This document shows, piece after piece, positions 1-64,000 of a stretch of DNA of 64,000 nt; position 1 is the first letter of the stretch, and the number at the start of each line of letters is the position of its first letter. The DNA comes from Bryoerythrophyllum caledonicum (lineage: Eukaryota > Streptophyta > Bryopsida > Pottiales > Pottiaceae). Below the pieces are notes generated by a model. The model saw only the letters and a list, made by a program, of their open reading frames with translations, was not told the DNA's origin and did no database searches. Position numbers and translations under genes: made by a program. Location: NCBI GenBank assembly GCA_963971425.1, contig OZ020526.1, forward strand, positions 3,995,976 to 4,059,975, in the 5' to 3' direction.

Positions 1-268
1 GTTCATAAATTCGTTGATGATTTTACAGGTTAAGGCGTTTTCATTGAAATCAGCTCTAAATAGTTCTCTAACATCTAAAATCATTCAAATTCTTTCTGTA
101 CTCTCAAAGACGGCTAAAAGTACTTAAAGTTCAGAGATCACCAAGCTCTTCCTTACATGATTGAAGGACTCTATTCGAAAGACAACCAAGATCTTCCTAT
201 TCTAAGAACTGTTTAGAGTGATAAATTGAAAGAGGGGGTAGCTTAACAAATGATCTGTTGATTTTTAG

Positions 269-3200
269 GTGATGAATCCGGGGCTTTTGGGAGGACTTTT
301 ACTGCCCATCCTGGGAGCGTTTCCAGATTCCATCCTCATCCTTGTCTCAGGCGTTGGAGGCACCGTGCAACAGGTGGTTACACTTGGTTTCATCCACTCC
401 ACTTTTTGTTGCCTAGTATCCTGAGTAGTACGTTGAACTTGCTGGTTTAGATGTGTACTCATCGACATGCAGGCGCAAGAGGAGGTGATGGTAGGGGTAG
501 GAGTGCTGGCAGGGTCAAGTGTCATGCTCCTCACAGTCGCCTGGGCAGGGTCGCTCATAGCAGGCCGGTGTGATCTCACCGGGCCCTCTGGAACTGCAAC
601 TGACCTCACTCTCACTCGCCCACTCGACCCTTTCGGCACCGGCGTCACCACCGATGAACAAACCAGGTACCCCCATCTTGCTACTTGTCTTTGGTTGCAT
701 CTGTTGGCATATTCTCAGAATTCAACCTTTGATGCGAAAAGCGTCCATTACCATAGCTCATTCAACCTCGAACAAATCACTAAGTGTTTTTAGGACAGGG
801 TTAACTTGTACACCATTGAAAAGAATTACTGATTGTTTTCAGCAAAATGTGAAATTGTATACCATTGGAAAGAAGAAAGTTAGCTTCAGTTTGGTTACAT
901 TTTTTGATTAGACAGTTTGGTTACATATATTTCATGGGACAGTTTGGATATATCAGTTTGGAAAGAAGAAAGTTAGCCTTAGTCTGGTTACATATATTTC
1001 ATGAGACAGTTTGGATATATCAGTTTGGAAAGAAGAAAGTTTGCCTTAGTTTGGTTACATATATTTCATGAAGTTTTTAATTTGATTTGCCATGTCTATT
1101 TTTTGATGTTTTGCTCTCAGGGTGGGCGCATGGATAATGATGGCATCTACGCTTCCGTTCCTGTTCGCGCAGTTGCCGTTGTTGCCTGGTCATCTGGAAG
1201 ATGGTCCAACGGCGGCGCTTGGTGGCTGCATTGTTGCGACTGTCGGTCTGCTGGCTTACAGCGCATACCAAGTGAGTTCTTGGAGGCTTTTTTGGTGAAT
1301 GAAGGCTTTTGTGGTGTGAGATTCTTAACAATGTAGGCGAAGATTGTCACCATCTGGGAGGGCAGGTAGCTTCACCTTGGTTGCAGCAGAAGAAGATTGA
1401 GGAGGCTCGGTTGCAGTTTTTCCGTTCTCGAGCTTTACAACGTGTTGCGTCGTTTCCAATGAATCGCTCCAATCGTCTCTTTCAGGTACGTAAAACAAAG
1501 TTTTGTAGGAGAGTTACTTGTAAAGCCACCCGAAGTTTGAATAAGATTCTCCCTCTTTTTTTCATTTTGAATGGGATTTAAAACACCACTATACAGTCCT
1601 CAATTCAATGTAAAATCAGCTCAATGTTCATTGTATCCCATGCAAACTCTCTTTTCACTCTCAAAGACGGCTAAAACTACTCTGACTTGAGTTTAAAGTT
1701 TACCACCAACCTCTCCCATTGACTGGAAATTGTAAGACCACCAAGCTCTTCTATCGATTCAAAAACAATTTGGAGCGAGGAAAGAGTAGTATGATAAATC
1801 AACAGATGGGGTTACCTTATTGAAAATTTGGGTGACTTTAGAAAGAATTCTTGTGTTCAAAAATGATGTGTGGTTAAATTGTAGAGTTCTCCACTTGAGT
1901 TCAGTTTGTTCAGGAAATCAATTGCTGTTTCCATCAATGCGCAGGACGAAAAGCAAGGGTCCTTGACAGACACTGTGAAGAACCTGTTTTACGCCTTTGA
2001 CCATAACAAAGACGGCAAGATTCAGCAAGAAGAGCTGCGGGGTCTTATTGTTGGTATTGGATTGGAGGAGGCTGGGTAAGTTCATAGTTCCTTTCACATT
2101 GAGCTCCATGAATCTCCTTCTCATTCCAGTTTAGCAGCGAAGTCAAGAGGGGCTGATGTAGTACATTGTGTGCCTCAGCTTTGTGCCTGCAGAGGAGCAA
2201 GTGGAAACATGGCTGAAAGAATTCGACCTTGATGTGGATGGCACTATTTCGGAGCACGAGTTTGTGACCGGGATCAAGAAGTGGACAAACCGAGTGGCAG
2301 AGGACAAGGCATTTTACCGAGCACAACAAGCAAGCGCATCTACTCTTCCGGACTCTGCTTTCTGGGCTAAAAAGTCAAACGAAGCGAAAGCAGTAAGTAG
2401 TAGTAGTACCTATCTCATTCTCCCATTATTTGTAAAGTCACCTGATCAAGATACCCCTCTTTTTCTATTGTGAATTGAATCCAAATCGCCTCTAACCATT
2501 CCTCAATATCTAAAAGGAGATGAACCTAGGCTTATCCGTAAATTCTCATTAGAAGAGGAAATCTAGAAATCTGTAAAACCCGGATTTGTGTTTAACCCTT
2601 AAACGTCATAAGGTGTCACTGGTGGCCACAGTATCTTACATATATGGTGTTGTATTTGAACATGATAAGGTTCAGATATTGAAATGACCTCCAGATGAAA
2701 GATGATAGTTGAAGAATCTTCAATCCAAAGGTGTAAGTCTTGCTAAACTTTATTATATTCTTTGTAGTAAAATCCTTGCCTGTATATACGACTCCCAACT
2801 AACGTGTAAGGGTTAAGGTAGAAAACAAGTTCTATACTCACTCTAATGACAAGTTCAAACGAGGATAAGCTATATTAATAACCGAAAGTTTCCCATACCA
2901 TTCACAAGTTTCCTCAATGTACTACCTACACTATTAATCTGCACATTACAAGAGAGAAAAATGAGAGCTTTGGATAGAAGCTGACCTTACGAAGAAGTAA
3001 GCTGATGTTATGATCAGGTGCTGGAGCTTTTGGAGAATGAAGCTGGAGTAGCAGTGGAGGAGTCACAGGAAGTAGACATGACAGAAGGGGGAGCTGTGGT
3101 GGAGGAGTTGGATCCTCCACAGATATACAGGAAAGCAGCGCTGTTCATGGTGGCTGGGGCTGCGCTTGCAGCAGCGTTTGCAGACCCGATGGTGGACAGC

Positions 3201-4753
3201 ATCGGCAACTTCTCCGCCGCGTCGCACATCCCTCCCTTCTTCGTTGCCTTCGTGGTCACCCCGTTTGCCTCGAACGCGAGTGAGCTCGTGTCGAGCATCA
3301 TCTTCGCCAAGAGACGGCGCAAGCGCAACATATCGCTCACGTTCTCCCAAGTTTATGGCGCCATCACCATGAACAACACTTTGTACTGTACCTGTCCCCT
3401 TTTCTTCTCTTGCTTTTAGTTCCTTTGGAGTCTCACTTAATATTTGTTAAGTGGGTCTCTATCGAAGTTCTCGAATCTCTCTTTTTTAAAGCAAGATAAG
3501 CAATGATAGCCAATTGTATTACAATTTCAACCCGAGTGATTTCATGTTTTTCCGATCAAATGTGAATTAGTAATGAATTTTCAAAGTGTGCTCTAATGTT
3601 TAGCCAGTGGCTGCCAATAGGTTCCCCAAAAATGCCAACCAAGAGTAAGGGGTCTACATTAATAGTGAACCTCCATTTGGAGCTAAATGGGTGTTAATGG
3701 GATGCAAGTGGGTTGGATATACCCCAATTTGATAGGTGTCGATTATGAGTTTTGGTTGGTTATCAAGGGGTTATCGTATAGTTGGTTCCTTTTTAACTTG
3801 GTGGTTCACAAACTGAAGAATAGTAAATATTAAGAGAGCTTAAGGTAAAATTATGTAAGACTACATTGTAACTTGTCTTTGTACATTGTAACTTTTATGT
3901 GCTTGCTGATATGCATGAGTGGGCTGGTTCTCAGGTGTATGGCAATATTTTTAGCTCTTGTGTATATCCGTGGATTGACATGGGACTTCTCTAGTGAGGT
4001 ATGTGTCTTGTGTAATTTTATAAATCCATTATTGCTTACGAGGACAAAAGCGTCCATTATTTTGAACTTAATTTGTAATTGCCAATGGGGATTGAAGTGT
4101 GTAAATAAAAGTGTAGGTTATGGTTTTAAATCTCAAATGACTCACAAGGAACTTATGGGAAGGGGTTGTATAGAAAATAAGTTGCCCTATTTTATCGGGT
4201 GATTTTCAATAAGAATAGATTTTAAAATAAATTTCTATAGAAAATTGAAAGTCTTTATTTATTCTTAGCTTGTGCATTTAGGAGTTAGTGAATCACTAGA
4301 ATCATCTAGGAAGAGGTTGCTTTAAACATCATTAGAAAGAAAAAGATTACCTACAATATGGAATTATCTTGATATCTACAAATCATTATGCTTGCTTTAA
4401 AGAGTGGTTGTTATAATGAAATGGTTTGGTTTGGGAATGTACAACATGAGCATTAATAATGAAAATAGTTGTTGTAACAGATGCTTGCTTTCAAATAAAG
4501 AAAGTCTATGTCTATTCATAAAGATTCTCATCACCATATTTAGCTTGGGTTAAAATGTCTTTTTAGAGAGAAAAATATACTAATGCATTGCCTTTTGCAG
4601 GCGACTGTGATAGTGGCATGCACATTTGCAGTGGGAGCTTTGGGGGCAACAAGGAGCACATTCCCCACCTGGTTGGCCATGCCTGTGTTGGCCTTGTATC
4701 CTTTGGCCGTTGTAGGTGTGGCTGTCTTGGACAGTGTACTAGGATGGCGGTGA
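269..4753 (+). CDS. NCL: NCL-type EF-hand sodium/calcium exchanger, last nine exons (5'-partial)
   Basis: Membrane cation exchanger of the plant NCL (NCX-like) family, which moves Ca2+ against Na+ and carries a cytosolic calcium-sensing EF-hand pair. I read nine exons: 269-373, 473-666, 1121-1271, 1366-1485, 1945-2075, 2179-2392, 3018-3382, 3935-3998 and 4601-4753; GT-AG borders and phases agree throughout and give 498 codons before TGA. The first exon has the exchanger alpha-1 end (GGLLLPILGAFPDSILIL). Exons 5 and 6 encode two canonical 12-residue EF loops, DHNKDGKIQQEE and DLDVDGTISEHE. Exon 7 has the alpha-2 motif PFASNASELVSSIIFAKRR; exons 8-9 are the last hydrophobic helices, with VYIRGLTWDFSSE. 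Earlier exons, with the start and first helices, lie left of the window. AATAAA lies at 4919-4924. No break is seen, so this copy looks functional. Exon borders are my reading; the 2179 acceptor was chosen to keep the frame over a nearer AG. Confidence 0.9.
868..1075. repeat. Intronic minisatellite, about three imperfect units
   Basis: Within the intron between exons 2 and 3 of the exchanger, the phrase GGAAAGAAGAAAGTT followed by TTGGTTACATATATTTCATG and an ACAGTTTGGATATATCAG segment recurs at about 868, 961 and 1028. The last two units are 67 bp apart and nearly identical, while the first is longer and more diverged. This is a local tandem duplication with no sign of coding function. Confidence 0.75.
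2596..2812. mobile_element. piggyBac-like MITE (copy 1), flanked by TTAA
   Basis: A 217-bp element in the intron between exchanger exons 6 and 7. Its ends are CCCTTAAACGTCA (2596-2608) and TAACGTGTAAGGG (2800-2812), inverted repeats matching at 11 of 13 positions. It is bordered by TTAA on both sides (2592-2595 and 2813-2816). TTAA target duplication with CCC-starting termini is the signature of the piggyBac superfamily. There is no coding capacity, so it is a non-autonomous copy. A second, inverted copy lies at 8004-8226, which supports mobility. Confidence 0.8.
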
Positions 4754-5561
4754 TGCCTTATATCTTTCTTTCCACATGCCCTTTCAAGAATATCTAGAGA
4801 CATTCCATTGAAGTAAGAACTCAACATGAAGATGTAAATTTACTAGTAAAGTGGTTAAAATGTTGTTGTGATGTTCACATTGATTTTGAGATTAGATGCA
4901 ACTAATTCTCATTCACTCAATAAAAAAAGGTTCAATTGAATATGTTTGAGCATTTATTCTTTTGCATTGTACACTTTTTTAGACAATAAATGTTTGTTTC
5001 TATATTTGAACACATATAATAATTGAAAAGCTATTGAGTATTTGATTGCAAAAAGTTGATTTCATGCACATAAGATTTTCTATGACCTCAATATTGCTAC
5101 AATTGTTGCTAGTAAACATGTTATGTTAATAAGGTAAGACATTTAAAATAACTAGGGCAAGCTTTAGGCCTATGTGGTGAGTCAAATTAAAAAATTATAA
5201 TTTCCAATTTGAAGAATGAAGGACTTGAAAATCAATAAAATTGGATTTAAAATCAAAAGATAGAAGGCCTTGAAGTTTGAATATGAGGTTGTTATAGAGA
5301 ACATAGATTGAATCAAATTTGGGAGGTTGAAGTCCTTGAAGCTCTTGACACTGAACTTGTGTTCAAATCTTGACATTGTCCTAGTGTTTTGGAGCTCTCT
5401 TCCCGCCTTGTTGGTAGTGTTTGGCCTGCCATGATGACAATGTCAACCATGTATGGTAATCTTGTAAGCTTGAGTTCAATTCTAGGCATTGATATTATTA
5501 GAGACATAATTCTAACAAGCCAAAACTCAAAGATGCCCAAAATTGCAAAGAGGGATGGTTA
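4754..5561. other. AT-rich intergenic DNA after the exchanger
   Basis: Contains the 3' UTR and probable poly(A) signal of the exchanger (AATAAA, 4919-4924). The rest is AT-rich. Between 5313 and 5540 the minus strand is open for 75 codons, but I recognise nothing in it. Confidence 0.5.
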
Positions 5562-5565
5562 TTAA

Positions 5566-5839
5566 TCCTTTAATGATGAGGCCATGCACAGGGCTTGAAA
5601 TTTTTTTGACGACATAATAGATATTGCACAACATCTACACAAAGAGTACATTTCATTGTTCACTTTTTTCATAGATATCATTGTAGTTTGTTATTGCCTC
5701 AATAAATTGGAAATAAAAAAGATGGATTAGATGGAAGAAAACGAAGCGTACAATGGCTCCGACTAGTGCAAATCGATCAGTTGTGGCTCCCCAAAACTGG
5801 TCTCATCAACCACATTCTAGTCCCTTTGTCGTGAAAGGA
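5566..5839. mobile_element. Second TTAA-flanked MITE family
   Basis: A 274-bp segment flanked by TTAA (5562-5565 and 5840-5843). Its termini read TCCTTTAATGATGAGG inward from the left and TCCTTTCACGACAAAGG inward from the right, an imperfect inverted repeat. The target site and terminal structure again point to a piggyBac-type non-autonomous element, but the internal sequence is unlike the element at 2596-2812. No open frame of note is present. Confidence 0.7.
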
Positions 5840-6319
5840 TTAATGAGGCAATCTGGTCTAGATTATCAAGTCATCCACGCATGCCCATGTGATTATTTCT
5901 ATACCACGGCAAAGAGGGCAGTAATCTAAAAACTGCAACATGACAAGATTCAAAACAAGGTAGGTTCCACACAAGGTATTTTACACTCTCTCTCTATCTT
6001 CAATCCTTAGAAAATACATTCAATTCATTTTCCTCATACAATTCTTTTCTTGTACAAAATGGACATGGCGTGTCCTACATCTTTACAATAATAGTTGTCA
6101 AACATGTTTGTAACTTTAATTTAATGCATATGCTTCACTCAAACTGAGCAACCTGCACTTTGAGAGAGCCACCGGGATCTTTTCTTGTGTTCGCTCTCGT
6201 CTATCACTGCTTGTGTGCTTGTGTTGACAGTCTGATTAGGAGTAGATTGCATGCTAATAATCTTGTCTGCGCCATTGTCTTGTTCGCATATGAGAATTGA
6301 ATCATGTGCTCATTGTTTG

Positions 6320-6510
6320 GAGCGTTGTGGAACAACTCTGCCATTTAAATCAGAAGCGCCATTGTCGTTCATAGAATTACCGCTGTAAATATTATTGATG
6401 TTTATGTCTTTCTTCACCATGGCCTTGCACACGGGGCACAACCTATTCCGGCCTTGCAGCCACTAAGCATACGCACATGAGCACCGTATGGTGGTGTGAG
6501 GTACCAAATC
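6320..6510 (-). pseudogene. RING-finger E3 ligase relic (RMA/RNF5-like C-terminal half)
   Basis: On the minus strand one frame reads, from about 6510 downward, the tail of a RING finger: a cysteine/histidine-containing stretch, then WLQGRN, then LCPVCKAMVKKDI, then a low-complexity tail and a TGA. The order C...WL...CPVCKA.V..D resembles the second half of RMA1/RNF5 membrane-anchored RING ligases. A stop codon sits just before the WL, and no first half of the RING or membrane anchor is seen nearby, so I call it a relic. The family assignment rests on a short match. Confidence 0.4.
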
Positions 6511-6640
6511 CGGCTCCTACAGGGCCAGGTTTGGTGTCTCACACCCATATCGGGTAGAGATGGAAAACTGGTTTGGTTACAAATCAAACCATTTGTTTAA
6601 CCTTCTTTGACTTTACACTTTTACCATATTTGTAACTTAT

Positions 6641-6760
6641 CCATTCCCAGTGCGTTCCCACATCGTTCTCAGGTGTTCCTGAATCTTCCCAGGTTCGTTC
6701 CCAAGCGAGTTCCCAAGTGGGCACGGTCGTTTCCTAATGCTCCCAAGTGTTCCCAATGTG
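6641..6760. repeat. Degenerate TTCCCA-type short repeat
   Basis: GTTCCCAAGYG, GTTCCCACAT, CTTCCCAGG and similar decamers recur about nine times in 120 bp. It is an imperfect minisatellite with no coding content. Confidence 0.6.
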
Positions 6761-7618
6761 TAACTTAGAAATATAAAAAAAACTAAATTTCACATCAAGT
6801 GGGGCCCACCATCTCACGTTGAGGTCTGGATGGGAGCTCCGTCTCGTCGCATGCATTTGCTTACTGGTACATGCCTTGTTAGCAGAAGAAATGCCCACAT
6901 TTGTTTGCAAATAGTTGGTTGGGGGCCAAGCATACGTGACACTCCAACGCATGTGCTTGCTGCTTGAGAGTTGACGGTCTCTCCATATCTCTCTCTTGTT
7001 GTGCATGGAAGGAGGAAAATTGTATCCTTCCTCGAGCTGAGTAAGTTGCTCTCTAAAAGAGTGGTTGTGATCTTTTGTTGTGGTGTAATAGAACATAGTT
7101 TCCATTTTGCCAAATTTTCTTATCAATATAATTATTATCATATTAATCAAACTAATTTGTTATAATTTAATGATAAGAGTTACAATTTTAATGACTACCT
7201 TAAGTTTTATACATTTGCAAGCCTCAACTTGTGTGTCCTATATGTTTTGGCGATTTTTACAGTGACTAAAAACATATAAATATACTTTGAAGGCATATCA
7301 TACACACAATGTTATATATTCTTTGTTGTTTAGAAATCACACATGTGAGTATTGAGACAGAACAACTCACTGAAATGAAAAGCTTACAAGTTTTTTTGAA
7401 TATGTTATTTATTTGATTATTATATTTGAAATAATTTTTAAGTCCAATGTATATTGCTTTATGAAATTGTATATTGTAATTAAGTCCAATGTATATTTCT
7501 TTATGAAATTCAAGTAGTATTAATTGAATCAATTGATTATATATATATATAACTATTTTAACTTTGGTCTAGTTATGTTATTTCAATCTAATCCATATTA
7601 AACTAATTCAATCTAAAG
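6761..7618. other. AT-rich intergenic DNA
   Basis: Holds a minus-strand open stretch (6734-7150, 138 codons) without recognisable domains, and AT-rich sequence with a short (TA)n run near 7537-7550. I see no gene. Confidence 0.4.
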
Positions 7619-8465
7619 CAAAAACATTTGCCATGTTAAAAACCATGTAATTACCTGGTTGAGGCTGACAGACTGTTCATAGAGCCGCACCACCTCCTCT
7701 ACATCTCCACTGCATTTTCGGTTCTGAATGTTGGTGGCAATCGCCTCTTTATTCTTGCGAATGTACTTGAAGTCAATACTGGCCTTCCAAGTCTGCTTCG
7801 GACTATCATCAACTTCAGTGCCTCCCAAAATCCACATGTGAAGCTAGAACTGAAAGTATGTGGAACACAAGTACAAGCTCAAGGATGGGCAGTGTAGCGT
7901 ATACCAATGCTTGGAGGGGCCGAGCATAAGACGTGTTTTTTTGCAACCACATCGCTGGCAGCTGAAGCTAGAAAATAGGCCTCGTGACACCTCCATGTTT
8001 TAATCCATAAATGTCAGTCGCAAATTGTATATCCTCGTACTTTACTGTGTAGAATACATAAAAATGTATTAAAGTTTAACTAGACTTACACCTTTGGATT
8101 GAAGATTCTTCAACTAACATCTTTCATCTGGAGGTCATTTCAATATCTAAATCGTATCATGATCAAATACGACACTATACATGTAGAATAATGTGGCCGC
8201 CAATGGCACCTTCTGACGTTTGAGGGTGAAGCTATCCACTTGAGAGAGAGTGTTGTGCGGTTGCATGAAGAGAAGCCTTTAAGCCTAGTGTACGAGTGCA
8301 ATCGGTAGACCGTTGTCAACATCCGGCGCAAGCCGCGCATTTTGCCCCATGCTGCAGAAGCCTTTGCCGCCCCTTGACCTCTCTACGATTCACAACTAAA
8401 TATCCAAGCACAAAACCCTAAACCTCCTCCTCTTCTTTGAAGCTCATGACTCTTTACAATCCTCA
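7619..8465 (-). pseudogene. Duplicated exons 1-2 of the seryl-tRNA synthetase gene, interrupted by a MITE
   Basis: 7619-7975 closely matches the functional gene near 17375-17730, including all of exon 2 (reading TEVDDSPKQTWKASIDFKYI), its splice sites and intron 1. The copy then enters exon 1, is split by the TTAA-type element at 8004-8226, and resumes at about 8227-8465 with the rest of exon 1 and the 5' flank up to the sequence around CCCTAAACCTCC. No exon downstream of exon 2 follows, so it cannot make the enzyme. Several small changes in exon 1 (including loss of a clean start context) also separate it from the parent. Because introns are retained, it arose by DNA duplication, not retroposition. 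Confidence 0.85.
8004..8226. mobile_element. piggyBac-like MITE (copy 2, inverted), inside the duplicated exon 1
   Basis: The reverse complement of this 223-bp segment aligns along its whole length with the element at 2596-2812, for example across GACCTCCAGATGAAAGAT. The left target site TTAA is at 8000-8003; the right one has become TGAA. It is inserted between CTCCATGTTT and GCTATCCACTTGAGAG, which are contiguous (CTCCATGTCTTACGCCATCC) in the functional synthetase gene. The insertion therefore happened after the exon duplication. Confidence 0.8.
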
Positions 8466-8632
8466 TTGCAATCGCCTAAAACCTCGAGCATAAATTCGGA
8501 ACTCCAAGACTCCGATGAGCTTGGCCGTTCCTCTCCCAAAGGGCTACCAAAGAGGGGAAGCATCTCTTTGCCCGCATGGCCTAGCTGCCCAGCAAGCTCC
8601 CCAATCGCGTCTGACTAGCCTTGCTCCCCGCA

Positions 8633-8880
8633 CGGGCCTTGTAACACCTCTATGTCTTATGCCATCCACTTGAGAGGGGTAGGCGTACAACCGTACTAAG
8701 AGGGAAGCCTTTGAGCCTAGTGAACGAGGGCAATTGGTGGGTTGTTGTGTCGTGCGATGGAGAAGCCATTGTTGCCCCTTCATCCTTGCACATTTCACAA
8801 TTGAATTTCCTAGCTCAAAGCCCTAAACCTCCTCCTCTTCTCCATAGCTCATGACTCTTTACAATCCATGTTGCAATCAC
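8633..8880 (-). pseudogene. Third, shorter copy of seryl-tRNA synthetase exon 1
   Basis: From ACACCTCTATGTCTTATGCC to TGCAATCACATTGG this segment follows exon 1 and the 5' flank of the functional gene. It shares features with the copy at 8227-8465 that the parent lacks (GGCCT.GT.ACACCT before the exon segment, ACTCTTTACAATCC in the flank), so the two relics are closer to each other than to the parent. It has no exon 2 and no intact reading frame. Confidence 0.75.
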
Positions 8881-9829
8881 ATTGGAATGTTTATAATGAT
8901 TTGTCTCCTGGCAAGCAAGAGGTGGCAAGGACTCAAAGTTGAGAGTTTTTTAGTTATCATAATAAGGACTTTGCGGTCCCTATCTTTGGCATGCAACCTA
9001 AAACTGTGGGGATAGCCCGAGTATATGGTCCTCTCGCCTTCTTTCAATTTGGTAATCTCTAGATTAGCCCTCGATACCCAACTTTGTGGTCTTCTACTTG
9101 CTAATATGGCCATTGCCTTACGTTTGTTTATCTGTGCTCATATGGTTGGACAGAAGGTGGAATGGATTCCAATTGCATGGTTGACATTTTCCTAGGTACC
9201 GTCAAGGAGAGGTTTGTGCTATTGGCAAGCATGACGTGCAAGGAGCGCAAATTGTCTGGTAATTAGAAGCCTTCTACCCCTTTGCTTGGGGGTATAAGTA
9301 CACTAAGGTACCCCACTTTTGATGTCACAGTGTCCCATATTCAAAACAAATTTATTTTAACGGTACATCAATGAAGAAGCTTACACTATAGAATTTGATG
9401 TAATGATTGATATCACTAATGGATCCTAGGTCAAAGGGAATTTTGCCATTTGTAATCAATATTTAGTTTTATTCACTAAAGTTGCTAAAAATAGGGGCTT
9501 CAATAAAAAATTGGAAATAATTTTCTTACACTTTTGTTGGTTGGTAAAGGAAGCTAATAAGATTCTACAAATAGCGTAATTTTCAATAAATTAATTTGTC
9601 TTTGAAATAACTCTAAACTCAAAAAATTTAGTGTCACATTGTACCTCCTCTCAAGTTTAGGGTTCCTAAATATTTCCTTATAAAAAGAATCAAATAACCA
9701 AAAATCTAGGCCTCCATGTAGAATCAAGTTTACTTCCTCCATCAGTCGACTAAAATGTAAAATATATTTTTTCAATTTTTTATAGAATTCTCCAAGAGTA
9801 AGTAAGCTTAGCATACTATGACCCGTCTA
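8881..9829. other. Intergenic DNA without a recognised gene
   Basis: Two short open stretches on the minus strand (8877-9113 and 9554-9814) show no domain I know. The base composition is AT-rich. I see no repeats or RNA genes. Confidence 0.4.
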
Positions 9830-10510
9830 ACATATTCTATAGTGCGTCAGCCTCTAATAGGTATGGATACGGTGCAAGGAGACACCCTTGTCTTACTAAG
9901 CGTTTGAGTTGAAAAGTTTTCCCTGTGGCTCCATTTAGAGTTGCTCCATTTAGAGTTGCTGAGGCAAATGCTCTAGTGTAGAGCATCGTCATCCATTGAC
10001 CCAGTTTATCTATTTGTTGCAAATACCCATGTGTATCATGCCTTCTTGCAAAAGGACCAACTAACCCTCTTGTAAGCATTCTGGAAGTCAAAAAATAACA
10101 TAATGAGGTCTTAGTCACTTTCCACCACGTAATCCATCACCTTGCTAGGTAAACATTGTCAAAAATGTTTCTACCTTTGACCAAGGCGGATTGCAATGGG
10201 CGTATCCACTAGGGGAGGTGAAGAATCATTCGAGTGCAAAATCTTTGCCACAATTTTATACATTGTCTCTAAAAGGGAGATAGGGCAATAGTTGTTGAGC
10301 TTGGAGGTGTCTCCCTCCTTGGTCAACACTCAGATTTTGCTTGTGTTGAAGTTGGCCAATAGGTACTGCTACAGTAGGATTTTTTATACAAATTGCAACA
10401 GGTTTGATTGAATGTCATCCAACAGGGTTTTAAAAAACTCTATTGAGCTTCCATCAATTCATCGGGCCATCTAGGACCATAACCAACAAGATTTGCCCTC
10501 ACTCGATTAC
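9830..10510 (-). pseudogene. L1-type LINE reverse transcriptase fragment
   Basis: Reading the minus strand from about 10510 downward, frames shift but successive pieces match the plant L1 reverse transcriptase in the correct order: a 'TKEGD...LNNYCPISLLETMYKI' block near 10260-10320, 'LVKGRNIFDNVYL' near 10150-10190, the catalytic-aspartate block 'MLFFDFQNAYKRVSW' near 10080-10110, and 'VRQGCLLAPYPYLLEADAL' at 9837-9900. It ends before the YADD box. Frameshifts and stops separate the blocks, so it is a decayed 5'- and 3'-truncated copy. Confidence 0.75.
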
Positions 10511-11094
10511 CTTTAGCAACGAGTACGTTTTGGCGACATCACGGCCCAACGCCGAGAAATTATTGCCAACATCCTCTAGCATATGACCGGCCTCTCAACG
10601 CACAAGGTTAGAGATTGGGTGACCTAGGACCTAGATGGTCCAATCTAGGATGTTTATCATCTTTGTGTTCAAGATGGCATGCATTTCCTAGCACAATTCT
10701 ATTAGTGCGCCTCGTCGGAGCATTTGCTCTGTGAAGATGGTCTCACCTACTCACCCTGTAAGCACACCAAACTAGTTAGAGTCCTAATCACTTCCAACTC
10801 ATCCTACCAAGTTGTAGCCTATAATCCTACACCACCGGTCTGCTCTTACTACAACCACATATGGTTCTATGGTACTACCCTAATTTCCAGTCTTCCCTAG
10901 GACCCCGCAAAAGTTTCAATGGTAAAGATTTGGTCTGAAGGTAACTGTGAGTTTTTAGCTATTGTACTAGGTTGGGTTACAACATTGCACTATCTCAACT
11001 TAAACCAAACTTACCTCACATCAACCACCTTTCCAGCCTTGGCTACACTGCTGCTCATATCAAGAAGTTACCCGCACAAATCTAGCATTTGTAG

Positions 11095-11340
11095 TTGCCG
11101 AGGAAGGTGGACGGTATGAAGTGGTTGACACTTGCTGAAGGCCTTCCCATCAACATTTGGAAAATCAAGGCGAACTCGAAGGGAAGTTGTAGAGTCTGTC
11201 AAGCACCCGACATTGAAATAGCCGACCACGCGTGCTTTATTCTCCTAATTGGTAGTATCACCCGTTTGGGAATACTATGTTGCATTCCGGGTCCTTCACG
11301 GCGCAATAATGATGCTTCTTTGCAATACCACGATCTAAAT
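11095..11340 (+). pseudogene. LINE C-terminal zinc-binding (zf-RVT-like) fragment
   Basis: The plus strand is open for 82 codons and contains WKIKANSKGSC followed by CRVCQAPDIEIADHACF, spaced like the C..C......H..F.C zinc-binding motif that follows the reverse transcriptase in plant L1-type elements. It lies on the opposite strand to the reverse transcriptase relic at 9830-10510, so it belongs to a different insertion. The identification rests on one motif. Confidence 0.4.
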
Positions 11341-13717
11341 TGAAACTGCTTGGAACATCATGAGAGAAAATTTAATGTGGGCTCTATGGGTCCAAAAGTG
11401 CAGCCATGAGCTAAATAACTCTACATTTAGTTTAGGAAGGGCCCTAGTCCATGCTTGGTGCACATCATATGTATCATGATAGAAAAATTCAAAGATATGT
11501 TGCGGCAAAACACAAATATGAGGAATGAAGAGATATTCATCATGTTTCACAATGACTCTGTTAGGACCTAACAAAGCATCTTCAGCACCCCGAGCGCAAC
11601 TCCAGAGTAGCATGTTACACCATCAGCGTGCTTTCTTCCTTATTGTATTGCCACCAAGGTGATCTCCGTTCACCTTGACTCTCTGCCCACCCTCTCCTAA
11701 CAAACTGAGAATAGGTCCTCTGGTATTGCCAAAGATCTGGATTCAGCCTTAGAACAACTCTTCTTAGACGTGCAACAAGAGGCACCCTCTCCCACATCCG
11801 GGCTGCACAACCACCAATCTCTGACGTATTGCCCTCCTTTCTGGTTATTGCCTTTGATCCAACCTAATACCTTCCTCATATTGCGAGCACTGTGACTACA
11901 CATTTGCCCTCCTTACAGCGCCGGTGGTCCTCATCTCCCAAATCCTTCCCTCGTACACATGAGGTCCGCAACTTGCCATAGATACAAGACCTTCGCCCTT
12001 CATAGCCTCCCCTTTTCCTCGCCCTCTCTGGGACCACCCAACGATGACCTCAAAGGTGGTGGGGCGTTACCCTTCTGCGGGGCCTAGTTGAATTCCGCAC
12101 TTCCCAAAACCCAGGACTTGCTCATGGCCGGCTTTGAAGACTCGAACCTTGATAAACCTGATCGTCACTAACTTACCCTTCGATTGTTGAATGGGCACTC
12201 CGACTCAGACGTGCTTCCAGAGGCCAATGAACGACCCTCACCCCCGAAATCTCCCGGGATAGAACCCTCACAACCAATCTGCTCTCAATTCCCTTCAATT
12301 GCCTCGCTCCTCTCTCCCCAATGTCACTCATTTGCACCCATTTTTTACTTGGTTAATACCCTCAACAGCTCATTCGTGACTCGTCTCCTGATACGGCTTC
12401 ACACTAACAAGTTCAACTTCAAGCCAAAATTGATGATCTTCTACTCCAAGCTGAACAAGTGCGGTAGGAGGTCGCGGTTCTTGTTCTCACCAAAAAGGAG
12501 AAGGAGAAGGCTAAAGCGCGACGTCTCCTTTTCGACAGGCTTCCCTTTCAAAGGAACGAGAGCCCCCGCATTGTCAAAGCCGCTCAGAGGCAACTCTTGT
12601 TTCAAAGCCTTACAGCCTTGAAGTTGTACACCTCTGTTGTGGAGCAACTTAATGGGCTAACGTTTGACCATTGGTCGGTAGATGGTTGCGCGTACTTCTA
12701 TTTAGGACCAAGGCATCCCTCTTAAACATCCGTTCGTGCATTTCTTACCCTATCTTTGCTTGACTCAAAGATTGAGTTTGGTCTTTGGTTTCATGTGCTT
12801 GGAGGCTTGGATTAGGAGCTCCAAAGTCTTAGGTTCAAGCTCTATATTCATCAAAACGTGCTAAATATAGTAATCTATGATTTCTTGCCGAAAATTACAT
12901 TTTTGTTATTTTGAATGCCAAATAGCATTTTCCCACTTTGATTGATTTTTTGGCATGGAGGTGCCAAATCAAAGCTTCACATTAGTATATATTCCTATTC
13001 ATGAACTAAACTAACGTCCTCAATCTCAATTTAAAAAATAAAAAATCAAGCTAAACACTGTTTACACCAAACTACAACTTTCTATAAGAGGAGAACATTT
13101 CTGCCAAGATTGAAGATATTGGTACTAATTATATAATAGAACATTCATAGATATTTGATAAATATTCATCTTACTAAAACAAAATAGCCAATAAAAAACA
13201 ATTTGTGCATCTTACGTAAATGAAAATATTTGGCAATATTCATACTACAGAGAATAAGGCATTTTGATCATACAACACTTTTCTAGTTTTCCAAGCCTAT
13301 TTTATTACGAAAGAACACGAATGTAGTTTTTGTAGGGGAAAAAAGATAAGCATGTGTATAACTCATATGTAGAAAGCAAGGATTCACTGGAATTGAAAAA
13401 ATTTACGTAAGTCCAATTTGAAAAAAGTTGCCAATGACCCAAACTGGGAAAAGATTCTGAACTAATTAAATGGCGTAATCTATGCTATAACAATCATACA
13501 ATTGAGGCTATGGATTGAACTTAAAACATTCAAGGCAACCTTCATTCACCATGTGGATGAGAGAGCTCAGATCCAGCCTTTTTATTTGGTTTCACATTTA
13601 TAACCAGAGTGCCTACACGCATTTTTTTTTGGAGGGCACACATTTGGCGACACAAAGTTTCTCCTAAACCATATGAAACCAAATCTTCTCCATAAACATA
13701 GATTTATACATCCTTTC
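11341..13717. other. Transposon-derived and AT-rich intergenic DNA
   Basis: 11341-12000 is open on the minus strand in overlapping pieces (for example WERVPLVARLRRVVLRLNP at about 11780-11740) that could be linker parts of a dead LINE. 12184-12650 is proline/serine-rich on the plus strand, and another frame there reads KEKAKARRLLFDRLPFKGN, like a LINE linker, but I cannot assign it firmly. 12700-13717 is AT-rich with nothing recognisable. Confidence 0.35.
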
Positions 13718-13721
13718 TAGC

Positions 13722-13801
13722 GACAAGATAGAGTCCCCACTGTTCATTAGTAACAATATGGCAACAAGATAGAGTCCCCACTGTTCATTAGTAGCAATAT
13801 G
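13722..13801. repeat. Two-copy tandem repeat of about 39 bp
   Basis: ACAAGATAGAGTCCCCACTG followed by TTCATTAGTARCAATATGG occurs twice back to back, differing at one or two positions. It lies just downstream of the seryl-tRNA synthetase stop codon, in its probable 3' flank. A mixed homopolymer run (A then G) follows at about 13916-13934. Confidence 0.75.
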
Positions 13802-14029
13802 GTGATATGACAACGGCCATCAATGAAGTATTGGCGATATAAAATCATAAATTTTCCAGTTTCGGGAATATTCATTTCTTGGAAAAAAAAATCGCCTTTT
13901 GGCTCCAAATCACCAAAAAAAAAGGGGGGGGGGGCAGCTAGGTCTATACCTAGTAAAATGGGTTCCACAAGGAAACGATGTGTGCTCGTCAGAAGAATTT
14001 GAAGCGCCGAGCTGAAAGAAATGTTACTG

Positions 14030-17867
<3,838 letters not shown>

Positions 17868-18037
17868 CGTCGCCCCTTCACCCCTGCACAATTCACAACT
17901 GAATTTCCCAAGTACAAAGCCCTAAACCTCCTCCTCCTCTCCGAAGCTCACGACTCTTGGCTCACGATACCCGCCAATGTGAGGACATCCGGTTCTCGCA
18001 GCAGGAGCTTCGCCCACAAACCGACTTCAAAGCCTGA
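17868..18037. other. 5' flank of the seryl-tRNA synthetase gene
   Basis: Upstream of the synthetase start on the minus strand the DNA is CT-rich on the plus strand (CCTAAACCTCCTCCTCCTCT), that is, purine-rich in the sense direction. It contains one telomere-like CCCTAAA; the relic copy at about 8410 has the fuller AAACCCTAAACC. I see no clear TATA box. Confidence 0.4.
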
Positions 18038-18038
18038 G

Positions 18039-18513
18039 GGTCTGTTTGCACCTGGAAGTGTAAAATGCTATTTAGGTGTGTGGGATGGAGGTAGGAATTG
18101 ATGCATTTGCACCAGAAATAGGGGTGAAGAAATAAATGACGTGGCATCCTACATGGTGGGTGAAATCATGAGAAGGATTGTGGAGGTAGATTTAAGGTTG
18201 GCTAGAGGTAAGAAGTATTTGCACAATTTTGTGATACTTCACAATTCTTTGGAAAATGGACATGTGCACCCTTACTATCTAGGGGTCACTGCTATAATGA
18301 CGAAGTTATGGAGGGTATGCAAGAAGTGGCACTTTAACTATTTGTAAAGTGGTCTGATGCGTACGCATGATTTCCTACTTTTGTAAATCTTGACTTCTTG
18401 TTAATGAATGAAACTATTTTCTATCCTCCAATGTGAAAAGATTTCAGTTTATCCAGTTTCCTTAGATATAGGGAATTTTCAAGGATGTCCAAACCTCCAA
18501 GTGCAAAGAGACC
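18039..18513. mobile_element. MITE-like element with 20-bp terminal inverted repeats
   Basis: The left end GGTCTGTTTGCACCTGGAAG and the reverse complement of the right end, GGTCTCTTTGCACTTGGAGG, match at 17 of 20 positions over a 475-bp span with no open frame. The flanking bases are CTGAG on the left and TTGAG on the right, a possible imperfect 4-5 bp target duplication. The GGTCTGTTTG terminus recalls PIF/Harbinger or hAT MITEs; the superfamily is unresolved. Confidence 0.5.
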
Positions 18514-18780
18514 TTGAGACGCATCCACTGCACTTTAGTACATTTGATTAATAAGCCATACTATCCAAAGTAGTTTTTTGCAAAGGTGGAAAATTTAGGG
18601 TGGTATCTAAAGTTTGTCCAATAAATTTTGTACAAAAGTAACTAACATAACCTTCATTGAAGTTGTAAGAAAACAATTCTTTATGTAGTCAAAAATTGTA
18701 TTTTTTTTTTCAACCTTAAGAAGTTAACCTTTTTTTTTCAACGTGTAACCTCTTGGAGTGATATTTTTACAGTTAGCAAA

Positions 18781-18855
18781 GTTTTCTACCTAGTTAGCAA
18801 ACTTTTCCACCTAGTTAGCAAACTTTTCTACACACTTAGTGAACTTTTCCTTCAT
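18781..18855. repeat. Short tandem repeat upstream of the Ty3/gypsy gag region
   Basis: TTTTCTACCTAGTTAGCAAAC recurs three times with small changes, followed by a related ACTTAGTGAACTTTTCC. It could be part of the leader of the retroelement that follows, but no primer-binding site could be confirmed. Confidence 0.55.
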
Positions 18856-20209
18856 AGTAGATTTGTAGTCTTCCAGAGTTAAATCACATGCACCGTAGGT
18901 TTAATCTTGACAGAGAAGAAGCTTTAACAACGTATTTTGAAGAGAGATTGTGGTCTCATTTTTTGAATAGACAACAACAAGAACCAAAACACGTTGCGAC
19001 CAACTTAGACCAAGGAAGGTTAATAACAACACTTAAGAATACTAACGGTTGCAAAGAAGAACCACGTGGACCGAATATGGTGTCCATTCCGGTTAATGCG
19101 GGGAGGGAGAAGGAGGATCCTGAACGATTCTTACGACAATACAAACGCGCATGCATGGCCAATGGAGACCATTCCGAACAGAGCTGGTTGGAGCTTTTAC
19201 CAATCCACCTCGAAGACACTGCGTCCTTTTGGTATAAGCGACAGCAAGTGATCATCAAAAGTTCATGGAACGCGCTGGCTTCTGCATTAATTTCCGAGTT
19301 CCAAGGACGAGAAAGCTACCAAGCACTCTCGGCACTCTCAGTTTAATCAAGCAACGACACAAAGAGAGCGTTCGTCAATTTAGTGAATGCGTACGTGAAT
19401 TGCAGTCGTGCATTCAACGTAGCCTGAGTATCACTAAAACTGGAGGAGAAAATAGAGGACCGAGTCACACCGAGCATATGGCTGCGTCGCTGAGCAGTAT
19501 TGATGCACTTGCGTTAAAAAGTTTCATCGGCGGATTGAAACCCACAGTACAAAAAATCGTGGCATGGAAAGACCCGTCGACTTTCGAAGGTGCCCTATCA
19601 CTCGCCCAAAATAAGGAACTTAACCTGCAAAGCATTGCATTGCTTTCACTGGTGACTGCTGCAACCGCACCGACTGGGGCGAAGCTGGTATAGGTCGCGC
19701 CTGTAGTGATGGAGGTGAAGCTAGATATCAACAAAGATCCAGAAATTACGTAGCTAGGCTCAGATATGAGAGACTTGAAGTTATTTCTTTTCCAAGGACA
19801 AAACAACACGCGATCAAAAAGTCTAGGCCCAGACAACAAATCGAACAACAATAGGTCGATACAGTTTGTAGTTTGTCATGGCTGCGGCAAACGGGGTCAC
19901 TACTGCAGTGATTGCCCAGAAGTTGAGAAGCAACCGACGACGACCTCAGTGAAGCTAGCTAAAGTTAATTTGCTACAGGTTGCTTAGTGTTCATGGGTCA
20001 TAGGACATGAGCTTGAGATTATGGCTGCCAAACGAGGTCGCCCTCCCAAAGACTGCGAATCAGTAGAGGAGCAAGAATTAAGCGATCAAAGTGAGAGAAG
20101 CGTGGTAGAAAATATAGGCCTCACAGAAACATTGGAATATAAGATTTGTTTAACAGTCGTGGACAAGATAAGTATTCAATCCTACAAGACTTGGGGCGCC
20201 AGATAGCTA

Positions 20210-22330
20210 ATATAACAGTGGGACTGTGAGCCGCAAAAACGGCTCATGATGACAAATGGGTCACACAACGTACGCATTGTGGTTAGAAAGTTGTAGAAAG
20301 GGGTTATCCAATTGGATTAGCCCATTATTTTTGACCAAAATGGCCAATTGGCTTTTCCCATCCACTAATTCTTAGAGTGGGAGCCACATTATGGCAACTA
20401 AGATTTTTATGTGGTTAATAAAAAAATAAATAGAAGGAAAAAAGTAATAAATTAATGGTTGGAAAAATAAAAATATAAAAATCAATAGAAGAGTTAGAAG
20501 GAGAAGGGATGGAGAGGAATTTCCCTCCTACCAATTCGGAAACCGCGAAAAAGCCACGGTAATTTAACCACGGAAAAAATAAGAGAAAATGGAGGAATGA
20601 TGGTGAGGAGGAAGAAAAAAGAATGAGGCTCTAAAAGCCCATTAAAAAATGGTCAGAAAGGGGTCAGAATGACTTGGGTAAAACCCCCACCAATCCCTAA
20701 TTAAATTAGGCATAGCCCCACGCAAAGGGAATTCTAGTTAGGTGGAGTAGGTAGATTTAGCATCCTTGAAATAGTTAGATGGCTCACTTATTGCTGATCA
20801 TGTGCGCATCATGTGGCATGAGGTTAAAAAAAATTAGTAGAGTATTCCTAGGTTAGTAGACACCTCCCTAGTTATTGCAAGGGTGCCTTACAAGGAATTA
20901 GTGGATAGCTTTATGTTTTTTAAAGGGTGCCATTAGTAGTAGCAATCAAGATGGCGGCTGGAGCATGCAAAAAACCCATGGGAACGACCTTGGGAACGAA
21001 GAAGGAAGCAAGGGCCTTGGGGTTACCCCCTGGGAGGACGCTCATTCGAAGGAACTGAGGTGTGTGGAAAGAGAGAGAAGAGGTAGGATTCCAGATTTCT
21101 CCCTCTTGTGGGTTAGATTTTGATTCAATTGTTACGAAAACTATAGGGTAGTTAGATCAGAGCGTTAGTTTTTCAACGAGCTCAAGAGTGTGTGATTTGG
21201 AGTTGTGACGACGAAGATACGGGCTGCGGGGCGAGGACAATCAGCTGGAGAATCGGCGGCGGATCTCACTTGGCCTCGACTTTCCCTTGTCAATCGCGGA
21301 GTTTTGGTCCAATCAAGCTAAGATCTTAACGGTAGTTAGATCAAAGCGTTGGCTTTTCAAGAAGATCAAAGACGTGTAAATTGAAGTTGTGACGACGAAG
21401 ATACGGGTTGTGGAGCGAGGACAACCAGCTAGAGCAATCAGCGGCGGATCTCACTTGGCCTCAGATTTTCCCTTGTCAGTCGCGGAGTTTTGGTCCAATC
21501 AAACTGAGATTTTAGGAGTAATTAGATCAAAACATAGGCTTTTCAACAAGCTTAAGAGCATGTGATTTAGAGTTGTGAAGACGAATATACGGGCTGCGGA
21601 GTGAAGAGCATCAGGGAGAGAAGACGAGCACGATCACGAAGTCACCATCAAAGGGCAGAGGGTAAATTAAGCGGGATCAAGGATCTTCTTTCCTCTCTTG
21701 AACTTATTCACTATCCTTTTGTGCATGTGGTAGGAAGGAACCCTAATTTTACTGTCTACAACGATCGCGCGGAAGCGCTGCCCAAATTACAAGAGAATGA
21801 GGATTTCATATACCTAAACACCGGTTTCAAATAAACACTAGGAGTTAAACGCAGCTGGAAGGATATGTATGGCAGGTTGCATGAGTAAGACCTCTGAATG
21901 TGAATGTGCATGATATATGCATGTGATGTATGGTGCATGGCTTGAATAAACGTATGGATTGAGTGTTGCACTGCTGGTCACATGGTTGTGAATCTAGGTT
22001 TAATTTGGAGGGATAATTGAACGTAGCTTTTGTGTTAAGCACAAAATACGAGTGAGGGTGCTACAAGAAAACATAAAAAACGAAGTTATAACCATGGAGA
22101 TAAGGGGTGCATAAGTTCTCGGATAAAAGAAAGGGCTTGTCTGTTGTCCACTGCTGTCAGGGTCGTACCTTCGTCTAAACCTGGTCCTGGAGGGTCTAGT
22201 CAAGTTTCTAAGGCCGAGCTGAACCCATTCATGCCAAAAAAACGTTGGAAACGGAGCCTTAAGGCAAAACTTATGCATGTTTGAAGTTTGGGTACAAATT
22301 AACGCTGAATTTAGTCATCATAGTACCAAT
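20210..22330. other. Probable insertion between gag and pol of the gypsy fossil
   Basis: About 2.1 kb that matches no retroelement domain and interrupts the expected gag-protease continuity. It includes the tandem array at 21149-21605 and two short open stretches (21601-21834 plus; 22000-22278 minus) with no known domain. It might be a solo LTR or another non-coding element; I could not prove its termini. Confidence 0.45.
21149..21605. repeat. 2.5-copy tandem repeat, unit about 184 bp
   Basis: GTAGTTAGATCAGAGCGTT begins a unit at about 21149, recurring at 21333 and (as GTAATTAGATCAAAACAT) at 21516. Shared inner blocks include GTTGTGACGACGAAGATACG, GCGGCGGATCTCACTTGGCC and CGCGGAGTTTTGGTCCAATC. 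The third copy is cut short at about 21605. Confidence 0.85.
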
Positions 22331-25300
22331 TGTTCACTAAAATCTCAACCACAACATAAGTCACTATGCTTCGTGTGTGGTATGTATGGAGGGTCTCAAT
22401 GGTAGTTGTACAAGGGGTTGTATCCATGGTTTAGGGTCTTGTGTTCAAGATAAGCCACCCGCTAGAAGGGGTTTATTTGGTTCACAGGAACAGTTGATTG
22501 CTCAATGTCCATCATTGCGAAAAGAGCTCCGACAAGGTATTAGCAATCAAAGGCGGAGCATCGTGGCGGAAGTGAACGTTGCAGACAAGGCAAAAGGCGA
22601 CTTCAAATCCCCTTAGGTGGAAGCCACCGTGAATGGCTGCAAAGTGGGAGGGTGTTTAATTGATGGAAGAGTTGCAGTCAACGTCATGTCAATATGATTC
22701 ATGAGCGAAGCAGGACTCACACATAACAAAAACTGGATGCTAGGACCCAAAGTCGCTAATCAGCGATACGTGCGATCCGCGGGACTAATTAGTCAAATTC
22801 CAATCACTATGAATGGGGTGGCAGTTAAAATTGATTTTCATGTTTTGGACATCTTAATAGGTAAGGGAGGATATCCCATGATATTAGAAAGACTGTGGCT
22901 TCGCCAAGTAAGAGCTGTGAATTACTGGGAGAAAGGGTGTATGAAGATTGGATCTCCTTTAACCGCGTGAGTATACAAGTGATACATGAGACCCAGGCTC
23001 GCGCATCGCACGAAAAACACGAAGCTTTGTTCTCATGCGATACTGAGGAGTCTTCATGGAGTACGGATGCGTCTTCTGATTCGAGTGCGGATTCCGACAG
23101 TTCGGAGGCAGAACTCTATGCCATCAACGTTCTGCCACAACTAATTAGTGGTTCTATGGAGCACCTGGAAGACCCACATGTATCACCAACATGACCGGAA
23201 GAGCTTTTGAAAATCGTGAAGTTTGGGCCTACATTGTCAACATAAGAAAGAACTGCAATGGAAGCGGTGGTTGGCAACTACGCCGACTTCTTTGTGTCAA
23301 GGCATTGCGATCTCCCTACAATAACATTGGACGAACACAAAATTGAATTAACCAACGATGCTAAACTTGTATGCTCGAGACAAAGGAGGATGGCTCCTGA
23401 TCAAATGGTTGTCTTGCGAGCAGAGCTGGACAGGCTGTTAGAAGGTGGCTTTATAAGGCAATAAAGAATACGGAGTGGGTTTCTCCCGTGGTCATAGTAC
23501 CTTAAAAAAGGAGGAAAGTGGCGTGTCTGTGTCAACTTTAAGGCACTAAATAAATTCACAAAGAAGGATCGCCAACCACTACCGCACATAGATGAACTAC
23601 TTGACGAGGTTGCAGGGCATGATATGTATTCGTTTTGCGACGGTTATGCGGGCTACCATCAAGTCCGAGTTCACCCGGATAGTGTGTTGTATGCAACCTT
23701 TACAACTCCGTGGGGGACATATGCATATCTCAGAATGCCTTTCGGCCTTTGAAATGCTGGAGGTACATTTCAGAGGCTTCAATTAAAAATATTTGGCCCA
23801 CTCATTGGGAAATTCATAAGAGTTTATGTAGATGACTTTGCCGTATACGGATCGCGCAGTAACCAAGCGGAAAATGTGCGAGCCGCCTTCCAAAAACTGC
23901 GTGATCATGGGTGTTCGTTAAGTCCAGAAAAATGTCGCCTTGGATTTTATGAGGAAAAATTATTAGGCCACGTCGTATTCCGAAGAGGCATGAAAGTGGA
24001 TCTTGAGAAGGTCATGAGAATATTAGAAATGAAAGCGCCAACAAATTGAGAACAAGCTGGGAGGCTGTGGGGGACAACTATATATCATAATAGGTTTATA
24101 CCTAACCTCGCAGGCATTGGACGTCCCAATAGTGCATTATTCAACAAATCCAACACTTTTGTATGGAACGAGGAGCATGAACAAGCCTTCAGCTTTATCA
24201 AGACCAGGTTGACGAGTGATCCCGTGGTTAAACATCCTGATTGGTCTCGATACTTTTTCTTGAATCCTTCAGCATCGGAATTTTCAATAGCTGCAATATT
24301 ATTGCGGAACAATGATTCTGGTTGTGCTCACCCAGTGTATTATGCCAGCCGCTTAATGACAACTTATGAGCTAAAGTATACTGCTTTGGAGAAACGTGGA
24401 CTGTCGCTTCTGTTCGCTTGCACTAAATTTCGACAGTACTTGTTTGCCAGCCCGTTCTCTGTTTTGGTGCAATGTGAGTACGATGGTTTGAAGTAGCTCG
24501 TTCAACAAACAAATCCCGAAGGCAAAATAGCTAGACTCATGGTAGATCTCCAAGCATACGACTTGGAAATAAAGACGAAAAAGGGAACTTGAGCCAAGCA
24601 TGCAGGACTGATGTTAGAGTTAGGGCAACCACATGTTGGCAACGAGGGCGTACTGTCTGACGTGGAGGAATGCTACGTGATTGGTGAAACACCATCCAAC
24701 TCTGATTTCTTTTATGACGAGATAAGAGAATACTTGACAAACTTGAAGCTACTAGAGGAAGCATCTGCAAACCAAAGAAAGAAAATTTGCAGAATGAGCC
24801 TCACTTATACTGTTATCGGTGACAAGTTGTACAAAGCCGGAAAAGATGGCGTCTTGCGCAGAGCATTAATGAAGCCCGAGATTGCTCGCATTTTACAAGA
24901 TTGCTATAAGGGGACGTGTGGCGGACACTTTGCAACCAATATCACGAGTTGCAAGGTGCTACAAGCAGAATATTTCTAGCCCAATATGTTTGCGGATGCA
25001 AATTAATATTGTCGCAGTTGTCAGCAATGTCAATTCTATGGAAGAAGATTAGTATCTTATCGTGAACTTCACCCCATTTACCCCACCGGAGTATTTGAAA
25101 AATGGGGGGTGGATTTGTCGGGCCCTTGCCTTTTACCGCTAAAGCGAAACAAGTATCTCATCGTGGCAACCGATTACTTATCTAAGTGGATCGAGGTTGC
25201 TCCAGTTAAGAAGTGCAATCTGAAAGCAGCAGTAGAATTTATGTTCAATCAAATTATATGTTGTTAGGGTTGTCCACTGGAGATAATCACGGATCAAGGA

Positions 25301-25954
25301 ACTCATTTTGTTAACAAGTTAGTAGCCGGCTTGCTCAAGAAAATGTATGTGTAGCACCGTCGCGCCACGCCATACTATCCTCAAGCCAACGACCTTGTGG
25401 AGAAGACGCACGGAATACTAAGTGGAATCATCGGCAAGGTAGTCCTCGAGAAACGCCACGAGTGGGACCAACATGTTGGAGAAGCGCTCTGGGCATATTG
25501 GACCGCATATAAGACCTCGACATGCTTTACAACTTTCCAGCTAGCGTTCGGCTTCAAAGCAGTCATGCCCATTGAACTCAAACTTAGTTCACTGAGAACC
25601 GCCGTTCATCACGAGTTAAGTGAACAAGAGTCGGTTAATGAGAGACTGATGTTGTTAGAAAGACTCGATGAAACAAGACGCCGTACATTGCAGAATTACA
25701 AAACCTTGCAAACAAAGAGAAAGACAAGACACGGCAATGCGAGACAGAGAACCTCGTTTTCTTGTGGCGATTTGGTCCTCATGGTAGATCACTGGTTATC
25801 TACGCAGCATGGTCAGAAATTCAAGCCAAAATGGAGTAGGCCATATGTGATACATCAGAGCTTTGACAATGGAACATATATGTTAAGCTCACCTACCGGA
25901 GAAATTCTTCGAAAAATATATAATGGATCTAAACTAAAGTTTTATCGACATTGA

Positions 25955-28566
25955 GATGTGCAGTCTCAGTTTGCAGCGGATGCTCCTGAGCCTGGGGAGG
26001 AGGTGAATGACCAATAAATTCACTAAAGACCTGTTGGTTAAGCATGAGCCACGTCAACATCGCATGGGTTCCAAGTTTAAGTCACCTTCTTGATAGGCTA
26101 ATTGCAGTTAGTATGCATTCAGTTAGTGTCTGTCTGTTTACCTTCATGCACTTGCTGCTGTATCAAGAACTAGGTCCTCGTAAGCCACGAGAGCTTCGGT
26201 TTATAAGCAAGACCCTTGGCATTCCGGACCACCCGACTGAACTGTAGGGACGCGGATTGTAGTGATTGAGGACTCAGATCTCAATGTAACTTGTGTGGAA
26301 CATGAATAAAAGTATGGTTATTTGTGTTAGTCAATGAGTAAGGTCTGATATCATTTTATTGTATCATCAGCACCCTTCTACAAAAAAATTTAAATCGCAT
26401 ATCACATCCATGCTCTATTCATTGTCTATCATGGTTCTATTGTCTACATTGCACTTAAGCCAAAAATGTAGTTTTGTTTGTCAAAGATGCAATCTTGTAT
26501 GCCGACAAAATGCAATTTGTCATCGCAATACAACTACACCTAAACATTTATAATCTAAAATTTGTTTTAATATACAACACAAATTAACCTGAATAAGAAT
26601 GTATACCATGGTATTGCTTTTGCAAGATCTAAGTCTGCCTTGCTTGGAAAACTTAGCATTGATAAACCTGAATTGGTTGAAGAATTATGTGATGTACTTT
26701 TACAAATTAAAGATCATAATGGTCAATGTTGAGACAATGCAACCAATTATTGTGGGATTTAGAAAGTTCAATGTGAATTTAGACTGAACACATATATTTA
26801 TTAGAAAGCATTTAAACTAGATGAGCTACGATAAGCTACCACCTTATGGGGCCGTTGACAATCTAAGTAAAATACTTGATTTTATTGGTAATTATTTTTT
26901 AATTGTATTATAATGGATTATATATATTGAGCTATTTTCTTCCCATTATTTTCTTTACCAAGTAAGTAAGTCTTTACACTATAATTTAAGGTTATGCATT
27001 CAAGTATAATATTCATTAGGAATTGGACTTTCTCATTTCAAACACAAGACTTGGCATTGTCCAAGTTCAAGATTAAACAATGTAAAGAAAATAATTCTTA
27101 TATTGTTTTTATAGATGTGGGTAAATAGTAGTTTGGATTTTTTTTAAAAACAAGTACATAAAATCAAGTCGTTGAGATTCGAATTTTGAAACAAGAAGTG
27201 CAGGCAAGGATGCAAGGCTGATGGTTAACAAAGAAGGAGCAAGTAGAGTCAAAACAAGGAAGAAGTGACTTTAGCTAGAGAGAAAGTTAAGAATTCTCCA
27301 TAAATCTTCCAACCATTATTGACTGTAGACCCTCATGGGTAGGTCGTTGACAAATTATTGGTTGACTAAAGGAATATGTGGATTGTTGTGCCTCATACTC
27401 ACTTTAGAGCAGCGACGAGATATTAGAGTTTTCTTGAAAGTCTGAGTTTTAAAGGGTGGCTACCTTGTGTGAGCCAAAAAGACCCAATGCAACATCCTTT
27501 ATGGACCTTGTATCTTTCTCTATTCACCAAAGTAGGGTGAGATTTAAATATGGCAATATTTGTAGGGTGAAAATTCTCACCCTCCATATTTTATGGGCCA
27601 CGTGCATGGAACAAGCTAATGTAACCAAATTAGTAATTTGGAGTCACCAATGCCACCTTGCATCTATGTTTGGACGGTGACTCTGCCTAGATGATTAACC
27701 CTGTAGCATGTTGGTTGGCTGACAAAGGAGCATAATTTATGGAATAAACCCCAAAGTTAACCAAACCACCATGTTTGTAAAAAAACAAATGGACTTTTAG
27801 GTATACAACCCCTATTAGCATTTTGGGGTGACAGTCAGGGTTTAAACCCCGAGTACTTTCGGAAAAAGTGTATTGTGGAAATCTCATAATTGAGCAGAAC
27901 ATGTAGGTCATTGTCTAAGTCCGTAGTTTATTCCGCTTTCTTTGAGGTCTTGGTTCAAAGTGGGCTTCAATAGTTGTTGCATTAATTTTTTTTCCTTGGA
28001 AATAGACATTCACATGAATAAGTAAAATTATATTTTTGTTAAAAAAATAAAAGAATTCTTTGTCACTAACGGCACATTGTTGAGGAAGGTGCACGTACCA
28101 ACTGACTGCCGTTGGTTGTGTGCCTTGTAGTAGGCCAAGGGCGCTCAAAGACCCCTTTTCAACTCTAGCTTGGTCTTTTTTAGGGCTTGTTGCTTCTTAG
28201 GGCATGTGTTTGCCTACGCACTTTTAAACACCCTCACTTATTAGATTTATGTGCGCTCCCATGTATTGTGTTCTCAGACATTTCACGTATCAACTGACAC
28301 CCTTTAAATTCATGGTCCATAGAGAGAGATTTAATTTGGGCACATACATGTTCAAAGTAGAGTTCTAGAGGTAGGGACGCTCCAAAAGCTGCTAGTGAGA
28401 AGGACTTTGCATTTAGGATCGTGGGAGAAGACTCTGATGAGCGATTTATATTAGAAGATGAGGACAAAAGATTAAAATTTGAGGAATTGGTGTAGTGTGG
28501 TTTAAGCTGGATACTAGTTAGTGTATAGTGGAGATTTAGGGTTAGATTAGGATTTACAATGTACCA
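25955..28566. other. AT-rich intergenic DNA
   Basis: Just after the gypsy pol end there is a likely 3' non-coding stretch with AATAAA near 26306. The rest (26350-28566) is AT-rich, with short open stretches and no recognisable gene. Confidence 0.4.
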
Positions 28567-29129
28567 TATGTGAAGGGCACCTCCGGCTATAAATAATTCA
28601 AGAATCTCATGCCGGATTTTTCAGAAAAATATTCATTTGAAAAGTCGAAATACAAAAAAAATTAATTAATTTTAAATATATATATATATATATATATTTT
28701 TTAATTTTTTTAATTTTTTTTCGAAATTCATCAAAATATCAAGAGCATTGAAATCTAGAGCCGGAATCATGGAAAAGAAAGTGGAACAATAGTAATCTTC
28801 CACAAACACCATGCAACACGTTGGTGACAAGACAAAAAAAAGATGCCAAAAATGAGACATGCACCACGACCTCTCATGACCATGACCAAATAAGCCACTA
28901 CATACCTGTCACGACAGCTCCATCCCAAAATCATGTTTGGCGCCAAGCAAGTGGACACCAATAATAGATGTGGGGCTGTTGAGTGCGTCCCTTGCAAACT
29001 TGTATAAATCACCAAGCTCTTGAGCTTCAATCTTCATCTTTCAATGTCCTCAATGTCTGTTTCATCCGCTCCACATAATTCTCTTTTTTTCCTTCACATG
29101 AGAGTATTGATGAGGTAGTTTAGAAATTG

Positions 29130-29770
29130 TCTACTGGAGCTGGGTCTGCACAGTATCAGATATGGAGGAGAAGCTCTCATACTGAACGATGACACGGATT
29201 TGACCCGGACTTCTAGTAGTATGATGTTCTACAGCAGGACCTCATTCACTTACTTAGTTCAACCAGCGTATTCTTCTGTCCTTTCTGTCGTTGAGATGCA
29301 AGCCAGAAAGAGTGGACTCTTGCAGATCTAGTCTGACACCACGCTGCCTTTTTGTTGACGAGGCCCATCTTCGTTTCAGTAAGCATCTAATTAGATTACA
29401 ACAACTTGGAAATGTGATGATCGCTTGCATTTGATACTGATGCAGTTTTTTGGTTGTGTTGGGCAGGTCCGTGATTGATGTCCAGAAGTACTTCAGAACG
29501 TTGGCATTTGACCTTGCAGGACGCAGTTGATTTACAATAGACAACACGTTAGACCTCGACCCTGAGGGTTATTTGATTGTCTCAGTACATCACGCTCTAA
29601 ACTTATCAACGCTGCATTCTCTCGTTTACTCTTTCCTTGCTTTTGAACTCATTCTGCTATTCTTACAGACACGAGGCAAGATTTGCCTGGGAATTTTGGA
29701 TGCAAGCGGCCCAAATCTTGAGGTCCAAAACATCATTGGCGGTAAAAATTCTGTTCCACACATGATCGGG
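29130..29770 (+). pseudogene. Plant A1-family aspartic protease fragment with introns, dead
   Basis: Three exon-like blocks match the C-terminal lobe of plant pepsin-like proteases in order. Block 1 (about 29130-29380) reads GLHSIRYGGEALILNDDTDL, then RTSFTYLVQPAYSSVLSV, then TLPFC.RGPSSF. Block 2 (29468-29580) reads VQKYFRTLAFDLAGRS and LDPEGYLIVS. Block 3 (29670-29770) reads KICLGILDASGPNLEVQNII. Splice-like GTAAGC/GCAG and GTACAT/ACAG borders separate them. The second catalytic aspartate is gone: the family's DSGTSFTYL is YSRTSFTYL here. Stops occur at the ATC-TAG after block 1's LLQ, in place of W in C-W-RG, and in block 2 after GRS. It lies wholly inside the TIR element and probably represents captured host DNA. 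Confidence 0.75.
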
Positions 29771-30659
29771 TGAGCATTTCAATATATTTTGTGTCTTTTG
29801 AATCTGTTACGTTCTCACTTAAGCTGAATTCAATTCTGGAATTGTGATGCTATTGATTAGTGAAGACCTCCGGTAGTCAGCTTGAATGCAGTCCAATTGT
29901 TGTCGTAGATCTTAGTAGAGTGACGTTAAGATTTTCTTTTCAATACTGACTAGTACCATTGTTGACCTAATTTCAAAATCTAAATTGCCTCACAAAATAC
30001 TAAACTAAGTAACAGCATAAGGTGTTCAAATATAATAGTTTGCCATCAAAACAATCATAAAAATCACAGGAGCATCTAGACTGCAGCCGGCTCCTTGAGA
30101 TTTTTCAATGACATGCAAATGACGAGCTAGAACCAGGCTGTAATAGTTCATTGCAAGCAGTAGCATCCATAGTGAGAATGAAGGCACAAATTCAAGAATG
30201 CAATTGAGACATTAGACTTGCAATTCTAATTCCTGAATTTCTTCTTTGTGACATAAACGTTTTAGAAGAGAGTTAAAATCAAATTTATTGCAAACTTTCT
30301 ACAAGAGAGTTCGAAGCAAATCAAGTTGATTGGAAACTTTCTAGAAGGTCAGCACTCGTTTCCAGTTGATTTTGAATGCCTGCATCATTGACTACGTATG
30401 TTAGTTTTTTATTGTTGCAAAATTGAAACTAACTTCAAATGTTTTAATGTCTTGCAGGAGAAACGTATCTTGTCAATCTTCTTAGAGAATAGACACTGTA
30501 GCTTCTCTTGTTTTGATCATTTCTAATATGGTCGTGGAAAATTGTATCTTCAATAACCTCTTCAATGCTTGTATTTGGTTCTATGTCTTCAACTTGGTCC
30601 TCATTTGTTGTAATTTATTCACCTTGTTTGATGTCTTTGAATAGTGGATATACCATGTT

Positions 30660-31075
30660 TTCTTTCAATGCATCAGCTTGAAAGGAGTCCTCAAAAGACC
30701 CAGATAAACCGCATTTCTCTCACCCTATTTTGATAAGTCTCTCATTGTCAATGTGTAGCCAAGCGTTGTAAAGCCAACCACATAACTCAGGCTTCATGGT
30801 CTTTAGTGTCATATCAGTCTTGATCTCTTCAGCTTCACATAGTTGTAGTTGTTTAAAAATCTCTTGCATACTCCATTGATCGTATTGCTCTCTAAATCCA
30901 TACTTGAAAGGTATTTGTAAAATGACGTCTACTGGTTGATAGATACTTGTGGAATTCGTTGGTACGTCGATAAATTTTACATGTGGATGACTCTCTTTTA
31001 ACCATGTAGTGAATGCCTCAGAAGTGTGCATGGACCAGCAGTCAATGAGCCAAATAACGCATTGCCTACTTATCT
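30660..31075 (-). pseudogene. DDE transposase C-terminal fragment (pogo/Tc1-like)
   Basis: The minus strand reads WLIDCWSMHTSEAFTTWL (the second catalytic aspartate block, D-C-W..H), then KFIDVPTNSTSIYQPVDV (the block leading to the third acidic residue), then a helical tail, WLYNAWLHIDNERLIKIG. A TGA then replaces what is probably W, after which the frame continues EKCGLSGSFEDSFQADALK to a TAA near 30615. The first catalytic block is missing upstream, so this is an internally deleted, inactive transposase. Confidence 0.75.
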
Positions 31076-31080
31076 AAGTG

Positions 31081-31239
31081 TTATAGCATTGCAGCAGTTG
31101 CCAACTCCATCTCCACCTCCAATGCCTTCTCTGCTTGTACTTTCTCATTCAATATTGCAAATTCATGTTGGATACTCTCTTCTCTCTCTTCTTTGCTAAT
31201 TGGCTTAAACATACTTGTCAAAGTCTTTAATTTTGCCAT
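31081..31239 (-). pseudogene. Short N-terminal piece of the same transposase
   Basis: A 52-codon frame starting ATG at 31239 reads MAKLKTLTSMFKPISKEERE and a charged, probably helical stretch ending ELATAAML before TAA. It is immediately upstream of, and on the same strand as, the DDE fragment. Its lysine/glutamate-rich character is typical of the region before the catalytic core in such transposases. It is probably the N-terminus left after an internal deletion. Confidence 0.45.
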
Positions 31240-31592
31240 CTTTCAAACAAAATGGAAAATGTACTCAAACTTCAAATATACTAAAACTTGCAACTAAACA
31301 CAAAACGGTCTGTCCAACTTCAAAACCTTGGAAGTATATGTAAGATTGCAATAATTGTGAAGCCGCCAAGGAAGATTGCAATAATTGTGAATAGGTGTCA
31401 GTTGCAATGGCAAAAAAAATGTATCCTTCATTAGCCGTTGAATACAATTCATCCACTAATAAAGTCGAAATCAACTTCTTTTTTTGGATGTAAAAGTCAA
31501 AATTTCTAATACTGTGGTATACTTTGCCGTACCAACTTTTTTTACTTTAATTAATTATTCGGCTTTTGAGTGCCGGAGGTGCCCTTCACCTA

Positions 31593-34500
31593 CTGTAGTA
31601 TACACTATGTTGTATTTGAAATTTGTTTAACTTTCTTTCAACAATGAAGGTATGGTTTTGTAATCCACATTCTACCTATTTATTAAAGTGCAACAATACT
31701 ATCTTTTAACTGAATATGATTTTGCATTTGTGATAGTTAGGATATTGTAAATTGGAGGAATAGATGGTTCAAGCTTCATCTCCTTCAAATTTTTATTGTG
31801 TTTTTCAACATTGACGCACGGTATTCATAAGCTACAATATTGTTATGAAAGAAATGTGCACACACATGGAATTAATTTGAGCAAATGTGAAATTAGATTA
31901 TAAATAAAAGATCAATTTTATATGTTTGAGCACACTCTTTATAATCTACATCCTTTTATTCTTAAATATGGATGAAAGAAATGATATTTGAGATGATTGA
32001 TTTTATTCTTTCAATTTTGAAGAAGAATTTAAACATATTATTAGAGTAGAAGAAATGTTATAAAATTATCAACGCAATGATGTTTTGGCTTATGGCACCA
32101 CCTGTATGGAGATATTATTAAACTTGTCAGATGAAAAGAAGGAAACGAAGAATGCAATAGAAGATTGTGGAAGATTTCATGAGAACTCTATTAATTCTTC
32201 AAGTGACAACATTGATATTTGTATAGATGAGTCATTTAAAAAAAATTGAGCATGTTCCAATAGAAGATTGTGGAAGATTTCATGAGAACTCTATTAATTC
32301 TTCAAGTGACAACATTGATATTTGTATAGATGAGTCATTTAAAAAAAATTGAGCATGTTCCAATTCACACTTTTCTAAAGTGTATTCACTTTGTCATTGC
32401 GAGCATTTAACTTATAGTTCAATGGTTCCAAATACTAGTATATCATTCTTTTGAGTAATTCGTGAAGCGGATTCAAGTTATCGCCTTGTAATTAGTGATC
32501 ATCGTTGTCATGTGGATCTTCATGATGTCGCTCAAACCTTATAGCGATAGAAAAACCTTCAATGTTTTATGAAATTGGATGACGGGGTTGCTTTATATCC
32601 TTCAAACATGATTCATATTAGAGACAAATTCCTTCCATTGAGCTTTGGTGTTCCATAGTTCAAGCCGCCTATGTCAATGTTGAAGGCAAACATTTGTCTT
32701 CAACTGCTACATTCAATGCAATCCAAATCATGTGAAGCACGGATATTAAAAATAGGAAAATTAATACTTTGTGTGTATTGAAGTGATTTGATCCATGATC
32801 TATTTATAAACATTCTACAAAGCATAATGAAGTCTATATTGTTTGTCTTGATGCCTTAGATGTTATTCTTGATGCGATATGTACAAAATACATGGTTTTG
32901 CATAAGTTGCATAAAAAACGTTAATCGTTTTGATGCATAAGTTGCATCAAAAATGTTAATCGTTGTAGAGAGAATCTGCTTAGGAAAAACACAGAGTTTT
33001 TTAAAGCTATAAATTTTAGCCAAACGTGAAAGGAAATGTAACAAAGTTACATTTTTTAGCAAAATATTTAACATTATGATAAATAGGATCCCAATCTTCA
33101 GCCAAAAAAATCTTCTTGAATTTTCTAAGCAAACCTTTGAAAGCCGTCAAAAAGAAGTAGTTTTGACAAACGTGAGGCGGCAAAATCTCTTCCCCTTTAA
33201 TCATACATAACAACATTCTTGCTTTGATTTGAATATGTAATAACTTTCTAAAAATCAATACACTAAAGGACATACACAATATATTTCAATATCAAAAGTT
33301 CTATGTAATTCTTTCTATAAAAAGTTAAAGTCACCCATTTTGATTAATCAAGGCAGATGACTTTATTTCATTCAAATCAACATAACTCTTACGTAAATAT
33401 CTGGATTTAAGCGCGTAATAGCTTTTTGAAAATCTAATACTTTAATGCTAAAATAGTTTAAAATTCAATGTTACTAATTTCTTACACAATATTTATGAGT
33501 AGTCAGAGTTGCAACCTCAAGTAAGCAAAGAAGGTATTTCTATGCAAGCATACCTCTTCAATTACTTAAGCACCACAACTCCAAGCTTAGATTTGAGTTT
33601 GATATAACTCTTTCAAAAAATAATAAGATGATCTTTGCACATACATAATATCACTATCTCAAAACAAATACAAAATTTTCTACATAGGAATAAAATATTT
33701 ATTCTTATAAATTTAAGACAATTGACCTCTCTTTATCTAAAACCACACCACAACTTCACTATGACTCCAATTGGAGCGTGTGATACCATCCTTAAAAGTT
33801 AATAACAAAAGACATGACACTTTAAATTTGACATTCAAACTCCAAAAATTTTGCCCAATCTTTTCAAAAATTCAAACGCCTCTCAATAGGTTGAAAGAGA
33901 GAGGTTCAAGCTACAAAGGATGGCAGAGAAAGTAAAAAGCCTAAATCAAACCATGCGTCTCTAGGCTTTCTTTTACCTATACATTACTCACACTTTATCC
34001 ATAAATGAATTTTTTTTCTTATTCCCGCCCATACGTAGCTTAATAACTCTTTGCTTCTTTTTATGTATCCTCGCAATAAGTTGCCTTTATTTTTTATCCC
34101 CTTATTTGATCCTTCAAACTATCTTCCAATTTTCACTTTAAACTAAAACATATTGCACTCTTTAATAAAAAAATTATCAAAGTTCTGTTATGAAACGGCT
34201 TAAATTTCATTATGAAGCTCGTACAAATATCCATTGCGCCTCAAGTGGCTGGCTAAGTATTTCCAGTACACCGTGCCGATCCGAGTTTGGTCTCTCGGCA
34301 TGTCATAGCAGCCGATACTATACATAGTCCAGGAATTGCTAGTAAATTAGCAGAAACAACCAAATGATGCTTCAAAGTCATGAGCTTGACAAGATGCAGT
34401 AAAAGCCTTCCCAGATAAAGTTGTTGTTTGAAAAGTGTAATTTGTCATAACTACGTGATTAAGAATGTGGTCATGACTCCACCCTAACCATTTAACACTT

Positions 34501-34700
34501 CCTTCTTTTCTCTATTACCTTAATTTTTTATATTATGCCTTCATTTTTTTAGGACACTGGTAAAAGAGTCATATTGTTAAGTATTATTGTTGCCATAATA
34601 CTGACAACAAGGCACGTCTTCATACTATAACTCTGCTCTAAACTTGTCAAAGGCAAGAATGGTCAAGCAAACTAGAAGTTTGGATTAAACGAGTGTTTTT
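31593..34700. other. AT-rich intergenic DNA with one recent tandem duplication
   Basis: No gene recognised. The stretch is strongly AT-rich with short broken frames. The only structured feature is the perfect duplication at 32161-32366, listed separately. Confidence 0.45.
32161..32366. repeat. Perfect 103-bp tandem duplication
   Basis: The sequence starting AAGATTGTGGAAGATTTCAT at 32161 is repeated starting at 32264 without a visible difference, including the A-run and the TTGAGCATGTTCCAAT end. Lack of divergence in neutral-looking DNA implies a recent event, or an assembly duplication. Confidence 0.85.
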
Positions 34701-36650
34701 TTAGTTTACAATTGAGGAATCTATTTTTGATATCAATGGTGGTGGAATATTAAGTGAGAAGAAAGCTACTCTTGCAGTGCATATAGAGCACACATGACAT
34801 ATTTTAGGTTCCAACGGAAATTTATTGTCTTTGATAGTGCATCCATTAGTTTGTCGTTTCATGCAAGAAAATCTGAGGAGGATGATTTTTACATCCACCA
34901 TAGCATTTGCATTTAAACACAAAAAACAAAAGATCAAGGCTATGAAAACGAACTTAAATAGATTCCACAATTGTCAATTAAAAAGAACAAAGGAAAAGGA
35001 TATGAGGGCATTGCATTTGAAAATAGCGCTTTCTAATGTATTTGCAGAAATTGGAAAGGTTAGATCTTTTGCAATTATCATTGATAGATACAAAATGTCA
35101 TTAAACTTAGTTTGGGAGGTTGTGAACAATAATGAACACTATTGAATCATGAAAAATTAGAAAATAATTCAAATGGCTAGGAAAGTATTATTATGTTACT
35201 TCTACATCATGAAAGCTTGGAGTGAAAATCTTTTCAGTGGAGTTTCTATGCTTGAGAAGGACAAATTATGGAGAGCCCTACATGTCTTATTGCTTGTCCA
35301 CAAGAAAAACGTCTCTCAAATTCTTCTCAAGCATTGCAACTCAAGTAAAAAGATTTTCAAATTCTATGCAAATTTTGGACACATGCCAAGTACCATTTAT
35401 TATATTGAAAAAGATTAAACAAAATAAAATTTACCATGGAGGACACTATAGCCTCCATTTAGCCTTTTTTTTCCTTATGAAGGCATGGATACTACAAATT
35501 ATGTGGAGAGACACTAGGAGTAAATAAAATATACTTTGCATAAAGACAAATTAAACCCTATTCTATGAGATTTAGAGTTGCAATTGTTGGTAGCGCTATT
35601 GATAGTAGCCGAAATCAAAGGTCAACACTTATGGATATTTTTGAAACGATACAACTTATATGTAAGTGTACTAGTACTTGTATTTGAATTCTTATTTTTT
35701 GCTAATAATTGTTATATTGACATATTGTTTTGAAGTCTAAACATTCTTGTTATGATTCTCATTTATATAATTATGTTACATAGGTGATTTGAAGAGGTAT
35801 CCACAGAGAGGCAATGTCAAAGAACATCAACACAAATTGAAACGAAGGAATCGCATACTTAAGGCTTACAAAGAGAATTCTAATGCAGTTTTGGAAGTGG
35901 TGAATGCAGAAGACAAGGTTTTTCATATGACAAGTGAGTCTTCCACTAGCATCAAATACAATATTTCTTTGAATACTTATTATTATGATTGCCGTGATTG
36001 GTTGTCAACCTACAAACACATTCTAAAACTGCAAGTCATTGTTAAGGAATTTTTTTTGTCCTTTACACGTTTTACCAACTAGAGTGAAGAGCATGAATTT
36101 TCTCGGTTATCATGATAGTGAGACACTAATGCCATTATTGGAAGAAACTATACATGTAGATAATTCACATAAGAATGATAAAAGACGTAAATCCGTTACA
36201 TGGTTACATAATCTTTCTCGGCAATTGAAAGAGTCGATTTCACATGTGGAATTATCCACAAATGATTAGACTATAAACGAAGTGGACCAAAAGGGAGATG
36301 TGTTGCAGATGTGTGTTACATCCATTTCATAGCCATTTACGTTTCAAAACCTCCTACAATTGACCTTCTCGATAAAGGTTCTATAGCGCCTTTATAAAAA
36401 AATGTGATGCGTACGAGGATGAGACATGGAAAAAATGGAAGACACAACAAAAGATGAAGAAGGTTCTACTCCATGAAGGCCTTCTAAACGTCCATTTCAT
36501 GTATTTGTGGCACATTCTAGTTAAAAAAAAAATATTTCCACAAGTTTCTAAAGTTTGTTGTCACATCTGTGAGGTGAATATTAGAATTGAAGAGGGAGAT
36601 GAATTGGTTTGCAAAAATTGTGAAAGTCCTTCTACTTTGGAATAAACTTA
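34700..36650 (+). pseudogene. Mutator-like (MULE/SWIM) transposase relic
   Basis: Broken frames on the plus strand give pieces in MULE order. An IIIDRYKMSLNLVWEVVNN-like segment at 35060-35130 corresponds to the region before the third acidic block. RKVLLCYFYIMKAWSENLF at 35178-35234 matches the conserved LLC.FH...AW block. A degenerate SWIM zinc finger follows (YYYDCRDWLSTYKHILKLQ, about 35977-36036), with one cysteine of the C-x-C pair missing. At 36550-36640 a C-x2-C...C-x2-C ribbon (CHICEVN...LVCKNC) closes the series. Many stops and shifts separate the pieces. The SWIM call is moderate; the LLC block is the firmest. Confidence 0.6.
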
Positions 36651-39600
36651 TTATATTTTTTATGGTGTAATAGAATGATTAAAAGTATAAGCATGTACTT
36701 GGCACTCATATAACATCTTTAAAAGATACGTTTGGAAATATTTTTTTCAACAATTATCTTTCAAAATGTATGAATATTCAAATTTGAAGAAAGTAAAGAA
36801 CATGATGCTTGTACACACTTTTAATTGTTTTAAAAAAAGGTAGAGCATATATTATTGGCCCTTATTGATGCCTCACAAATATTTATAATCTTACTTAATT
36901 TGAAATTTAACCTTTTGAAATTCCAAAAACAAGATTGTATATTGACTTAAGGCTAAGTATTCATAAATACTGTGGTTTTAAAAAAGAATTGGCTCACTAT
37001 CATGGTTGATGAGAGGTTATGGTGGCTTCCTACCTGTCCCCAAACTCTCTGTCTCTGGACTGTGAACTCTCCTCTCTACAAATCCATGTGGTGTCGATTG
37101 ATATCCGGGTTGGCAATAAAACCTAAGTGGCGGTAGGAATTGTGGGAGCAAAGGTGTGTAAGGAAGCAGTACATGGGCGTATAAGGGAAGCCAATTTGTG
37201 CTTGGAGCAGCAAGAGCCCAATCAGGGACCCAGTGATTCACTTGTCCTTGTGCAAGGCGAGTAGCCGCTGAAGGAAGCACACATGCGCACCCTCCTCACC
37301 GGACTATCTTTGCTACTAATTCCCACTTGAATTGTGAGAGCTAGCCATGCAAGGGCTAGGGACAGGCCTCCTGAAAAAGCCTTACAATCGAGCCCCCTTT
37401 AGTTTGGATGAAGCCTCGAAGTGGAACCTACAAATGACGCATCTCTTTGAAACAAAAGCTCAAGAATTCAACCGGCAACCAACTTCAACACCAACTTATA
37501 TATGCGGCTATAGAGGAAACCACAACCACAATTCTTGCTGCAAATACATGAATAAAACGAGGCGATGCCATGATAGAAACATTTACAATTGGAAAACATA
37601 AATATGCACAACAATCATCCTCCTTATTCCATTGTCATAATGACTAGAGCCGCACCATACGCATACCATCATCAACTCAGTTATTGGTGAGATAAGAGTA
37701 TAATAAGAAGTTCATAGCAGAATATGGAAAGTTTAATCGGCATCAATCATCTCTTGTGTTAAAGTTTTTTGATGCAGGTTGTAATGTGAGGGTGGTCTTT
37801 GTAGGCTTTAGGAGGTTTCGGGAAACGTGGGTTGTGGCACAATTGGATTTGAAGCTCAAAACCCAAGTTTTTAGAGCTGGTGGAAATTGTGAACAAGTTT
37901 GTGTGGAGTAAATTGAAGCCGCTTACCATGCAAGCCAGGCCATCAGGATTCTGTGAGCTCTTTCATCTTCTTTTGAGGTTTTGTTGCTAGGATTTGGAGG
38001 TGTTTCGCATTTAATCACACTATTGTTTGTGTCTGTTCTTGAGCGTCTAGCGATATTTTGTAGCTGCAAAATGTAATTCAATGCCTTATAATAAAATCCT
38101 TAGGGTTTTTAGCACTTGTTTCTTGTGAGAGTCAATGCATCATATTTTTTTCACCTTGTGGTCTACATAATGCTTGTCTTTTTGAGCAAACTGAAATGTG
38201 ACAAAGGAAAAATTTTGAAGTCTTGTACATGTTTGTAATTTTTTGAAAAGAGTTTATCAATTTGACCATATCCAAACACATCAAATTATGCCAATTCCCA
38301 TTCCACTATGGTCCTACTTCTACTTCTAAAATTGCATGACAAAAGAACAAAATTCTTCTGCTTCTAGAACAAATAGCGCCACAAAATGGTGACCACTACG
38401 ATCTACCTTTAAACTACCTCCAAAGTATGTCAATTCCAATCGCCACTCTAAACTTGACTCCCAATCCTCTTTGACAATCCAAAACTTATACAATGGCGAG
38501 GAATCCAATCACAATCTCAGAAGCAGTCTTGCCAAAGCTGAGACGAAGGCCAAATATGCACATGCGGGCCAAGGCGTGGACAAGGTGCTCAAGGGCTTCA
38601 AAACTTTTGTTCCACTCAATACCCTCCATGGGACTCTGAAAACAAGAATGGAGACATGCGAGGGTTTTATTGGTGGGCTCTTGTCTAAGGCTTCATCCAA
38701 GTTTAGGCGGGCTCAATTGTGGAGCATTTTGAAAGGCTTCTATGCAACCCTTCCCCAGCTAACTTCTAAATCCAAGTAGGAGTTAGTGGCAAGACGGGTT
38801 GCCCTCGCTACTAAGGGCCGCATGGAAACGGCGACCGCCTCTCTACTCGGTGAGCCACGTTGCCCAACAGCCTCCCCGTTCCAACGTGCCCAGTGATTAG
38901 GCTAGATTTGAGAGGCACTTCCTTGGGTCTGGTCATGATCAGCTTCCTCTAGCCCAGCTTCTCCATGTTCCCTTGGCCCAATGTCAGGCCTTCCGTCATA
39001 CCCACTCAAAGCTTGCAATATTTTTTTAAAATTTGATTCTTGTCCCTCGTCTTTCGCCCCTCTAGAACATGGAGGCATCAGAACATCTCAAACTCCGGAA
39101 CTCTAGGACTCTTGAGTTCCTCAAGCAGCTCTAGCCTATTAAAGACTTCTCACTTTGACTAGTTTATTTTTTCAATCCGTACGGTCAAAATTCAGAAAAA
39201 TTTCATTACATCCTCTCATATAAATTTAGTAGAAGATCTTATAGTTACATTCTAAAAAAGATTAATCTTGGTAGTTTTAATCAGTGGAGTAGAGAATCCT
39301 CTAATATGCCTTGGTCCTAGGTTTAGGGTCTAGTACACCACATACTAATTGTTATATAAATCAATTCACCAATTCAACATATTTATGTGTTACGTAGGTC
39401 CATAAATGAAAATAAAACTTCAACTACATCATTCAAATGTGTAATCATTGCACATTAGATCATAATTACAATCATACACAAACTTGAATGCTATTTCAAA
39501 TTACATAACTTCAACTTTATTGCACAAACATTTGATGGTCACAATTTTTACAAGAGATTGATGTTGCATCTCCTTCATTTCAAATGTGAGGTGTTGGTGG

Positions 39601-39859
39601 TTAGAAAGAAGTTTTTGGGATGGGGAAGTGAGCTCCACGTTTTCTGGTGAGGAGGGCTGCAAAGGAGTTAGTCTCAGGGAGAAGTGTATGGCAACAAGAG
39701 AAGGCTGGCCTTGTTGAAAGTCCACATACACTAGGATCTGTGATTAAACGTGTGGGCTTGGGGAGAGCGTGTGTTGGACAGGACTTAAAAAACTTAGATC
39801 TGGATTAGTGAAATAGAAAAACACTAGTAGAGGTACTGATCTGCAAGAAAGTGAGCTGA
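36651..39859. other. Intergenic DNA with low-grade repeat remnants
   Basis: 37017-37280 (minus) and 37347-37601 (plus) are open but unrecognised; the latter contains CGYRGNHNHNSC, faintly like a zinc knuckle. 38471-38779 (plus, 102 codons) has no known domain. 38800-39150 shares short GC-rich phrases with 8530-8650 (GCCCA.CA.GCTCCCC), so both may be remnants of one repeat family. 39150-39859 is AT-rich. Confidence 0.35.
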
Positions 39860-41536
39860 AAGCGTTGGGATTTTGGTGTTGGCTTACAGATCTATCCTTA
39901 CGAATGTAGATCTAGATCGGATCCAGATCCAAGAACTGATAGCATCAGAAACGCCATAGCCCGCACAAACTCCACTGCGAACTCTGAGCTAGTACCTTCA
40001 TCAGCCGAAATTGAGAGACGCAGTAACCACCGCATAGCAGTCCGTAAGCACGCGAGAGAGACACCCAGTAACGGAACCATCAGCAACAAGAGCTCAAGTC
40101 GACCTGACGACAACAACATAAACCGACACCCGAGCACAAGACCTACCAGCCAAGATCAACAGACTGTGGAAACAGTGAGTAAGAACGTCGCAACACCTGC
40201 TGCTGAAAGACGTCAATCCCACCAGCAACAACACCAGGCTGCACATTCTAACCCTACAACTCAACTTTGCTGCTATTCATTATATGTTGTATCCTCACTA
40301 AAAATTTTAGCACTCACCACAGTTCTAGACACAGTCAAACCACCGTTTGCACACCTGCTACATCACACATTCACTCATACACTAGGCACGAGCACATGTA
40401 GCAACACCATAATCCACACACGAAGTTGGTGGTGTAACTCGGTTTTAAAAATTGTGCGGAAGCGCTGTCTAATTTTCTACAGATCAGGCAAGAAAAGATA
40501 CAAAATAACTGAGCTACAACCAGCTACACCACCGTACGAGAAAGATAGCCTGCAGGTACAAGAGCTTCGACATACGAGCTACACCGAGACTACAACAGCA
40601 ACCTGCAAACCAACACAACGGGTCAGAATCACTACCGGCCAAGATCAACAGACTGTGGAAACAGTGAGTAAGTACGCCGCAACACCTGCTGCTGAACGAC
40701 GTCAACCCCACAAGCACCAACACCAGGCTACACATTCTAACCCTACAACTCAACTTTGCTGCTATTCATTATATGTTGTATCCTCACTAAAAATTTTAGC
40801 ACTCACCACAGTTCTAGACACAGTCAAACCACTGTTTGCACTCCTGCTTCACCACACATACACTCATACACTAGGCACGAGCACATGTAGCAACATCACA
40901 ATCCACACACGAAGTTGGTTGTGTAACTCGGTTTTAAAAATTGTGCGGAAGCGCTGTCTAAATTTCTACAGATCAGGCAAGAAAAGATACAAATTAACCG
41001 AGCTACAACCAGCTCCACCACTGTACGCGGAAGATAACCTGCGGGTACAAGAGCTTCGACATACGAGCTACACCGAGACTACAACAGCAACCTGCACACC
41101 AATACAACAGGTCAGGACACCACTCAGCGACAACCAACCCAACCAAGATTTTGACTGTCACCTAGATAACTATACAAACCAGCTGCAGCAAGCACACGTA
41201 TCCACGTCTTTATTAGGACGAAGGAGGGGAGCCCAAAGACCAAAAAACAAATCAGCAACTGCACGCCGCACAGACGACTCATCCGTCCAAACCATACCCA
41301 ATGGAATGGACTGGGTGAAACTTGGAAAAAGTAGAGTCTGGACCGCAGCAAGGAGAAGCTCACGCCGCACCAAAGAGACCGAAACCGAAGCAACATACGA
41401 AACAGAAACCCGTACAAGCAATAGCACAAGCAAGCAACAGAAGAAATCAAGAAAACCCAGGGAGTGCAACATCGAGACACGAAGAGATACATCAACACTA
41501 CAACGAGAAGGACATGTATTTGAACCTCAAGTATAG
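39860..41536 (+). CDS. 5' open frame (ORF0-like) of the giant LINE, ending at TAG
   Basis: In the frame that continues into ORF1, no stop occurs from 39860 to a TAG at 41534-41536. The translation consists of the two monomers (each about 163 residues, containing LCCYSLYVVSSLKILALTTV and WCNSVLKIVRKRC) followed by a basic, R/K/T/S-rich tail (GRRRGAQRPKNKS). There is no in-frame ATG until about 41308. The DNA is A/C-rich and poor in T, which lowers stop frequency, so openness alone is weak evidence for translation. It may be 5' UTR, a non-AUG-initiated ORF, or an N-terminal extension of ORF1 interrupted by one stop. No known domain is seen. Confidence 0.4.
   Translation, partial: KRWDFGVGLQIYPYECRSRSDPDPRTDSIRNAIARTNSTANSELVPSSAEIERRSNHRIAVRKHARETPSNGTISNKSSSRPDDNNINRHPSTRPTSQDQQTVETVSKNVATPAAERRQSHQQQHQAAHSNPTTQLCCYSLYVVSSLKILALTTVLDTVKPPFAHLLHHTFTHTLGTSTCSNTIIHTRSWWCNSVLKIVRKRCLIFYRSGKKRYKITELQPATPPYEKDSLQVQELRHTSYTETTTATCKPTQRVRITTGQDQQTVETVSKYAATPAAERRQPHKHQHQATHSNPTTQLCCYSLYVVSSLKILALTTVLDTVKPLFALLLHHTYTHTLGTSTCSNITIHTRSWLCNSVLKIVRKRCLNFYRSGKKRYKLTELQPAPPLYAEDNLRVQELRHTSYTETTTATCTPIQQVRTPLSDNQPNQDFDCHLDNYTNQLQQAHVSTSLLGRRRGAQRPKNKSATARRTDDSSVQTIPNGMDWVKLGKSRVWTAARRSSRRTKETETEATYETETRTSNSTSKQQKKSRKPRECNIETRRDTSTLQREGHVFEPQV
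40151..41117 (+). repeat. Two tandem 5' monomers of 489 bp
   Basis: CAAGATCAACAGACTGTGGA starts at 40151 and again at 40640. The two units align along their length with scattered substitutions (three differences in the first 60 bp) until about 41117. A partial upstream match (CTACCAGCC versus CTACCGGCC) precedes the first. 489 is a multiple of three, so the reading frame is preserved. Tandem monomers at the 5' end are typical of LINE promoters such as those of mouse L1, so a promoter role is plausible. They lie in a stop-free frame without an ATG. Confidence 0.85.
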
Positions 41537-41722
41537 CGGAAGCAAGCACGACAACAATCACAGAAACGCAGGATCAACATCAAATCGTCAACAGACGAAC
41601 AGACCCAAGACAGCCTAGTAAGAGCTCCAGCAAACGTACATAACACCAGCAGCAATCGCAGCACTGCTGTAATCCCGCAGCCAACAGCAAGGAGAATCGA
41701 AATCCCCGGAGACCCCAACGAC

Positions 41723-43852
41723 GTGCTGCCAACCTTAGCCTCGAGACCGAGAACACAGGAGAAAAGAGGCACAGAAGTAGACCACCAGAAGAAGCGCATC
41801 GGCAGGACAAAACGAACCTACACACCAGCAATAGCAGAGAGTGAAGAAGACCAAGGGGAGCCGATACTGGAGGAACGTCAACCACTCGCAGTCACCCTCG
41901 ACCCCATTCCGAAAACCAGCAACCGCGTCCCTACAGCATCTGCAAGACCCAACGGTCAAAAAAGAAGACGCCTGACATCAACACCGATAATCTGCACATC
42001 GCCGAGACTAAAGGAGGCGCCGACAGCACCCGTCCAAACCCCAGTAACGGAGCCCGCCAACAGTCCAAGCCAAGGCGGAAGCATGATGCGACTCGCCCAC
42101 GACACATCCCCCGCCTCCCCGATCAGTCCCACTCAATCTCTCTCTCGACCTAGGATGCTACCCGCACAAGAAACAATGCACCTGCAACAGGAGACTCGAG
42201 TAGAGGAAGAGGCAATGGACATCGAAACCCCAAGAAGCAACCTCAGGCAAACCATCCAAGACAAGACATCAGCCTCCACTTCTGCCAAGACACATAACCC
42301 CCACAAAAAACCAAGAGGTAATTCCCAAACCACAGACCATGTATCTTCACCTGCTATATCTACATTCCACTTCTGGCTTGGCTTCTCCACCATGGAGAAG
42401 CTCGCACAAGATGCAGGGCAAACCGTCTTGCAGAAAGGAGAGAGTATCAAAGATATGATCACAAGAGGTGTGCCTAAGAGTGAAGCCGAGGAAGCTCTGG
42501 AGGCCACAATAGCTTTCCCAAGGATTCCACAGTTACTCTACCCCAAGGTGAGAAATGACGGTGTTGAAGGTCAGCACTTCAACATCACACAATTACCCTT
42601 TGACATTCCTACTAACAGTGAGACTGGATTATCTCACGATTTCCACATTGCTATTCATTTTGAGTTGCCTACTCAACCTTTATTTCACGATGACATTAAA
42701 AAACTCTCTAAGGCTAGACTTAGGCATATGGACATACCATTGGGTACTAAGCTCATTGACCCCCTCGCAATCCTTTGCAAAGGGGTCAAAAAAGAGGGAC
42801 AGAAGGGTGTGTTTTCAGGTATTATCAAGTTGCACCTACTCCACCCAGAGACTGATGCTATCGCCCTCCTTCGCGGCAACCGTTACTTTGTTTTGCCTCT
42901 TGACCCATTAGGCCCAGTGACCTTGGGGAAAGTGTGCAAAACATGGCACGCGGTGGCTCGCCAGGGCCTTTCGGTCCGCATCAAAAGCGACAATCTCAAG
43001 GGCATCACCGCACGGGCACTATTTTATGATGTAGTGAAGAATGGTTTCGATAGAAACCTTGAATTCGAAGTGACAGATGTGCAAAAGGAGTCAGGAGACT
43101 CCCATGCTTGGATTGTTGCACCTACCCCCACACAAGCCAAGAAGTTGGAGCGCCATCAAATCACGACCTTCCAGGAGATCCTCACTGCCAAGGTTAGTAG
43201 CTCGGGTGTTTTTAACACCAGTGACAGAGCCAAGAGGGATGCCTTAACACTCACTCTCTCCCAGCTACCCATCCTCATGAGCGTGGATGATACCACGGCT
43301 GCCATCACTCATGCTTTGGAGGCCAAGAATGTTGTCAACATATGGTTTCACAAAAAAGAAGATGGCAAGCACAATGGTTCCGCGAATGTCAAAGTCCTCA
43401 ACCCTATAGTGTATCGGCAACACCTTAACAAGACTTTCAACATCGGACTTCATCAAGTGGAGGTTCGACCACATCGCCGAAGCTTGGAAGGTAATAACCC
43501 GCCATCTGACACCTTGGTGACAAAATGGGGGTTCAATGATATTAACACGGCGCTAGTCAACACGGTGGCCTCCATGACGAACACCCCCAACAACACCAAC
43601 ACTCTACGGGAGGAAGTGACCGCAATCATGGAAGAAAGCCACAAGCAACTCCGCCTGGAGCTCTCTTCCTTCAAAGAGGACATCATTCGGGAGACTAGGG
43701 AGTATACCGACACACGCACAGAGGAGGTACAAACCAAACTCAAGAAGGTGGAACTACTCATGTTGAATGCCTTGTCAGTGATGCAAGACATTAACAGTGG
43801 CGGCCCGGCGTTGTCCCTCCCACCCCCGAACGACTCGTCAAACGTGGATTGA
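41723..43852 (+). CDS. ORF1 of the giant LINE (putative nucleic-acid-binding protein)
   Basis: Frame open to TGA at 43850-43852. The first ATG is at 42083; the same frame is open back to 41537. The N-terminal third is P/T/S/R-rich and disordered-looking (arginine-rich RKRR-type patches). From about 42380 a folded region begins, MEKLAQDAGQTVLQKGESIK, with SGIIKLHLLHPETDAIALLR and an RRM-like alternation near 43260-43480: LPILMSV, an alpha helix TTAAITHALEAKN, VVNIWFHKK, NGSANVKVL, VEVRPHRR. The C-terminus (43600-43790) has a coiled-coil-like stretch (EEVQTKLKKVELLMLNAL). LINE ORF1 proteins usually bind element RNA and chaperone reverse transcription; I infer the same, without a firm domain match. 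Its base composition is balanced, unlike ORF2, which starts right after it. Its end overlaps the ORF2 frame (open from 43795), so reinitiation or -1 shifting are both possible. Confidence 0.7.
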   Translation: MLPTLASRPRTQEKRGTEVDHQKKRIGRTKRTYTPAIAESEEDQGEPILEERQPLAVTLDPIPKTSNRVPTASARPNGQKRRRLTSTPIICTSPRLKEAPTAPVQTPVTEPANSPSQGGSMMRLAHDTSPASPISPTQSLSRPRMLPAQETMHLQQETRVEEEAMDIETPRSNLRQTIQDKTSASTSAKTHNPHKKPRGNSQTTDHVSSPAISTFHFWLGFSTMEKLAQDAGQTVLQKGESIKDMITRGVPKSEAEEALEATIAFPRIPQLLYPKVRNDGVEGQHFNITQLPFDIPTNSETGLSHDFHIAIHFELPTQPLFHDDIKKLSKARLRHMDIPLGTKLIDPLAILCKGVKKEGQKGVFSGIIKLHLLHPETDAIALLRGNRYFVLPLDPLGPVTLGKVCKTWHAVARQGLSVRIKSDNLKGITARALFYDVVKNGFDRNLEFEVTDVQKESGDSHAWIVAPTPTQAKKLERHQITTFQEILTAKVSSSGVFNTSDRAKRDALTLTLSQLPILMSVDDTTAAITHALEAKNVVNIWFHKKEDGKHNGSANVKVLNPIVYRQHLNKTFNIGLHQVEVRPHRRSLEGNNPPSDTLVTKWGFNDINTALVNTVASMTNTPNNTNTLREEVTAIMEESHKQLRLELSSFKEDIIRETREYTDTRTEEVQTKLKKVELLMLNALSVMQDINSGGPALSLPPPNDSSNVD

Positions 43853-43932
43853 CCAAGGACTACCCACGACAGCATCACCATTGGGTGATTCACCATCTAC
43901 CCTTATCTCTCATCTCTTATAGGCTCCTCAAT

Positions 43933-46900
43933 ATGTTTCTTCCCTCTTTCACATTTCACATGTTAGCTTTCTCTTACATATTTATAACACCTTTACTCTC
44001 ATCAGATATACAATCATATCTTGTTTCTACTCCTACCACACATTTTCTCCCCCCTACTCTCTTAAATGTAATTCCCTCCACACATATGCTAAGTTTTCTT
44101 ATCTTCTTTAGAAGTTGTCTTCACTTTATAGTATTCCCACTCACAATAAATACTACCTTACACTCTCTCACCACTCTAATAGCTCACTTTCATCTCTCCA
44201 ATTGCCAAACCTCTCTATCACTAGTCATATCTCTCAATAGAGCCTCACAAACTCAATCTTTCCACAAGATGAGTAGTAGACCCAAAGAGAGACTACACCT
44301 TATAGTGACATTGTACTATCACCAAATTCAATATATTAATATCCACCCCAATTATACATGTCTATGGCATGGGAATCATACCACTCAAACCTCATACGCA
44401 ACACACAACAATACACATACAAATCTTTTCAATACTCACTACCACCAAAGTACAACCAACACACAACTCCCCTACACACCTCTCAAACATTTACAAACAA
44501 GAAACCCAAACATCACCAATTCCCTCCACAATAAATCAATACAACTACCAACCCCACACACACAACCGAAACCAAAAAAAGATACCCTCCCATCAATCAC
44601 ACACACACTCTATATACCCCCCCAAAAAACAACCTATCAAAATCCTCCAAAAATCAATAGCAGCCATCCGAAATCGTTAAACAATAAAATAAACACAGAT
44701 ATGCACAAATGTAAAGCAAAAAACAAAGCATATAATTTTTTCCAGACACCTGATAGAACAAAAGACACAAACACCAACACAACTAACAAATCAAAGTTTA
44801 GAATACAAATACTTAGACACCTAGCGATATATAGATACAAAAAATGTAAAAGATACTACATTAAATACATACAATATTTCAAAAGAACTACACATTGTAC
44901 TCAATACAAAAATACTGGTACGTATATTGGTACATATACGAACGCAAATACCAAAACATATACTTACACAAATGTATGTGTAAATACTAATATAAAAACA
45001 AACATAACTACATATACACACACATACACAAAAACAACCACACACCGTCAAGAAAACATACACACATACAAAAACAAATACATACGATCAAATAAACAAC
45101 AAATAAAATATCAAATCCACACACAAAAACAAAAAGTCCTAAAACAAGACAAAAAACCCACCTACTACAAAATACTAACACAAAGAATGAATAGTAACAT
45201 AAAAACAAACACAACTACATATACACACACACACCACATACAAAAACAAAAAATTCTAAAACAAAACAAAGAACCCACCTACTACAAAATACTAATAAGT
45301 GGATTAGAAAAAATTAATCAAAGTAATAGATTAAATATACAAACAAAAAACAAAAGTATCAAAACAAAAATAAAAAATAAAAGGAATAAGAGAAAGGATG
45401 GAATTAGAATAAATAATAAAAGGAAGGAGAAAACAAGTATCATAACTACATATAATAAAAAAGGAAACAATAGTAATGAAAACAATAATAGAAATTATAT
45501 AACAAAGATTCATAAGGGTATAAGGAAATATAAACTCAAAAACCATCAAAAGACAAGGAATATTAAAATCACGAAGAATAGGAAAATCAAGGAGAGTAAA
45601 AAGCGATATAATAAATTAAATAGGAAAAAGATAGATACTTATAAAATTTCAAAGGTTTCAAATAGAGCAAATAATATTAAAAATAAAAGAACAAAATCGG
45701 AGAGGATATGTAAGGAGAAAATAAAGGGTAAGATAGAAAACCATTTTTATAAGAATACAAATAACAAGAACATAGCAACGAACAGAAGTACTAAAAATAG
45801 AATATGCTTCCTAAGGAAATTAAAAATAAGGGATGGAAAACTAACCAAAATAGTAATGAGAAACAATTATCATAATAAGAACATAGTAAGAAACAGAAGT
45901 ACTAAAAATAGAATATGCTTCCTAAGGAAATTAAAAATAAGGGATGGAAAACTAACCAAAATAGTAATGAGAAACAATTATCATAATAAGAACATAGTAA
46001 GAAACAGAAGTACTAAAAATAGAATATGCTTCCTAAGGAAATCAAAAATAAGGGATGGTAAATTTACAAAATTAGTAATGGAAATGAATTGTAATAAGAA
46101 TACAAATATTAAGAAAGTAGCTATAAACAGCAGTACTAAAAATAAAATATGCTTCCTAAGGATTTTAAGAATAAGGGATAGAAAAATCACAAAATTAGTA
46201 ATGGGAATGAATTATAATAAGAATACAAACATTAAGAAATTAGCTATAAACAGTAGTTCTAAAAATAGAATATGCTTAATAAGGAATTCTAAAATAAGGG
46301 ATGGGAAATTCACGAAATTAGTAATGAGAATGAATTATAATACAAATATTAAGAGATTAGCTATAAACAACAGTACTAAAAATAGATTATGCTTCACAAG
46401 GAATTCAAAAATAAGGGATGGAAAAATCACGAAATTAGTAATGGGAATGAATTATAATAAGAATAAGAATCTGAAGAGTACTACTATAAATAGTAGTACT
46501 AAAACTAGAATGTGTTTCCCAATAAATTCAAAAAGAAGGGGTGGAAAATTAATTAAACTTGTAATGAAAAAAAAAATTTATGTCTCGCTGGCCGGGGGGG
46601 CGCCGAAGCCGCCAAAAATAGAATTACTAAAAATAGAAATTCTAATAATAGTAGGAATACATATGAATCTTTTAAAAATAAATATCAATCTGTTTTTAGA
46701 AATCATAGTTTTAGACAAAATTTGTTTAGGAAGAAATCCTTTAGAAAACTCATTATTTCAATATACGGGTACATATACTGATACGTATACTGATACGTAT
46801 ACTGATATGTATACTGATACGTATACTGATATGTATATTGATACATACACCGATGAGTATACTTATAAATATACTGATCAATATACTGGTACGTATATTA

Positions 46901-47817
46901 ATACACATACTGATATGTATATAAATACAAATATTGATACTTATACAAATGCAACTACCAATACAAATATTGGTACGTGTACTCATGCGAATACTAACAC
47001 AAATACTAACAAAGATACTGATACAAATACCAAGACAAAAACCGTGACATACACTAATACAAACACACATAAGAATACTAATATAATACCACATAATACT
47101 ACATATACACACACAAAGTCAACCACACACCATCAACGAAACACATACATATACATACACACATACAAAGACAAACACATACAATCAAAAAAACACAAAT
47201 ACCAAAGCCACATTCAAAAACAAAAAATTCTAAAACAAAACAAAAAACCCATCTACTACAAACTACTAATATTAATTGGAGGAGACATGGAGACTAACCC
47301 AAGACCCATGCCGAACACATTAAAAAGACACCCCGCTTCGCACAAAAAGAATGCCAAAACATATTTCATACCAAATACTAATACAAACACCAAAACAAAC
47401 AATTGTACAAACCACAAAGTATATAATAACACCGCATATGAAAAAAAGGACTTAAAAGCCACTTCAAAAACCAACATAAACCCACATACAAATAGTCTTA
47501 AACACAATAGTTACATATGCACACGGACAAAAACAACCAAGATAAAATACAACCAATCATACATACATCCATACACTACTAAAACAAAAACAACCACAAA
47601 AAACACATGGACAAAAAATAAACTAAAGACGAGAACAACTACACCTACTATAAAAATAAATAAACCCACAACTCACACACAAAATACAAACATCCACCTA
47701 CCCCCAAACCAACAAGTCATTAATAACACAACAAAGCCTTTAAAATACACTTCTAAATATATATACCACAAACTTCTACTACTTCTAGGAGGAGACATTG
47801 AAACCAACCCGGGACCC
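43933..47817 (+). CDS. ORF2 N-terminal leader, low-complexity, ending in a 2A peptide
   Basis: The first in-frame ATG of the ORF2 frame is at 43933 and the frame runs uninterrupted to the 2A site. The first ~90 residues are hydrophobic and T/S/L-rich (MLAFSYIFITPLL). Then come about 1,200 residues dominated by N, K, T, H, Y and I, including Y-T-D-T periodicity and a seven-unit repeat. No domain is recognisable. The nucleotide sequence is A/C-rich and G-poor, so some of the openness is compositional; nevertheless the array units are all multiples of three, which argues that the frame matters. If the 2A works, this leader would be released from the enzyme polyprotein during translation. It could be a nucleic-acid-binding or spacer region; its function is unknown. 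Confidence 0.6.
45121..45303 (+). other. Two truncated copies of the pre-2A module
   Basis: In the ORF2 leader, QKQKVLKQDKKPTYYKIL (about 45121-45176) and QKQKILKQNKEPTYYKIL (about 45241-45294) match the sequence that precedes the 2A-like motif at 47284 (QKQKILKQNKKPIYYKLL). In both, the following GGD.ETNP segment is absent. They are read here as decayed duplicates of the 2A region. Confidence 0.65.
45781..46570 (+). repeat. Seven-unit in-frame tandem repeat of 37-41 codons in ORF2
   Basis: Units begin at 45781, 45892, 46003, 46126, 46249, 46366 and 46489, so spacings are 111, 111, 123, 123, 117 and 123 bp: every one is a multiple of three. Each unit encodes a variant of STKNRICFLRKLKIRDGKL followed by TKLVM and an asparagine-rich linker. 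The first three units are nearly identical, the later ones more diverged, implying recent expansion at the 5' side. The basic, cysteine-containing unit may bind nucleic acid (inference). Confidence 0.9.
46583..46613. other. 31-bp GC-rich island in AT-rich ORF2 leader
   Basis: After a 10-base A run the sequence switches to a strongly GC-rich stretch containing GGCCGGGGGGGCGCCGAAGC, then returns to A-rich sequence. It keeps the reading frame (SLAGGAPKPP). Nothing like it occurs elsewhere in ORF2. It may be a filler insertion or the scar of a foreign fragment, or a sequencing artefact. Confidence 0.5.
46768..47060 (+). repeat. 12-bp (TATACTGATACG)n array and its degenerate continuation
   Basis: TATACTGATACG/ATG units repeat at 12-bp spacing from about 46768 to 46930, encoding Y-T-D-T/M, then degenerate into T-N-T-N-rich codons to about 47060. 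A weaker version of the same pattern occurs near 44918-45010. Period 12 keeps the frame. Confidence 0.8.
47215..47307 (+). other. Degenerate 2A-like motif (NPRP)
   Basis: The frame reads KPIYYKLLILIGGDMETNPR followed by P and M. It has the hydrophobic run, the D-x-E-x-N-P core and the final proline of a 2A, but the invariant glycine of NPGP is arginine. Glycine at that position is required in known 2A peptides, so this copy should not support skipping. The 25 residues after it (PNTLKRHPASHKKNAK...) closely match those after the intact copy 510 bp downstream. Confidence 0.8.
47764..47817 (+). other. Canonical 2A ribosome-skipping peptide
   Basis: The codons read YHKLLLLLGGDIETNPGP, followed by methionine at 47818. 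This fits the 2A consensus D-[V/I]-E-x-N-P-G-P (47794-47817), with the leucine-rich helix in front that known 2As carry. In 2A sites the ribosome fails to make the bond between the last glycine and proline, releasing the upstream protein and continuing downstream. 2A peptides are established in some non-LTR elements (trypanosome L1Tc, sea-urchin elements). Here it would separate the low-complexity leader from the enzyme part of ORF2, about 650 bp before the APE domain. Confidence 0.85.
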
Positions 47818-50800
47818 ATGCCCAATATACTAAAAAGACATCCTACATCACATAAGAAAAATGCCAAAATCTACTTTATACCTAATACCATAAAACTCCA
47901 ACCAGAATATGAACACATTGCAAAACCCTTCGCACCATTTCTAAAAAACACACATACATTACACCACATGTACAACACTTCCCACCCAAACATTGCCCAA
48001 TTCATACAACAAAAAAGTACGCATCCAACACCCCACATCTTATATGCCCTAATAATCACTACTCATCCAAACATAGATGAATGTAACCAACTTCTAAATC
48101 CACAAAATTTGAACACAATTACATGGACTAATACACTCCTACAAACCTTACTAACCTTACAAAACCCACCAGAACGACACATTTGTACTCCACACCCCTA
48201 TACTGAATTCCTAGTAGACAACCAAAATATTATAAACCATGAGAACTCAATACATAAAAGATTATACGACTTCTTACATAGTCAAGACATACCACCCTCA
48301 AATGATATAATAAAACTAAAATTCCCTTACCTCCCTAACAACCTCATAAATGAATCATTAAAATGTCTAGACCCTATACCAGAATACACCCACCCACCCC
48401 CACCTCTTCCCTACATCCCTCCTCAAAATCAAAACATTAGACCAAACCAAGAAAATACATACATAATCACATGGAATGCCTCCTCACTAAACACTGCCCT
48501 TCCTAGTTTATAAACTTTAGTCGCAAACACAGACACACCACCGGCTCTTATAGTTATACAAGAAACAAAACTAACCGCCACAAAATCTACAAAATATATA
48601 CAAAATATATTTCAAGACTATAAACTCATCTTTAACAATACACATGCACTTACAAGATGCATGCAACAAAGGAGACCATACACACCGGGCCGCGGTGGCC
48701 TCCTTACATTAGTACACAAAAAATATACATTCCCAGGCAACATCAACAAAATCCCTACTCCAATGCACATATCACCATACATTCAAATAATTAAAATCAC
48801 TAATCACCCACTACAATCGTGGTTAATCTTTCACATGTATATGCCATCCCATCCCGAAGATACTAGATTTCTCTTAAATATACAAAACACTATTACAACC
48901 CATATTAATAATCATCCCAATCATACATACCTATTATGTGGAGACTTCAATAGAGACATAGCGCTAATTGGCCGCCAAAATGGAAACCATCATACCCCCC
49001 CTCAAAACATTGATTATCAATGGCGCCGCTTCACAGAAAACTTAAACTTCACTTACATCAATACCGATACACAATTCTCTAGACAAGGTGGCTATAATTA
49101 TAGTGATTGGAGTCTAATAGATGGTTTCTATATAAATACAAACAACAACACACAATACACCTCCACAACAAACAAAGATATTATTGTCAATTCGGACCAC
49201 TCACCCGTACAACTGCACATCCCAAATAACACACTAATTAGTAGAACTCCTACAATCCCAAACAAAGACACTATACGCATACTCAACCCCATCCCAAAAA
49301 CCAACATAGAAAAATTCAACACAAAATTCTTCGAAGAAAACTCCGTACAAATAGACCCCCTCATAAACACTCTTGAAAATAATAGTCAATTAACACAAGC
49401 ACAATGGCAAGAAGCATGTCACACCCTAGACAAACTCATAAATAAAATCTCTGATACACTAGAACAAACTTGTAGAGCACACCCAATACCCCAAATGACA
49501 AACAGAACCTCTCAACAAGGCGGGTATCTACCCCGCAAACTTTCTAAAACTTGGAAACAACACTTAACCACATACCATACCATACGTAAAACCATTAGAA
49601 TTGTAAAAAACAACCCCCAATGGCGTAACCACCCCATACACAACGAACTACTAACTATACAACACATCCAAATCCCTACCGCGCCGCCTCCGGACCTTCC
49701 CCAAGATACATGGATAAAAGATATCGCGATAATTGCAAAAAATGCCAACATACAAGCCCGGAAAATAATCACAAAATACACAAAAGAAAACATTAAAAAA
49801 GCCATCTCAAAATATAGACAACTATACGAAATCAGCCCCAAAAGAATTAACAAAAAAGTCTTTAAAAACCTTGAATCCCCACCAATGGATTGTATCAAAG
49901 ATCAATATAATAATATTCTAACTAGCCCCGAAGATATTGCAAATGAAATATTTAACCAACAAACAAAAACCAATAGACCAACAGTACCAACATGTAATTA
50001 CCAGCCACAACATACAATAGAATGCACATGTGCAATACGCCAATACCCTTGGCACGACCTGGACGGATATACCCTTGACAAACGGGGAGAACCAGAAATT
50101 CCACTACATAAATACCTCAACAGAGCCACATACGACACATGCCTTCAAAATCTTGGAAATAATAAAGCCCCAGGCCCAGATCGCATACCAAACTCAATAC
50201 TAAAAAACATGCCTCCAAGATTTCACAAGCTACTATTTCTATTCTTCTCCCATTGCTATAAACAAAAACAGATACCAAACTCATGGAAATTAAGTACAAC
50301 AATTCTACTATACAAAAAAGGCGACCCGTCCATACTACCCAACCATAGACCAATTGCACTAGCTAACACAATATACAAACTCTTTACCAGTACACTCACC
50401 TCCATACTATCCTCATTCGGCGAAAAATTCAAAATCCTACATGATAGTCAAGAAGGATTTAGAGCAGAGAGAAGTACCGCAAGACAAATACAAACTATAA
50501 TAGCCGCACTAGAAGACGCAAAGTTTACTAACCAAGATATATACATACTATACGTGGACTTCAAAAATGCCTTTGGCTCAATTGACCATGCCCGACTTCT
50601 AGCAATAATGATGGACCTTGGTTACCCAAAAGATGCAACTACACTTGTTGGAAACATCTATTCTAAATCATCTACATGTTATACCGGTGAACACTTTGGG
50701 AAAACAAAACCTATACCCATCCAAAGAGGAACAATACAAGGGGATACCCTCAGCCCATACCTATTCATTATATTTCTAGAACCACTACTCAGATGGCTAG

Positions 50801-53800
50801 AAAGAGGAAATTACGGATACACTTTTGGCACATCACAAGTCATAATAAACTCTGCCGCATACGCAGATGACCTAGCCACCATAACTAACAAAATCAAATC
50901 AATCCAAATACAACTAAACAAAATTGATAGATATTGTAAATGGGCCGGTATGGACGTAGGTGTCCCAAAATGTGCCGCTACTGGATGCCCAAACAAATCC
51001 AAATTGAACCCTACCACTTTCAAAGCCCTAATGCAAGCCTCGAACATCAATTACCGCAATCAACCGATCCCCATACTACATCAAAATGAACCATACATAT
51101 ACCTAGGCACAAACCTTGTTCCTACACTAAAATGGAAAATCCAAATCCACACCACAACGACAAAACTCATCAAACAATGCAAAGAACTAACAACATGCCC
51201 AGCCACCATGAAACAAAAAATAAAAATGGTTGATACCGTACTACGCCCAGGTGTGGCATACAGTTTCTACGGTGTACCATACTCTATGCCAGCTATCAAA
51301 AAACTTGATAAAAAAATAATAGCCATACAAAAAACCATATGTGGATTACCAAAATGTATGCCAAATGCAATAACCCAACTACCACATAACCTATTTGGAC
51401 TTGAAGCTTTCTCCCTCAAAAATGCATACCTCCGATGTATAGGCGAACAACTGCAAAATGCTTTAAACGATAAAGGAAGACTTGGGAAAATATATAATGG
51501 ATTAACTCACTATGTCCTTGCCCAATATGGTGGCGCTGAAAACATACCGAGAATTAAAAAAAGTGACTGTATAAGATCACCAATAACACGAATATTCTTC
51601 TTATTAAAACATATAGCTAAAGCCCACCTTAAAAGTACGCTCCCGAACTTCCTCAGGAATCCTACAACACTAGAAATACTATGGCGTCAAGAAACACTAA
51701 ATCATAACACACTCAATGCCCAACTCTCCCAAAAGCTTCTACAAAAACTCCTCTCAAAAAATATTTTTGAACTAAACCAAATTACTTTACCTAACGGTAC
51801 ACACATCATGAACAATGAGGACTTCAAAACCTACCACTTCACCCCATCTAAACTAATAAAGAGTGCCCTAAGTGTTGCTAAACAACTATTTTGCCACCTA
51901 ACATGCCCCACTATATGTCATACCCCTTGCAACATACACCCATACTCTCATACACTTAAAGATCCATTCATCACCCTCAACAATAACATCATCCCAAGAA
52001 ATATTCCCACACCAACCAATCTCCCTAACCCTCCACATACATACCACCCCCGCCCCCCAACATACATCCCCAAAAACCCTACCACATACCCCATTAATAA
52101 TATCATAAACCATAAACATATCCAACACACAGACACAAATAACATACAAAATACCTACACAAAATATCTATGCCAATGGCAACACAATGATAATACATAC
52201 AATAAATGGCTACCCCAAAGAGACCTTTTTCCACGGCATGACACCAATACCTCCACACATAACATTGAAAAATTAAAACAATACTACCAAAAGATCCAAA
52301 ACAAAATATACTCAGATATCATCCTTGCCCACCATCCACAAGAACAATTCTCAGACTCAAGGTCCGTAGCACCACCCATAATAATCCCACTCTTAAACAT
52401 CTACACGACAGAATGCAACCCCGAAAATGATATCTTTACATCCTCAAACACAATTCAAATAGTTAACAATCAAGCACATCTATTCGAAGAAAACGGCCGA
52501 CATTTACACACCATCCCGGTTACCCGACTCCAATGGCTATGGAATCAATATAATACAAAGATACAAACTCCTACAAACATCGAACCAACGACCCAACCCT
52601 TTGAAACCGAACTAATATGGCTCTACCAAAGGTATAAATACCGAATACCAAAAACTGACCCCCTCAAAAATGCCCAATACACAATACCCACTCTCATTTT
52701 AGACTCACTGATCTCATCCTTTAATATCGAGCAATCATACTTCTCTTCCCCGGTCACGTGTTCTACCAAACTAAAAAAATTCTACTCACCCTATGAAAGA
52801 GACAAAATATTCGGATCCCTAGGAAAGGCCTTTGACTACAAATGGACCGGTAATGGCATAGCCCACCCCCACAACGAGAAGGACATGGAACAAGCCATAC
52901 ATTGGGCTAGACTTGCCGCCAAACATGATCCAAATAACACAAAAACAATCATCATCACACCGAACAACAATTGGTACCAAAACAACAATCAAAATCCAAA
53001 CCCATTCCCAGATTCCCATATCGTTGCAATATTTGAAGCAGACACAATACCATACGAAGAACCTACTATTCCACCCGAGCTAAAAAAACCCCGAATAGAG
53101 CCATCTACATTACAAATACTATGCGTCCATCATCAAAATCAAACCCTTGGCTCCCTAGAACAACTTGCGGAACTTACCTCCATAACAAACAATCTAGGCA
53201 TACATCGACTATACACAAAACTGGCCCCACCAACACCCATACAAACCCCCGTAAACAAAAGTAAAAACTGGTCAAAACTAAACTATGTCAACAACACATT
53301 AAACTATTCGATCATACCTCCCCCTCTTCCAGATTATCAAACCTATACCACAAAAAAATTTAACCCCACATACAGTTATTACACCGACGGCTCCTTTAAC
53401 CCACCAGAACAAATTAGCCCGGGCTCTTGGCGCAGAGAAAAAGCTGGCTATGGCATATATAATTCTACCAAAGAAATTAAACTAGCCAAAAGACTTCATG
53501 GACTACAAAATATCCTCAGAGCAGAACTCATGGCCATCCACAAAACACTACAAATCATCACAACAAAATACAATGATGAACCCGCACATATATTCACCGA
53601 TTGTATAAATGCACTCTACCTACTTAACACTCAAATAACACACCCTACCCTTCACAATAGCCACCCCGACCAAACCATATTAACATCAATGGTCCAAATG
53701 TTACAAAACCGTACACAAATCACAACCCTCCACAAAGTGAGAGCCCATGCTAACATTGATGGCAACGAACAAGCAGACAAACTAGCAAAAGAAGGGCGAG

Positions 53801-54840
53801 AAAAATCACACAAAAACGCCAAAGACCCACACGAACATGCCCATGCTACCCCATACTACTTTCAAAAAGAAGATTGGCCTTCCAAAGAAGATACCCCCGA
53901 CAAAGGCCCAATTAGATTCTTAGGCAAATATCTCAAAAAACAAGACCTCTACAACAACCTTGACACAATTTCAGAAAATATTCCTAACATAGAAAAATGG
54001 ACTAACAATAACGACATAGACAATGAACTCTCTACAAATTTTTGGAAAAACCCCATCATCTCAGACTCGCAAATAACATGCCTCATCAAATTTCGTACGG
54101 GTCAATATATGGGAAACGCTCGCAAACAACTCTTCTTTGGAATAGAAAGATTCCCATCCATAACATGTCCCATATGTCCCTCAACGGACCCCGACACATG
54201 GCTCCATGTCCTACTCAAATGCCAAAACCACCACATACACTCTCTAATTGTTAAAAGACATAATAAAGCGGTATGGGAAATCCGAAAACTAATCACCTCC
54301 TACAATAAATCGAGATGTTTTATACTAATGAACGCCGGTATTTATAATAACAATCCACAAGAGAATACAGTCCCCCCTTGGCTACTCCCATGCTCGTGTA
54401 TGACCCAAAGATGTCATTGCAACGCTAGGCTCAAACCAGACATCCTTTGTGTTAAAGGCTTACCATACAATGACCCACCACCCGATAACATCAACCAAGA
54501 CTACACCATTCAATTCATTGAATTCACATATTGCAACGATAGATTTTCCCCGGAAACAATCCAAAATAAAATAGATAAATACCAACCTCTTATTGACGAC
54601 ATCATCGCCCTAGGATGGAATGTGGACCCCCTTGTTGTAATCACATCCGGCGCTCGTGCCACCACCTTTATCCCATCTATAAAGACTCTTGAAGATACCT
54701 TCAAAATACCCATTGATACAATTAAAAACACCTTTAAAAACATTAACACCACCGCTACTCAATATGCCATGTCTATTTTACTACACAAACGCAAAATTGA
54801 AAACAACCAAGCCCTTCCCGATACACAAGACCCCCCTTGA
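47818..54840 (+). CDS. ORF2 enzyme polyprotein: APE endonuclease, reverse transcriptase, RNase H, CCHC, RLE-like
   Basis: About 2,340 residues after the 2A, interrupted only by TAA at 48511-48513. A novel ~190-residue region comes first (47880-48440). APE endonuclease 48460-49220: WN (48472-48477), QETK (Glu 48562), GDFN (48940-48951), SLIDG and SDH (49192-49200), all catalytic positions present. Reverse transcriptase about 50150-51150: APGPDRIPNSIL, VDFKNAF (Asp 50557), GTIQGDTLSPYLF (from 50728), YADD (50860-50871). A long, unassigned spacer (51150-53340) follows. RNase H 53370-53800: TDGS (Asp 53386), Glu 53524, FTD (Asp 53599), AHANIDGNEQAD (His 53746, Asp 53776). CCHC knuckle Cx2Cx9Hx4C at 54166-54222. 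RLE-like region 54250-54700: RHN, KPD (54433-54441), EFT (Glu 54520) and KIDKYQPL. The polyprotein would nick target DNA, copy element RNA and degrade it. The stop lies inside APE, so this copy is probably inactive unless read through. Confidence 0.85.
54250..54720 (+). other. R2-type restriction-like endonuclease region at the ORF2 C-terminus
   Basis: After the CCHC knuckle come KRHNKAVWEI, a cysteine cluster CSCMTQRCHC, RLKPDILCVKG, IQFIEFTYCND and NKIDKYQPLIDDI, then a hydrophobic VDPLVVITSGARAT. R2-group elements have a C-terminal CCHC followed by an RHN block and a PD-(D/E)xK nuclease with K-P-D and a downstream acidic residue, then K..KY.PL. The order agrees. The gap from the KPD aspartate to the glutamate (27 residues) is longer than the 12-14 usual in R2, so catalytic competence is uncertain. 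If correct, this is the second endonuclease of the element. Confidence 0.65.
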
Positions 54841-55087
54841 TTTTTCCCCCGCTTCGATTTTTCTTGACTGATTAGTCTTGTGGCTCATGGCTTCCTGCTT
54901 GTTTGTTTGTGTTTTTGGCTACTTGTTTGGTAAGATGGATGTTTAGTTGGTTGGGTGTCTTGCTTGGCGGGTCTCTGGCTACCCGTTACATAGTGTCTAC
55001 CCTCGAGAGGGGGAAGTAGTTCCTTCTTACTAATTCCTTGTCCGGTGGACATGGTCTTAGTAGTGGAACGAACAGACACTTTATTCA
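54841..55087 (+). other. 3' UTR of the giant LINE
   Basis: About 250 bp between the ORF2 TGA and the terminal hairpin, T/G-rich in contrast to the A/C-rich ORF2. It is presumably the region bound by the reverse transcriptase when priming. No poly(A) signal or poly(A) tail is present, consistent with a non-poly(A) 3' end. Confidence 0.6.
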
Positions 55088-55142
55088 CGCCGGTCTCCTT
55101 CGGAGACCGGCGTTCTTCTTCTTCTTCTGCATCTCCTTCTTC
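55088..55142 (+). other. 3'-terminal hairpin and TTC-repeat tail of the LINE
   Basis: CGCCGGTCTCC (55088-55098) and GGAGACCGGCG (55102-55112) form a perfect 11-bp stem with a TTC loop. It is followed at once by five TTC repeats (55113-55127) and, after TGCATCTCC, two more. A structured 3' end followed by a short tandem-repeat tail instead of poly(A) is known from several LINE groups (RTE, I-like and others) and marks the 3' boundary here. Confidence 0.8.
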
Positions 55143-58100
55143 TAATGTCTATGTAGCACAAATCTCACAAGTCAATTTTGGAAGTTGAATGTGATACAAG
55201 TTTTTGAGAGGGCGGCTTCAACGGAGGCTTTGAGGTACTTTCTTCACTACTCTCTAATGCAACTCTTTTTTTCCATGTCCCATCCTTGTGCGCCTGGCAT
55301 TCTTGTATAACCAAACTAGATCCTCAAAAAGGAAGTTCAATGGTGGCATGCATCTAGAACATAAAAACTTTAGAAAATAATGTCATGAAAGTCTGAAGAT
55401 GTTGTAGCTTGTGTTTCTTCTCATTTTTAGTATAATCTCCTACAAAAGCTTCAACACTTTGTCATAATGTCTTTGCTTCTTCACTTGCACTAAGAAACTT
55501 TGCATCATTCTTATTGGATAATGAAGATTCTTGAACCTCTACATCCATATTGGTCGGAGAAATTATTGCTACATCAGACGTATCATCTTCCATTACCATC
55601 ATTCCTTCCACAACTTCATTCCTTTTTATGCTTGAAAATTCTCTTTCACAACCCATTGCACCCCAAAATATGTTTGCAAGCGGAATTCCAGTCTAGACAA
55701 TTGCAAAAATTTATGTTCAAAGATACATTGTATGAAGTGCGTAGAGTACTCTCACTTTGTACACAAAATAATAAATGTTCGTCATTATTACTAGTGAGAC
55801 ATTAGATGCCGTCTATTAATAAGATTTAAACATCCCCTTGCATCTTTTCAAACAATGTCAATGTCCTTTATCATTTCCCCTTCTTGAAAAACTCCTCCAA
55901 ATCACCTATACATAAAATATCAATTAGATTTTAATATTATACAAAAAAAAACATCATGTAAATAATATAAAGTAAATGAAAGTGGAAGGGAAAGTAGAAG
56001 GAAGTGGATGGGGACTCATTTTTGGATGTAGCATGATAGAAGTTATAATGAAAGAGAGGAAGATAGTACAAGTAGAAGAAATAAAACCAAGGCAAAAGCT
56101 AGTTGAGGAAATAAAGGACAAACAACCTCATTTTTCACCTTTTTATCCACTGCAATTGATTTTCATCATTAACGAATGAAATTCAAAAGGAGACTTGAGG
56201 AAACCTGTCCACAATTGCTTCATCTTGTCTTTAAAAGCAAAGGCCATTGCAAGAAAAACTATGGCTATGATTATGGATACGGAAAAAAAAGAAAAAAAGA
56301 ACAAAGGTTTTGGGGTTTAGAAGCAAAAGTTTCAACACGCGAGAAGAGGAAAAATGAATGAGAAGAAGGAAGTCAAATTATACTATAGGAAGAGGAAAAA
56401 AGGAAGGTATTAAAAATTTGAGAGAGCAGCTATGGCTGTGGCCATGATTGTAGCTATGGCATGAAGATAGGAGAGGAGAAAGAGGAAGATTTGGAGGATG
56501 ATGAAGATAACCATGGTTGTGGTTATAGTCGTGGTTATCGTGGAGGGTTAGAGGAGGCAAAGAAGGAGAAAGACGAGGCAAAAAATGGGGCATTGAGGAA
56601 GCAAGAAGGCGGTTGTGGCTATGGCCGGGAGTATGGTCATGGCAGAGAAGTAGAAGGGATGAAGGCAACTTTTTGAAGACTGAGGAGGGCGGTCAAGACG
56701 ACGAGGGCGTTCAAAGCGATAAGGGCAATTAGACAAGCAAGGGTAGTAGAAAAAACAAAGAGAAATCCAATTATAGCCTAGATAGTTCTAACTCCAACCA
56801 TAGCCTAGTCAACTCTGACTCCAGCCATAGCCGTGGAGAAAACGACATTGAGTAAGGTCAAATTTTGGATGTTTTGGATGCGTTATTGGGTTAAAGAAAT
56901 AATATAGAGTGTATACAGTGAAAAAGTGGTTTCGTTCTAGGAATTTAGAGTGAAGAGAAGGAATTTTCAAAAGTTTCTAAAATTAGTATTTTTGGAAGTT
57001 TGAAGAAGGATTTATGCTTTTGAGGGATTTGGTTATTGAAAATTAAGGGACTTGGATAGGGTTTTCCAATGGATATAAGTCTAGATTCCGGAGAGTAGAA
57101 GGGGTGGGTGAAATGATATAAATTTTTGGGGCTTTAAAGTTTCAGAAGCTATGGAGGAAGGAGAGCAGAATTTGGGGGTGGTAGAGGAACGAGGAGGAAG
57201 AGCAAGGCCTGTTTGGAAGGGAAAAAATCTTTACTTCCAATATATGGAAATATACTTTGGATACTATGGAAAGTGGGAAAAATCATGTTGATGAAGATAG
57301 TTGCACTTGGAAGTTTACTTGGGGGAATGGGTGGCTATTACTAAACTAGGGAGGCTGATTGTGGAAAAAAACATGTTTAGTTAGGATAAGAGATCTTGAG
57401 AGACGGCTAACCTTCATCTGTGTTTAATGAAGCGATTAAATCGGAGAATAATCGTGGATCCGATCCATTGGAAGACCGGACCCAACTTTCGGATCCTGAA
57501 CACTAACATCAATGGTTGTGCAACTTTGGACTATTATGTCTCTAATGAATGTTTAGCCTTGTGTGAGCCTAATTTTTGGTTCACATTTGGTTTTAGACCA
57601 ACTTTTAGAATATTAGTGGATTGGTTAAGAAGTTAGTAATTATATGTGGTTAGTTGTAGTGAAACTTTGAGGAATTCATTGAATTAGTATTAGTTTTGGA
57701 ATTGAAGTATTAGTAGGAAAAATTGATGTGCGAGAAGTTGAAGACACAAAAAGAAACTTAAGTTGTGGTGCAAGTGGGGGAAGAAGGAAATTAGTATTAG
57801 TAGTGGGAGGTTTTAAGAAGTTAGTTATAATTAGAAGTATAAAACTAGATTAGGTAGAAGGTTAGAAGTGTAAAAAGTGTGTGGTGTTAGAAAATTAGTG
57901 TGGAAAATGATTAGAATTAGAACTAATGGTAGTAGAAGATAGTAGAATTGTAATGGACAAGAAAACAAATTTATTAGTTAGAGGTGGTGAAGTTAGGAAA
58001 GAGTTGGAAATTTTAGTTATAGGATTTAGTTATAGTATTTTTATATAGGATTTACTCATACCATGAGGTGTGAAGGAGAAGCAAAGAAAATTGAAAGAAG

Positions 58101-59520
58101 AAATAAGAGGAAGAAAATAAAAAATAAAAAAAGGGAAATGAAAAATAAACAAAAAATGAGAAAGAAGTAGAAATCCTGGCTATGGCGACCATGACTAGTT
58201 ATTGAAAGGACGGTTATTAGCGTTAGGGGTATCAATTAGAGGTACCAAATATTGGGAGCAAAGGTATCTACTGTGATAGCAAATAGAATAGGAAAGGATA
58301 TCAAGTCGAGTAGGTTCTTATATTAGAGTTGAGATTGTTCGTGGTGGAAGCAATGACTATAGAGGAGATAAAGATAGTTGTCTGCGCCTCTTGCGACGAG
58401 GGGAAGGGATGAACCTAGCGTGTGAGCCGTGAGCCATAAGCCACATAACAAAATATTCTAATTTTAAAATTAATTTATTTAAAGCAGAACAATAGAGAAG
58501 ATTTTGTAATCAATATTTACTAAAAGTAGCATGTAGAAAAAGAACCTATGACCGTGGAGAAGGATTCATGTACGGCGCGAGTAAGACTTATAACCGTAGG
58601 TTGACAGATACGACTGCAATTTTTGGAGACAATTCAATTTAACGTTATATTGATTTGAGTACAATAAATATTCATGGATGGGAAAAAAATATCAAATAGA
58701 AGAAAAAAACACCATTTTAAAGCAAGTAAGTTCTGTACACAAATGTAACAAACTCGAGTGGTGGCCCTTTCAGTCTCACCACTTTTTCATTACAAATGTT
58801 AGATGATCATTCAATGTAGATCCAATGTAGTCTATTGCTAATAGAAGACGGTGTGCTTCACAGAAAGGATTTGTAAAACTGGCTTACTCTCGTTGAAGCT
58901 GAAACTAGGGGCATGCATGAAGACATCCATATCAGGGTCTAAACCGCAGACTATTGTGAAGACATAATAAAGATGCTTACAATATCCATTGTCCACGTTT
59001 GCCGAGTGATTTATTGTTCATGTCCATGAAAGATGGACAATCACAACTGGAGAATTGGCCAATACTTAGCACGTACTTTCAAACCTTTGAAATGCTTCTG
59101 GACTGGAATGACATAACGCAACCAAACCCTAGAAGAGGAATCATATGAACTTTACATATCTTGCCAACCACGGACAAAGCAGATGCGCAGCTGTTCTAAT
59201 GTGCTATAGAAGGAGCTTTGGGATTTCTTCGAATGACCTTTCCAAATCGCTTTGAGGGATGCATGGTAGGCTCCTCCGGGGTCGAAAATGATGAGAAGTC
59301 CAATGACCCTCCTTGATCTCCAAATAGTTCCCGAGGAGACAGTTCCACGTGTTCGGCCAATCAGAATCCGGTGTCTTCTAATGCAAATATCTATTTCTGG
59401 CTAAGATTGGTGTTGATCTTCACTGGCCATACACTAGGAATATCTGGTTTGGAGACAACCCATTTCCTTCTAGTGCCCTTCACACATCTCTCGATGTCAT
59501 CATTTCAAAAGAAGAATTGC
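55143..59520. other. Intergenic DNA, partly purine-rich and repetitive
   Basis: 55462-55656 (minus) is open for 64 codons with acidic composition, unrecognised. 56190-56860 holds degenerate repeats of GGCTATGGC/GGTTGTGGTTATAGTCG type, glycine/tyrosine-rich on the plus strand and histidine-rich on the minus strand, unlikely to be a gene. 57200-58200 is rich in GTTAG-type repeats and purines. 58500-59400 shows nothing recognisable. Confidence 0.35.
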
Positions 59521-61190
59521 ATCATCTCAATTTGGTTCTTTTTGAAATTATCCATCGTACATGTGTAAGTTGGTGCCGCAGTACTTTTACTATCCTTGAC
59601 AATCCATGCGACACACTTCTTCCTTGTGATGGCCTGCTGAGAAAAGAGGCTCTCACAAATGTCTTTGGAAGGTGAGCAATATGCCATACAGTCTCATCAC
59701 AGTCAGTCTCGTGGACAACCTTCACGTTTTGCCCCTGCATAGTTGGTGCAATAGTTTTAGGAGAAGGGAGAACAACCTTTGGTGCCGCTGAAGCTTCTTC
59801 TAAAACATCTTCATCGGAAGTGAGGTCGTGGATAGTGCGCGGAAATGGACGTTTTTGGAACCAAGGACGGGAGATGCTGATCTTATCCGGCCTGTGAGTC
59901 AAACTCAGATCCCGGAGGAAGATTTGCCTTTTGTTTTAATGAAAGGAAAACCTCTTCCCCCTCTAAATGAGGATTGCGAGTGCAGAACTCATTGCCTTTA
60001 GGCATTTTTGCAAGGGCCTCATGTAAAACCTTGGAGTTGCCCGAGCGATGAGCGGTACGTTGAGCAGTTCGAAGTCGGAGTTCATCATTTCCCGGTCCTG
60101 TACATGGCTTCTCACCCTTCAAGAATTGATAGTATGCAACCACTTGCATGAAAGCACGAACCATATCATCAACAGTTGCCACGTAGAGATCAATGCCTCT
60201 TTTCCCTGATTGTTATAACCATTTATTGTGTACGGATTCTGCAAGGTTGCACAATGGCATTTCAACCATTTCCGCTTCACAAAGAGCCCACATAAGTTGG
60301 AAGACATGTACGCACTTTGAGCTTAAAAAACATTAAGACAGTTGAATCCTTAGATAAGTAACCGCACAAAAAAAAGAGGGGCTTGCCTAAACATGCACAT
60401 TCAAATGTAGTAATGTCAAGAAAGAACTGACAAGTTCCATAAAGCCTCCCCACTGTCTATATCGGAAATGCCAAAATGCGAGCCAAAGGTCTAGATGAAC
60501 AACTCCTTCATCCGTTGTTGCTCTTGATGACAGCCACTATGATTTGATAGCGGTATACTTAGTGTTTGCCTCCTCGAGTATCTTGGCATTCTTATATTGC
60601 TTACAAAGTTGTCGGTGTTGTTCTCGGAGGTCCGCTCAAATATCCGCCTTTGTATGTTTTTCAAGAGACTGTGCCCAGTGGAATAGACATGTGCGCTCTC
60701 GATTATCCATGGGCTTCTTTGCATCCTCATCTCCGTACGTAATGTGGACTACGTTCCAGTTTGCTTGAGCACTATCCGCCATGAAGCCCTTAAACGTGAC
60801 GTCATGGATACCATGCCTAGCTGCCACTACATTTAGATTCTACCAAAAGATTAGTTGTGCTCCTACATCTTCAGACTGCATGTCATAAACTGCAATAATC
60901 ATCATACGGCAATATGTTGAGTCATAGATATGGGATGCCATAGTTGTCCAGTCCTTCACTCGTTTCACGTGATCAAACATGATCCAAGCATCTCCAAAGT
61001 TGCCTTGTGGTTGCATGCGTCGTACTAGGTCCACACATCTCCCTGGTCCTACTTCGGCCATCTTGAATAGGAATACCTTATTGAAGTCTGTTTCTTGACC
61101 AGGAAATTTGTTCTCCTGAACAAAGGCCCAATTGGAAGCCTCCCTCAATCTGCTAATGCTGTCCATTACACCGAAACGTCTCAAATACCT
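59520..61190 (-). pseudogene. Mutator-like transposase relic (LCNLAES family)
   Basis: The minus strand, from 61184 downward, gives a nearly continuous frame: RRFGVMDSISRLREASNWAF, VEMFK-like KVFLFKMAEVGPGRCVDLV, IIAVYDMQSEDVGAQLIFW, then (60827-60636) FKGFMADSAQANWNVVHITY and NRERTCLFHWAQSLEKHT, the conserved D-x-A-Q-A-N and C-x2-H blocks of MULE-type transposases. It continues WLAFWHFRYRQWGGFMEL (about 60510-60450) and, after a gap, PLCNLAESVHNKWL and LYVATVDDMVRAFMQVVAYY (60270-60100). Stops occur at about 60840, 60636, 60541 and 60226, so it is dead. An acceptor-like CAG precedes the first block (61189), with earlier exons not identified. 59522-59880 continues as a low-complexity tail. 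Confidence 0.65.
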
Positions 61191-61476
61191 GAATGTTGTC
61201 GTGTAGAGAGGGGAGCCTTCGAGAATTCACGAAGAATATGGCTGCAATTGGAGTAGATGGCAGGAGAGTCCAGTCGTGTCTTCAATTCTCTTGTTCTTCA
61301 AACCTTCATATCTTCAACTCTTCAAACACCTCCCCGTTGGCCTCAGAGTTGTCTACATAGACGGATAGGGGCCCAAAGACAGCAGACGGACGGACAGTCG
61401 GATAGGACGGACAGCACCCTTACCGGACAGATGCCTAGAATATTCCTGCAAATATGCCCCAAATCTATAGGAAAAT

Positions 61477-61532
61477 TTTCGAATATAGCCGAATATACCC
61501 GAATATACCCGAATATTCTAGAATATTCTTTA
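61477..61532. repeat. CGAATATACC minisatellite
   Basis: CGAATATAGC, CGAATATACC (twice), CGAATATTCT and AGAATATTCT follow one another in 56 bp, next to a GGACGGACAG-type repeat (61388-61440 and 61535-61548). Both are short simple arrays. Confidence 0.7.
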
Positions 61533-61814
61533 CCGGACGGACGGACGCTGGAACAACCCTGGTTGGCCTATCTTGTAGTCGCTCTAAATAAGTTAAAAGT
61601 AAAAGTAAGGTGATAAGAACCCACGGCCTCGGACATGCAAAATGGGACGGCCAGACCACGAGCTGAAACCATCCGAAAGATTGGCTCCTAAATTTAAAAC
61701 CCATGGTGACCACGAATCGCGCCGCATCGGTGGGAACAACATAAATACGACCGTGTGGGTGATCAATCCCACTTTGCCGTAACAAAACTTACGAAGCAAA
61801 ATTGAAAACAACTA

Positions 61815-61885
61815 GCCTCCAAATCCGGCTGGGAATAACAAAAAAAAAGACTACGAGCCTCCAAATCCGGCTAGGAATAACAAGC
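61815..61885. repeat. Two-copy direct repeat, unit about 43 bp
   Basis: AGCCTCCAAATCCGGCTRGG followed by AATAACAA occurs at 61815 and again at about 61857, differing at one base within the unit, with an A-run between. Confidence 0.75.
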
Positions 61886-63765
61886 CACAAGCCACAACAC
61901 ACAAGTCTTCATGTCTTCAAATCTTCATGCCTTCAAATCATGAAGTGTTCAAAAACACAAAGAAACTCAAAAGAAGTGTTCAAAAATACAATGGAAAAGC
62001 TTCCACCAAGGCTATAACCTTCAAACAGGTGCCACAAATGATTTAAGACTCCAAATACTAAATGTAATAGCTATTTAAAAAGTTAATATAAATAACTAAC
62101 ACTCCTCCAAATTTCAAGTTATTCTAAACTAATGTTCGATAGTTATATGAGTTCAAAGTTTTGCCTCTTCTAGATATTCAACCGCTCATAACTTCTTCTT
62201 TAAATCTCCAAATCTCAATTGTAATAGCTTTTTGGAAAGTTATGACAATGTTGCACACTTTTTTCAAATTTCAAACCATTCTAAACTACTGTCCAAAAGT
62301 TATGGCATGTTGAAATCTCTGCCCTCTCAATGGATTGGCCTCGGGTTTTCACAATTTCAAACGTTTATAACTTTTGCAATACAACTCTAATTAATTTGAA
62401 TGATAAGTTTATAAAAAGCTAAAAAAAATTTATACAGCTCCTGAAATTTTCAAAGAGAGACGAAAAAACTACAAAATTTGGTGGTCGCCCGAATCTCTGC
62501 TCCTCTTCGTTGGGTGACAGCAGACCCTCCTCCACTCACACGCTTGTAACTTTTTTTTACAACTCTAAATCAAGCAAAAATGATTGATATGGAAAAGCAT
62601 TTCAAAGAGAAAGAAAATTCTTGAAATATCTTTTTAAAAAAATCTTACAACCAGAGTTATTGCCCATAAACTCTTGGCTCTTTACATCCACAGACTCTTC
62701 ACTCCAAAAGCACACTAATTCTTTTTTCCCCAAAAATCTGACTAAGAGGGAGAGAGAAGATGCCTACCTACCCTCTAGACCCCTAAGTTGGATAAAATCA
62801 GCCCATGTCCATCTCACATAAGCCTGAAAATATTCATCGGCCTAATGAAAACTCATAAAGGTAAGTACCTATTTATCTTTTAAAGCCAACAAACCTTTAG
62901 AGTTCTAACTAGGAGATAAACTATCCTCTATCTACCATCTTTAATTTCTAACATTCAAATGGAACACAAAAATACTTATATTTAGTACAAAGCTTCAATC
63001 AAAATGAAGTAGAGGTAAAAACTAAAGTCAGAGAAGAGTGTTACTTCATCTGTAAGAACTTGAGGATGCGCTTGATAGTGATTGCGATGTAATCTGCACA
63101 TTGAGTCTTCGTCAAAGGATTCACTGGCCATTCTAACCAACGATGGTCGCCATCGCTTAACTTGATTGACATAGGTATGCAAAAATAATGGTCTTCGTTC
63201 ACGCCCTTAAAACTTCCTTCAATTATCAACTACGAGTGCTTGGTTCAACACATCCAGTTTGAAGTAAGATTACTAAAACACAAGCGTCATTTTGGAGATT
63301 ACCATGCCAATGCTACTCAACACGAGGCTGTTTTAGCGGACGAGAATATCGACCTTCATCTCGTCGGTGGAATAGAAATGGTGTGGAAATCGCCGGCTGA
63401 GATGGTTGAATTGAAAACTGAGACAAGGAAAGCTCTAATTCTACCTCCAATTTAGGCTCTAGATCTTGTGACTCCATAAAAATCCTCCTAGTTCGACATT
63501 TTATAGTTCAAACTTCAAATCTAAACACAAATTTTAAGAACGTAAAGGAGTACTTTGAATTGGTGAATATTGTTTATGGCTTTCGCCTTTTAAACAATTT
63601 CCTGAGCAATAAGCGTTACCTTAAAGCTACTGGAAGCGTTACCAATAAGTTTCGTCCTCCTAATCAAAGATCTTTCCAAAATGCGAACAAATATATATTT
63701 TATACACGATAGATCTTTACATCAGGACAACGCCGAGGTAGTTTGTTCTGTAAGTGTTTATGCCA

Positions 63766-63915
63766 TGAGGTTAATGGGAGTCGATAGATCAATGTTGTAA
63801 CTCGGCACCAAGGTACTATGTTTCCTGAGTAGGTCGAGAAGGTTGATGGAAGTCCTTGGTAGTCAATATATATAACTCGGCGCCAATGTAGTATGTCCCG
63901 TGAGAAGATCAAATA
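63766..63915. repeat. Two-copy diverged tandem repeat, unit about 75 bp
   Basis: Both copies share AACTCGGC.CCAA.GTA.TATGT, a GAG-AG..TC segment and TTGATGG/GATGATGG at the end. The copies have diverged substantially, so this is older than the repeats at 32161 or 61815. Confidence 0.6.
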
Positions 63916-64000
63916 AGATGATGGGAGGAATTTCGGAAAGGCAACGTCGAAAGGAAGCACTGATGATCAGCATGCATGCACGTCGATTCTACGAGTGACC

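Follow-up and report, generated by a model that had tools for sequence, protein, structure and literature searches.

A probable Dualen/RandI-type non-LTR retrotransposon with two predicted endonucleases and a PCIF1-like domain in one reading frame

A single reading frame in the window, the 64,000-nucleotide stretch of DNA analysed here, is confirmed to encode a predicted APE endonuclease, a reverse transcriptase (RT), an RNase H and a CCHC/PD-(D/E)xK nuclease (restriction-like endonuclease, RLE) related to that of R2. Between the RT and the RNase H it carries a further domain, missed by the initial annotation, which matches PF12237 (PCIF1_WW) at 8.1e-11. Taken as a whole, the evidence makes it highly probable that this is a non-LTR retrotransposon of 15.5 kb with two endonucleases, of Dualen/RandI type, in the genome of a green plant, probably a streptophyte, and that it would insert by the route proposed below.

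The ends of the element, at 39617 and ~55126, were obtained by comparing the window copy with other genomic copies, giving a length of ~15.5 kb (Table 1). A 5′ start at 39612-39626 is shared by six of the eight 5′ stretches compared; L036 matches at only 78% from 39630 and L035 does not match. The initial annotation had placed the polyprotein at 47818..54840. The ORF2 motifs do lie there, but 47818 is an ATG just after a 2A-like peptide and the element itself extends beyond both limits. Frame 1, from 47599 to 54840, encodes in order the 2A-like peptide, APE, RT, RNase H, CCHC, RHN and KPD...E...KY, and the motifs of the initial annotation were all found in this frame where it had put them, its CCHC reading CPxC..H..C. 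Pfam reports RVT_1 at 2.5e-27 and RNase_H at 1.9e-12 in the window. The window APE reaches 2.6e-4 with Exo_endo_phos_2, under the curated cut-off, and the related family Exo_endo_phos is over its cut-off in relatives. A chromodomain-like match (E 0.062 in the window, 3.4e-4 in P0037, 9e-4 in P0028, 0.13 in P0021) is reported in none of the remaining clade proteins scanned with Pfam. No Rfam family matches at the gathering threshold in 39000-56000.

Table 1. Features of the element and its junctions, in window coordinates.
Feature	Position	Strand	Basis or remark
Whole non-LTR element	39617..55126	+	~15.5 kb; comparison with other copies
5′ target site duplication TGCATCTCCTTC	39565..39576	.	
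40-nt filler, from duplication to common 5′ end	39577..39616	.	
Two tandem monomers of 489 bp each, near 5′ end	40143..41115	+	
ORF1, 709 aa, coiled-coil-like end by eye	41723..43852	+	Pfam: no family
123-bp tandem repeats in low-complexity stretch of ORF1-2A interval	45754..46548	+	
StopGo/2A peptide ...GGDIETNPGP	47764..47817	+	Motif
APE endonuclease	48466..49203	+	Motifs and Pfam; in-frame TAA at 48511-48513 in window copy
Reverse transcriptase (RVT_1)	50323..51108	+	Pfam, PDB profile, tree
Chromodomain-like stretch, weak	52099..52230	+	Under Pfam cut-off everywhere
PCIF1/CAPAM methyltransferase-like domain, AHPH at NPPF position	52225..53205	+	PF12237 8.1e-11 (over cut-off); PDB 6irv 7.6e-14
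RNase H	53374..53799	+	Pfam
CCHC finger, RHN, PD-(D/E)xK restriction-like endonuclease	53815..54837	+	Profile and motif
3′ hairpin, 12-bp stem, UUC loop	55087..55113	+	Two pairs covary between subfamilies
(TTC)n tail	55113..55127	+	
3′ target site duplication TGCATCTCCTTC	55128..55139	.	

The RT block is present in at least 104 copies of 98-100% protein identity in the 437-Mb assembly, and to judge by these near-identical copies the element has probably been mobile recently. An open frame of exactly 2809 codons occurs at 15 of the at least 104 places. The window copy has its APE interrupted near the start by the in-frame TAA, and in other copies the frames are open and longer.

Both nucleases were examined across relatives. 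In frame 1 the APE motifs WN, QETK, GDFN, SLIDGF and SDH are complete. GDxN is found in all 34 rows that have 450 or more residues ahead of the RT, and a loose [ST]DH follows it in 29 of these, in three cases far downstream. For the RLE, a profile built from 7 of 38 RLE rows (alignment A4) recovered R2 structures from the PDB at 7e-9, 1.1e-8 and 2.6e-5, in alignments covering the zinc finger and the region that follows the PD/E residues. Together with the motifs, the best of these values bears out the earlier claim of one polyprotein with an APE and an R2-type RLE. The match to R2 is made by the profile only: as a single sequence the RLE finds no PDB match, and single stretches are weak (0.31, and 1.2e-4 in 9nl3). 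Further R2 entries, which we take to be those of Bombyx, score only 0.58 with the profile. Another RLE profile, used to search the relatives, was iterated, and P0006, P0052 and P0053, which it went on to match, had by then been absorbed into it; the RLE-only protein P0005, which lies outside this profile, matches it at 1.3e-16, and the APE-only row P0007 weakly, at 5.5e-5.

Alignment A2 comprises 32 RLE rows and omits P0018 and P0046 (short RLE match), P0019 and P0037 (RLE not reached) and six truncated rows. No variation is seen in 32/32 rows at C, C, H, C, R, H or the D of PD; 31 rows keep the P of PD, and the acidic position holds E in 30 rows and D in the other 2. The lysine of PD-(D/E)xK is not uniform, the first candidate being K in 26 rows and A in 6, the second K in 8 and Q in 23. 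Since the RT block recurs in at least 104 copies and these RLE residues are invariant in all 32 rows, the observation of two nucleases is not due to chance. Insertions in or beside other copies occur in this genome, as at L010, and PCIF1, RNase H and RLE might in principle come from two neighbouring elements joined artificially, by fusion or in the assembly. However, the same domain order recurs in many copies of this genome, and a match to the RLE profile follows PCIF1 in 33 of 33 clade rows, from other sources, with at least 1200 residues after the RT (only a short one in P0018 and P0046). We therefore reject the artefact as extremely unlikely.

In a tree of 59 RT rows, the window falls in a 41-row dual-nuclease clade (support 98/93), apart from the L1, R2, APE-only and RLE-only rows; no RTE-labelled row is in the tree. 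The initial annotation had named a firm grouping of the RT within L1 or RTE as a refuting result, and no such grouping is seen among these rows. The RT groups neither with L1 nor with R2, and unlike R2 the element has an APE. Support for the deep order is weak (31/17). Flags mark eight rows for long branches and the row nearest to the window, P0002, for composition. The clade was gathered with PCIF1-containing queries and includes some near-duplicates, and members lacking the domain may be under-sampled. Given this placement, the pairing of two nucleases is of an already known kind, Dualen/RandI. By its predicted domain layout the element is of that type, in a tree whose rows do not bear the name; none of the relatives found by sequence search is called Dualen or RandI.

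Dualen/RandI of Chlamydomonas and other algae likewise joins APE and RLE in one element (PMC3636483, PMC4640811). Non-A simple 3′ repeats are also common to both (PMC3747384). The initial annotation had treated the RNase H as an addition; this is rejected, as an RNase H together with the two endonucleases is already reported for Dualen/RandI (PMC4640811). Its statement that dual nucleases are established only in green algae is not supported either, LINE/Dualen being annotated in cryptophytes too (PMC12747079). The element differs from Dualen/RandI in its 2A peptide and in the PCIF1-like domain, of which there is no mention in the available excerpts of those descriptions. It differs further in that no cysteine protease appears in the window parts scanned: Pfam finds no protease in five pieces, with 43853-47769 lying outside them. 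Dualen is said to carry a cysteine protease (reportedly Kojima and Fujiwara, 2005), which we count here as accessory. Among the relatives, Pfam gives C48 protease matches in P0004 and P0013 and a sub-threshold Josephin match in P0030.

Other LINEs share parts of this architecture. R2 and further RLE-only elements have the same C-terminal CCHC-RLE and the closest RT in the PDB, without APE, RNase H or PCIF1, while L1/I/Jockey-type APE elements have the same N-terminal APE, without RLE or PCIF1. The suggestion of a streptophyte host is favoured by one gene of one 19-kb contig: rbcL, at one of its three places in the assembly, gives 692-702 bits with the 15 best-scoring PDB sequences, presumably from land plants, and 665 with 1gk8, presumably from Chlamydomonas. 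Plasmid sequences gave no match for rbcL.

The domain between the RT and the RNase H is an unexpected component. PF12237 is CAPAM-like and not a WW domain (PMC7641849). A profile from 9 of 36 PCIF1 rows (alignment A3) matched PCIF1 structures in the PDB (6irv at 7.6e-14, 6irx at 4e-13), with NPPF aligned to the position of AHPH. One profile round from three seed rows found the domain in 35 proteins. All 35 clade rows that extend 900 residues or more beyond the RT contain it, and the six clade rows lacking it stop no more than 603 residues beyond the RT. The sister pair P0050/P0051, joined to the clade at 96/72, carries both an RNase H and an RLE, the latter divergent (profile E 2.2e-7 and 3.1e-5), together with a Ulp1-like match (in P0050 just under the cut-off) and, in P0051, an APE. 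PCIF1 gave no match in the pair, and the domain was therefore gained in, or lost around, the 41-row clade. In the genome, 150 of 2614 candidate PF12237 places were scored and all are over the Pfam cut-off; 33 of these places have frames of 3087 codons. The presence of an RT was not part of this count. PF12237 was found in none of 14 control genomes, of which those identified are prokaryotes, so that this comparison says little about eukaryotes.

NPPF is the key catalytic motif of PCIF1 and is needed by the human enzyme (PMC11345611). It occurs in 0 of 36 rows, where NPEY (13), HPPF (3) and SPPF (1) are seen and four rows align poorly. AHPH is found in the window, in 7/7 readable further genomic copies (an eighth, L040, is unreadable) and in 21 of 25 rows of a second set of relatives, the others being P0059 (AHPN), P0073 (AHPY), P0079 (gap) and P0058 (distant). 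In human PCIF1 the site that recognises the m7G cap lies between the helical domain and the methyltransferase domain (PMC9916840, PMC11345611), and Drosophila PCIF1 is catalytically dead yet still binds the Pol II CTD (PMC9916840). Given the replaced NPPF, which the human enzyme needs, the cap binding of that enzyme and the dead Drosophila relative, binding is favoured over methylation. Our leading reading, held at about even confidence, is that in this lineage the domain would bind nucleic acid, perhaps the element's own cap, and not methylate. Homology to PCIF1 and the NPEY rows, which keep N, P and the aromatic residue, speak for N6-methylation of adenosine by the domain, with RNA or DNA of the element as substrate, and clade rows with NPEY might still be active. 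Against the distribution of NPPF and AHPH and the example of the dead, CTD-binding Drosophila protein, such activity appears quite improbable for the element.

Compared with PCIF1/CAPAM itself, homology in the methyltransferase region is shared, whereas here NPPF is replaced and the domain lies inside an RT polyprotein. Cytosine-methyltransferase retrotransposons (a LINE and DIRS in Symbiodinium, Gypsy in Klebsormidium) have captured a methyltransferase too, including one in a charophyte, but theirs is a DNMT and not of the PCIF1 family, and the Symbiodinium LINE has it in ORF1 (PMC5890265). A PCIF1-like domain in such LINEs is apparently undescribed: among the matches listed in open-licence papers, with subscription literature outside the scope, none describes a LINE-encoded PCIF1 domain. 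A survey of eukaryotic adenine methyltransferases reportedly exists.

The coding parts of the copies were compared by dN/dS, which points to mostly purifying selection on RT, RLE, APE and the PCIF1-like domain; the values for L002 and L009 rest on few changes and the copies are not independent. The RT gives 0.03-0.04 in all six comparisons with enough changes and the RLE 0.07-0.13 in five of six, the exception being 0.50 in L014. For the APE, four of five values lie at 0.13-0.27, and the APE is disrupted in L005. The PCIF1-like domain gives 0.14-0.30 in six of seven and 0.44 in L022, and a stop codon lies within this domain in L019. The APE stop of the window copy, the L014 and L022 values, the L019 stop and the L005 APE count against the account as a whole.

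Upstream of ORF2, copies of ORF1 lie 7.6-7.9 kb before RT copies at nine loci including the window. Two further ORF1 loci lie 17.8 and 28.9 kb upstream of an RT, with other PF12237 copies between. Given the repeated spacing, ORF1 is assigned to the element. In L037 and L038, which belong to another subfamily, the predicted ORF2 frame opens within the end of ORF1 and runs to the edge of the RT block, where the sequence examined ends. The 2A sequence has 564 genome matches at up to three mismatches, and its reversed control none. DIETNPGP, a peptide known here from sequence alone, fits the published StopGo/2A motif (D/G/C/N)(V/I)ExNPGP (PMC12846837). In L037 and L038 the DNA differs by synonymous changes and DIETNPGP is unchanged; the strict motif also occurs in P0025, P0036 and P0058, proteins of the same kind. 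2A peptides are known in APE-type elements (Odon 2013, as cited in PMC12846837), and among the matches listed in open-licence papers (subscription literature being outside the scope) none describes one in the Dualen/RandI group.

All seven insertions in which both junctions were read carry short duplications, of 12 bp in five, 11 in one and 12-14 in one, the upper value of which may include two bases of tail. Among 42 mismatched junction pairs, no match is longer than 9. Every duplication starts with T, which may partly reflect pairing with the tail. R2 and other RLE-only elements are mostly site-specific, whereas the seven sites here have by eye no common motif except this T. In six copies, fillers of 15-59 extra bases separate the 5′ duplication from the common 5′ end; the seventh has none. 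The C7 filler has a single other genomic match, with one mismatch, in antisense and within the PCIF1-region span of a related element, as expected of template switching; the C10 filler has no other genomic match.

The 3′ region folds with a z of -3.37 into a 12-bp hairpin followed by (TTC)n. Tails of the (TTC)n and TTCTC types are non-A simple 3′ repeats. In alignment A5 (10 of 21 copies), two hairpin pairs differ on both sides between subfamilies (UA vs CG, CG vs UA) and 98.1% of cells pair. None of 500 shuffles reaches the covariation score or the paired percentage, 213/500 reach the number of covarying pairs and 500/500 the number of pair types. This covariation is one contrast between two subfamilies and may stem from a single event.

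These features can be assembled into a route of insertion. ORF1 and ORF2, to judge by the layout, would lie on one RNA. The 2A peptide would part an N-terminal low-complexity portion from the APE-RT-chromo-like-PCIF1-like-RNase H-RLE protein, a release suggested by the motif. This protein would recognise the 3′ hairpin, backed by the covariation, and the UUC tail, nick one target strand and copy the RNA from the nick. A cut in the other strand ~12 nt away would yield the short duplications observed. The 5′ end would be closed with frequent template switching, as suggested by the observed fillers, one of which is traced to a donor. Finally, the RNase H would remove the template.

Which nuclease makes which cut is a matter of more tentative assignment. 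Our preferred reading, held at less than even confidence, is that the APE would make the first nick and the RLE, held by its zinc finger, the second cut at a fixed distance. A duplication of 10-20 bp is usual in both LINE types (PMC6895275), and its length therefore cannot tell an APE cut from an RLE cut; the narrow range of 11-14 bp, seen in seven copies, is no more than a hint of a single complex that spaces its cuts at a fixed distance. A single working nuclease could also be envisaged, the RLE making both cuts as in R2 with the APE as a passenger, or the reverse. In R2-type elements one RLE is believed to cut both strands, some RLE elements (R8, R4) leave duplications of 9-13 bp (PMC6895275), and the APE of the window copy is interrupted by a stop. 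Yet motifs of both nucleases are retained in most clade rows, under mostly purifying selection, and a passenger nuclease would be expected to decay over such distances. We thus regard a single working nuclease as unlikely.

Elements with two nicking enzymes have been placed where APE replaced RLE in LINE evolution (PMC4640811). With at least 104 near-identical RT copies and 564 2A sites, the division of labour between APE and RLE is therefore testable from insertion footprints and a defined protein. A speculative extension, to which we give only a small chance, is that a captured cap-methyltransferase fold became fixed in the clade as a reader of the cap: by holding its own long RNA at the capped 5′ end within the integration complex, the protein would coordinate APE on the first strand with RLE on the second, 12 nt away, so that full-length 15-kb copies could be inserted. 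The PCIF1-like domain, found throughout the clade as sampled, would tie LINE integration to cap biology and could serve as a clade-defining trait.

Over much of the element the + strand is strongly depleted in G and T, with a GC skew as low as -0.50 and an AT skew as high as 0.40. With so little of these two bases, the RNA of the element probably forms little structure. Directly after the ORF1 stop, frame 1 runs on for 1554 codons without a stop, a stretch of low-complexity repeats poor in G that may or may not be translated. The window has a second 2A-like motif, which is degenerate and precedes the intact 2A by about 510 bp; the pair looks as if the 2A region had been duplicated in tandem. 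P0008, an APE-type RT protein without PCIF1, carries a strict 2A motif at position 33, close to its N-terminus.

Locations of features in the window and elsewhere in the genome
Feature	Location
Open frame 1	43849-48513
G- and T-poor + strand	44001-54000
Degenerate 2A-like motif, GGDMETNPRP	47277-47310
Junction of two oppositely oriented copies	L010, about 4790
Broken, divergent relative of the element (L040)	C15:9049509
Second PF12237 family, example	C8:15561129

In the fetched stretch L010 two copies of the element adjoin, probably as the result of one having integrated within the other. In the C7 copy, the 5' filler matches the antisense strand of L040. Near-identical PF12237 copies in 3087-codon open frames, which account for 33 of the 150 scored PF12237 places, form a second family in the assembly.

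The RT proteins P0050 and P0051 combine an Ulp1-like match, RT, RNase H and a divergent RLE; APE was found in P0051, and scanning both yielded no PCIF1 match. This pair possibly represents an intermediate lineage.
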